From Liolophura sinensis (taxonomy: Eukaryota > Mollusca > Polyplacophora > Chitonida > Chitonidae), in the NCBI RefSeq assembly GCF_032854445.1, contig NC_088295.1, forward strand, positions 57,889,249 through 57,953,248: a stretch of 64,000 nt of DNA, written 5' to 3'. Positions 1 to 64,000 of this stretch are shown piece after piece; position 1 is the stretch's first letter; every line of letters starts with the position of its first letter. The position numbers and the translations under genes are program-made. The notes beneath the pieces were generated by a model, which worked only from the letters and a program-made list of their open reading frames with translations, was not told where the DNA came from and made no database searches.

Positions 1-533
1 CGATGTCCCAAATCTTCAACTGGCTCTGCCTGGTTTGGTACACAAAACCTACCTTCCTATGATCTGCCATTCACACTGTGTGACAGATATCATTTACTTT
101 CAAGATGGCACTAGTATTTAAAAAATTTATATAGTCCATGTAGATTTTGAAATTCTGACATTCGCTGTAACACCATCCCTGTCTCTCAAAAACACTAGCC
201 ACAGACTTCCAAATTGCTAGCTCGATACTGATCTCAATGAGGCCCGCACTAATGGCAACCAAGACTTCACTAAAAACACAAGTTCTTTATTATGTATTTC
301 TGGGTTGTATACAGAAAATTGAAGTGCTTACACCAATGGATATGAATTGTTTTCTGGAGGATTTCTATGCCACAAGTAGGTCTTGTGACATTTCAAAGTG
401 GCTGTTTGTGGCATGTCGCTCAGTTCTGCATGTAGCATTCAGTTGTGGCCATAAGGCAGCGAAAAATGACATAAAAGCGAGGAAAATAATTTGTAATGTT
501 TGCATGTAAATTACATTTTTTCATTGTACTGAC
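1..533. other. no gene seen
   Basis: Short open frames only, none with a recognisable domain or paired splice sites. It probably lies in the intron upstream of the ZMYM/QRICH1-like exons that begin at 897, because the exon at 897 needs an upstream partner outside this window. Confidence 0.5.
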
Positions 534-728
534 CTCGGGCAGGGCGGCTTACTTGCCTTCGGTAAGTCGTCTCAGTGAAGCAGCACTAAATAAAAGAGCG
601 GTGGAAATCTGTCCTGCAACAAGGAGGCACATTACACGTACATGCACCCTAATGATTCCTTCGTCGTCATATGACTGAAAAATTGTTGAGTACGACATTA
701 AACCCCAAGCACTCACTCACTCACTCAC
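534..728 (+). repeat. 5'-truncated SINE, family B
   Basis: The copy ends in a run of ACTC units and is flanked by the 13-bp direct repeat TCATTGTACTGAC (521-533 and 729-741). Its body matches the element at 20818-21143 almost base for base. A truncated 5' end with a target-site duplication is the mark of LINE-driven retrotransposition. Confidence 0.85.
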
Positions 729-780
729 TCATTGTACTGACAGTACCACATGGTATTAAGTTTTACTGTTATTAGTTTTT

Positions 781-842
781 TGGCAACCTGCACATGGTCG
801 TGGGTTTCCCGTGGGCTGTGCCCGGTTTCCTCCCACCATAAT
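781..842 (+). repeat. SINE family A fragment
   Basis: Internal fragment (hallmark GGTCGTGGGTTTCCC) of the tRNA-derived SINE that recurs across the window. It lies in the putative intron just upstream of the first visible coding exon. Confidence 0.7.
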
Positions 843-896
843 GTACATACCTGTGTATGTTAACATGTTGTCGTTGTTGTGTTTATATAATTGCAG

Positions 897-3800
897 GTAT
901 TCAGAACTATCTGTTTGAGAATGGTCGCATTGACAACATCTTCACAGATATTTACTACGAGAAGTTTACGGAGTGCCTGAATGAAGTTGTACAGCGGTTC
1001 AAACCAAAACTCAACTCAGCAGGTAGGACTCAAAGATTAAACTGTACCAGAGTACAAGAAGTATTCCCCATTTAACCCATCATGTGCTCAGTATTTTTTA
1101 AATTTAGCTTACTTGCACAAAATTTAGTAGATTCAATTTCTGGTAACTTGCTAAACAAGCTGTGTCTGGTTTAGAATGCCACCTAATCAGTTAACAAAGC
1201 TTTGTGGAAGTGTTTTTGTGTGGTTTAACTCATACACAAATGTAACTTTAGTGTATATTTGTAGAAAACAATTCGGCCCAAAGTTGATCAAAAATACCAA
1301 CAATACAGAAGACTTCTGCATTTAAGTGACATTGTCAATACAAGTTCAGATCAGATCCCAGGCTGTTTTTGATGTTACACCCAAGATGCAACGAAGTTGG
1401 AGTTGGGGGGATTGGGGTGTACTGGAATCACCCTGTCTGTCTGTCTGTCTGTCCATAGTTCAGCATTTACATTGAGTATATTTTATGATTTTTGTGATGT
1501 TATTCACTGGAATTACCCCTCATTTTTAACACAACAACAATGTTCATGTACAGGTCAGCTGGTTTGCCGTATAGAAGAGGAGCACCTATGGGAATGTAAA
1601 CAGCTGGGCGCCCACTCTCCACACGTCCTCCTCAACACCCTCGTCTATTTCAACACCAAGTACTTCAAACTGAGGACTCCCCAGGATCACATGAAGCTCT
1701 CCTTCAGTCATATCATGAAACATTGGAAGAAAAACCCTGGAGCACCCCAGATCCAAGGGGCTAAGTCCACAGTAGGGAGAAGTGTGTACCTTCGATATTA
1801 CGCGGGAACGCCCAGCAAACCAGGTAATGTATTTTTGTTTGTACTTTAAATGACTGGAACTTTGACCCAAAAAGTGCATTTTTAGATGAAAATAGTTGTG
1901 TTTGGTACTGAAACTTGCATCATGTTTCTAGTACGATTTTGTAAGATCAGCTAGAACTCTCTGAATCGGGCAGAAAGAGAAATTTAGTCATGGTCGAAAT
2001 TTTAGAGTGTTGACATACATGTACTTATGTACACTAACTGGTGAGGTGTATGAAAGCTGGTGTGATGCCTCCTCAAGTTCTGGTTACATGTGTACATTTA
2101 CGGATGTGGTGTATGAAAGCTGGTGTGGTGCCTCAAGTTCTGGTTACATGTGTACATTTACGAGTGAGGTGTATGAAATCTGGTGTGATGCCTTCTGAAG
2201 TTCTGGTTACATGTGTACATTTATGGGTGAGGTGTATGAAAGCTGGTGTGATGCATCTCAAGTTCTGGTTACATGTGTACATTTACGGGTGAGGCGTATG
2301 AAATCTGGTGTGATGCCTTCTGAAGTTCTGGTTACATGTGTACATTTATGAGTGAGGTGTATGAAAGCTGGTGTGGTGCCTCAAGTTCTGCTTACATGCG
2401 TACATATACGGCTGAGGTGTATGAAAGCTGGTGTGATGCCTTTTCAGGTTCTGGTTACATCTATAACCTCTAGGCTAACTACAGGTGTCTGTGATTTCTG
2501 GGGCCAATTCCACATTACTGAGTTTGGTCAAAATTTAAAACCTTAACACAATGGTTAGATTTTGCTACTGGAAGTTGAAATTTTGATACATTTGTCTTCA
2601 GATAACATTTCTGGAGTGGTCGACATGTCAGTTCCTTGGGTCCCCAAAATAAGCTTTAAAACTGTATTTCAAATTTTGACTTAAGTCAGAAAAGCCTTTG
2701 TAGAATCAACTGCTCATGACATTAAACCGTAAAATGGCAGTGACACCACTGTTTACAAATCTTTGATTCATACAGGGGAATCTCCATGCCCACTGGCCTT
2801 CCCAGTAGGTCTGTTATTGTACAGATATGTATTATTTTATTCATTTATTTGATTGGTGTTTTACGCCCTACTCAAGAATATTTCACTTATACGACGGCAG
2901 CCAGCATTATGGTAGGTGGACAGATATCTATTACGTGTGCTGTATAGATCACTGAAAAGCATGACTACATGACTTTATTATGGCTTTACTGAAATGGTGT
3001 AGTGGCAAAGTCAAAAGCAGTCTAAAGAAAGTGTACATGCATTTCACTGGACATAAATGTGAATTTATAGACCTCTGTCTGCTAGTCCAGATTTGGCAGG
3101 AGATTTCACAATCGTGACAACTATTTCAGGGGCGGGTCAATGAAAATAAACTCCTCTAATTGGTCAGTGTTGAAATTGGTAAGCTGTCAGTTACCTGTAG
3201 ACATTTTTGCTCACGTGACTTTGAGTTCTCAACCCAGTATATGTTTGAAAACGTGATACATGTAGTTTTTGAAACTTTGCTGTAGTGTGTTCTCTGTGTT
3301 TAGCACGATTTGATACGGCAGGAAAATAGAACTCTTCTGAAATGGGAGGAGAGTTTCGATTGTAACGAAATATCATGTTTGTGAACTGTGGCAAACTTCG
3401 CTCCCATTTTACAAAAACTTGACAACTGATACTTACCAATCAGACCTATATCACTGAAATACCTTTCTTTATCGATTTGTTGAATTTACTTATGGGGCAT
3501 CATCGCTCAGTTAGTTAATTGAGGCCTGCTATTGTAGCAAGGATGTTTAGCCTGTCAACCTGAGAAGTAATACGTCAGTTTGCCTGTTAGTGTGGACATG
3601 CTTTGAAACATTTTGGAATTTACAGGTTTGTTGCAATTTCCACATCAAACTTTCTTCATTTTAATTCAGGAGTAAAGATAAAGGTGTGACTGATCGGGAA
3701 ATCTTCAAGCCTCTCTGTCAAGTAGTAAGCCTGTGCGATGCGTATTAGCAACCAAAACCTTCATGAAGTTTAAGTGGGGGTTGGGTGCGTTGGCCATTCA

Positions 3801-5379
3801 TCCCATATGCCAGACTGCCCCCAACTCAAACTTTGCAAAAGTAACCAATAGGAAAGGTTTTAGATCATTTACCGCAAGTTATTTCATGTGTCAAAAAGAA
3901 GTAAACATTGTCAGCGACCAACCGACGCAACCTTGAGCACAATGGCTTCTTACACACAACAAACACTGTTTTAATTATGGTGTACATGCACTAGGGGATG
4001 TGTTTACACCTTTCTCTCAGTCCTTCCCTTTGGAATTCACCCCATGTGGTGAAGGTCATCATCCAGACCGTCACTGGGGATTACTGCAGAGCTGGGAGTT
4101 GATCACTCTCCCCAGTCATCTCCACCGGCAACTTAAATCGGCTAAACTTTACAGCTAGAAATTTTCGGCTAAACTCTCTGTGAAAGACAGTATTTTCTCA
4201 ATGATATGCTAATGAAAAGACACGTTTGAATGTAATATAGAAGGTATTTATATTGAGTTTCCAAGCTGTAGTACATGTACTCCACAGATACATGCACATG
4301 AAATATATATACGAACAGTATATACAGGTATAATTTGCAAACGATATATTGAAATATACAGTCAAGACTACTACTGAGCTTTTTCATCAAAGAAATCATC
4401 ATTATAATAGTATGTTTTTTGTGTTTATCTCACCTGTAAAACCTGAAAAACCATTTTGGTTTCTCTTTCACTTTAGCCCAAGACAAAGACAAAAAGAAGA
4501 AAGAAGAACATCCAATAATGGAACAGGCAGAAAATCTGGATAACCCATTGAGGTGTCCTGTCAAGCTGTATGAATTCTATCTGTCAAAGTGGTGAGTGAT
4601 CTCTCTTTCACTGATGTTAAGTGCGACGTTAAACCCTAGTGCCCTCACTCACTCTTTCACTGATGGCAGTTATTAAACTGACCTGAGATACCCGTTCATG
4701 GCTACCCTAGTTCTTTTCGAGCGCCTTTGCAACCAATATTTTGAAATGTTCTGACAAAACTATGAGGTATAGAGAAATAATTTGCACAGTCTAATGAAGC
4801 TGCATCTTTAATGAGACAAAGAAATCATTTCTTAGCATCATTTTCATTTTGTATGCATATATTTCACTGAAAAAGTGCTTTAGTGGTTGAAAAAAGTTGA
4901 AAATTTTACAGTATATACAACCAGGTCAATGGCAATTTGCCCTTAGTTGAGCTCATGATCTGTATGCACATTAATTACGGTAAGCTACCAAATTCAGGTC
5001 TTCAGTGCTTCATGTATTGAGCTGAAGTTTGTTATTCACATGTCTCCCACGGGCAAGTGCCGGCTATCAAGATTAAGTTATTTTTATTTTGATACCCTCC
5101 TCTGATATTGAAATGAGTTTATTGTGCCCATAAAACTAAACTTTAAATTGGTTTGGCCTAAACACACCAAACTTCTTGTGTTGCAGCTCCTACTTTTCCA
5201 GTCCTGAATCTCTGAAGACGAGGAGTGATATATTTTACTTGGTCCCGGAGAGGTCCTGTGTCCCTGATTCACCAGTTTGGTACTCCACTCAGCCAATGAC
5301 AATAGAGCCTATGGCCAAGATGTTAAACCGCATCCACCTGGTGAAGGAAGTGCAAGAAGCTTACGCCAATGTTTACTAG
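897..5379 (+). CDS. ZMYM/QRICH1-family protein, C-terminal exons (partial)
   Basis: Four coding exons join in frame: 897-1022, 1554-1823, 4477-4591 and 5202-5379 (stop TAG), giving 228 residues plus one split codon at the start. All junctions are AG/GT with matching phases. The product has the DUF3504-type C-terminal domain of the ZMYM2/3/4 and QRICH1 proteins. It contains EEHLWECKQLGAHSP, LLNTLVYFNTKYF, then CPVKLYEFYLSKC, PERSCVPDSPVWYS and a helical end. In vertebrates these are nuclear proteins linked to transcriptional co-repressor complexes, SUMO binding or stress responses. The MYM zinc fingers, if present, lie upstream of the window. For the last exon I chose the acceptor before 5202 rather than the one before 5187, because it restores the family sequence KCPESL. 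ZMYM and QRICH1 cannot be told apart from this end alone. Confidence 0.9.
2036..2466. repeat. minisatellite, about 62-bp unit, seven copies
   Basis: Tandem units each contain GAGGTGTATGAAA and GTTCTGGTTACATGTGTAC. They start near 2039, 2101, 2163, 2225, 2287, 2349 and 2409. The array lies inside the 2.65-kb intron of the ZMYM/QRICH1-like gene. The open frames across it are an effect of the repetition, not genes. Confidence 0.9.
2840..2922 (-). repeat. SINE family A, 3'-end fragment
   Basis: Reverse copy of the SINE 3' end, beginning with the TTTATTTGATTGGTGTTTTA hallmark. It lies in the ZMYM/QRICH1-like intron. Confidence 0.8.
4617..4651 (+). repeat. 35-bp SINE family B end with target-site duplication
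   Basis: Only the last 35 bases of family B are present (GCGACGTTAAACCC then CTCACTCA). They are flanked by the 14-bp direct repeat CTCTTTCACTGATG (4603-4616 and 4652-4665). It sits about 25 bp inside the intron after the exon ending at 4591. Confidence 0.8.
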
Positions 5380-6365
5380 TGTTACTTCCCTTTGATATGT
5401 ATCGTTATGACTTTTTTAGGTTCTGCGTTCCTGATTCGCCAGTTTGGTATTACACACAGCCAGTAACAGTATGGCTAAAATAATTACCCAGGATCCATCT
5501 ATTGAAGGAAGTCTAGGAAGCTTGCACAAATGTATCTTAGTGTTTTTTCCCCCCCTCATTTTGTTCCATTGTAACTTGCGTCCACAGTATTTCACAATAA
5601 CGGCATACAAACAGGGAGTTGAATGTTTCTAGCTTTCTGTGGTACATGAATCAAATTTAATGAGACCTTCATGAGAGATGACATCACTGCCAAGAAGAAA
5701 CCATAGTCTGTCTGCATATTATTTGTAGCTAGAATGGTATTACAGTTTTAAGTGCAACTTTTATACTTTTATTTAGGCTGATCTGTTTTACAGTTTGCTC
5801 TTAAGAAGTTATCAACAGAGTTTAGTTCTGTGACTCCTGATCATACCGCAGTGGATTTCTGATTGGACTCGTGTTGTCTTGTGTGTTCCATCCGTTACTG
5901 AAATATCTTCATAACCAATAACTTTTAACAAAACTACTGTTACATTTTATGAAACTCCATACATGCAATCATTTTCGGATCCTCCAGACAAGATTACATT
6001 GTGGTCAATGCCTATGATCTTTCACCTATTTTCCCAGGTAATGAACTCATTAGCTAGTTAGTCAAGTTTTCATAACTGCATGCTGGACAATAGTATATCT
6101 GAACTTTATGATTGGGGTGCCATATCAACATGACCTGATTTTTGTTTTGTTTTGTTTTGTTTTGTGCTACAAGATAATCTGTGTGAGATACATGTCAGAT
6201 ATATGGACATGACATCCTGTGTTACAGTTCCACCATGCGCACAGATTTTCATGTAACAAGCACATGAATACTTCATAATCCATCCATTGATAATCATGTA
6301 GCAACTGGCAATCTTTTCTTGGAGACTTGTAAATGAAGTTAATCATAACTTTACAGGCTAGAAGA
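5380..6365. other. 3' flank of the ZMYM/QRICH1-like gene
   Basis: No gene or clear repeat seen. Probably holds the 3' UTR, but no convincing nearby polyadenylation signal could be chosen. Confidence 0.4.
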
Positions 6366-6530
6366 TTTATTTATTTATTTATTTATTTGATTGGTGTTTT
6401 ACGCCGTACTCAAGAATATTTCACTTATACGACGACGGCCAGCATTATGGCAGGAGGAAACTGGGCAAAGCCGGGAGGAAGCCCACCACCATCCGCAGGT
6501 TGCTGGAAGACTTTCCTACTTACGACAGGT
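6366..6530 (-). repeat. SINE family A, 3' half
   Basis: Reverse copy starting with a (TTTA)n tail complement, followed by GATTGGTGTTTTACGCCG and the CACTTATACGACG segment. It is one of four same-strand copies between 6.3 and 8.3 kb. Confidence 0.85.
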
Positions 6531-7551
6531 TAGGAGACACATACGGTATGAACATACATGCATGTCATGTGACCTTACTGCACATGTCGCTGCCGCAACC
6601 AGCACCCCGACCCCCACATAAAATACACCATTAATTTACACTCATTTTTATGGCTTCATCACTTACAATGCAATTACTGTATGTAGTTTCTAGTGCACCA
6701 GGCTAGGTATATTAGTTTCAGAGAGATATGCCAAACTCTGATGTGAAATGCAGATGCACACAACTTTTTTTTCATCTTTTTCCCATGCCACAATATGTAC
6801 ATTTTGATGATATATTTTAATTGAATTCATTTATTCATTATGAAGTAATTCATAAAGTCATTCGTGCAAATCTTTAATTTGCCACTTGTTTGTTGCATGT
6901 ATATGTCATGCATTAATCTATCACAGGGTTACTACATGTACTTCAGACTCCTGCTTTACAGTTGGCTGTGCTTTCAAATACTTCTTATAATCTGGCAAAG
7001 ACTTGTAATTGCTGAAAAACATGATAAAATCTTCTTTGATAATGTACCGTACCGTGCATATAATGGTGTTCATTCCTTTTCGTGTACTCTTTGTGTATTC
7101 CAAAACATGAATGACCTAAAATTACGCCCGTGAATATGTTGCTAACTTTGCCTGATTCTGTGAGATCTATCGATGGTTAGGTAGAAAATTTCATCACCAA
7201 AAGCGATACTTTGGCCTTTATTTTCCACTGAAAACTCACTTTTGGGGTGAAATTGTTGGGCAGTTACAGTAACCTATTTGATTTATACTGGTTTAGTCCT
7301 GTGTTTCTGTACTGGGGCTGATTCTGTGAAGTGATTTTTCAAGTCAAAATTTCAAAGTTGCTTCCTTTGTCTCTGCAGTTTATTTGGCCAGTGTACTTAG
7401 CCACAAATGTGTTGTACAAAAACTGTGTGGTTTTGCATGTGAAGATTAAATTTATCATTTTAACATCTAAAGATTTCACGGTTAGTTATTGGGATGTTTA
7501 AACATCATAGACATCCATAAAGGTCAAAAGGTCATTGTGTCTGATGACTGA

Positions 7552-7705
7552 GGATTTATTTATTTGTTTGGTGTTTTATGCCATACTTAAGAAAATTTCA
7601 CTTATGGTGTGGTGGCCAGCTTTATAGTGGAAGGAAACTGGGCAGTGCCTTGGGTAAACCCACCACTATCCGTAGGTTGCTGGCAGAACTTCCAATATAC
7701 AGGGA
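7552..7705 (-). repeat. SINE family A, diverged 3' half
   Basis: Same segment order as the 6366 copy (tail, GGTGTTTTATGCC, TTTCACTTAT, CCACCACTATCCGTAGG) but with many substitutions, so it is an older insertion. Confidence 0.75.
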
Positions 7706-7789
7706 AACCATAACAAGCTTGTGACAGGAGTGTGGACTGTATGGTACATGTAGAATACCAAGACTAGTTGATCATGACTAATTAGATTG

Positions 7790-7945
7790 GATTTATTTAT
7801 ATATTTGATTGGAGTTTTACACCGTACACAAGAATATTTCACTTATACAACAGCGGACAGCAATAAGGTGGGAGGAAACCGGGCAGAACCTGGGGGGAAA
7901 CGCACAAACATCCACAGCTTGCTGGCAGACTTTCCCAATTACTTT
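7790..7945 (-). repeat. SINE family A, 3' half
   Basis: Reverse copy with TTTGATTGGAGTTTTACACC and the ACTTATACAACAGCGG segment. It lies 85 bp from the preceding copy. Confidence 0.8.
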
Positions 7946-8097
7946 TAGATTGGAGGTTCGTATTATGCTATTAAAGCTCTCAAGGCAGTAGCATTTCGTC
8001 CGCAGTTGTCGGGTATTGGGTGAGGCACACACGTTGACCTCTACGGGCTATCTTCCACCCAAAAATATGTGTGATGAGTTCCATGCCTGCCTCATAT

Positions 8098-8250
8098 ATT
8101 TTATTTATTTATTTGAATGGTGTTTTACGCTGTACTGGAGAATTTTTCACTTATACAACAGCCGCCAGCATTATGGTCGGTGGAAACTGGGCACAGCCCA
8201 GTGGAAACCCAGGACCATCCGTAGGTTGCTGGCAGACCTTCCCATGTATG
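8098..8250 (-). repeat. SINE family A, 3' half
   Basis: Reverse copy with ATTTGAATGGTGTTTTACGC, the CACTTATACAACAGCC segment and GGACCATCCGTAGG. Confidence 0.8.
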
Positions 8251-9088
8251 ACCCGAGAGCCTGCCTCATATAAAGTAAAACATAAAGCGTCGTCAGTCAA
8301 ATGAGTTTCACACTATCAAAAACCAACACAAAACAGAAAAAAAAAAAAAAACGTATACATGTCTGATTGATTTTTTATTTTTTTAAAACATTTATCACTG
8401 GTAAAAGCACATGTGTGCAAACACTGCAGATATGAACATGTCATATGTAACATTGATTTTGACTATGCATGTGCAAATAAAGCATGACGATTAAATACCT
8501 CACCTCTCGTCCCCATCCCTCTCCACTGATGAATTAAACTTTGATTTTACGTGTTAATTTCACATATCTCCAGTTCATGGGTAACTTCATCCAAGACTTG
8601 ATGACCATCACTATCTTCATGGAAAGCATCAAGATGTTCCCAATGCCATTTAAGACATGACTTACAATAAGGTATTCAGTTATGCGGCCTCTACAATCGG
8701 GACGAGCTTATTAATGTGTTGAGACGAGCATTTCCAGATAATTTCAAAGGGCCATCATTGATACTTTTCCCGAATTTACCTGTCCTGTCTATATCATCCT
8801 TGGGAAACTGTCTATATCTATATCTCAAATGTATTGTTTAGTTCAGCTTATGTTGTGTCAAACAAATCCCTTATCTGATACAAGCATTTCATCACCATCA
8901 CTTTGATTAAGGTCCATACACAGTTTTCCAAGATATGACAAACTAGATTACACAGAACTGTAATGGGAGATAGTGTACTAATCAAGTGCACAAAAGTATT
9001 GTTCCACATAAGTTTTCCATGCATCTGGCACAACTGCTTTTCACGCAAGATGTATTTGTGGCAGAGCACATTTGTAGCTGAAGCAAGC

Positions 9089-9226
9089 TGGGCCCAGTTT
9101 CACAAAGTGGCGTATGACATACTTTTATCCTACATCTGTAGTATGATACTTTGCACGAAAGTATTACTGTACCACTGCCTTATATGTGCGATTATCATAC
9201 ATGTACAACATCTTTGTGAACTGGAT
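9089..9226. mobile_element. palindromic MITE-like element
   Basis: The ends form an inverted repeat: GGCCCAGTTTCACAAAG on the left and CTTTGTGAACTGGA on the right. The interior is partly self-complementary, with ACATAC/GTATGA motifs. Related elements lie near 36862 and 51526. There is no coding capacity, so it would be non-autonomous. Confidence 0.6.
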
Positions 9227-9989
9227 TCAGCACTGTTAGGTTATTTGGTCAGCAGTGTTAGGTTATTTGGTCAGCACTGTTAGTCATTCGGTCAGTGTGT
9301 AAGAGTATCTTTTAACATGGGCCATCAATATAATGCCCAAATGCAAGAAGACATTGAACTTTTCAGGGATGTTGAAGCTATTGTGAATTTGTGCTTATAT
9401 ACTTCCATTCTCCCAACCTCATCCTATGTTTTTCTTTTTTTCAAGAACATATTGTGACAGGGAAAATTCATGAACTGATATGCAAATACAAAATACATAC
9501 AAATACCACAATTAGCTGAAGGTTGGGACTAGTGAATGAATGGACACTTTATGTGTATATTTATCCGTGCACTTACACATTTCTAACCCCACTGAATGTG
9601 ATTCTTGAAAAATGTAAATACCAAGAAATAATAAAGAAAAATAAATTCAATAAAGTTAAAAAAAAAAGAAGTTAAGCCGTATCTGAGGAAATCTATGGGA
9701 AATATCTGTAAATGAAAATCTTACTAAAACACAAACATTATATTGTACCATCATGATAGCTGTGTTTAAAGAAGGCTAAGAAATTTTTATTAGCTCAAAA
9801 GAGCTAACATTGGCTCAGATCTGAAAAACATGTCTGTAAATGCATTCTGGCATGTAATTAAGTACATAGGTGCATCTGTCAGACTTAGTCACAAGACCAA
9901 TTGGGTTGGTAACATGACCAATCGGAATGAAATGCGGCTGAACATAACTGGTGGGAGATATTTAAGTCATTATACATGAATGTACATAT

Positions 9990-10360
9990 GTACAGAAAAC
10001 TGTTTGTAGGACATGCTCTATCAGCAGACAAATACATGGTATAAAAGTGAAAAGAAAAAGTTCCTGTTCAAGAGGAGATAACTATTGTTTGCCCAACTGG
10101 CCTGTTGGTTTGACCAACGTGGAATATCAAAGTGTAAGGGCAACAGTTAATATTCGACTCTTCTTGACCATTTACATTCCCGCATTGTTAATTCCATTAC
10201 ACTTCACAACTGTTAATTCCATTAAAGTTCACTATGTGAAGTTGTGAACTTTAATGGGCAAACAATAGTTATCTCCTCTTGAACAGGAACTTTTTCTTCA
10301 CTTTTATACCTTGTATTTGTATGCTGATAGAGCATGTCCTACAAATAGTTCTCTGTGTAT
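9990..10360. mobile_element. foldback element with about 100-bp inverted arms
   Basis: The left arm (about 9990-10094) includes GGACATGCTCTATCAGC and AGAGGAGATAACTATTG. The right arm (about 10255-10360) is its near-perfect reverse complement. About 160 bp lie between them, with a smaller nested palindrome (ATTAAAGTTCAC / GTGAACTTTAAT). There is no transposase, so it is probably a MITE or foldback transposon. Confidence 0.85.
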
Positions 10361-13300
10361 TTACTGGGCAAACGCATAAACTCTAAACCAAGACAAAGTA
10401 TCTGCCTGTTGTAAGCCATTCTGTGAAAACAAGATTCACTCAAAAAGGGCTAACCAATACATCACTGAATTCTCAAAAGAAAGTGCTCACATTGAATAAC
10501 ACTTCTGTTTTACTGACACCAGCCATAACATCCTACATGTGCGTGACTTCATAAGCAGTGCAGTGGAGTCACATACAACAACGTTTTCAAAATAGCTTAG
10601 AACTGAGTTTTAAGGAAACGAAATCTATAGGTTTACAGGTAACTCGACTGCAGAAAACATTTTCATCTCGAACACTTTAAAATTGTTCCTAATATGCCTG
10701 TTGACAAGTATATTGTAATAATAAAAATGCAATGTATCTAGCATCTAGAAATGTGGGGTTTGTTATTGATTAAGTTATATCCAAAGCATACATTTTCCAA
10801 AAATATTTTTCCATTCATAACAATATAAGTTGAAGCTGTCATGCACACAAATTCTTTGAGCCTTCCATGTATATCAACAAGTGTACTGCCCATCCATACT
10901 GTTCCTTTCAACAATTATATCTACAAACTTAACTGAAATGCAAAAAAAATTGCAAAAAAAAACATTCCTCACAGCCACGAAATGTAGGCTAATGGACCAT
11001 ATTATGTTGTTAATGCGACTACTCAAGGTAGATATGCGTGCAAAAATTAAATAAATACAATGAAATATGGCAAAATTAATTCACAACATTGAGTCATTTT
11101 GTCATTCAAGTTTGACATAGACTGAGATCACAAATGGAATGGCGATGAGCACTTTGAATATCTAGCACTTCAAAAAATGCTTGGAAATAAGCCTGAATAC
11201 TGAAGGCAAACACCCTGCAAAAGCTTCAATAAATCTATAAGTACAAGTATTTTCAACAAACTGATCTGTTCACAGGCATTCAGAGGGAAAAAAAGCCGAG
11301 AGATTTTCTGATTACGGCAAGCCAGCTTTCTGACTCACCCCTTTAATACATAGAGTTCTGTCCTATGAAACACAAAATACCCTAAATGAACATAAATTCT
11401 GTCCCTGACTAACTTGCCAATTTTTTCTGATTCTGATAGTTCTACTGAGTTCTTTTGGTAAGGAGTTTTGAGGTTTGGTTGGAACAGGGGATGATACTCT
11501 TCTCGAAAATTGTAAGCTTTGGCACAAAAATATTTGATGACATTCATTTGCCTCTAAAAATGGATTTTTGTGGATGAAATTATAAGTCATTTAGGGTACT
11601 TCAAAAACCATACACATCCTACATGTTTTTCAGGACTTTCAAGGCCAATTCAGTATAAAGTATAAATCTTCATGTTGAGATTAACAGATACTATTTAAGC
11701 CGGCAGTTTATTTATCGGTCCCTATCAAACATAATGCAATATAACGTTCAACACTGAAAGATCAAGTACCACTACATTCCCAATGATGTATCCCAAAATA
11801 AACTCTCTTCCAAATACTTCCAAGGTTATGAAAATCTTTTAAAAGAATTCAAGCACCTTCATCGAATTCAATGATCACTGGAAAATCTTTCTAAACGCAA
11901 CCCGTGAGTAATAATCTTCAATTATCACTAATACGACATGTGCTTAGCATATGATTGTCAAAAAATTACTCCTAAAAGCAGATGTCTGTCCATTAAGACA
12001 AATTGTACAGATCCACATTTTTCATGTGATCATAAAACTGCTCTTATGTAACTATTATTGTTTCTGGCATAGATCAGCCAACCCAGTGGAGTTTCTCACA
12101 ATCACTACCCAATGATCAGTCTGGCCAATGACTGAGGGTTTCTTATTGTGTCTTGTCCCATGATTGGTTGATAACCAAAAGCATGTGTTCTGCATACTGT
12201 AATTCCTCAACCTTTTCGCATTTGAAAGAGCAACTTTCAATGCAATTTATGCACATTTTTAAGTTGATTTTAGAGATAAAACTAAATAAAAAAAATTTTA
12301 AAAATATAATCTTGTCAATCAACACAGAATAATACCTCCAGAATATGCTTGAATGAACAGCATACAAACATGCGAAAAATGTTGAGGAATTAAGGTAATC
12401 ATGCATGAATTCAAGAGTCTTGTCACTGCAGTCGTATGAAAAGAGTCAAGCTGAAAATTTATGTTCGCATGGATTCATCTCTGAAGAACATACACAGAGC
12501 CAAGTCATTTATATTTAACTCTGTCACAAAGATGAAAAAATCAAACAACAAAATATTTTACAAAAATTACACATATTGCACTGCCCTTGTAAACGAAACA
12601 GAAACTGTCAATACAGGTTAAAAAACAGCCGTTTCTTTCTGAAAACCTCGTATTAAATGCTGTCTTGTGAAACTAAATCCTGAGCAACAATGGAGAATAA
12701 CCAGAGTATAAAACATGTAATGCTGAACAAATTTCTGATAAAATACTGAAAGATTTTTCTCCTAACTAAAACATGTAATGGTATATTCTGCTCATGTATA
12801 ATATCAAGTGTAAACTCTAACATATTAAGTGTAAACTCTAACATATTAAGTGTAAACTCTAACATATTAAGTGTAAACTGTAAATTTTCAGTCAACCTTC
12901 AAGTGAAAGTGGGCGAGAGTCTAGATGTATATCCAAATGTTCATCTTTGTAGAATAATTTTCAGTGCAGATTTCCAAATCAATGACTAAAAACACTTTTA
13001 AGAGGATGCTTGTTTCTTTTGTCGCATGTCAATACAACAGTAAAAAGATATCTTAGAAGACTTACTGTGAGAAAAAACTTCATGAGGAATTTTGGGCAAG
13101 CAAAAAACTGAGACTGTACATGTTAAAAAGTGTAAAAGAATGTCTTGAGTTTGATATGCATGAGTGTCTCTAATATAAAATGGATATCATAAACATGCAA
13201 ATATAAGCTTGTAATCCATCAAAGGCAATTTTCATAATGTGTAGGATGAGATTTTGGCTTTTTTTTTTTTGGAAAACTCCATGTACCCTTCCAGTAATTA

Positions 13301-14076
13301 TTACAGCATCTATCATGATTTCTACCTTCTTTATGATATTTGAGAACAGCCGTCGAAAGCCTGTTTTTAGCAAGACCCACAACTTTCCAACTAGTTCAAA
13401 ATGATTCTTGCTTATGTTGCTTGGGTGGAATTCTTCACAGTATAAATTTGGTTCATGTACAGGCATGAAAAGACACACTGATAAATAGCACTAAAAATTC
13501 AGTAAGACCCAATACACATTTATGGAATTCGTTGTGATCGGATGACTTTACTGTTCTGAAAAAAAAAAGAAACGAGACCAAAAAGTAAGTATAAAATCAA
13601 AAATAATTCCAATTATCAGAAATATGCTTGAGTATAGTGTAAAATACCAATAAGAAAAGTAAATAAACAGAAAAGAAATATTTTAACCCTTTACCCTTCA
13701 AATTTGTAAAACTACTGATAGCTAATGGTTTCCAAACAATATTCGAGTAAGTACCGCATGTAGGTCTGAAGAAAACAGGCTTCAAGAATTCAAATGGTCA
13801 ATTACAAATTACACATAGCTGCTCAGTGTAAAATTGAAAATTAACAATCACGACTCTCTTGTACAAATGTACAAACCTGGCTATCTAGTACATTAACATC
13901 AGTTATCTCAAATAATCAAATGTTTTTAAGTCCATGTTTCTATAAACTAATAGACAAACATATAAAAGCAAGCAGGAAACTACTCCCACCCACTAATTTA
14001 CATCACAAACAGATTTTAATCTCCAAATTCAGAGTAGATCTAACGATTAAACAGAGTAGAGAAAAATAAAAACACT
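10361..14076. other. AT-rich intergenic spacer
   Basis: No coding exon found on either strand. It holds only the short tandem repeat at 12806 and homopolymer runs. It separates the foldback element from the 3' end of ZUP1. Confidence 0.5.
12806..12881. repeat. 21-bp tandem repeat, about 3.6 copies
   Basis: Units of GTGTAAACTCTAACATATTA follow one another exactly. The last unit differs by CTCTAA to CTGTAA. Confidence 0.85.
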
Positions 14077-14082
14077 TTTATT
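14077..14082 (-). terminator. ZUP1 polyadenylation signal
   Basis: AATAAA on the - strand, about 60 nt beyond the ZUP1 stop codon. This would give a very short 3' UTR. Confidence 0.55.
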
Positions 14083-14140
14083 AAATACATCTACATGAGC
14101 AACAACACAATTTTCATTTGGAATCCTAAATCTGACCGTT

Positions 14141-17100
14141 TTAAAGGCTTTTTACCTCTGCACTTACTTCATAATGATCCTCTTCCAATATACCCATAAC
14201 TGCTACAATCTGATACTGTTTGGCTTTGAGACCCTGGATTGTCCGTCGCAGCATTCGTAAATGGTTCGCAGTTACTTCCCCTTTGAGCTGTTCCATCTGC
14301 CGCTTGCTGCAGCTGGGGTCAAATAATAATGGCCGCAGGCAACCATCCTTCAGCTCTTCTATACCCACAATAGTTCTGCTATGACCTGTTAGAATCCAAC
14401 AATCAAATCATAAAGTGTCCTTGAGTCTCCTCCCCATCATTTTAACAAGGCAATCTGAAAAGGCTCTAGCCCTTTTTAACACATTCGTCAAACTGTCATT
14501 TAAAAGCTATAGGTTTACTGGTAAGTTTATTGCCTGCACTAAAGTGTATTCTCACCCTGATGCTGTAGATACAGAGGGGGCTTATGTGGTGCAGATCTCA
14601 TAAAGTAGTCTCTGACCCAGGTCAACATCTGTGGGTGGGTGCCAGCAGGGCCTGTTGGGGTGTGGAAATCCAGCAACTCACATCTGAAATTAACACAGTT
14701 TGCTAGTGATATTCCACCTGTCCAGGCATATACTGTAAAGGCACAGTGTCACATTCAACCTGGCACAGTGTCACATACTGTAAAGGCAGATGCTAGTCGC
14801 CTATATCCTATGACCATGTTAACTGTATGGTCCTCGTATACAGTCTTGTGGGCCGACCACGGTCAGACCATGTTCGATTATCCATACTGGTGGAAAACAA
14901 GAGGTCTTCATCGAATGTTAGACAAAACAGATGACGCAGACTGTTTATTATCACCAAGGATGCCTGAACAGTGAGTGCTTTTAAATTTACACAGTCTCTG
15001 TTTTGCATGACAATTTAAAATAAAATCTTTTACATAGACTGAAAACAGTTCCCTGTATACATCATGCGAAACAGCCAGAGGCACTCACCTGACCCTGAGG
15101 GAGAGTAGAGTGGCTGTTATTTCTGTGGCACCTATCCACTTGGACGTGTTCACTAGTTTACCACCCAGCTGCTCAGCCCCCTGGACATCAAACCCCTTCT
15201 GCCAGGCAGTCTCTATCAACCTCTGTATCTTGGGTATGGAGGGAATCAAAGGGCGACCTGACAAGAAACACAAAACAGCAAACCTGAATCCTGTCCTGGA
15301 GTTATATTAGTAAAACCTTGTTAGTCATATTTCTTATACATATTTTTTTTTTCTCTCCAGCCGTATGAGGGAAGGTCTACCAGCAACCTGCAGACGGTCG
15401 TGTGTTTCACCCAGGCTCTGCCCAGTTTTCTCCAACCATAATGCGGGCTGCTGTCGCCTAAGTGAAATATTCTTGAGTACGGTGTGTAACACCAATCAAA
15501 TGAATAAATAAACAAATAGATATATATTTTTTGGTAAAATAGGCCGTCTAGGTTATATTTACCTAAAAAAAGTAACTGATGTATAAGGTTTTGTGAACTG
15601 AATGCTCCTCTTGGTGGATAATGATGTAATTATATGTATGATTTTAGTACATAATCAACAAACAAGTGCTGCACATGAGATCATCAGACAAGTAGACATC
15701 AACCATAAACACATGAATACGTGTTTATGGTTATTAAACTTGTGTTTATGGTTTATATAAATATGTGTTTATGGTTAATGATAGACATTAACTAGATGTG
15801 TGATTTGCTGACGCATGTACGCTCATACTTAGTAGTTACCTATCATGTAATAATCAGATACACAGCCATTAGATATGCTATACTATAGTCAAGACAAACA
15901 CATATACCCTAATTCCTCAAATTTTTCACATGTGAAAGAGCAGTGCAATTAATGAATACGATTTTGGAGACAAAATTACATTGGTTAGATTGGCCAATTT
16001 CAGAGCTTCACAAAAAGTATAATTTTATCAGTCTACACAGAATAATGCTTTCAGAATATGCTTGAATATAAACCTTGCAAACATGAGAAAAGGTTGAGCG
16101 TACAGGCACTGGATACATGTCATGCAGTGAAGAGCATTTGTGAAGCGCTTTGGGTGATGTCCAGAATTCACAATTTGGTCAAATTCCCTGACATTATATT
16201 TTACAATGCATTGTGTCACATAAAGATTTGTTACTTGTGGCTGTTATCAACTTAAAAATTTAGCACCATTGAAGGCACATTACTTCATCAGATATCTAGA
16301 TACATGCATTCTTTGTGTGATGTTACATGAAGATTTGATAGCTAGATGTAGTAACTTGAACCTTACCATTAAAGAGAATCTTCTGGTATGTGTCGTCAGT
16401 GGCTAAAGAGGAGAGCAACATCTGTAGGTTTCTGTATCCACAGCCCCACCCCTTATCCCCATGGGAGGCAGCATAATGGTCTGCCTCACTGCACAGCCAC
16501 ACCCCGGACACGTTAGCGGGTAACTTCTCATAAAACTGATGCAGCTGATCTATCACACCTGTGAATACAAAATACATGAACATCGCCACTTCAGCAATAT
16601 TTCAGCCATCTTTAGACACATTAGACAAGTGTGAATTGTCATTGAACACATGTCTGCTGTAGAATCATAGCATACTTGAAGTTAATAAGGCTTTTTTTTT
16701 ACCTTCTGAATTTGGGAAGCACATACATGTATCTCAGGTATATTTGCATGTACACCATTCCACACTCAAAAACAAGCACTTTGGAGTGAGTGAGTGCTTG
16801 GGGTTTAATGTCGTACTTAACAATTTTTGCAGGACGGATTTCCACCGCTCTTTTATCTAGTGCTGCTTCACTGAGACGCCTTACTGAATGCAAGTAAGCC
16901 GCCCGCCCGAGCCATTATACTGATACGGGTCAACCAGTTGTTGCACTATCTCCTTCATGCTGAATGCCAAGCAAAGAAGTTACAACTTCCTCTTTTAAAG
17001 TCCTAGGCGTGCAGTTAAGAATTTGAAATACTGGTACATTGATTTGAGCCATTAAAATAACGGCTCTGTCAAAGTCTAAAATACAACAAAAATAGACATA

Positions 17101-19831
17101 ATGATTTCGCTGAAAAATTATGACTTTCCTCATCCATCACATGACAATGTCAAGTTTAAACCTTCTGAGTAACAAAATACAGGATTTACAAAATTTTAGT
17201 GAAAACGGCAGATTTTTGTGAAAATGGTTCAAACTGATAGGGATCGATTCAACAAACCTTTTGTACAGGAGTGACCATCATCAATGCCATTTACACCGCT
17301 GTGTACAAGTGAAGTCTTGTGGCTGTAGAACTCGTTCATGCTTATCTGCCCTTTACACACAGCTCTCTCCAGGTTCAGCTCGTACTGTTTCTTGTAGTTG
17401 TTTTTGTTGTCCATTCCAAACTGGGCCTAAAATGACAAAATTCTCAACTGAATCTGAATGTTTCGAGCCAACTGAAGGAGCATCAGGGAACGCTTGTTGA
17501 AGCTAAAGCTTTAACTTGAGTCAATATTTGTAGTCTGAATACAGGTTGACCTAAATGTATGTATATCCAATAATTTAGACAATAGATATGATCGACAACT
17601 GTACCAAACTAAAACATCAAGAAATCGTTTCTCTAATAAACGGGGACCATTTCAAAATTTCATGTAGCAATGTTTCACTAGTTTCCTTGCTAGTCACATC
17701 ACATAACAAAGCTTTGGGCCTACAAATGAAAACAAGCTACACTTTGTGATGGACAGAGTTCACTATATCTGTTATAATTTATATGACAGTGTTATTACCT
17801 GAAGCTTTTCAAACTGTTTCTGCTCATCCAACTGTTCAGACTGCTCTTTTTCAGCTATATCTTTTGCTAGTATTTCATCCATCAGCTCCCTGTTTACTAA
17901 GTCAGCTGCCATGGCTGCATCTCCTGTCAGCTGATTGGCTAATTCCTTGGCCTGTATCTGACAAGCAACATCTCTATCTGTATATAACAAATGAAAATGG
18001 TTACATGTATACTTATGCTCGAAAATCATGTCTCCATACATGCCATAAGGCCATCCTTAAAAATTCTTTCTAGGGGCTAAAACGACCAAATCAGTTTGTA
18101 TGGTTTCCTTTTATTGTTATCCTGGCTAATGAAACAAATGGGTAATTTAAAGAAATTAAAATGGAGAGAAAAACAAAAAAAAAGAAACTTTTATCGAGAT
18201 CGACCCCAAAAATTACAGTCTGTAGAGCTCTTTTTAGTGGGTTGGTTGCGTTACACATAACAAAACAAACCAATTTGACTATGGGTGTACATTTCTGAGA
18301 GCAAAAAACTATATTAGTAAGCCAAACAATAAATGCACTATGTTCATGCGCCAATTGAAAATTAAAGGAAAGTCCACAACTACATGTACACCCTAATATA
18401 CATGGAGTATAATACACTGATTCAACAAAAATGTTCCACAATTGTTTCATACAAATTAAAAAGTTGTACATTTCATAATTTGTTGCAAACAAATAAAAAT
18501 CTGTTAAAATTGTTTCATACAGATGAAAATGTCATAGAACTGTTTTACTCACACATAAAAAAAAAAAAACTTAAATAAGGAAAGGCAGGACAAACTATTT
18601 ATGTAAACCATAGTAGACCTGGCTTACATGTTTTACCTTCTGACGACCCAGGAATCTGTTCAGAAGAAAAATGACCTTCCACATGCGCTGTCATGGTGAC
18701 AGGGTCCGGTATATGAACATTACAGACAGGGCACAGTGTATCATCATCCATGGCACAACTCGTCGTAGCTTCAGCAAGGACTGAGTCTGATTCACTAGCA
18801 GGGACATCAGGACTAAGAACATCTGAATGTTTCGAGTTGACGTGGAGTTCGAGAGACAAACTTGAATCCAAGTGCATGTTACATATGGGGCACTCAAAGT
18901 CCAGATGACTTGTACTAGGGATAGGTTCACCTTCTGGGACGATCTCCATGAACTGGTCACTGTCGGCACTCGCTCCATTCTCCATCTGACTGAACCCAGG
19001 ACCCTCCATACTGCCACTGCCACTGGGTTTGGCAGGACTTAATACGTCCAAGTGAGACACATTGACATGCCGCTGAATTTCAGCTTCTGACGATGTGGTG
19101 AATTTGCATAGTGGGCAGTGGAAATCAGATCCTGAACTGGTAGAGCTTGATGTATCACCAGTGGGTTTGGGGGGCGAGTTTTTGCTGCAGGGGGAAACGT
19201 CTAGAGAAAGCCGTGCCCTTTTACTGGCTAGGGAAGACATCTTGTTTTGGGGAAGTTGACTGTCTGGGTTGGACATCACATGAACAACAGGAAGTTTGTA
19301 CATCTTCTCCCCCGTCTCTGCATTAATAAATTCTGTCCTTTCAAGGACTGACGACTCCGCCATCACTGTATCAGACAGGTCGTGTGCCACTACATTCTGA
19401 CCCGAATCCCATTCACAGTCAGATCTCCTATGGACAACGGGCATCACCTGCCCTTTACTACCTGAAAATAATTTACCCCCGTCTTTAGTTATGTCTACTA
19501 AACTCTTATTAAAATATTCCAAATTTACATACGGGGCCTTTTTCCCCTTTTTAAAACTAGACTTATCACGTGAACTAGAAGAATCTGATCGAGGGTTATC
19601 GGCCTCGCCGTCGCTGCTTTGTCTCTTGTTCGGACTCAGGAGTTCAAGATGTTCCATGTACATATGGTCTTCAATTTCTTCCACAGAACCCCCATGGATG
19701 TCACAGAAGGGGCAGCACACAGACGCCTCCACGTGTTCCAACAGTACATGTGTCCTCATCTCCTGCTCACTCAGCCCATCCTGACCACATATTACACAGT
19801 TAAAACAGGATGGAATTCCGCCCTCAGCCAT
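14141..19831 (-). CDS. ZUP1: ZUP1/ZUFSP, K63-specific deubiquitinase (C78 family)
   Basis: Seven coding exons join in phase: 19831-18637, 17977-17799, 17426-17258, 16558-16367, 15257-15089, 14683-14556 and 14385-14141. They encode 758 residues, longer than human ZUP1 (578). The start was chosen at the perfect GCCATGG context. An AG acceptor about 55 nt upstream suggests a 5' UTR exon. Five C2H2-like fingers have their cysteines at 12/15, 40/43, 239/242, 314/317 and 367/370. Residues 399-458 form an acidic helical stretch where the family carries ubiquitin-binding helices. The C78 peptidase domain has Cys554 in GDKGWGCGYRN, His679 in QHQGHSRTIVG and Asp700 in LLFDPS. The His-Asp spacing of 21 equals the human one. 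The known family role is cleaving long K63-linked ubiquitin chains in nuclear genome maintenance. It appears complete and functional. Confidence 0.96.
15352..15519 (+). repeat. SINE family A, 5'-truncated, in a ZUP1 intron
   Basis: Forward copy from CAGCCGTATGAGGG through CAACCTGCAGACGG to the TTCTTGAGTACGG end and an AATAAATAAACA tail. It lies in the intron between the 16558-16367 and 15257-15089 exons, antisense to the gene. Confidence 0.85.
16782..17012 (-). repeat. SINE family B, in a ZUP1 intron
   Basis: Reverse copy starting with the GAGTGAGTGAGTG tail complement and running to AAGTCCTAGGCGTG. It matches most of the 20818-21143 element. Confidence 0.85.
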
Positions 19832-20483
19832 GGCTTGGATTGACGCAAGACGATTGATGGTCAGGGGCACCTTTTGGATTCAGCCTGAAAATAAGAAAAA
19901 GGAGACTCAGACTGTGTGCTTTGCAGAGAAATATCTAGAGCCCTTTTAGTTCTGGAAAACATTTGGACTCTCAAACTAACCAAGCTACATTAAAACTAAC
20001 AAGTATACTGAACAAGAATAAAATGACAGTTTCTCAATAAAAAGATAACTTTTCATACAAATTTCTTTCATTCACAGATTTACAGACCTCAGAAAGCATC
20101 ACTTTGAATTGCGTTTTATAAAATTTCTGCATGTTCACAAGGTTTGGGATGAGAACCTTACAGTTTTTTGAGGATATGACCCTTCTTTGCCTGTGTTACA
20201 CGTCTGAACACAGTACCTTGAGTTGGGTATATATATTCTCCTGAAACTTATTTATTTCATTGGTGTTTAACAGCAAGTCCAAATGCTTTTCACTTATATG
20301 TTGGCAATCAGGTATATGGGAGGGAAAAAATAGGAATGGCCAAAGTAAACACTGCCCTTCACCAGGTATATGAAAAAACTCTAATCTGTATATCTGTAAA
20401 TCTTTAACCACTGAAGCGCTTTCTCCAATGGAATTTATGCATACAGCTGATATGAAAATGATTCTAACGATTTGTGTGTGTCA
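19832..20483. other. ZUP1 5' flank; SINE relic
   Basis: AG acceptor near 19886 (- strand) implies a non-coding ZUP1 exon further upstream. A worn family A relic lies near 20245-20330 (TTTATTTCATTGGTGTTTAA). No gene otherwise. Confidence 0.5.
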
Positions 20484-20748
20484 GTATTTATTTATTTGAT
20501 TGGTGTTTTACGCCGTACTCAAGAGTATTTCACTTATACGACAGCGGCCAGCATTACGGTGGGAGGAAACCGGGCACAGCCCGGAGGAAACCCACGACCA
20601 TCCACAGGTTGCTGGCAGACCTTCCCTCTTATGGCCGGAGAGGAAGCCAGCATGAACTGGACTTGAACTCACAGCGACCCCATTGATGAGAGACTCCTGG
20701 GTCATTACACTGCGCTAGCGCGCTAACTAACTGAGCCCCGGAGGCCCC
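20484..20748 (-). repeat. full-length SINE family A with target-site duplication
   Basis: Flanked by the 9-bp direct repeat TGTGTGTCA (20475-20483 and 20749-20757). On the - strand it opens with a tRNA-like head (GGCCTCCGGGGCTCAGTTAG, an A-box region, then a TTCAAGTCC B-box). It continues through the GCCGGTTTCC body and ends in (AAAT)n. It is the best reference copy of the family in this window. Confidence 0.9.
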
Positions 20749-20817
20749 TGTGTGTCAATAAAGACGAAGCCTTCCCAAAACTATGCAGATTATTCTCAAC
20801 ATCTTGTAGCTCTCTCT

Positions 20818-21143
20818 CGGGACCGGTAGATCCAGGATCAATCCTTGATCGAGTCACACCTAGGACTTTAAAAGAGAAAGTTGTAACTTCCTCGCTTGGC
20901 GTTCAGCATGAGGGGACAGTGCAACGACTGGTTGACCCGTATCAGTATAATGGCTCGGGCGGGGCGGCTTACTTGCCTTCGGTAAGTCGTCTCAGTGAAG
21001 TAGCACTAAATAAAAGAGTGGTGGAAATCCGTCCTGCAACAAGGAGGCACATTACACGTACATGCACCTTAAGGATTCCTTCGTTGTCAGATGACTGAAA
21101 AATTGTTGAGTACGACGTTAAACCCCAAGCACTCACTCACTCA
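20818..21143 (+). repeat. SINE family B, longest + strand copy, with target-site duplication
   Basis: Flanked by the 11-bp direct repeat TAGCTCTCTCT (20807-20817 and 21144-21154). It contains the central GTATCAGTATAATGGCTCGG segment and ends TACGACGTTAAACCCC then ACTCACTCACTCA. The 5' end lacks a clear A-box, so this copy is probably truncated relative to the tRNA-headed relative at 38225-38539. Confidence 0.9.
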
Positions 21144-21834
21144 TAGCTCTCTCTGAATGTTTCAACATAATTGTCCCACAAGATTTTGAAAAGGCTGAAG
21201 GATTAGGGTAAATGAGAATAGGAGACTTCTACTCTGTACATGTCCAAGTATGACAACTGTAATGTGTGCTGGGAATATATATGTATGCACATATATATTT
21301 TTTTCTACATCTGATGTCTTATAAGACTGAATTTTAGCCATTAATACCTGGAACATATCCTAATTTCTCTATTAAATTCAGGCCACAAGAGGCAGTAATC
21401 ACGCATGTATATGTCCTTTTGTACTTACAGCTTTAGCTCACATTTTGCTGTATCTTTTTTTAATTACATTTAGAGTGATTGTTTTTGTTTGTTTTTTAAT
21501 TGTGGTTTAACATCTCTTGTCTCTTCACAGATAATGACAATCCATTTCTGCTGCTCTACTGATCAGTGATACCCCTCAGAAAACACTGCACACAATGAGC
21601 CGCCCTATCCCATGTACACTGAATTATGAACATGATCTGAATAAGTTTTGTGGGTGAAATTTGAAACCTACATTTCATTTGAAACAGCAGTTTACTTCTT
21701 ATGCTAAATAATATGGGCTGGGTTTTCAATTAGAATTGGAAAAGGAGGTCTGTGTTCAAAAGCAGGCAACTGAATTGAAAGTAATTATGTCAGTAATTAC
21801 TACTGATGTAAATGGTAAGAATATTCCAAGTAGG

Positions 21835-22096
21835 CAGCTACGGGGACGGCAGTAGACAGCTGTCTGCATCCTGCTACGGGGACGGCAGTAGACAGCTGTC
21901 TGCATCCTGCTACGGGGACGGCAGTAGACAGCTGTCTGCAACCTGCTACGGGGACGGCAGTAGACAGCTGTCTGCATCCTGCTACGGGGACGGCAGTAGA
22001 CAGCTGTCTGCATCCTGCTACGGGGACGGCAGTAGACAGCTGTCTGCATCCTGCTACGGGGACGGCAGTAGACAGCTGTCTGCAACCTGCTACTTG
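21835..22096. repeat. 36-bp minisatellite, seven nearly identical copies
   Basis: Each unit carries TACGGGGACGGCAGTAGA and the palindrome GACAGCTGTC. The only clear variation is CATC versus CAACC. The unit is a multiple of three, so frames stay open on both strands (a 12-residue repeat, for example YGDGSRQLSASC). The near identity points to recent expansion. Confidence 0.93.
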
Positions 22097-22323
22097 CCCT
22101 TTTTTGAACACCATGTATGGGTATGCAAAAAGTACAAACTCAAGTTTGTACAGTCTACATTTGTGTCTAGAAATGTTGAATTAAATTAGCAAATAACAGC
22201 AATCATGGATGATTAAGTAAAAGCTTCAGGTGAGGATATAAAAAATGTCCATGTATATAATCTATGCAGTCTGAGTCTTTTAACTACTGACTACATGAAA
22301 TGTAGGCCCTTGGGAATGAATCT

Positions 22324-22345
22324 TATATATATATATATATATATA
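22324..22345. repeat. TA microsatellite
   Basis: Eleven TA dinucleotides. Confidence 0.9.
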
Positions 22346-22614
22346 AACAATGATGAAGGCATGACAAAACAGTGGCCACTGCCTATTTCTGTAATAAGTC
22401 AGTTAAGAACAAGACATCGGGCAGACAAAAAACAACATATTTGCATGAACACAATATACCACATAACATCCAAAAACAGCAAATGCACTGACATGAGGTA
22501 GAGGAAACAGAGCTGCACTAGACAGGCACCAGTAAGTTCAATTGAACGTCATGTGTAGCAAGAGCTGACAACCAGGTCTGATGTGATCTTTAACTATGAG
22601 ATCGTCAAATATTA

Positions 22615-22865
22615 CCACAACAAGCCTAATCAGCACTTGAGTTCATGCAAAAATCGACGAGACAGGTGGGTGCCCTTCCAAAGTATTGCTGCTAAAAGAC
22701 GCAATTTTACATTATGTGCTAAGTCAACAGCCAGATGGGCATCCAATCTAGCAACTATCGCAAAATAATGTCTTTTATCTATGTTACTTTGCGAGAGCCC
22801 CCACCTGTCTCGTTGATATCTGCGTGAACTTGCAAGACCCCTGAAATGCCGATTGGGCTTACTGA
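22615..22865. mobile_element. foldback/MITE-like element
   Basis: The left arm (about 22619-22673) has AAGCCTAATCAGCACTTG and CGACGAGACAGGTGGG. The right arm (about 22797-22862) has CCACCTGTCTCGTTG and GCCGATTGGGCTT in reverse complement. About 120 bp lie between, with no coding capacity. Confidence 0.75.
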
Positions 22866-23006
22866 CATTAAATGTAAAGGAAAAGACCTCTATAAATCGA
22901 AGCAGGCATTAATAAACAGGTCACTTAAACTATGCATAAATATACTTCCATTTACTTTTTTAAATTTTTGTAAAAAGAGTTAAAGGCGTTCAAACCTTTG
23001 AATTCT

Positions 23007-23245
23007 AAGAAGGGCTTTATGGACAATACTATCAGAGTTTAGGAACTCTGATGTCACATGAAATTTTTCCAACTCTAATCACGACATTGACTGTTGAAAT
23101 AACTCTTTATACCCATGAATAAAACATTACTGATAGAAGGTTCCCAAAAATTCCTTCCTTCTGGTGAACATCAGGAAAAAAAATGTGATGTGATGTCAGA
23201 GTTCTTAAAGACTGTCAGTATGGCTCATAAAGCCCCCCATAGTAT
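23007..23245. mobile_element. foldback/MITE-like element
   Basis: The arms AGGGCTTTATGGACAATACT ... AACTCTGATGTCACAT (23009-23059) and ATGTGATGTCAGAGTTC ... CATAAAGCCCCCC (about 23184-23242) are imperfect inverted copies. No open frame of note. Confidence 0.75.
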
Positions 23246-23859
23246 TAAGTATTTGAATGCTTTTCAACACTCTTAAGAAAATCTGAAAAATAAATGACGG
23301 TATTGTTAAACATAGTTTTCAGTTGTCTGTTTGATGAACCTTACTGCATAGTTTAGCTGTCTTTTCCTTTAGTTAAACTATTTTAGCAGCTAGTTAAGTC
23401 ACCCACTGTAAATCGATCAGCCCCAAAATCCAGTCCACTGATGGGTTATATTTACCAATATGCAGAGGCTGCTGGACAATATTAAGTTTACTGCCACCGG
23501 CAATTTCTTTTCTAGTCAATCAGTTTGTAGGAAGTTATATCACCTTGTGCCATGTTTTGCAACATAACTACCTCAGTCCTCAGTCCCAAAGCCATTGTGT
23601 CATAAGATAATGTTGAAAAGCCTAGTTTCCCTCAGAAATGAGCAGCTCTCTAAATTTTAATTAAAAGCCTTAAAAAAAAAAAAGGAAATTAAAATTTTGA
23701 GTGGTGGTGGTGGGAGGGGGGCTTTTAAGTCTCTGCAAAGTCCACGCTGTCTTCATGTACACAGACGTGACCCTACGACAGATTACAGTGTCGTCAATTG
23801 TCATGTTTATCTCTTTGTACGCGTTGACACATGTGATTTGACTTATCTGTGGGGGCAAT

Positions 23860-24392
23860 ACAAACGTGAGACGGAGCTGTCACTACCACTTCAACCCAAC
23901 ACAGCCCAATTCATTTTCTACATTCTATCGCAAATTGATCGATGCCTCGAAAGTTGAGAACAGAAAATGCAGCTGTGAAGCACGTCACGTTCCCACAAGG
24001 GACAAAATAGCTCGTACCGATGATCTGTGAGGTTACTCAGTCGACAAAATCCACAAAACCGACTGGATCATCGCGTTGTCGCTTCCATGTTGCTGATTTA
24101 ATATGCGCGGGTATGATGTAATGCTTTTTATCCAATGAAATATCTCGACATTCACACAGGAATTATCATCCAATCAAATAAAGGATTAAGAAGCCCACAT
24201 GGAGTGAGTGATTAACTAATGGCCGTCGCTGTTATGTGACGAAGTCAAGATACAGCCAATGAACGCTTAGCTAACAAAGTGCGCACTTGTCATGGCCAAA
24301 ACACATTGTCAAACAACAACATCATGCTTGGTTGCTGATAACTAAAGCAGACGACAGAACCTTTTAGTCAGTGAACGGGCGGCAGAGGAGAG
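23860..24392. promoter_or_regulatory. candidate FAM162 promoter, possibly shared with ZUP1
   Basis: It lies directly upstream of FAM162 and is less AT-rich than its surroundings, with scattered CpGs. CCAAT motifs occur in both orientations (ATCCAATGAA near 24130, ATCCAATCAA near 24170, GCCAATGAAC near 24255). ZUP1 points the other way and needs an upstream non-coding exon, so a shared promoter is possible. No matching ZUP1 donor could be fixed here. Confidence 0.35.
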
Positions 24393-27300
24393 ATGACAAT
24401 CAGCGCCGCCAGATGCGGCATATTGCTGGTGGCAAAACGTGCATCTGATGCACTGTCTTATGGTGCTACAGCAAGAACAGCTGGTATTTTGACGCGTCTG
24501 TATCATGTCGCAAATCTTTCAACAACAACGGTCGTGCATCCGTCTGTAAGGGCACTCTTATGTAAACCTAGAGCCCCCTTTCGAGTATACTCCGATTCAA
24601 CGGGTATGTTGTTTGGAAATTATTTTATGCATACTCTGGTGATATTGCATAGCATAAGAGTAGTTCATTGTGTTTATTTTGTTTTGTTTATTTTATTTTG
24701 TTTACTTGTATTAGTCCAAGACGGTTCGAACATTGTCTTTATTTACGATCAGGTAACGGGAGGTTACTCAAATGGTTACACAGTCTGTCACGATTTGTGG
24801 CAAAACTTGCCGGTGTTGCATTATTTGCGTTTTGGGTTTTCGTAATGAGTTGTGATCCACAAAATCTGTCAAACGGAAAAATACCGATTACAAGAAAGTG
24901 CAGAATAAAGAAAAGGCTGATGTGCAGCATCCGATTTTGTTAATGTTCTTAAACGTTCAAGAAGATTACCAAATAGCTAAGACATTGATCCCTATTTGAG
25001 ACTGCACCCATCTGTGCGCTTTGCTCACATGAGGTAGTTGTGAAGTGGAGTAATCACACTTGTTGACGGTGAGCTCACTTCTGTCATATTGCTTTAGAAA
25101 GAATAACCTTGAGGTTATGACTTTTGATAGCTGAATGCAAGCAGATGTATGGCTGGGTCGAGGGATTATCTCCCTTGAATCATTCAGTGACATTTTGAGT
25201 GCCCACAACGATCACATGACTAAGATTTAGATGGCAGCTGCAGTAGGTTAGATCCTAGAAATGTCCTTTTTTGTCAATTTATGTGATTGCCGTGGATTGT
25301 TTTTGGTTAGGCCAACCTTAATGCATGGAATATTGATTTTTTTACTTGTTAAATATAAAATAGATAGATTAAGTAATGAGTAACCCAATGCTGACATACA
25401 TGCATATATCTGATACACGTTGTAAGTCTTTTGAATTGTTTCATGTCTGATCAGTATGGCTACTTCAGGGGCCACCGTGGCGCAGTTGGTTAGCGCGCTA
25501 GCGTAGCGTAATGACCCAGGAGCCTCTCACCAATGCGGTTGCTGTGATTTCAAGTCGGGCTCATGCTGGCTTCCTCTCTGGCCGTATGTGGGGAGGTAAT
25601 GAGCAACCTGCGGATGGTCGTGGGTTTCCTACGGCCTCTGCCCAGTTTAAATAAATATGGCTACTTCTTGTACTTGGAGGGCTTTATCTCAAGGCTTGAG
25701 TGAATCTTCTTGTTACATTTTTTCATTGTAGGCCCAGAAATGCTGCACAGACCATCAAATTTTGATAGGAAAATCTTGGTGTGGTCTAAAACATATCCAT
25801 CATTAGGTGACATACCAGAGGCTGTGCCGTAAGTACATGTGCTACGTGTGTATGTTGATTTATGCCAACCCCAAACTAGGGTATGCAGACAGTACTTGGC
25901 TCTCCTCAAACTCTGATGGGTGAAATCTATTTGTTTTGTTCTGAGTTGAAAGTCCTATATATATATCTTTAGAGAAATCAACAGTGTAAAAGTGTTGAAA
26001 TTTGGTGAAGCATAACATAAATACTTTAAATCTTCAACCTTATGAACTTCTAATTTCCAGGGATCAAAATAACTCTTGTCTACATGTCGGAAACAGGCAA
26101 TTTTTATCAGCGACAGGTCACAAAAAAAATCATCGACAAGTAGGCCCAATAAGTTTACAATCATGTTTAAGTCAATATCCATGGATGTCTAAATTTGTGA
26201 AGTGTGTATATTTACTTGGCGTTCTCATAATCAAAATGCTGTCGCAAGTCTTCGTCATTTTCAGCCCAAACAAGTCAACACTGTTAGAACGTCATTTAGC
26301 AGACAAGGCCGTCATCAACAAACATATCGTATTTTTGATTTCAATTCTGAGACCAAACGTACCTTCAACGTTGAAGAGCGCGCATTGGTTATCTTAGCAA
26401 CAGCAAAATTACATCTGCAAAAATGCTTTTGCTATCACTTTTTGCACAAGGCATATAAATTAAATCTTCTCGAGTACGGTATGAAACACCAGTCAGATAA
26501 ATAAGTAAATAATAAAATGTGAAGTTAATATTTATTGTCTTGGCCTCTTCATATCGCCCAAAAGCGTACAGATTTAGGACGACATTGCTAACTTTTCTCA
26601 CTCGAGGACTAAGCATGGCGTCGCAGGTGTAAACTGGAGCAATTCGAGACACACATATAAATGTACACAAGTACAGACTAAACTCTCGCAAGCAAGTTTT
26701 CATTTTGATAATATTGAATAAAAAGCGAAAAGCTACAGAAATCAAATATTCTTGTTACATGGTAGTCTGATATTGCTTTGCCAAACTGAAATCATATGTC
26801 CGCCAAACTGAAATTATCTGTCTGCAAAATGTGACAATGCATGGCGATCTGTAGCGCTATTACTGATTATGTACTTTCTAAAAGTCAGACTGATTTGGAC
26901 AGGTAGATACCTGTAGGTGACAGTTACAAAAAAAAAAAAATCTACCTGTCTCTGTGACAGGTGGTTTTAAAAAAAACATTTCTACCCCTGAATTTCAGTG
27001 AAAATTATGGCCTTATTGAGAAAAATAACCTGTTTGTGTCACTACAGACGCAAGCTTCATAAAATTGTGCAAATTATTTTTGTACCCCCATGGTTCTCTC
27101 ATAATGTTTCAAAATATTAGTCACAGTGGCAGTTGAAAAGGTTGATAAATTAGTGTACATAAAAAAAACTTAGCGAAAGCTAATGAAACTGCACATGTTT
27201 TAGTTTGTAAATTTATCCATTCTCCCTTTTTTCCTCATTTTTTTAAAATGCTGAACATGCTGAAGGACCTTTTGTTTAGCCGAATGTCCATGTGACAGGT

Positions 27301-27557
27301 GCTTATGTTTTTTTGTGAATTTTGCATGATTTAAAGTCTTGTTGACATTTGTCTTTGATAGGCATGCCAAGATGAAGAAGGCCAAGGATGTTTTTCGAAT
27401 TCGTGTCAACATTTGGATGGGTGTGTGGACTGTAATTGGATGTATTGTTATGATTTACTGGGGTCGTAAATCTGCCAGAGAGGGTAACAGTCTGGAGAAA
27501 GAGAATATGCTCTGGCACCAACAAATTAACGAGCAAGCCAAAAACAAGAAGGTGTAA
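24393..27557 (+). CDS. FAM162: FAM162A/B-like mitochondrial membrane protein
   Basis: Three exons join in frame: 24393-24603, 25732-25828 and 27362-27557 (TAA). They give 167 residues; human FAM162A has about 154. The first 70 residues are rich in Arg, Ala and Ser and have few acidic residues, like a mitochondrial targeting sequence. Residues 71-86 carry the family hallmark GPEMLHRPSNFDRKIL. A transmembrane segment follows at about 118-136 (NIWMGVWTVIGCIVMIYW), then a charged C-terminal helix. FAM162A (HGTD-P) is described in vertebrates as a hypoxia-induced mitochondrial protein promoting apoptosis; the role here is inferred from family. A single ancestral-type copy cannot be assigned to A or B by sequence. 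Confidence 0.93.
25470..25652 (+). repeat. SINE family A with tRNA head, in FAM162 intron 1
   Basis: Begins GGGGCCACCGTGGCGCAGTT with GGTTAGCGCGCTAGCG, matching a tRNA A-box region. The B-box area is TTTCAAGTC. It breaks off in CTGCCCAGTTTAAATAAA, lacking most of the 3' body. Confidence 0.85.
26463..26517 (+). repeat. SINE family A 3' end
   Basis: GAGTACGGTATGAAACACC followed by an A-rich tail, in FAM162 intron 2. Confidence 0.65.
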
Positions 27558-27779
27558 GAAATTATGACCAATCCGACACATAGTATTGATATCCGTGATT
27601 GAATATTGGGTGTGTCATGAGTCCAATATGTGAGTTGAACTAGTATATACGTGTACCAGTAGTAACTTTTTTGATGATGCTTCTGTATTTGCGTTTTTAC
27701 CATCTTGTAAAAAAAAAAAGATATTTGCTGGAACTAACGTCTTACCTTATCACAAAAGACTATTGTCCTCTGCAGTTTT

Positions 27780-27785
27780 AATAAA
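27780..27785 (+). terminator. FAM162 polyadenylation signal
   Basis: AATAAA about 220 nt after the stop codon, the first canonical hexamer downstream. Confidence 0.65.
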
Positions 27786-27934
27786 GGTGATACATATTTT
27801 ATCAATGGAGTTTTGTTCACATATTTTTGTTTTTGAATGTTTAGTGAATAGGAAACACAAGTTCAATCTAAGCTGTAGTCCTGCACAACAATTAAAAAAG
27901 TATCTTAAACCAAGCATTCTAGTGGTCGTAAAAG

Positions 27935-28075
27935 GGAAAGTCTGCCCGCAGCCTGCAGAAGATCATGGGTTTCCCACAGGCTCTGCCTAGTTTCCTCTCG
28001 GTGTAAAGCTGGTCTCAGTCATATAAGTGACATATTCTTGAGTACAATGTAAAAGATGTGAAACAACACAAATGA
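27935..28075 (+). repeat. SINE family A, diverged
   Basis: GCAGCCTGCAGAAGATCATG, GGCTCTGCCTAGTTTCC and ATATTCTTGAGTACAATG appear in the family order. Confidence 0.65.
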
Positions 28076-28548
28076 TCAAGTTTAGTGGAATATCAGCTGA
28101 TAACTTTCGTCTTTGTTATGCTGTACAGTGATACAGTCTTACCAGCACCATAAAGCAAACCTCCTACATGAAGCATTGTTGTAAAATGAGTCTTAATATT
28201 GTTGAAAGCGAACTCAAATTCCTTGCTGATTCACTGACTGTCAAGCTCATAACCCAAAAGGTTACATGCTTGAATCCAGCCTTCGTTGTTTCGGATGCAG
28301 CCTTGTCAGGTACCTGGTGAAAAGGCCGACAGTTTATTCCAGTTACAGTGCTCCCGATGTCTCCACCTGTAAAACTGGGCTCACATTCACAAAATATTGT
28401 AACTCAACTATTCGTAACTTTATTTTTGTAAAATTGTATCACTTTATAAGCTTCTGTAACCAAGACAAGCTAAGGTCTTATAGAAAAAATGTTATCCAAA
28501 AATTTGACTTGCTGTGTTTGGCGGAAGTGGCCCCAGACCTCTGTCATG

Positions 28549-28595
28549 TAAGCGAAAAATTCTTGAGTACGCCATTAATCCTATAAATAAATAAT
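28549..28595 (+). repeat. SINE family A 3' end
   Basis: TTCTTGAGTACGCCATTAA followed by ATAAATAAATAA. Confidence 0.65.
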
Positions 28596-28868
28596 TCAAT
28601 TTGCAAGTAGCCAAGCAACTAAAGGAAACTTATGGATATTTGGATATTTCGTCTTTCTTTTTTTAAAGTGGGAGTTAAGTGCAGGCTATGGGATTGCATG
28701 TTAACCCACCCCTCCACAAGGTTAACAGGTAATTCAAACTTTCCTTTGCAATGTGATTGTCCAAGTACGTAAGTAAGTTTGTACGAAAATACGATTTGGA
28801 ATATCAGTAGCCATATTAATCTCAAATTCACTACCCAGCAAAGTTGGGTTTGTTCTCGTTGCTCAACC

Positions 28869-28925
28869 TCGCCACGATATGGCTGAACGATATGGATGTG
28901 ACGTTAAGCCATAACCATTCATTCA
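28869..28925 (+). repeat. 57-bp SINE 3' end with target-site duplication
   Basis: CGATATGGCTGAACGATATGG and GTGACGTTAAGCC are flanked by the 10-bp direct repeat TTGCTCAACC (28859-28868 and 28926-28935). The end resembles the GCGGCGTTAAAC type known from gastropod SINEs and is related to family B. Confidence 0.75.
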
Positions 28926-28950
28926 TTGCTCAACCACTTCAGACAAACAA

Positions 28951-29187
28951 GCCGCGCTAGCGAAGCGTAATGACCCAGTGGTCTCTCACCAATGCGGTCG
29001 CTGTGAGTTCAAGTCCAGCTCATGCTGGCTTCCTCTCCGGCCGTACGTGGGAAGGTCTATTAACAACCTGCGGATGGTTGTGGGTTTCCCTCGGGCTCTG
29101 CCCGGTTTCCACCCACCATGATGCCGTCGTATAAGTGAAATATTCTTGAGTACGGCGTAAAACACCAATCAAATAAATAAATAAATC
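28951..29187 (+). repeat. SINE family A, near full length
   Basis: Starts within the tRNA-like head (GCGCTAGCGAAGCGTAATG), has the B-box GAGTTCAAGTCC, and ends CACCAATCAAATAAATAAAT. Confidence 0.88.
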
Positions 29188-29479
29188 AGACAAACAAGCA
29201 AATATTTATAACCTACGGTCAGATGGGTAAAGCCGCAAACCATAGGTATATGACACTCGATTAAAATGTTGTGGCTGTTTTGTTGCAGGTTATTCTGCAG
29301 ACAAGGTGAAGAGTTTTAAATATGTTTGATAGTCGATGCATCCCTTACATGTAAGTGTTGTGCAAACTGGGAATTCATGGGAGACTACTCCAATGTACTT
29401 TTTTCCCCAAAGTTTCTTTTTGCCTACAACTCTGCTATACTTACAGGATCTTTTCTCACAGAACCTAACTTAGGATTTG

Positions 29480-29665
29480 GCCTAGGGTCTGGACCTCGGG
29501 ATCACGAAGCGGTCTTAGACTTAAGTCAAAATTTCAAATTCTTTTAAAAGTGTTATTTAATTCTGACGTAACAGGGTCAAAATATTACTTGACAAAATAA
29601 ATTCTATCTATCCTAATGCAATGTCTAAGATCGCTTTGTGATCCCGAGGCCAGGGCCTTTGTAGT
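29480..29665. mobile_element. inverted-repeat element
   Basis: The arms CCTCGGGATCACGAAGCG + GTCTTAGAC (29486-29522) and GTCTAAGATCGC + GTGATCCCGAGG (29624-29660) are about 36 bp. They bracket about 100 AT-rich bases. Confidence 0.65.
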
Positions 29666-29669
29666 CCCC

Positions 29670-31834
29670 GCACCCTAGCCTACTGTGCTGGTGTGTATAT
29701 ATATAGTCTCCGCTGTCTCACAGTAGCAGGCAGTAAGTCGCACTAAAGCTCAGTCCTGCGTAGGGGAGGAATGGTTAAAGAAACCGTCTAACTGTGGGGA
29801 CTTTTTGTTGTAGCGAACCACAGTCACTCCTGTCATTCTTGGAGAAAATCGCTTTATTGAATGTTCAAATTCTTTTCAATTCATGTTCCGTTGAAGCTTC
29901 CTTTTTTTTTAAACATGTTTATTTTCCTTTGCATGTACACAGTAAGCCATAGGCTTATAACGTGTAAGTGTGAAGCTTCCTTGCGCATCGTGTATCTCGA
30001 TTCGCTTCGCCTTTACGTACGAATGATTAATATGACATGCATTTCGTTGCATAACAACGATTTAATCACATTTGCCCACTGTCTTTGTGTATTGGCGTGA
30101 GCTCCCAATTTCTCTTAATTCTTTGCAATGTTTTTTGCTTATTCTTCTATACCGCTTCGTTGTATAAGTCAGCTGGTTTCCTTTGTGGTTCTGGTTCAAT
30201 TTATGTTTTGAGCAAAGCAGACAGAATTATCTTAATTAGTACGATGACCTGACTCGATGCTACATGAATGCATCGTTCTGACAGGCTCTAGTTCTTTTCC
30301 TTTAGTTCAAGATATAGTTGCGCTTTCGTTCTCCGTCTCTCTCTATAAATATATTGCGTTTTGTAACACTTCGTTGTACGTCTTCGCCTACTACTTGTTA
30401 TTTCGGCTCACCTATGGAACTGCCTATAACTCGTTCTAGTTCTTTCTGCGTCGAGCTAATATTCTACTAAATATTTGTTGCTAAATCAAGTTGATTCGCG
30501 AAAGTTGTCCTATAGATTCGTACGTCCCTCCGCCAAATCTGGGAGTCCCTGTGGTAGTTTTTGGAATTAATCTTGTCTTAATGCGTACTGTTTCGTTGTA
30601 GTTGGTGCCACAATGCACATTGGGACTGGAACTAAAAGTGTTGCCTGTCAGTGGATACAACACAGGAAACCTGGGTCCAGTACCATTCACAAATAGGATT
30701 GTTTTTAGATTCAGCTGCTGCCATTATTCTCGAAGTCTTGCAGGTGGCGATATATGACTTTAATAACCGTGCATATGTCTGAAAGTCATTTACACTCCAT
30801 GTATAACATTCCAGACCGGAATCCGTTTGAAGTATAACAGACATCCTGTGGGCTGGACGTTCATGCTAGCGGTACATGCTCTCTCTCTTTCTCTGTCGTT
30901 GGATACCACATATATTTCCCTCCAGTATATGACATGTTATTTGTTCATGGAGACTTCGCCCATAACTCCTCAAAGGCCGGTGTTTTGCACCAAGGTATAT
31001 GGGTTTGTACTGATAAATTTTGTCTCCATCACACGTATGTCAAAGCTTCTTGAGCTTGCAAAACATTCTATATAATTGGAGACATACAGCATCGAGAGTA
31101 AAACCAGAGCAGCGACGACAGTGTGATAGCTGGCAAATGCTTACACGTAACCGGGTGAAATACAGCCTCTTGTCAAGTTACCTCCGTCAGGGTTTTATTC
31201 TAGCTCTTCATATAAATGCATAAATAGTAGCATTTTACACGCCCCCAAGCACCATGGCTTAATTTGACGGAAAATATGCTTAAATTACAGAGGTATAGTT
31301 TCAAGACATAAAATATGCCCCGAAAAATGGAAATTAAAACGAAAATCACATACTTTTGGTTTATATTTCTCACGTAACCATAATCTTCGTTACACTTATT
31401 TTTCATGACCTACAGCTTCCACGGTATACCTCCTCTAAAATATATACTGGCCAGGCTGCAGCATTTGCAACAATTTCCTTAATTGTTTGCAATATGACTT
31501 CCTATTTTCCTTTTCTGAAAGAAACCACCAATACACTTTGAATGTAAAGGAAACAAGGCTATAATCTATTACATCTAACTTTATATTAATCTGAACTTTA
31601 ACAGTCTTAAGATACTGCTGTAGGTATATGAAGAAATTAAACTGTGGCTAGTGTTACCAAGCGTTTTGCAAGAGCAAATATATGTAGTTTGCACGAAAGA
31701 CCAATTTAAATTACTGTAACATGTCAGCCTTCTGTACTTTTACAAACGTTTCTGTCGTGACTGTATCACGGTGAATTAATGTCATTTACGAGAAAGTTGC
31801 ATTTACTAATACATGTATAGAGGAAGTCATGCTC
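29670..31834. other. intergenic spacer, no gene seen
   Basis: Scattered short frames only; no domain or exon structure recognised. Confidence 0.45.
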
Positions 31835-32330
31835 GTGTTGATGGTGTCTTAATTACTTTAGGTGAGGATTCCATGAACCAGGTTGGAGAATGTCATGTTG
31901 ATGTTAATGGTGTCTTAATTAGTTTATGTAGGTGAGGATTCCATGAACCGGGTTGGAGGAAATCATGTTAATGATGACAGTGTCCTAATTAGTTTAGGTG
32001 AGGATTCCATGAACCAGATTGGAGGAAATCATGTTGATAATGTCTTAATTAGTTTTCGTGAAGATGTCTTGCTGATGTTTATGATGCCTTAATTAGTTTA
32101 GGTGTGGATTACATGAGTCTGGATGGAGGAAACCATGTTGATGATGTCTTAATTATTTTAGGCGAAGATTTCATGAAGCAGGTTGGAAGATGTCATACTG
32201 ATGTTGATGATGTCTAAATTAGTTAAAGTGAAGATTCCATGAACCTGGATGGGAGAAATCATGCTGATGTTAATGATGTCTTAATTAGTTTAGGTGAGGA
32301 TTCCATGAACCAGGTTGGAGGATGTCATGC
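31835..32330. repeat. degenerate minisatellite, about 66-70-bp unit
   Basis: Seven to eight units carry GTCTTAATTAGTTTA, GTGAGGATTCCATGAAC and GGTTGGAGGA in order, starting near 31861, 31931, 31997, 32101, 32161, 32228 and 32293. Units differ by substitutions and short indels, so the array is older than the one at 21835. Confidence 0.88.
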
Positions 32331-33032
32331 TGATTTTCAGGATTTCTATATTTTGAATAGGTCAAAATTTTAATTTAAAATCAAGGCTGTCATGGTTTTT
32401 TCATTTATGTATATTGGAGGGGTTGCACTTCCCACATATCCATGATCTCCTGTACAAGTTCGGAAAGTCAGCCTGAAGTATGTATATCGAGTTCCGACAG
32501 AGATGTACATATCCGATTCACCAGACTCGTTAAAGTCGCTTGAAATGTATACTATATACTTTAGGTGCATTCACGGTAGTTCAGCATTAGTGGATGTCAG
32601 GATGACATATTAGACGGGGAGAAATCATTTCTGGTAAGGGGGTGCTAGGATGGACATGCACTTCATTGAGTAAACTGACAGAGATGATGGAAAGTAGATC
32701 TCACCCTAGTAAAAATCGTTCAGTCCAAAATGTTATGCAGGCTTGACCTTGAGTTCGCCCCAGATGTAAATCGCAATGCTAGAATCATCCTATAATATAT
32801 CAGCAATATGGAAATTTAGCCGTCTGCGAAACTTGAAATGATTCAATTATAGATTATTGACACGAAACAAAATATTACACTTATTGCCTACTTGTACAGC
32901 ACAATGGATGTGTACGTGTGTATCAGTTTTTCATATTCCCAAAAAATTCTCTTACTGTGGTTATTGAAGAATTGTCTAATTCCACTACAGTTTTAAATAG
33001 ATCATTAAACTTGTGTACTGTGTACTAGAACT

Positions 33033-33035
<3 letters not shown>

Positions 33036-33094
<59 letters not shown>
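33036..33094. repeat. TA microsatellite, about 29 units
   Basis: Uninterrupted TA dinucleotides. Confidence 0.95.
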
Positions 33095-33096
<2 letters not shown>

Positions 33097-35091
33097 TTTA
33101 GCTGACCTCTATGTTGTATTCTAGATTCTCATGCACTAGGCTAGTAGTAATAAAGTACATGTATAATTAAACACTACTTAGTCGACACACAACAAAAATA
33201 GTGTAGTTAAAGAGTAGTTGTATGTTACGGACTAAGATTACGGCAAAGCTCGCTGCAAACTGGCTAAAACCAGAGTGACATATAAGCGGACTAACGGTGA
33301 CATGCACCCGGGCACTTAGCGTCTAAATACGGTTCATTTCAAAACGAGGCAACCGCGCTGTGTATATAGGTCGACCGTACTACAAGCTGAGGACACTAGT
33401 GCCAAGCCAGGTCCAAGCGTACCTCAACCAGTGCAACTGCATCAATATCCGCGTGGTTTGTGTACCTTACAAGTGCGAACAAACTCCATGTCATTGGATT
33501 GTTCTAAATCATCCGCGTGGGCCAAATCAGGACTAGCCCATTATTTCTTTTGCATCGCCGTTCTCTGGATATATACTGTACCTTCCAAATAGCCTACGAT
33601 AGCCCTAGGCTTTTGCTCGGAGGAACATAATTGGACTGGTCCAAATGTACAAATATTCTCCTATATGACAACCATTTGGGCGTAGGAAGCGGGATGGCGG
33701 GGTGGGTCGGGGGTGGGAGTGGGCACCCCCCTCACACTTTTAAAAAGAGTGGGGAGGGGAGCATATCTTTTGCCCCCACCCCCACTTTTCAGGTTATATA
33801 AATTATATAAACTTGTAACACAAACAGGTCCCTTCGCCGAATAAAGCATCACACTATTGCAAATATATTTTCTCGGTAACTAAACACGGTAAACTGCAAA
33901 TTTCCCAGTACACATTAGTAGGCCTATTGATATAGGGCCTACATGTTTTTTCCGTCCTTGGGCCTACATATTTGTATATGTTTATGAGTTAGTTCCCTTA
34001 GATGGGACTCAGTCGACTGAAATGAAGCCGCCTGACAAACTTCGTCGAGTCAACTTTAAAATAAATCCAACAACATTTTTCATGGAGTTTGACATATAGT
34101 TCATTTTATTGTTTTACTTTCTTTTTATGAGAAATGTCATTTTTCTGCAATGTCGGTTTTGTATTTTCTGCATTCATGCAACCATGGCTGCAGTAGTCGT
34201 GAGTTTGTTAATTTTGATTATTTCTCAAAGATTTTGCTTTTCCAGATCACATGTTATAGTGTCACGAAGTTAGATATACCTGTTTTTCCAAACTGATAAT
34301 GTGCCTAAATTACATAGGTTTGTGTAGGTTTACTTTCAGTACATATATAGAAGTAGCATATATTAATACATACAATTCTCCAATGGAAGGGCAAATCATC
34401 TACAGTGTAAGTTGACAAAAAAGTGGACTTATTTGTCCCCAAACACAATCTTTTTTTCTAATTTAGTGACTGTGTTTCAATGCGATGACGTTGCAGTTCT
34501 ATTCAGCTCAAAGAACAGAATAAGTAATATATTTGTACAATACATACACTCGCCGGTGTTATGTTATTTATTTCATTATGGGTTATCATTCCAAGACCAT
34601 TTCACTTAGGACGGGCTGCAAGATTCATAGGTAAAGGAAAGATAAGTAACGGTTGTAACCACCGACTTTGGCGCGTTACTGACAAGTTCCCTAAATCAGA
34701 CGCACGCCTTTTATCTGAGCCAATTAAAGGCTTGATCAAAAAGCGTATGTATACAAGTGAATGACATTGATTTCAGACGAAATCAAGCCAGCGCGAAAAG
34801 GCCCGCAAGTTTACCACCAAGGCCCAGTAAAACATATATGTTTCTTTCCACCGATTCTCCTCCTTACGAGTTAAATGCTTGTAGGCCTGTTAGTCAATCT
34901 ACACCAACCTTTCTCCGACATGCATAAATTTAATGTTGAATTCTGGATAAATTGTTACAATGTTCTTTGTTGACCCGTGGTTCTCCAGGCAAAATGGTCA
35001 CCAATTGAGGTAAAGTTCTATTTCAATTTTTTCAGGCAGGCTTAAATGGTCAACAACACATCAACCCTCGTCTTTTGTGCTGGAAATCTTG

Positions 35092-35112
35092 CCCCCCCCC
35101 CCCCCCCCCCCA
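35092..35112. repeat. C homopolymer
   Basis: About 21 consecutive C followed by AACACACACACAC. Length in the real genome is uncertain. Confidence 0.9.
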
Positions 35113-35782
35113 ACACACACACACACTTTGAAATTGCTTCCTACGCCCCTGATCCAAGTCGCAATGCTACAAATGTTTCACATCCCTACCAGAATTAGAT
35201 GCTCATTTATCGCATGTAGCCTAGTATTTTTTTTTCTCGTCTCGCTCGATCAATCAATGGGCCGGATTTCCCCATCCTACGCATATGGACTATGAAAGTT
35301 CTATATAATCTGTAACTGGGTGTAAGTTGTTGATTTTGATACCTCGGTGCTCGAAAACGAATGTTCTCGAAAATTTCTGTTCTAAACTTGATATAGGCTG
35401 TGAAATATACCTAGCTACCACTTGATGACAAATAAACATATATTTATTTACAGGCCTCTATCGCACGGATGTTTTCAAGAATTATTCCATCAACTATTTT
35501 TTGGCGTACAAAAGCTCGATATGTAGGCCTACAGGTAGGCCTATATACCCTAGTATATCTAGGTCGAGCTGAGTCGGACGAAATCATGGCAAGCTTATAG
35601 GGCAAGACCATCTATAGGCCTATACCAGGTGGTATATGTACGGTACGTAGGCCTACTGATCGGGTATTGACGAGATAAAATTATTGGCACTGCACATGTT
35701 CTCAGATTTGAACTCACCAACCAACTTGAAACAGTCGTGAAAACAGTCATGCTGGCACCATAAATAAATAAATAAATAAATT

Positions 35783-35820
<38 letters not shown>

Positions 35821-36585
35821 ATACCTTCGGTCCTCAAATGAACCAGCAAGGCTGGATTCGAGCCTGCGACCTCGTGTATATACTGCGTAGGCCTACCGGT
35901 ACGGTATTTGTCAGGAACCGATCTACATGTATATAATGTATATAAATTTAGGCCAGTGGCGTACATTATAGTGTAATTTAGGCCTATAAATGTATGTTCT
36001 AGTAGAATCTCAGTATAACAGTTTACACTTATATCATGTTGAATTCTTGAATTTAGCTTCTGGCTGAACATGCGCTACATAGATCTATGTGTAGGCCTAG
36101 GGTCAGTCGAGGCTATATGAATCATATACAATGTATCCCGAAGGCCGCAGTTCAAGCTTATTTTCTGTATTACAGGTATGACGAGAAGTTTGACGGCTTA
36201 CACTTGCACGTCTAATGTACATGTATTTAGAAAGTGACAGTTAAAACTTGGAAGTTAAATATGGTAATTCATTGAAAATCCAGTGGATCGTAGGATGTAG
36301 GCTACATTATCTCTGTTGTAGGCCTAGGCTACGTTGTCTTCGTGACACAAATGCCCCTTTCAGTACAGCTTTTATCATTGGTGAAGGGGAGGTAACTATG
36401 GCTCCTAAAGAAAGCTTAGATTGATTAATTTATTGTGCTCGCATTTGACCACAAAACATACGAATGACATTGATAATAGACCCCTCTCCGATTATTAATG
36501 TCACATAGATAATAGTAATTGAATATTTTGCTGTATTAATTTCACGAAGTATCTAGTTAATTTTTTAGAATGTTCCTTGCAACTT

Positions 36586-36667
36586 GGTAGCGTGGCCGAG
36601 CGGTCTAAGGCGCTGGTTTTAGGCACCAGTCTCTCAGGAGGCGTGGGTTCGAATCCCACCGCTGCCA
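36586..36667 (+). tRNA. tRNA-Leu(UAG): tRNA-Leu(UAG)
   Basis: Acceptor arms GGTAGCG and CGCTGCC pair (one G-U) with discriminator A. The D arm is GCCGAGCGGTCTAAGGC. The anticodon stem CTGGT/ACCAG closes a 7-base loop with TAG at 36620-36622. A long variable arm (TCTCTCAGGAGG), expected for Leu, precedes the T arm GTGGGTTCGAATCCCAC. A T run at 36672-36680 is a good Pol III terminator. No intron. Confidence 0.96.
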
Positions 36668-36671
36668 GTAA

Positions 36672-36680
36672 TTTTTTTTT
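36672..36680 (+). terminator. Pol III terminator
   Basis: Nine T residues starting 5 nt beyond the tRNA-Leu discriminator base. Confidence 0.85.
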
Positions 36681-36861
36681 ATTGCCATTTTCTTTGTTTA
36701 TATGACAAGCGATGAAATATTTTCATCGGTGCAGGCATTATATTGAATTTTTGGAGGAGAAAATGGTATTGATAAGAAAGATTTCTGTGCTCGTCATTAA
36801 AATTTAATTCTCGACTATTACTATATGTGTTCATATTTATAAATCGTCCATATTTAGATTT

Positions 36862-36978
36862 AAACCTGGAGACACTTTCACAAAGATGTCGCACTTGTAC
36901 GATATCCCACATATGGGACAATGGTACGTTAATAGTGACGTACAAGATATCGACCACCGTTTGGTGAAAGTGGCCCCC
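36862..36978. mobile_element. palindromic MITE-like element
   Basis: CACTTTCACAAAGATGTCG at the left and CACCGTTTGGTGAAAGTGGC at the right form inverted ends. The inner GTACGATATC/GATATCGACC-type segments also pair. Related to the element at 9089. Confidence 0.55.
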
Positions 36979-37084
36979 GGAACAATTTGTTCATTTTCAG
37001 TAGTTAGATGATATTAATACATAGTACACACTAGCCTATATTTAGATGATGCTGTATACACCGTTTGGCAAAATACGGTGCAGC

Positions 37085-37292
37085 ATTATGCGGCGGCCAG
37101 CATTATGATGGGAGGAAACCGGGCAGAGCCCGCGGGAAACCCACGACCATTCGCAGGTTGATCTTTCCGCGTACAGTCAAGGAGGAAGCCAGCATGAGCT
37201 AAATTTGAACTCACAGCGATCGCATTGGTGAGATGCCCCTGAGTTATTACGCTGTGCTAGAGAGCTAACCAACTGAGCCACGGAGACTCCCA
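37085..37292 (-). repeat. SINE family A, nearly complete
   Basis: Contains GGGAGGAAACCGGGCAGAGC, the B-box complement TTGAACTCACAGC, and the head complement CTAACCAACTGAGCCACGGA. It lacks the 3' tail. Confidence 0.85.
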
Positions 37293-37724
37293 CTGTACAT
37301 AAGTCAGTGTGGTCACTCAGTCCTGTGTCTTTCACGTTCTTGGACCATAGTGTAGGCCTATAAATGAAGAGTTTATATAAAGTATAATCTTTAGAAAAAT
37401 TAATCTCTTTAGCTTTAGCTTCCGGATATCGATTTTAAATTTAGTTTATGTCGTATGGAATATAGCACGATCAAGTTGTGAATCTGTGTATACCTGATTC
37501 TATGGCTGTCTCAAGTAGACACGAGTGCTATTCATAAATGTATATCATGTCCATGCAGGCCTACTTTGTAACACTAAGGCTTAAATCTGTGTGAAAAATT
37601 CCTGGCCAAAGCGTTAAACACCAATAAAATAAATATTATTAAATAGAACTGTGACTGTCTATTGTCTATTGTTACAGTTTCGGCTTGCAAAATCAAGCAA
37701 CATTTTCGAACGCACTATCGAGTT

Positions 37725-37804
37725 GGTAGTGTTGCCGAGTGGCACAAGGCGATAGTTCTAGGTAGAGGTCTGTTGGAAGATGAGGGTTCGAATCCTACAA
37801 CTCA
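37725..37804 (+). pseudogene. decayed tRNA-Leu copy
   Basis: Aligns along its length with the tRNA-Leu at 36586: GGTAGTG start, GCCGAGTGG, a TAG at the anticodon position (37759-37761) and GGGTTCGAATCC. The anticodon stem no longer pairs, the D arm is altered and the acceptor 3' strand (CAACTC) does not match the 5' strand. Confidence 0.75.
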
Positions 37805-38224
37805 TTTAATAGTTTTTTTACTTCCTATTTTGTAATAATAAGAATGTGACAGTAATAGGAATAGGCCATGTGAAACATGTTTCATAAATTATCACGAGAA
37901 TTATTATTTATTACTTTCACACTTAAATTCCAGTAGCCAGTGTAACGTTATACTTAATCGAGGCCCGATTGTATCATCTGTTTTCATAGAATCCTTTGTC
38001 ATGCAAGGATTTGCCGATGTACCTATTGTTTTTACTGCATGTGGTTATCAGTGTACGCCGATATCGATTATTTCACGAACTTCACGAACCGCAATAGAGA
38101 GTACATGTATATGTACACGTAGAATGCTTCAGCTTAGCGTCATTTTGAAAGAAACTACCTGTACCAGGGAAAATTACACTTCCAGCGTTTATTTGTGCAT
38201 GCTTGGTACTGTACATCATGCTTA

Positions 38225-38539
38225 ACAATTTTTCAGTCATATGACGACATGGGGCCATTAGTTGTGTACATAGACATGTCTTCCTGTGACAGGTGCTCTA
38301 TGCAGCTAATGTGCTGCAGCAACTGAAGTATCATCCCGAAGATACCAGACATGACACCCCACCCAGTCACATTATACTGACGCCGTGCCAACCAGTCCAG
38401 TTCCCTTGCCCAAGCCTCTCAGTGTTGAGCGCCTAGCGTAGCAGGAACAAGTGACATATTTAAAATCTTTGGTATGACCCGGCATGGGTTTGAACCATGC
38501 AAGACGAACGCTCTAAGCATTAGACCACCGAAGCGGTCC
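38225..38539 (-). repeat. tRNA-headed SINE sharing its 3' end with family B
   Basis: On the - strand it starts GGACCGCTTCGGTGGTCTAA (A-box region) and has the B-box GGTTCAAACCC and GGGTCATACCAAAGA. It continues with a central segment (GGCGTCAGTATAATGTGACT) and ends with TGACTGAAAAATTGTTAAGC, the same end as family B. It shows the modular build of these SINEs. Confidence 0.85.
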
Positions 38540-38927
38540 ATATTCTTCAATATGTTCATACAAATATATGTATATATGTATCCATATGTGTGCCTTGCAT
38601 AATACGTTTAGTTATTGCTTTTGTAGCTTGTTATGTTCAGTGTTGGAGAAACAAGTGTTAACGCATATCGATAGTATATAGAAAAATGGCGAACTTATTC
38701 GAATTATCATCTGATGAAACCAGACTAAAGCTGGGGTGAATTTAATGACACTATATTTGTGCAGAACAACTTATCTTGCATGGGTAAGTGTGGATAAGCG
38801 TCTACAGTTCTTATGTTGTACTATGTTACAACGGTATAAGCTTATTTTTCAAAGACGACGTCTTTTTAATCTTTACACTTTATTTATATATAGAGCAGAC
38901 AGTAAATCAAAAGTGGTGTAGGTCGAA

Positions 38928-39070
38928 TATTTATTTATTTATTTATTTGATAGGTGTTTTACATACTCAAGAATGTTTCACTTATAAAACTGGGCAGAGC
39001 CACAGGTTGCTGACAGACCTTCTCACGTACGGTCGGACAGGAAGCCAGCATAAGCGACCGCGTTGGTATA
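38928..39070 (-). repeat. SINE family A, internally deleted
   Basis: TTTATTTGATAGGTGTTTTA and TTTCACTTATAAAAC run directly into the GGCAGAGCC and GGTTGCTGACAGACC segments, with an internal gap. Confidence 0.75.
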
Positions 39071-39421
39071 GGCCCAATAGTGTAATTATTTTATATATTT
39101 TATACAGGAAAAGTTTAGATAAAGAAAAATCGCAATAAATACCACTGTTTCTTGGCGTTTGTAGATAAAGGTGTATACCGTTTCAAGAAAGTTACATTTT
39201 ATCACCTTATATACAATGAGATAAATGTATTCGTCGGCTCCTGCTTGTTAATTCTTAATGTGCTGTAGATGATCGTAAACGGCAATCTGGGACGAGAATT
39301 CAAAAGCAAGTAGATAAACTCAGTAAAATGTGGATTATATTTCAAAATGTCATGACCATATTTCTCGATGTGAAGACATGGAATGGTGCGTAATGGGTGA
39401 ACCATTAGCAGTTCTTAGGTT

Positions 39422-42040
39422 TTAAGCTTTCTTTTTTGACCGTAATCGATGAAAGATGGCCTTAACGTATTTCTGTACGTCTTCGTCATGTGGACAATTC
39501 AGTTTCGCACAGGTGGTCGCTTCTAAGACTGAAGGCTCTGACAACCATTTGTGATATTTGGGGTCGGCGGCAAGTCTGGATAAAATATGGCATCCATATG
39601 CCTGAGTCCTGCTGTGGTACGGACGAGCAACAAGTGCCTTTGCAATGGCAGCGACGCCGCCATTTTGGATGATGATATCTTGGCACTCTGTATTTTTCGA
39701 TAAAAGAGCCAATAGTATAAGCACGTTATGCTGAAGGACAGGACGATCTGACAGATCATCCAGTGCAGAAATAGCCACAGTAATGCCGCCATTTTTGATC
39801 AACTCTTGGTACAAAGAGTTCTCGCAAATTCTCGCTAAGGCGAGATAACCGTACTCTTGCGTGGCTGCGTGTTCATCGTGGCACGTGATAGCTCTCAACA
39901 CTGCTTCCATTGCATTTTGATTTGCAACCACTGGATCACTGTCATCGCTGGGTTCCTCTTTGTTGATCCAAATTTCCGCAAGACATCTACAAGCGTTCGC
40001 TTGCACTCCTCGGTGGTCAAAGTGACGAACCATGGCCTTCGTTAGATCTCGGACCAGTTGTCGCTTGTCTATGACAGACGAATAGTCACTGGATTGGCAC
40101 AGAATCGCAAAAAATTGACAAGCAGCTTCCTGCACACCTTCATTGTCTTCATGTTCAGACATCATGTTCAATACCGTTTGAATTCCGTCCTTTTTTATGT
40201 CTGAGACGGGACTGTTGGCATGTCCTGCCATCTGAGATAGTGCAAGACAGGCGTTGCGTTGAAGTGCGCTATGACATGGATTACTTTTCATTGCGGAGAT
40301 AACAACAGTAACCTCTTCCTGTATCCCTGCGCTCGCCTCTCTCGTGTTCTCCAAAAGCCGCGCCAACGCTAGGCAGCCATTTTGCTGAACTGGTACATGG
40401 TCTATATGCCTCTTCATGGTTTCTACAACAAGTTCTCTCCATCCATCTTGTATCAAAATATCATTACTATTTCCATCCATAAATAATCGAGCCATTAACA
40501 GAAGTCCTTTTTCTGTCACAGAGGGGTTGTCCGAATGAACATGAAGCCCTTCAAGGGCTTTCGTCAAACCATCAGCCGACACAACAACAACAATACGGTT
40601 TTCCTCGCTCAGTGACAATATGGCCAACACGTGACAAAGAACTTCATAAATGCCACTGTCGCTTAGATTAGCTCTAAGAGCAAGAACGGACGATTGTACT
40701 AAACCTTGTTTCCCTGCAAGATGCCTGTTGAGGTCATTGTGCAGGAGGGGAGGTAAAAGTGAGTTTCCTAGAAGCTGAATTTCTGGGTTGTGAACATGTT
40801 CTTTCAAAACTGATGCTATTGTCTCGATGACTTCTTTTCCTATGGCTTCGATTCTGAAATCACTGACACACAGAATTTGCAGCGTGGAACATCCCTGGAT
40901 CTGAAGAGTGCTGTCACTGACATGGCCTTTCATAATACGGAGTGTAAGCTCCACGAGGCTTTGTCTGTTTTGCTTGTGCAACTCGAGATCTCCGTTTGTA
41001 AGACTGTGACACAAAATCTGAAAGGCCGTCACATATAGGTAAACCTCTTTGTCCAGCGGCAGTGTTTTCAAAGTCGGCACAAACCTATCCCACTGCCCTT
41101 TGCTAGAGTAATCTTCAAGACGTCTAAGGAAGAATTCCTCGGATCCCAGATCAAAGACAGCTCCTGGAAAATCAATCAGTCCAATCTCCGGAGTGACTTC
41201 TTGTAATTCCACAATCTTGACTCCCTGTCCGGCGTTGTAGACGTTCAGTACCTTCATCTGCAGTCCCGGTGGTATGATCACTTCGGCTACGTCAGGCACA
41301 AGATTGACCCTAAAACCACGGGTCGTGTTCAGGTTGAATAATGTCTTAGTCCCAAATTTACCAAGAACCTTTGCACCCGTGACAACCGGAAGTTTTTCCG
41401 TATAACTGCTGAACCCCCACCATGTTAACCGCGTATCCTCCTTGTACCGTGACGTCTCGTCCTCTCGCGTGCCACACCAGATGCTGCCCTGGTATGCCGG
41501 AAGTTTGTACAGCGCCGTCAAAAAGAGTTTCAACAAAGGGAGACAAGGCATCAGAGATTGTCTATCAGAGCAGCGCAGTTTGCTATTGAATAAGTGATAC
41601 AGGGACTTTTCTTCATGGAGATCTTCCCATGGCCACGTGCATATCAAGAGAACGCAAAGATCGTCCTCTGCGATTCCTTCGGGAACATTGGACAGTCGGG
41701 TGATATATTGGGCTGCCTGTTCGACGATGAGATCGATGTTAGGAACCAAATCCGTCAGAGGTTCTACTGCCTCTTTGAGGGACACTTCTGGAGTGCTGAA
41801 CAGCCCTCGGATCACTGGAATGTCCGTGGACAAGGGTTCTCTGACCACATCCTTCAGTCTGTTGACAAAAGTCTTACAGGCCACGTTATAATCCGCCTTG
41901 GTATACCAGAATCCAATATGTTCTATGACGTTGTCTTCGTCGTCCTGAAACTCCATAGTCGCTGGATAGTAGGTAAAAGATCCGATTACGTCAGGGACGG
42001 AATAGTACCAAAGAGTCCCCAAAATCTTGAATAGAAACAT
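39422..42040 (-). CDS. ADP-ribosyltransferase-like domain fused to armadillo-type repeats
   Basis: One intronless frame of 872 codons. An alternative start at Met29 (41956) has the better context ACTATGG. Residues about 100-290 resemble the animal ART (PF01129-type) fold. The motifs in order are LPAYQGSIWCG (180-190), TWWGFSSYT (206-214), GTKTLFNL (230-237) and DVAEVIIPPG (250-259). In active arginine-specific members these positions read YRG, an S-x-S motif and ExE. Here the arginine is Gln184 and the first acidic residue is Val251, while Ser211/212 and Glu253 remain. It may therefore be inactive or changed in specificity. Residues about 345-868 hold some ten or more helical repeats of roughly 42-45 residues (for example VQQNGCLALARLLE, LQRNACLALSQMAG) typical of armadillo folds. 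No signal peptide or membrane segment is evident, so a cytosolic or nuclear site is likely. Function unknown. Confidence 0.85.
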   Translation of the reverse strand: MFLFKILGTLWYYSVPDVIGSFTYYPATMEFQDDEDNVIEHIGFWYTKADYNVACKTFVNRLKDVVREPLSTDIPVIRGLFSTPEVSLKEAVEPLTDLVPNIDLIVEQAAQYITRLSNVPEGIAEDDLCVLLICTWPWEDLHEEKSLYHLFNSKLRCSDRQSLMPCLPLLKLFLTALYKLPAYQGSIWCGTREDETSRYKEDTRLTWWGFSSYTEKLPVVTGAKVLGKFGTKTLFNLNTTRGFRVNLVPDVAEVIIPPGLQMKVLNVYNAGQGVKIVELQEVTPEIGLIDFPGAVFDLGSEEFFLRRLEDYSSKGQWDRFVPTLKTLPLDKEVYLYVTAFQILCHSLTNGDLELHKQNRQSLVELTLRIMKGHVSDSTLQIQGCSTLQILCVSDFRIEAIGKEVIETIASVLKEHVHNPEIQLLGNSLLPPLLHNDLNRHLAGKQGLVQSSVLALRANLSDSGIYEVLCHVLAILSLSEENRIVVVVSADGLTKALEGLHVHSDNPSVTEKGLLLMARLFMDGNSNDILIQDGWRELVVETMKRHIDHVPVQQNGCLALARLLENTREASAGIQEEVTVVISAMKSNPCHSALQRNACLALSQMAGHANSPVSDIKKDGIQTVLNMMSEHEDNEGVQEAACQFFAILCQSSDYSSVIDKRQLVRDLTKAMVRHFDHRGVQANACRCLAEIWINKEEPSDDSDPVVANQNAMEAVLRAITCHDEHAATQEYGYLALARICENSLYQELIKNGGITVAISALDDLSDRPVLQHNVLILLALLSKNTECQDIIIQNGGVAAIAKALVARPYHSRTQAYGCHILSRLAADPKYHKWLSEPSVLEATTCAKLNCPHDEDVQKYVKAIFHRLRSKKKA

Positions 42041-43865
42041 AAGGAATTAATAAACTTTAAAACGTTCATCATCACAAATGATATAAAGTGAAAAAAAATT
42101 TAGTATGTTTCGAATCGTGGATATGGTAAAAAGTCTGTCGAAAAGAATTAATTTTGAATCAGAAAGTTGTTTGGGCTGAGACTATTGCATGCAAAGGGTC
42201 GTTTGTTCGAATCAAGCTCTCGCTGTTTCGGCTTCGACTGTGTCAATAGTGTTTTTCAGATACCTGATGAAGTTTAAACTTGAGCACAGTCAAATGTAAA
42301 AAGTCTTAGCGGGTACAGCTATAATACAGCTTATATGAATACAAGGTGTCCCTCGTTAGATGAATGACCCATACTAAAGGGTAAGTCAAAAATTTGACTA
42401 ACCGACAGCCCGACCAAACGACCGACCAGCCGACAGACCGACGTACATATACAATAGCTTTTCCCAGCTAATTAGATCACGGCCCACCTTATTTGCTCGT
42501 GACGCTGAATCTCTCTGCACCTAACCAGTAATTCTTCAATACAGAATAATTTGGTCACTACGATGTTCATGTTTAAATTGTGAATAAAAACCCCCGCGCT
42601 ATGAATGTCTGCAAACAAACTTACCTCAGTACAGCTCCTTATGATATGACCGAACTTAAGGTACCAGTAACTTTAACTGATTGCTACATATATATGCATG
42701 CACATGTATGCCCTGACCTTACAGCAATAAAAGATTAGCCTGCTTTGATCGTGTGAAGTGCTCTTGACTACCACCGACCTGTGCCACTTGACAGCCTGCA
42801 CTATGTCCACTTTCTGTATGTAACTTACCTATTCACACGCCTTGTGCTGACCTGCTCTACTGAGGGATACAGAACGTGCGTCTGTATTCAAATAACCAAC
42901 GTGCAATTTGTTAACTCTTGAGGCATATTTGGCACCATTTTTGTCCATAGTGACTATACTGGCAGGTTGCTGTACAATGGTAACAACTCGCCTCAACACA
43001 CAGGTGTCGATATAACGGATATTAAACTGCCGTTATTTTCATCAAAGGCTTTAACTAGCCGGCAATGTATACTCTGCGCTACATTGCAGTACAAATATAG
43101 GCGTTGACCCGGAATTGGCCTGGCTTTTTTACCTTGCAATGTAGACGTCTTGGATCGAAGTCAACCTCTTTGTTAAGATACTGAATTTGCATTCCTAAAA
43201 GACTTGGTTATTTTCCTATCCTTTCATAACCGGCATGCTAAATAAATAGGTTAAGTCTTAGCAACCATTGATTTTAAAGTAAACAAAAATGATACAATAA
43301 TTCAGTTAATATGGAAGTAAACATGAGGAATTTTTATCGAATTGGTTAACACCAAATTATGTATTACATGTATCAATTACATTCTGCTGACATGCATGAA
43401 AACCTTACAGAATAGAGAACAGTTCTTTGATGCCACAGTAAACGTCTAACGTGCTTTTGGAAGACATGCACGAGGAGAGTTCGAAACCAACACCGGCACA
43501 AGATTTTGTAAACTGTGCATGTTGAATGGTATAATAATCACGAGGGAAAATATGCCATTAAAATCGATATGCAAGTGATTTCATTTGTCAGAATTAAGTA
43601 AACATACCGATGTACAAAGGCAATTTCCCACCAAGCATACGAAGTAATGGGTGGTAAATCAAAAAAACACAGAATTAAGAGCTGGATGTTAAGGAACAAA
43701 TTCATGAAGTCAATCAGAATTCAAAACTGTGCACTTTTAATTGCCATTTGTTTAAATGAACCGAAAATGATTTTTTTTATGCTCACTGTTCTACTGACCC
43801 AGGAAGCACATATCGAAAATATATCAAAATTTACCACGGCTATAATTTGTTGAAATCTGGACTAA

Positions 43866-43945
43866 ATATATTTATTTGATTGGTATTTTACGTCGTACTC
43901 AAGAATATTTCACTAAACGACGGCGGCCAGAATTATGGTGGCAGG
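43866..43945 (-). repeat. SINE family A 3' end
   Basis: TTTATTTGATTGGTATTTTA, TACTCAAGAATATTTCAC and GACGGCGGCCAG in order. Confidence 0.8.
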
Positions 43946-45049
43946 AAATCGAGTATGGCTCTGGGACTAAATGCACAGCAGTGTCAAGTCCACAGTATAA
44001 ATGGAGCAGACATATTTATTTTAATTGCACAGACATGCTTCATCATGGACTAACTTGAACATATATGTACAAGCTCAAATAGTCTATATATCTGCTGCAT
44101 GTATAAATGTGCGTGTCGTGTTTTAAGCAAAAATACTGTATCTGTAACCACAAAAACCGATTGTATGGCAATTAAGTTCAGAATGAACATCTTCGCACAT
44201 ATGCAGTTATGACTGAGCCCCCAAAATCCGACTCAACATGGTTGCCGATCTATAAATACTATGAATGTTTCTGTGAACATATGTTTTATGCACAAAAAGA
44301 AATAAAAAAAACATACCTGCCAAATCTCTCAGCAGACGATGTAACCGTGCCAAGATACCATCACCCCACGTCACTAACATCCGTCCAGTCTGGTGATGTG
44401 GCGCAGATATACGTGTATGTTTGTTTGCAGCGCGTACTCCAGATTATTGCCAGGCAACGAGAATGAAGAACTGATTTCATGTTTCAGTTGACAACCTTGC
44501 ATGATAAGGGGAGAATGCGGCGCTGTACCAGGTCTCGCATAATCAATTAGACGTGATAACGACGTTGTATTCACCACGCTTAAATAGATTTTGCTGGTAC
44601 GTGTGTGTATTATTCTACCTTTAAAGGTTGTGGCTTCAAATCAAACGCTATTCTCGACGTATAAGGCTAAATTTCTAGTGCATTTGATTTCTAGGCATGT
44701 ATCTCATACCGTATACATGTATATAGGCGTCATGAAATATGCACTACAACGGGTTGCACTAGTCGTTTTAAATGGCAACCTTCCTCTTTTTCGCTTGAAG
44801 CGTGGGAATGTAGCGTTGGGGTGGTCATGTCGGACGCGCAGGGGGCTAAACGTGAGCTATTCTGTTTCACTTTGTCGAGTCGCGCACATGACGCTTAACG
44901 ATTTGCGTGGCATAGTATTAACCTGGTATAAGAGGTTGCATGAAATACTGAGGAAAATAGAAATAGAATGTATAGTTGAAGCCAGAGTTAAAAGGTGGGC
45001 GTGGGGCTAATCTTACAGTAAATAACAATACAAATAAAAAAAATCCGTG

Positions 45050-45151
<102 letters not shown>

Positions 45152-45235
45152 TTATAATTCTCAAAATGCAACAGGAACCCACTGTATACTTTAACCTTGG
45201 ACTGAGCCATGGAATGCACATGACGGAATGATCAT

Positions 45236-45365
45236 CCATTTGTTTTTTTCGTTGGTGTTCTAGACCGTACTCAACTATATTTCACTTACATTCCACGGCA
45301 GAGGCCAGCATAACGGTGGGAGGAAACCGGGTTGAGTTCTGTGAAAATCACGACCATCCACAGAC
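45236..45365 (-). repeat. SINE family A, diverged
   Basis: GTTGGTGTTCTAGACCGTAC, TATTTCACTTACATTCC, GGTGGGAGGAAACCGGG and CACGACCATCCACAG in order. Confidence 0.75.
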
Positions 45366-46071
45366 AGACTCAGCACCCAGAACAAACACTTTTTTTCGTA
45401 ATGACTGACGCAGCTCCAAACCCATTTACGACCGATGCGCATGTAGACTGTTGCCAAGGTAGTGCTAAGCATTTCCTGCTTTCAAAATTTTCCATAGGTG
45501 TTTGGTGGTGAGAATTTCAAGTGTTTCAAGAATTCATCTGTAGGCCACAAATTCATAAGAGAGAAATGCTTGGGAATATTGAAGAACGAGTTAAATCTAA
45601 TCCAAGATGGCAGATTCAAGACTTTTTATAGGGAACAAGATGGTCATGAAAAATGTTATAGGCTGTAAGATCGATTCTCTTTGATATCATTCTAAGAGGA
45701 GATACTCGAGTCAAGAAATGGGTCTTAACACTTTCATCAATGAACTTTCATGAATGAAAAACTATAAATGCACTCGAAATGTGGCGGTATCTAAGTTTCC
45801 TCGAGCCCCAAATATAACACACGACGACCATCATGCTCGTGAAAAATGCCCAAGAATAAAGAAAAAAAACAACCAGAAACTAAATACATTAGGCTATAGA
45901 CCTAGACGGAAAAAATGTGCACAGGTCGAAGCGTCAGTTGCTCCAGGAGAAATATTTATTTTTATCACTAACTTTTGAGCATTGACATTTCTAGCCAGAT
46001 TAGTGAAGTCCAAATTTCTGCTTCTAGCTCAGTCGCCACAAAAACTCACCAGTGGTTGAGTTAAGTTTTGA

Positions 46072-46622
<551 letters not shown>

Positions 46623-46653
46623 ATCTCACGGAATACCTCCAATCGCTTCCAAC

Positions 46654-46669
46654 GGCCCTTTTCAGGGCC
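46654..46669 (+). terminator. histone 3' stem-loop (H3 copy 1)
   Basis: GGCCCTTTTCAGGGCC: a 6-bp stem and 4-nt loop, bound by SLBP in animals. A purine-rich downstream element CGAAAGAATC follows. Confidence 0.93.
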
Positions 46670-47355
46670 AACCAAAACCTCGAAAGAATCTTTTTATCTA
46701 AGCACATTTTTACACTTTTTCCTCATATACTTTTGATAATAGGGATATATTAACTATCGTTTTGTGATGTGCGCAGCTTTCCTCACACAATAATAGTGTC
46801 TGAATATAACTGAGTATTTAATTAACCTGATCATTATCAAATATCATTAGACATATTATTTACTGCACCTTAAAATGGCTTGTTCTAAAATACGGCACAT
46901 TTCATATAAAATGAAATTTATTTTAAAAAGTATCTCACTACGGATGACGTCCCTGTTGACACGTGGAATCACGATATAATGGGCTTTCTTCACCCTGTTA
47001 GTTACCCCCCTTTAAAAGAACTCAAGATTGCATTTTTCCGTTCATCATGGAACTATATATAGAAATCAGTCAGATTTATTACAAGAAAACCAATTATATC
47101 ATGTTCTCTACTCTATATGAACATAAATACACAGTTCATACGTGTGTACCATTAACATATAGCTAAGTAACCAATCTCACCCGACATGACTTGCACACGT
47201 ACCTGTGTGATTCCATTTTGCTGTTATAGTGTAAACCTCCGTATACGAATCAAATTCCAAATCTCCAAATGCTATTAAAAATACACAAATAAGCTATAAA
47301 TTTACTAGACAAGCTGGGAAACCAAGCTGTAAACATTGATGATTTAAGTTAGTAA

Positions 47356-47460
47356 ATCATTTATTTATTTGATTGGTGTTTTAAGCCGTGGCCATGAACA
47401 TTTCACTTATACGATGGGGCCAGCGCTATGAAGGGAATAAATCCACCATAGGTTGCTAAA
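47356..47460 (-). repeat. SINE family A relic shared with 53757
   Basis: TTTATTTGATTGGTGTTTTA, CATTTCACTTATACGATGG and AATCCACCATAGGTTGCT. The paralogous position in unit 2 carries the same relic, so it was inserted before the block duplicated. Confidence 0.75.
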
Positions 47461-48302
47461 CAAACAATTATAACATGTTTTAGTACGAGCCAGACATGTA
47501 ATTACACTTGGTATTTACGATGTCTGTAATTGAGAAATGCCTCTGAAAAACCTGGGCATAGATATTCAGTACAGCATATTGATTTTTATGTAGATAAAAC
47601 GTATCCCACCACAAATGGCATAGGTGACTAAATGTCTGTCTATATATGGAGATTACGATGTGCATCTTCGCTAAACTTTATTTTGATATTTTGGTGAAAA
47701 GACAGAACAAGTGAACTGAGCGTGGGATACTTGAAAAAGCGCGGCAATGATATCACAGTTCTTCTCGTTAAGCGGAAAAGGAAAAAATCCACAAAAAAGA
47801 ACCCAAATTGCCTTAGATCTGCTTTATCAAAAAATTATTTTACCGCCTCGGTCATTTAAAGGCCAATTTACACCATCGTCACTCATAGGCAGGTTTTCCC
47901 ACCAAGACTATTGAGTTTGGACAAACTGTCCTTTGTTCAGTTGGTTCTTTATTCAGTTCACCAGAGCGCGATGGTCTAATTATACCGGGATCACATGTGC
48001 GCTCAGCACTAAGCCACGTCAGACAGGATTTTCTTCTTTTGTTGCTACTCTCTAAACTCGAAGAAAGCAGCGAGTTATGTAATCTATCAGAGCAAAAGCC
48101 AGCCTTAATTATTCGCCAGGGGAGAGGGTGTTAATGAAGGATTGTCAAAAGTAGTCATCACTCATACAATGACGCAGTTGAGAACTTAGATCAGTGGGAG
48201 GCAAGGAAAATGTCACCAAAAATCACAATAGATTTCAACTACGAATTTGTTTTTATAAAAACCGCGAAATTTCGTCACCCGGTTGACATACACTACTTAA
48301 AT

Positions 48303-48357
48303 AGGCGGTCGTGTAAGTAAAATATTCTTAATTACGGCGTACACCACCAATCAAATT
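48303..48357 (+). repeat. SINE family A 3' end
   Basis: GCGGTCGTGTAAGTAAAATA, TTCTTAATTACGGCG and CACCACCAATCAAAT in order. Confidence 0.65.
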
Positions 48358-49914
48358 TCATCACATACATAGGAAAGAAAATATATGATTAGTTATATAC
48401 TGCTTAAGACTCATAGTTGTACGTGCGTTCAATGATAATAATAAAGTCAAGGCATCACCACGCAAATGTAGAAGGCTTCTGAGTTGTTATTGGTGAACTT
48501 TACCCATAATATCGTCGTCGTCTTCACTCCCAGTCACTCCACCACCACCTACCACTTGTGCCTTACGTACATAATATGAAAGCTTTCCCAAAGAACCGCA
48601 ACACATTTTGACTATTCAAACAAGCCGAGGAGTGACTGTTTAGTCATTACATGACTTAGCAAATTTAGACCTCACCATATATCCCTCTAAAACAACTTTT
48701 TGGCGGACTTTATCATGGCTTATGGGCGTTTTGTCCGTTTTTAATGTAAGGAATGGACTTTTTGTCCTATGGTATGATGACTGGGCTTTTTGTCGGATGT
48801 AACTCTCATCTCACACCCATATATATAGTTGTAACGAAAACAGGAAACAAAAATAATTCCATACAAAAGCCGATATATATTTGTCCGTTTATTTCTATCC
48901 ACTTATATATTTATGCAGGTTATGTTTTATTGTACAGTTGGACTGGGATAAAATCTATGTCAGTGAAACACCAACCAAATTCCTTCACATGCATAGAAAA
49001 GAAAATATATTCAGAGTTGTTATTGGTGACCTTTGCCAATAATATCGTCGTCGTCCTCACTCTCCGTCACTCCACCACCTCCTTGTGCTAAACGTACACA
49101 ATGTGAAAGCTTTCCCTAAGAACTGTAACACATTTTGACTATACAAACAAACCGATAAGTAACTCTATTCATTCATTACATGGTTTAGCAAGTTTAAACC
49201 TATCTTTCTAAAACTTTTTGGTGGACTTAATTCTGTTATGTGGGTGTTTTGTCCCTTTTCGATGTAAGGAATGGATATAGTCTATCAGAAAAGAAATATA
49301 ATTCCAAACAAAAACCAATATATATGTGTCCGTTTATTTCAGACCGCTTATATATTTATGCAAGTTATGTTTTATTGCACAATTAGAATTGGATAAAATC
49401 TATGTCAGTAAAAGGAAAAAAGTTGTGAAGTTTAAAATTTTACTGAGAATGAGCGATGATGATAGTTAAGCACTTGTTAAAGAGCGTTGGTACATAAAAC
49501 AACATGTGAAGCGCGATCCACTTATCCCAACCACAAGTGACTTGTTTGGCGGGAAGTTACCACTGAGTACAGCGTCACAGGCAGAGGAAAATCATTGCAA
49601 GAACTGCAGAATCTACCACTAAAGATAATAGAAATGGCATCTTTGAATAACTTACAATCTTAGGATATCGTAACTAAGCGTAAAATAACTCTATGAATTT
49701 GTCTTTTGCGTGCAAAATACAAATATTTGCCAGATAGGAGACATTAGAATGCAACACTAGCTAAATATATTTCATCTTATCGCACAACATCCTTCGCGAA
49801 TTTTTTTGAAACGCGAAATATACATTAATAAAGAACATGAACATATATCCAATGTAAAATTCCATGTATAACAATATAAATGTCAGTGATATTTCTATTG
49901 AAATAAGAGCAAAG

Positions 49915-49976
49915 AAACACAAACTTCGCTTGATGATCAAAATCGCCGGGCAGGTGCTTTCGACGCGGTCCGCGCT
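49915..49976 (+). promoter_or_regulatory. H1 promoter (copy 1)
   Basis: The H1-specific box AAACACA lies at 49915-49921. A 23-bp block from GTGCTTTCGACGCGG to CCGCGCT (49954-49976) is shared with the other H1 with one difference. Confidence 0.7.
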
Positions 49977-50068
49977 AGGCCTTGAAAAGCAGCTGGTCAG
50001 CAAACTACAGGCATTCGCACTCCAGCAGCCAGACTGACTTTACCTGGACAATTACCTGGATATTCATC

Positions 50069-50643
50069 ATGACTGACACAGCTCCAGCTCCCGTCGTGCA
50101 GAAAGTGAAAAAGGCCACCAAGCCCAAGAAACCAGCCGAGCACCCGAAATACAGCGAGATGTGTCAGCCGCTCTCAAGGACCTGAAAAGAGAGAGGGGGA
50201 TCCTCAAGGGGCAAGATTTTTGAAGTACATCATGGCGAATTACAAGGTTGGAGACGAGAAGACCGTCAACACACACCTGAAGCTTGCCCTGAAAAGTGGC
50301 GTCCAGTCCGGTATGTTGAAACAGACTAAGGGTACCGGTGCTACAGGATCATTCAAACTTGGAGAAACCGCCAAGAAAGCCCCGCCAAGCCAAGAAACCG
50401 GCCGTCAAGAAACCAGCAGCCAAAAGACAGCCACTAAGAAGACGAAATCACCGAAGAAAGTCACAAAGAAACCAGCTGCCAAGAAACTCAAATCTCCGGC
50501 CAAAAAACTCACCAAGAAGACAAAAATCTCCGAAGAAGGTGGCGAAGAAACCGGCGTCTAAGAAACCAACCAAATCTCCAAAGAAACCAGCAGCCAAGAA
50601 ACCAGCCACTAAAAAGCCAGCAGCCAAGAAAACGAAGGCCTAA
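50069..50643 (+). pseudogene. H1: histone H1, frame broken
   Basis: Aligns from start to stop with the intact H1 at 59352, but carries several frame-shifting indels. The first, near 50160 (GAGATGTGTCAGCC against GAGATGGTGATAGCC), ends the frame after about 38 codons. Others lie at GAAAAG (50186), around 50205, and in the lysine-rich tail (CCCCGCCAAG near 50383, CAAAAATC near 50522). Most fall in short homopolymers. The globular domain and SPKK-rich tail are recognisable across the frames. It is either a decaying copy or a consensus error of the assembly. Confidence 0.85.
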
Positions 50644-50665
50644 ACAAAATGATTTTCTTTCCAAC

Positions 50666-50682
50666 GGCCCCTTTTCAGGGCC
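50666..50682 (+). terminator. histone stem-loop with an extra base (H1 copy 1)
   Basis: GGCCCCTTTTCAGGGCC has one C more than the standard 16-nt element, which disturbs stem symmetry. A CCGAAAGAGA downstream element is present. Confidence 0.8.
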
Positions 50683-50699
50683 AACCATAACTCCCGAAA

Positions 50700-52362
50700 G
50701 AGATTTTTCTGTCTAAGCACATCGTTAAATGGGTGTTAAATGCCCTGCAATATCAGAGGTAAGAAAAATGCCGAAACAGTCAGAAATCATCACTTTTATA
50801 CATAAAAATATTTTGAGCCAATTCATCAAGACAACGAAGCGAAGAAAAAAAATTCTAACTTCTCTGTCAAATGTATAGTGAGTTTTCACCAAACTTAAAA
50901 TGACTAACGTAAGGACTGCTCGGATAAGGCAACTGCGTAGCCAATACAACTGTCATATGCTGAAGACAACGTTCACGTGTATGTACAAATTACTAGTCAT
51001 CGTGTTAGTATTAATTTTAGTGAAAAAAACAACGTAATGCGTTATTCAGGGGAGATATTGAAAACATTTTTGTGCAAAGACCTGAGACGATATTTAGTAC
51101 AACTAGATATATCACTTTAGTGAAGACAATGAGAACCGTCACCGGAATACAAATCTTAACCGGCCCGTTAACCTTGACAGGTGCCATAAGTATATAACCT
51201 TAACCTTGTAAAAGCGTGATTGGTAAATGTTTATACTGATGAATAAAAGAGTAGATTTATTCGCTTTAACTAAACGCCACAATGAAAAGATAAGTAATCC
51301 GTCCCCCGGTCGGATGTTACGTTGCAATAGGTCATTAAGGAAAGTATCACAAAACCCTGGTTTCCTTTCAAGTATATAGTACTATATACGGGTTGTATCA
51401 GTGCGTTTTATGATGCTGGAAACTGGTCTTACATGCAGGTACCTGTAAAATAGAAAATTTAGGTATGATATGGATGTACGCAATATTCATTACACCAACG
51501 CTGTCATCTCAAGTAACTGTACATAAGGGCACGTCTTTTCACAAAGCTGCGTGCGACATTTTGTACGTCACTATGCCGTACCATTGTCCTATATTTCCCG
51601 AAAATGTCAATTAACAGAATTATAAAGTGAAATTCCTCACTGTCTGTCCGACGAGATAACATGCAAATAAGGCAGCGTAAAGATTCCGACTATGCAACGT
51701 TCGTTCGTGGATTGCACTTGTAAACACTACGAGAAACTGAAAGCGAATTCTAAGTCTAGTAAACCAGATACGATCTTCCTTTTTATCGATAATGTTTGAT
51801 AAGGTATTTGTAATTCGAACGATCTGTTACAACAGAACTGAAGCTACATGGTAGGCCGCATGATTACAAAACAATACCGTGTCTGACACTTCCAGATCGC
51901 TGAACACCTCCCGCGTCAAGGCAAAAAGGGGAGGTGACTGACTCAAAATACCAGGGTGTCTGTAAAATACAATGACTTAAGGGAGTTTATGGTTGAAGGG
52001 AAAGTTTGGATAAAACTGAACAGCCAATCGTTCACTCAGAGTCAGATACATGTCAGTACACACCTGGAAATCTCAGGTTTATGAAGATGACATCTAAAAT
52101 AACAATATATTTTTCTCCCTTAGCGTTATGTCCCTTTAATCTATCTATACTTCCTGGTTTTAATGATATATTTATAGCCATACACTAACACCAAATGGAA
52201 GTTTCAACGAATGTTACAATGATCGAGGTGTTGTTACTGAACCACGCGTTTTTCTTATGTTGAAGCGATGGATGCTGCTAGAGAAGCATGTAGATAAAAT
52301 ACTAAAGTAGTTCATAATTTGCAATGTAAAAATTTTTGGGTCACCGGTTGTACAAAAACTGA
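50700..52362. other. histone spacer
   Basis: No gene seen. The part up to about 51190 is paralogous to 55171-55500. A MITE-like inverted end lies near 51526. Confidence 0.55.
51526..51600. mobile_element. possible palindromic MITE fragment
   Basis: GGGCACGTCTTTTCACAAAGC and GTGCGACATTTTGTACG resemble the left half of the elements at 9089 and 36862. The right end is not clear. Confidence 0.4.
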
Positions 52363-52507
52363 CCAATCGGTGAGTTACGTTTTAACCAATCAGGGTTCAG
52401 GGATTTCCACCAGTCGGAGAGAGGCCTCGTCCAATGGCAGAGGGACACAAGAGGGCCAAGACAGGCTTAAAAGCCCATGTATTGAACACCTTGGTCACAC
52501 TTGATCC
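52363..52507 (+). promoter_or_regulatory. H3 promoter (copy 2)
   Basis: CCAAT boxes at 52363-52367, 52386-52390 and 52431-52435, CTTAAAAG at 52466-52473, and TTGATCC at 52501-52507. The layout is the same as in copy 1. Confidence 0.65.
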
Positions 52508-52524
52508 ATTCTAGCAGGAGAGAC

Positions 52525-55500
<2,976 letters not shown>

Positions 55501-55825
55501 AGAGCGCCAGTTGTAGAGAATAGGGGTATAAACCGCCTTCGGGTGGGGCAAGGATGTGTTGCACATTGCACTACAATGAAGATTGTCTCTTCCCATCTTA
55601 CATCCACAACAGCACCACTTGTCATTTGGTGTTATTCACGGCAGTCCGAATAAGCACAATGTATTCTCAGCTGGCAAATGAGAGGTTTTTTTTCTTCTGA
55701 AAGGTGCAACAGGTACAAGAGATGTATGTTTATAAGTTTGTCTGGTATTTCAATATTGTGGATATATAAATTAATTTATTAACGATCCAACACATTGTCA
55801 TCAATAAGAATTGAACTTATTCGTT

Positions 55826-55911
55826 AAACAGTTACATTTTATAAAAAAAATCATGTAAATAAATTTTAAAAACAGTTACATTTTATAAAAAAATCATGTA
55901 AATAAATTTTA
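55826..55911. repeat. 43-bp tandem duplication
   Basis: Two adjacent copies of AACAGTTACATTTTATAAAA followed by ATCATGTAAATAAATTTT. Confidence 0.85.
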
Positions 55912-57423
55912 TATGTTAAAAATATAAATAATTATACCGAATAGCCACTTATATATGTTCAGTAACATAAAATAATTACTTAGCATTAAGTCGTTATTTA
56001 GTTGGCATAAAGTGTTGAAGTATAGACTTACATTACTATAGCTGCAGGACATTTAAGACTCGTCCTAGCCTTGTATCGCCAAGGTTATTAGACATGACTC
56101 TGGCATGGTGAGCCCTTTTTAAACTATAGGTAACAGTTAATTAATCTTCTTATTGGATCATTGATAATAGAGATATTTTGATTTAATTTCTTTAGTGAAA
56201 TACAGATGAAAAATCAGTAGACAGTAAGTATGGGTGTTTGCATGGCGGTTACAACTTTCCGGTGACATACATCATTAAGCATTTGTTGAGACGCTCCCTG
56301 CCCCCCCCCCCCCATAGACACACACTCAAATTTATGTAAACAAAATGATTTGCAAACTTTAACACAAAATAAAAATTAAATCCTTCAAGGTAGCAGAAAA
56401 TCATAAATTGCCAATTTCATTTGATAAGCTGTTTTCATATTCGGACCTGGCCATTGATATGTGGAAACTTGCCTTTCAGATTTGAAAGCCTTGAGTATAG
56501 TATTGCGTGCTTTTTACGGGGATCTGTGCCACCGGGATGTAAGAAAATGTTGAGTTTGTAGAAGAAAGTGGGCTAGATTCTATTTTGTACTTTTCATTGT
56601 GCCAATCATGAACCGGTATCAATAAAGTGCCATGTTATCTCAACAACAACTTCACACAGTTCAGCTACCTGAGCAATGTTCCTGGGTATCTGAGTTCTTA
56701 GAGTGGCAGAATGTTGTATTGGTTTTGGGGAGGGGGGGGGGGGGGGGGGGTAGATCAATTCATGGAGTGCCACTGTTTATTCCACCCGGATGCATTCTAA
56801 GCGCTTTCACACTTGGATGTAACACCTACCAATGTGACCCGTGATGTCATTTAGAATTCCACCACCGCCACCCACACTTCACCACCCCGACATTAATTCA
56901 CATTCTTGTTTGAGTCAGTGAAAACCGGTTACCCAAGCAAGTGTCTAATACATTTAGAAACTCACGCTTCAAATATTTATAACAGAACATACAGTTGTCA
57001 TATCTCGGACAACGGTTTGTGGCAATAACATAATCTATTCTGCTGTAAATCAGATTCTGTTAGGTGAATAAGTTTGTATTTACAGATCACATATACATAA
57101 CACCAGTGTCAAAACCATGCATCATGGCCAAGAAACACAAGTCACTACCATTTTCCAAAGTGTTCTTCACATGAAGGTATAAATCAGAACTTGGAAACGA
57201 TTTATACCTCCACAGTTTCACGCACGATATACCAATATCTATACTCAACAAAAATATAAACACACGAGGCAATTTAATATTGTTTTCTCTCAGTACTGAA
57301 TAGCTCAACAAATGGGGTAAGTAATCATTAATTGTGGCTTCAAGTTCCACCAGAGTTTGGAGCAATAGCCCAGAAGCTATGGCTCCGTGAGAGTGTATGC
57401 CTCCGTATGGAGACATCGGGTGT

Positions 57424-57556
57424 TGAGAATACACCCTGATATGGACTTCTGAGGGAAAGTGTCAGCTCATTGAAAATGGAAGCACTGACAGACTGCATAT
57501 CATACACTGTATGAATTGTGAAAGCCCTTCCTTTTTGTTATAAACCAGCATACATA
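57424..57556 (-). mobile_element. partial copy of the foldback element at 63728
   Basis: GAATACACCCTGATATGGAC, CACTGACAGACTGCAT and AAAGCCCTTCC...AAACCAGCATAC match the reverse complement of one arm plus core of the element at 63728-63985. The second arm is missing. Confidence 0.75.
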
Positions 57557-59189
57557 TAATTCGTTCTACAAGAATGTAATTACTGAAAAAGTTAACAATA
57601 AGTTTTCCGGGGAAGGGACTGGTCGTAAATTTCAATTCTAAAGTGCCTGTAAATGTGACCGGTACGAGTATCAGGTAGTCTTCATCTTCGTAAAACGGAT
57701 CTTAGTCCAATCTAAATCTATCCCTGTAAGATTATGTTACTATTTGGTCTCGTTGTGTACGTTCACCACAATAAAACATTATTTTCCAAGTTCTTTACAA
57801 TAAAAATCTATAGGTATTCCCGGATAAATATGGCTGGAGCCCTTTAATAGCAGAACAAAGAAATAGTGCTTGCTTTTTGGCGCTATAGCCTGGACACAGC
57901 TGCATGTGTGTCTACAGGTCAACTACTGCGAGCTGATAAGTCATCATGTAATGGAGTCGTGGACAGCACCTCCTAGGACAGCATGAGTTGTGGAGTAGGG
58001 GCGGATTTTGGTGTGTATGTTGGAAGGTTGGGGGTGGGGGGTACATTACTCGTCTTGGTGGGCAGTCCAATTCTTCTCACCGTATACTTCTGCGTGCCCT
58101 CCGTTGTATATTCAGAAAAATAGCGCTTGACCGTTCTAAATCTACAAGGGACAAAAACACATACTGTGATATCTTCGGATATGTATATGTTTATATTATA
58201 TCCCAGTTGATTGCGTACAATAACGCGTGTGGAGAGTATTATGGCGCAAACCTGTAGTATGGATGTTATACCTTGAGCGCTTACAATGCATGTACAGGGA
58301 CCACACATTAACTACGTACCATTTCGGTTTTAAAGAGCTTATTCCCTGAGCAGAATATTGTGACACCTGGAGCGTAAATGACACAAGTTTCAGTTTTCAT
58401 TATCACTAAATAAAGTTTGTGACGCAAAATATTATCGACTCTTCCTGTTAAAAAATCCCCTAATTCTGTGAGTAGAACATTGTGACATCCAAAACACGTG
58501 AAATCATATAAGATAATTTTAAGCGTCCATTAGAACAAAATAAATTTTCTGTGGGCAGAATATTGTGACATACAGATGAATGCCTATTTGTATAAAACAA
58601 AAAATAAATATGGACGTGTTCAAATGTTACCATGCACCATCAATGACTGATTAAGCGGACATAGCATGGAGTTTATTAGGTGGATTTTGTGTGAAGTCTA
58701 TCATGTATAACTTTATGGTAATATTTAATAACGTTTTTTACACGGCTGTCACATATGTGATGTCTTAAAACTTCCGCAAAGCGCTTTTACAGCAGAAGAA
58801 GAAAGCCACCGATCAACCTAAATAGACATAACTATGTACATATATTCCTAACCTTGCAGATAGATCTATATCTCTTAACGGTATCTGTATAACATCTAAC
58901 AGTAATTGTTTTCTTGCACAATTATTTTCACTAAGTGGCTGAGGTAAACCCAGGACCACCTGCAGATCTAGTCAATTACTTAGCGGCAAAGGTGGTAAAA
59001 ATGCAACGGTGATTCGCAAGTATAGGCAACCAAACGGTACATTATTCCAAAATTGACAATAACCTATTACCATTATCGTCATGAGACACAAAGTACACAA
59101 TAACCAATAACATACTCTATGACCTGTTCAAATTCTATATAGATTTACAGCTAGCTTAGAGATATATTCTGGTTTAAATTTGCTTCAAG

Positions 59190-59258
59190 AAACACAAATT
59201 ATAGCTGGTACAGTTCACGGCTGGATTTGTCTCGTGTGCTTTCAACGCGGTCCGCGCT
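59190..59258 (+). promoter_or_regulatory. H1 promoter (copy 2)
   Basis: H1 box AAACACA at 59190-59196 and the shared GC-rich block from GTGCTTTCAACGCGG to CCGCGCT at 59236-59258. Both sit at nearly the same distance from the ATG as in copy 1. Confidence 0.72.
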
Positions 59259-59351
59259 CGGGGTATGTACAACGGGCGGCCTAATCCTATCGCCATTCGC
59301 ATGTTTGCTACCAGATAGAACGTACGATCTACTGCATCAAAGCTATTCATC

Positions 59352-59927
59352 ATGACTGACACAGCTCCAGCTCCCGTCGTCCAGAAGGTGAAGAAGGCCA
59401 CCAAACCCAAGAAGCCAGCCGAGCACCCGAAATACAGCGAGATGGTGATAGCCGCTCTCAAGGACCTGAAAGAGAGAGGAGGATCATCCAGGAGCAAGAT
59501 CTTGAAGTACATCGTCACCAACTACAAGGTGGGAGACGAGAAGACCGTCAACACTCACCTGAAGCTTTCCCTGAAAAGTGGCGTCCAGTCCGGTGTGTTG
59601 AAACAGACTAAGGGTACCGGGGCCACGGGATCTTTTAAGCTCGGAGAAGCTGCCAAGAAAGCCCCGGCCAAGCCAAAGAAAACAGCCGTCAAGAAACCTG
59701 CAGCCAAAAAGCCAGCTGCTAAGAAGACAAAATCACCAAAGAAAGTCACAAAGAAACCAGCTGCCAAGAAACTGAAATCTCCGACCAAGAAAGTCACGAA
59801 GAAGACAAAATCTCCGAAGAAGGTGGCGAAGAAACCGGCGTCAAAGAAATCCACCAAATCTCCAAAGAAACCAGCAGCTAAAAAACCAGCAACCAAGAAA
59901 CCAGCAACCAAGAAAACAACTGCTTAA
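59352..59927 (+). CDS. H1: linker histone H1
   Basis: Intronless, 191 residues. A short N-terminal tail (MTDTAPAPVVQKVKKATKPK) leads to the winged-helix globular domain at about 24-98, with HPKYSEMVIAALKDL, GGSSRSKILKYI and GSFKLG. The rest is a lysine-, alanine- and proline-rich tail with several KSPKK motifs, which are phosphorylation and DNA-binding sites in other H1 proteins. It binds linker DNA at the nucleosome entry and exit. It has an H1 box upstream and the histone stem-loop downstream, so it is a replication-dependent gene. It is the only intact H1 in the window. Confidence 0.97.
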   Translation: MTDTAPAPVVQKVKKATKPKKPAEHPKYSEMVIAALKDLKERGGSSRSKILKYIVTNYKVGDEKTVNTHLKLSLKSGVQSGVLKQTKGTGATGSFKLGEAAKKAPAKPKKTAVKKPAAKKPAAKKTKSPKKVTKKPAAKKLKSPTKKVTKKTKSPKKVAKKPASKKSTKSPKKPAAKKPATKKPATKKTTA

Positions 59928-59959
59928 ACAGGCTAATGCTGGTGCAATTCTTATCCAAC

Positions 59960-59975
59960 GGCTCTTTTCAGGGCC
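59960..59975 (+). terminator. histone 3' stem-loop (H1 copy 2)
   Basis: GGCTCTTTTCAGGGCC, 6-bp stem with one G-U pair, followed by CTGAAAGAGATC. Confidence 0.9.
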
Positions 59976-59999
59976 ACCCAAACCTTCTGAAAGAGATCT

Positions 60000-61927
60000 T
60001 TCCGTCTAAGCACGTCATGGTTTGTCTTTCAACATTTAGGACGTTAATAACCAAGGAGCAAACAATATGAATAATAAATAATAACTTGATGCATGTTGCA
60101 TTGTATAACTTGGTCAGCCATTAGTAACAAACCATGTTCATCTTCGTATTAATCGGTTAAACAATGAGGTTAAAGTGTCAATTCAAAGGCCAAAATGTAC
60201 AGTAGTCGGTCAGTGTAATGATGTTCATTTTTTATGAAAACAAAGGAGACAATTTACATGTCCACGTAGGACATTGGAATCAAATAAGTTGTGGAAAACT
60301 ATTCTCTTTTTCCCCCTATTCGCGTCTTTCTTCCGAACAATGTGTTTATCATGTTAGGTGACAACACCTTCCCTCTGTAAATTTCTATTTTCAAAAATTA
60401 TATAGACTACACCACTACATGACAGTACTTCTATGCCTAGACAGACGATATATCTTCAAGTACACTCTGCACTATCTCCATACACGTGTTCTCAGCCCCA
60501 CCCTACTCGCCCAATACCCAAGGGCTCTCTTTCTGTCCCCCAGGCAATGAGTTAATGTATCTATGCCTGACTATGGATGACCGACTACACTAGAAAACCC
60601 CGGCTTCCAACTGTTACTACAATGCTTCCAACTCATGCTGTTCCATTTGCCGTGTTATTAACACAGTGTTTATGTGTATGAGGTCATTTATTAGGATCTA
60701 GGCCCCTTCCTGCCCACGGACGATGGGTTAATATGTCTATGTGTATTACGTCATGTATTAGCATGACTGACTACACCAAACTGAATGGACCGTGACATCC
60801 GAATGTCACAACAATACTTCTATCTCAAGCTGTTCCGTTTGACGTGTGGTATTAACACTCATTTGGTATATGTATGGGATGCCCTTCATTGGGGTGGCCG
60901 AGGAGGTTAGCACGCCAGTGTGACGCAATGACCCAGAAGCACCAATGCGGTCGAGTCCAGTTCATGCTGACTTACTCTCCGGCCGTACGTGGAAAGGTCC
61001 TCAGCAACCTGCGGATGGTCGTGGGTTTCCTCCGGGCTCTGCCCGGTTTCCCCCCACCATAATGTCGGCCGCCGTCGTATAAGTGAAATACTCTTGAGTA
61101 CGGCGTAATACACCAATCAACTAACTAACTAACTAAATAAATAAATTATTCATTGGGATGGCTGATTACACTAAACACAATGGATCGTCACTTGATCCAG
61201 TTGACAAGTGACAATCAGTGGTATCTGTATGGCAATGAGAAATACATATGTAATATCAACACTTAGTGTCCACGGGTCAAGCCCAACATTCGTATAGCAC
61301 TCGTTCGAAGTCGATAATCACGCAATTACAGCTCCTCGTTTAAACAAACTTTCTCCAATACATTTATCAGGTCATCAAAACGATACGGTTAAGATATTGC
61401 TTACGTGGGGCGAAACCCTTGAACGTTCATTTTTGTAATCAGTCAAACAAATTTCGGGGTATTTTAAGTCAATGTAAGTCAAAGACAGATTATTTCACAA
61501 TCATGTATGTCAGCTCCTTCAATCCAGTTTTTTTGCATTTAATGGATGTTGTGAAATGTTTAGTGGTTCCAGAGAATGGAAAGTTCGTAACGCCCGTCAA
61601 TCAGTTGGGTTCATGTTGTGCAAATATTATAGAATGAAAGTAATATGCAAGAATTGTTCAGTATACTGCATCTATATTTATTTGATCGTTGACTAACGAC
61701 TCTCTACTTTCTACTCTATTAAAGCACACAGATAATACTTCCATGTTGGCCATATGGTTTAGGTATTGTGACATTAGATTCTTGAGTGAGGCTGTCATAA
61801 ACTGTCAGGCCATCCTCGCTGTATGCCCAGCTCATTTTTGTCAGTCTCAGCACGAATTAAATGTCAAGCATAACCTCCGTTGAAGGATTCTAATTTTCTT
61901 CACATGCTAAAAGCCCACCTAAACGGA
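60000..61927. other. histone spacer, no gene seen
   Basis: Contains an imperfect duplication: GACTGACTACACCAAACTGAA near 60770 resembles the segment near 60575, and TCAAGCTGTTCCGTTTG near 60825 resembles the one near 60640, with an offset of about 190 bp. A SINE copy follows. Confidence 0.55.
60894..61148 (+). repeat. SINE family A with target-site duplication
   Basis: Flanked by the 9-bp repeat TTCATTGGG (60885-60893 and 61149-61157). The tRNA-like head is partly deleted (GGTGGCCGAGGAGGTTAGCA). The body and 3' end are complete, and the tail is (AACT)n followed by AAATAAATAAAT. Confidence 0.88.
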
Positions 61928-62530
<603 letters not shown>

Positions 62531-62561
62531 ATCTCACGGAATACCTCCATTCCCTTCCAAC

Positions 62562-62577
62562 GGCCCTTTTCAGGGCC
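62562..62577 (+). terminator. histone 3' stem-loop (H3 copy 3)
   Basis: GGCCCTTTTCAGGGCC, with CGAAAGAGTC downstream. Confidence 0.93.
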
Positions 62578-62599
62578 AACCAAAACCTCGAAAGAGTCG

Positions 62600-63727
62600 T
62601 TCTATCTAAGCACATTCTCTTCACAGTGCTGTGAAGTTGGCTTCACCCGTTAATTTTTTCCATGATGATCAGCTTAGATTCAACTGAATGAATAATTTTA
62701 TCCATGGTGCCACCTGCTATGTCTCCAATCCCCGGAAGAACATTCCCAAACGCGGCCTGTGGATTTAGTAGATTTGTGCAGAAACTTCACTTTGAGTTGC
62801 TTTCATCTAGATCCGTAGCAGCATAATTAAACAAGCTTTTGCAGAAATGTTCTCGTTCATTCAAACAATCACTAGCATGACAGAGTTATAGTATATTATG
62901 GTCAAATAAAAGCAGGGGTGAAGTTGGTCCCCCGGTCTACTTCACCACAAAAGTGTTGTGAACCTCCCCCCACGAGATGTTCCCGTTTTCATGTGTCATC
63001 AGTTGCTTCTAGTACCATCAAATGCTACATTTTCTTTAGATCGTAACGCTTTAATACCAAATTTTCAGCTATAAAAGCAGTTGATGCGCAATTAACTGTT
63101 TGATCAGATTCTTTAATTTCATGTATGAACAAACTTGAGAACAAATCTTTAATCTAAAATTAAAATATGAAAAAAGGAAAAGTATTCAACTTCACCTCAC
63201 CGGACAACTTCACTCCGCTCTACGGTACAATAAATACGAATGTGATATCTGTCAGAGAATATTTATAGATTATTAATATAAAGAACTTGAAAAATGAATG
63301 TCTTCCTGGTGTGAACGTAGACAACGCAGTCAACTTCTAAAATACTCTTATATTCTAGCATTTGGGTTTGAACCAAACCATATACATGCATTTTAACCTG
63401 GGTAGTATCTAATATATATAGTATATAATAGTCCCAGGTAGTACATGTATCTTATCTCTTACATAAACGTCACTATAGCGTTTAAAACAAATGGTGGGTA
63501 ATTATACATGTATATAGGTTCTTTCTCGTTGAATAGAGTAATTGTTGCCGGAGCAATTCTCATAATTAATTAATTTAGACTTTTCTAGTTTCGGCTAAGA
63601 CATTTAGACTACTTAATAGTCAAACGGTCACATTTGAAGGAACTTTATAAATTAGAATTAAGTTTTTTCGACCAGTTCTTTTGCCCGGAAAACATAATGT
63701 TACCATTTTCAGTAATTACGTTTCACC
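62600..63727. other. intergenic spacer
   Basis: No gene seen. A weak inverted pair (GGGGTGAAGTTGG near 62913 and CAACTTCACTCC near 63208) may be a worn foldback element. Confidence 0.4.
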
Positions 63728-63985
63728 AAACGGTGAAGTTCCATGCTACGCCCCTGGGCTAAGGTTTGCACATGGGAATACACCCTAATATGGACTTCAG
63801 AGGGAAATGGTATACGTATGCTGGTTTATTATATAAAGGAAGGGCTTTTACAATACACACAGTGTGAGGCATGCGGTCTGTCAGTGTTTTCATTTTTACT
63901 GAGGTGACCATTTCCCTCTGAAGTCCATATTAGGATGTATTCTCTGCAGACCTTAGCCCAGGGGCGTAGCGTGGAACTTCACCGG
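63728..63985. mobile_element. foldback element with about 80-bp inverted arms
   Basis: The left arm, from GGTGAAGTTCCATGCTACG through GGGCTAAGG to GACTTCAGAGGGAAATGGT, is repeated in reverse complement at about 63908-63983. The core of about 95 bp has CTGGTTTATTATATAAAGG. A partial relative lies at 57424. The right flank runs into poly-G at the window end, so no target-site duplication can be tested. Confidence 0.85.
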
Positions 63986-64000
63986 GGGGGGGGGGGATTT

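What the first reader, a model, noticed from the sequence alone, without database searches (positions are those of the whole stretch)
39422..42040. ART-like domain fused to armadillo-type repeats, with a broken catalytic motif
The sequence shows ART landmarks (AYQG, WWGFSS, AEVIIPPG) joined to more than 500 residues of helical repeats. The catalytic Arg of YRG is Gln184, and the first Glu of the ExE pair is Val251. From family knowledge, such changes abolish or redirect ADP-ribosyl transfer. The layout recalls SARM1, where an armadillo domain senses NAD metabolites and holds an NAD-consuming domain in check. A similar ARM-controlled NAD sensor, or a pseudoenzyme scaffold, is an inference.
Basis: partly seen in the sequence, partly recalled or inferred. 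Interest (0 to 1): 0.8.

Follow-up and report, generated by a model that had tools for sequence, protein, structure and literature searches.

The report
Predicted-inactive ART fused to armadillo repeats
An animal gene appears to join an ADP-ribosyltransferase-like domain that has lost a key active-site arginine to a long armadillo-repeat scaffold, and so looks like a former enzyme now used as a regulator or docking protein.

Summary
The observation largely holds. One open frame (39422-42040, minus strand, 872 codons) encodes an ART-like domain (about residues 56-283) followed by armadillo repeats. The domain alone scores below the PF01129 cut-off, but a paralogue (E 3e-42) passes it, and actinobacterial ARTs match (E 2e-14). 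That Arg is kept in 84 of 84 bacterial relatives examined (best 80 of 201, plus 4 plasmid records) and in both unfused loci of this subfamily. Val251 for the first Glu of ExE is right; the serines 211/212 and Glu253 remain. A second single-frame ART-ARM gene on another contig has His at the Arg position, which supports a real fusion. Best reading: a pseudo-ART (C-S-E, comparable to inactive human ART4, G-S-E) on an ARM scaffold, probably a docking or regulatory protein, perhaps for the intact unfused ART. For a SARM1-like switch only the ARM fold speaks: no TIR or SAM was found, and 0 of 17 long TIR frames read here carry these repeats. A published analogue is LRRC9 (leucine-rich repeats plus pseudo-ART). 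Expression, activity and partners are untested.

The parts
39422..42040 (-). Open frame of 872 codons, ATG to TAA; probable coding start at the ATG whose first base is 41956 (844 aa)
   Evidence: frame; acceptor-like site, ATG context
42026..42037 (-). Splice-acceptor-like TTTCTATTCAAG; suggests a 5' (non-coding) exon further upstream. Acceptor-like sites, judged by eye, also precede the frames of the contig 11 and contig 10 relatives
   Evidence: sequence; inference
41192..41875 (-). ART-like domain with its N-terminal helices, residues about 56-283
   Evidence: homology; profiles of alignments that include it, against solved ARTs; model
41474..41476 (-). Codon 189, Cys, at the catalytic arginine position of W-R-G
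41405..41410 (-). Ser211-Ser212, the kept serine motif
41288..41290 (-). Codon 251, Val, at the first Glu of ExE
41282..41284 (-). Codon 253, Glu, the kept catalytic glutamate of ExE
39437..41008 (-). Armadillo-repeat solenoid, residues about 345-868; repeat-profile hits at 469-826

Best explanation
The gene encodes a pseudo-ADP-ribosyltransferase. A domain of the R-S-E (PF01129-like) ART group, with actinobacterial ARTs among its relatives, is joined to a long armadillo solenoid. It has lost the arginine that grips NAD and the first glutamate of ExE, and should not transfer ADP-ribose to arginine. It is most likely kept as a folded docking module: the ARM solenoid binds a partner or target, and the dead ART head binds or competes with an active ART (for example the intact unfused paralogue on contig 9), as inactive human ARTC3 binds ARTC1. 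Shown here: homology, the same domain order at two loci, residue states, open frame. Inferred: inactivity, docking role, the partner.
For: The W-R-G arginine is Cys189 here and His in the second fusion, but Arg in 84 of 84 bacterial relatives and in both unfused loci of this subfamily. Of 43 columns invariant in the 84 bacteria and the intact paralogue, 28 are kept, among them W188, W207, G209, S211, S212, F235, E253, P258, G259. The frame is open although substitution drift to 80% identity would put 3-22 stops into it and to 61% 9-32 (100 simulations each). The predicted model (mean pLDDT 73.8, pTM 0.72) places 189, 211/212 and 253 in strands (model 154-163, 183-186, 225-228; residue number minus 28), roughly as Arg, Ser and Glu lie in strands 1, 2 and 5 of known ARTCs (PMC10928986, passages; in the model they are the first, third and fifth listed strands). 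In CteC, R65 of R-S-E contacts adenine and diphosphate and R65A has no activity (PMC10810742, passages). Human ART4, listed as G-S-E (PMC7955679, passages), showed no auto-ADP-ribosylation; inactive ARTC3 forms a heterodimer with ARTC1 and stabilises it (PMC10928986, passages).
Against: No expression, no orthologue from another species and no binding data were available. The kept S-S and Glu253 leave some NAD chemistry possible. Besides 189 and 251, 13 further columns of the 43 changed, among them G202, P200, C213 and F248, so the head is not changed at the active site alone. The model was built with ART relatives in the alignment and was not compared with solved structures (fold search never accepted a job). 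The ART-ARM linker is not alike between the two fusions beyond chance (312 of 1000 shuffles as high), so one ancient, selected fusion is not shown. Loss of the Arg is not confined to fusions: an unfused PF01129 locus of another type (L003) reads K after the W, by eye. The loss could be recent in this copy.
Confidence: 0.55

Rival explanations
1. ARM-gated NAD-metabolite sensor working like SARM1: the ARM solenoid binds NAD or NMN and controls the ART head or a partner.
For: ARM solenoid joined to an NAD-handling fold; in the mollusc Aplysia 10 TIR proteins of unknown function carry ARM-type folds besides 3 SARMs (PMC9334734, passages).
Against: No TIR or SAM hit; ARM half nearest to ARM-only and ART-ARM frames in this genome; 0 of 17 long TIR frames read carry the repeats (frames chosen for length, spliced genes not seen); a dead head has nothing to gate. 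The ARM metabolite pocket was not examined.
Confidence: 0.1
2. Active enzyme of changed chemistry: Glu253 and the serines still bind NAD and the domain hydrolyses NAD or modifies a non-arginine target.
For: S211, S212 and E253 kept. The paper on LRRC9 warns that apparent pseudo-ARTs may keep or regain activity (PMC7955679, passages).
Against: The arginine is the same in 84 of 84 bacterial relatives examined; R65A of CteC has no activity; ART4, G-S-E, showed none; the second fusion lost Arg, the second Ser and both Glu.
Confidence: 0.15
3. A gene on the way out: the ART head is a decaying leftover on an ARM protein that alone has the function.
For: Only 28 of 43 core columns kept, 20 of 43 in the second fusion; long branches for both fusions in the tree.
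Against: Open frame across the whole head; motif serines, catalytic Glu, the tryptophans, PG and F235 kept.
Confidence: 0.15
4. Two separate genes or an assembly artefact.
For: No transcript was seen; the linker is not conserved.
Against: One open frame; the same domain order in one open frame of 1117 codons on another contig, aligned collinearly over window residues 150-826.
Confidence: 0.03

Closest known systems
LRRC9 ART-like family (PMC7955679, passages seen)
   Same: A probable pseudo-ART joined to a repeat solenoid; found in animals, Mollusca named among the phyla
   Different: Leucine-rich repeats flank the ART, and it is compared there with PARP domains. Here the repeats are armadillo, on the C-terminal side, and the ART is of the R-S-E group
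Vertebrate ARTC3/ART3 and ARTC4/ART4 (PMC10928986, PMC7955679, passages seen)
   Same: R-S-E group (PF01129) with lost catalytic residues; ART4 (G-S-E) lost the same arginine
   Different: No ARM solenoid named in the passages seen; listed there as membrane, GPI-anchored or extracellular proteins
Actinobacterial ART proteins (L025-L108)
   Same: Closest ART sequences found outside this genome: 30-32% identical for the 4 plasmid records, 31-35% for the 21 loci aligned; they share the N-terminal helical part
   Different: W-R-G, SS and E-x-E intact in 84 of 84; in L025 the partner domains are macro and uracil-DNA-glycosylase-like
SARM1 (layout recalled; named in PMC9334734 passages)
   Same: ARM solenoid joined to an NAD-related domain
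   Different: TIR and SAM domains, not found here
TASOR and PARP13 pseudo-PARPs (PMC7532188, abstract and section 13 seen)
   Same: ART-superfamily domain that lost catalysis; in TASOR needed for targeted H3K9me3 deposition
   Different: PARP (H-Y-E) type, not the R-S-E group

Membership tests
R-S-E ART family (PF01129) | Profile score at or above the curated cut-off | tested here: not met
   15.3 bits against 22.3; its nearest paralogue 33.4 bits
R-S-E ART family (PF01129) | Homology to accepted members | tested here: met
   E 3e-42 to the unfused paralogue, which passes the cut-off; E 2e-14 to actinobacterial ARTs, of which the two scanned pass PF01129
R-S-E ART family (PF01129) | Catalytic Arg in strand 1 | tested here: not met
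   Cys189; Arg in 84 of 84 bacterial relatives examined
R-S-E ART family (PF01129) | Ser of strand 2 | tested here: met
   S211, S212
R-S-E ART family (PF01129) | E-x-E of arginine-specific members | tested here: not met
   V251-A252-E253: first Glu lost, catalytic Glu kept
R-S-E ART family (PF01129) | ART fold | tested here: inconclusive
   Model with pTM 0.72 and strands at the motif positions, built with ART relatives in the alignment; comparison with solved structures never ran (15 fold search tries, all busy)
Armadillo-repeat proteins | Tandem helical repeats of about 42 residues | tested here: met
   (by sequence; no ARM model)
SARM1 | TIR and SAM domains beside the ARM | tested here: not met
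   No such Pfam hit at E up to 1; an unseen upstream exon is possible
SARM1 | NAD/NMN pocket in the ARM | not tested
   No ARM model obtained
LRRC9 family | ART-like domain between LRR domains | tested here: not met
   No LRR in the Pfam scan

The most novel reading that the evidence does not exclude
ART-ARM proteins are a small animal class in which the ART head lost its NAD-gripping arginine upon or after fusion, and the ARM-borne dead head controls the intact unfused ART of the same genome: a built-in regulator of an ADP-ribosylation response, parallel to ARM-TIR proteins.
Probability: 0.15. Interest if true: 0.7.

Novelty: new variant of a known kind. Interest (0 to 1): 0.45.

Why it matters
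A predicted pseudo-ART on a repeat scaffold has been described before (LRRC9). An ART-ARM version in the R-S-E group, present twice beside an intact unfused relative in one genome, gives a natural pair (intact and dead) with which to ask how a lost ADP-ribosyltransferase becomes a regulator. It also corrects which residue is broken.

Tried and rejected
Gln184 as the lost Arg: rejected, the column is variable. SARM1-like ARM-TIR kinship: of 117 TIR matches 18 regions were fetched, picked mostly for long frames; 17 held the long frame (matched by length to the listing), and 0 of 17 hit the ARM repeat profile; the one printed in full (L119) reads as an LRR-transmembrane-TIR receptor. Spliced genes would be missed. 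One ancestral fusion: collinear alignment, but linker similarity within chance and ART tree order unresolved; left open. Viral contigs: four scans, no relatives. First prokaryote-genome scan with the four animal sequences: none confirmed; the second, with the intact paralogue and four actinobacterial sequences, gave 201 relatives, best 80 kept. Its patterns covered WWG and the ExE region, so conservation there is partly selected for; W-R-G was in no pattern. Window protein against solved structures by sequence: five designed or engineered repeat proteins, all in the ARM part; ART part alone: none at E up to 10; the profile of four animal sequences found Vis (E 9e-6), that of eight also rat ART2 (E 0.004). 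NCBIfam: only ARM-part matches far below their cut-offs (38 bits against 2000 or more), none for the unfused paralogue. First two attempts at a repeat profile failed through my patterns, redone. Literature: no paper on an ART-ARM fusion in the listings (two returned no papers); subscription journals are mostly not held. PMC8195603 (passages) gave nothing on this fusion.

For this I lowered the novel case from 0.17 to 0.15.

Full report
What is there. The frame at 39422-42040 on the minus strand is open for 872 codons; 20 shuffles of the window gave at most 189. The window lies at contig C1:57889249-57953248 of an unnamed 609 Mb genome. The first ATG is probably not the start: a splice-acceptor-like TTTCTATTCAAG falls at 42037-42026, the ATG at 41956 has the better context, and acceptor-like sequences, judged by eye, also stand just upstream of the frames on contigs 11 and 10. 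So the coding part is likely one exon of 844 codons with an upstream exon; no transcripts were available.

ART half. Pfam alone is weak: PF01129, E 0.013, 15.3 bits against 22.3 for residues 1-282, and no hit in the whole-protein scan. Relatives settle it. In the same genome residues 59-292 match an unfused ART frame on contig 9 (C9a, 262 codons, 37%, E 3e-42), which passes PF01129 (33.4 bits). Against plasmid records, residues from 56 or 58 to 282 or 283 match four actinobacterial proteins (30-32%, E 2e-14 to 8e-11); the two scanned pass PF01129. A scan of prokaryote genomes found 201 relatives, of which the best 80 were kept, all actinobacterial by title. Profiles of alignments that include the window reach solved ARTs: Vis (E 9e-6; 1.1e-6) and rat ART2 (E 0.004). 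The window ART part alone finds none.

Which residue is broken. Aligned with 84 bacterial relatives (80 of 201, plus 4 plasmid records), the columns of W188, R189, G190, S211, S212, E251 and E253 are the same in 84 of 84; the window has W188, C189, G190, S211, S212, V251, E253. In the Vis alignment the YRG falls in the W-R-G column, and the KYKG before it where the window has AYQG. The scan's patterns covered WWG and the ExE region, so conservation there is partly selected for; W-R-G was in no pattern.

Other loci here. C9a keeps R, SS and E-S-E. C9b (L008), about 44 kb from it, keeps W-R-G, has G-S and P-H-E, and its N-terminal part reads in another frame, so it may be a broken copy. Contig 11 carries a second ART-ARM fusion in one frame of 1117 codons with H, S-K and F-P-H. 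So both fused heads lost the arginine and both unfused loci of this subfamily kept it: 2 and 2, too few to test. Outside the subfamily an unfused PF01129 locus (L003) reads K after the W, by eye, so the loss is not confined to fusions. The four animal ARTs group together (99/98 in a tree of 21 rows) but their order is unresolved and all four were flagged for long branches. The two fusions align collinearly over window 150-826 (20.7%, E 9e-24), yet the linker alone scores no better than chance (312 of 1000 shuffles). One fusion or two is open.

ARM half. LRRK2-type and zer-1-type ARM profiles match (E 1.3e-15 and 9e-12). A repeat profile of 17 units, from the ARM-only frame on contig 10 and a frame on contig 1, finds nine repeats at 469-826 (127 bits; best of 200 shuffles 7.4). 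The nearest relative is the contig 10 frame (27.8%, E 2e-44), which shows no ART in its scan.

Structure. AlphaFold2 on residues 29-330 with 21 bacterial rows: mean pLDDT 73.8, pTM 0.72; residues 189, 211/212 and 253 lie in strands (model 161, 183/184, 225). The ART relatives in the alignment inform this model, and no comparison with solved structures could be run (15 tries, all busy), so it supports but does not prove the fold. No model of the ARM half was obtained.

Function. In R-S-E enzymes the arginine holds NAD: CteC R65 contacts adenine and diphosphate and R65A has no activity (PMC10810742, passages). Human ARTC3 and ARTC4, which lack the motif, showed no auto-ADP-ribosylation, and ARTC3 forms a heterodimer with ARTC1 and stabilises it (PMC10928986, passages); ART4 is listed as G-S-E (PMC7955679, passages). 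By that comparison the window head, C-S-E with V-A-E, is expected to be inactive. Of 43 columns invariant in the bacteria and C9a it keeps 28; the 15 lost are 189, 251 and 13 others, 9 of them mild changes. The frame is open where drift to 80% identity would give 3-22 stops and to 61% 9-32 (substitutions only). A kept, non-catalytic role is therefore the best reading, with decay of the head as a live rival. That it docks on an active ART is a model taken from ARTC3-ARTC1, not shown here.

SARM1. The comparison rests on the ARM fold. ARM-type folds in TIR proteins are reported in Aplysia (PMC9334734, passages), so ARM plus an NAD-related domain is a layout at least one mollusc uses, but here 0 of 17 long TIR frames read (of 117 matches) carry these repeats, and the window protein shows no TIR or SAM.

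Novelty. The closest published thing I saw is LRRC9, a predicted pseudo-ART among leucine-rich repeats. An ART-ARM fusion was not found in the listings. I rate it a new variant of a known kind.

Noticed in passing
window 46200-62530 (+): Histone cluster: H3 at 46200-46622 (8 residues shorter in the middle than the copy at 62081), H1-like at 50109-50561, H3 at 52486-52839 with its frame changed partway, H1 at 59319-59927, H3 at 62081-62530 (named by eye); two histone stem-loops at 46649 and 52961.
   Followed up: partly
window 18599-19870 (-): 423-codon frame with C2H2-type zinc-finger matches.
   Followed up: partly
window 21837-22093: 36-base minisatellite, 7 copies at 98%, open in several frames on both strands.
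   Followed up: no
window 36586-36667 (+): tRNA gene by Rfam.
   Followed up: no
L025 800-3205: A Streptomyces plasmid protein joins a macro domain, a uracil-DNA-glycosylase-like part and a C-terminal ART in one chain.
   Followed up: partly
G000, 117 TIR_2 matches; L119-L136: Many TIR matches in long single frames; the one printed in full (L119) reads as an LRR-transmembrane-TIR receptor, which suggests a large Toll-like receptor set.
   Followed up: partly
L001, L003, L004: Three further PF01129 loci of another type on contigs 6 and 2; in L003 the position after W reads K instead of R.
   Followed up: no
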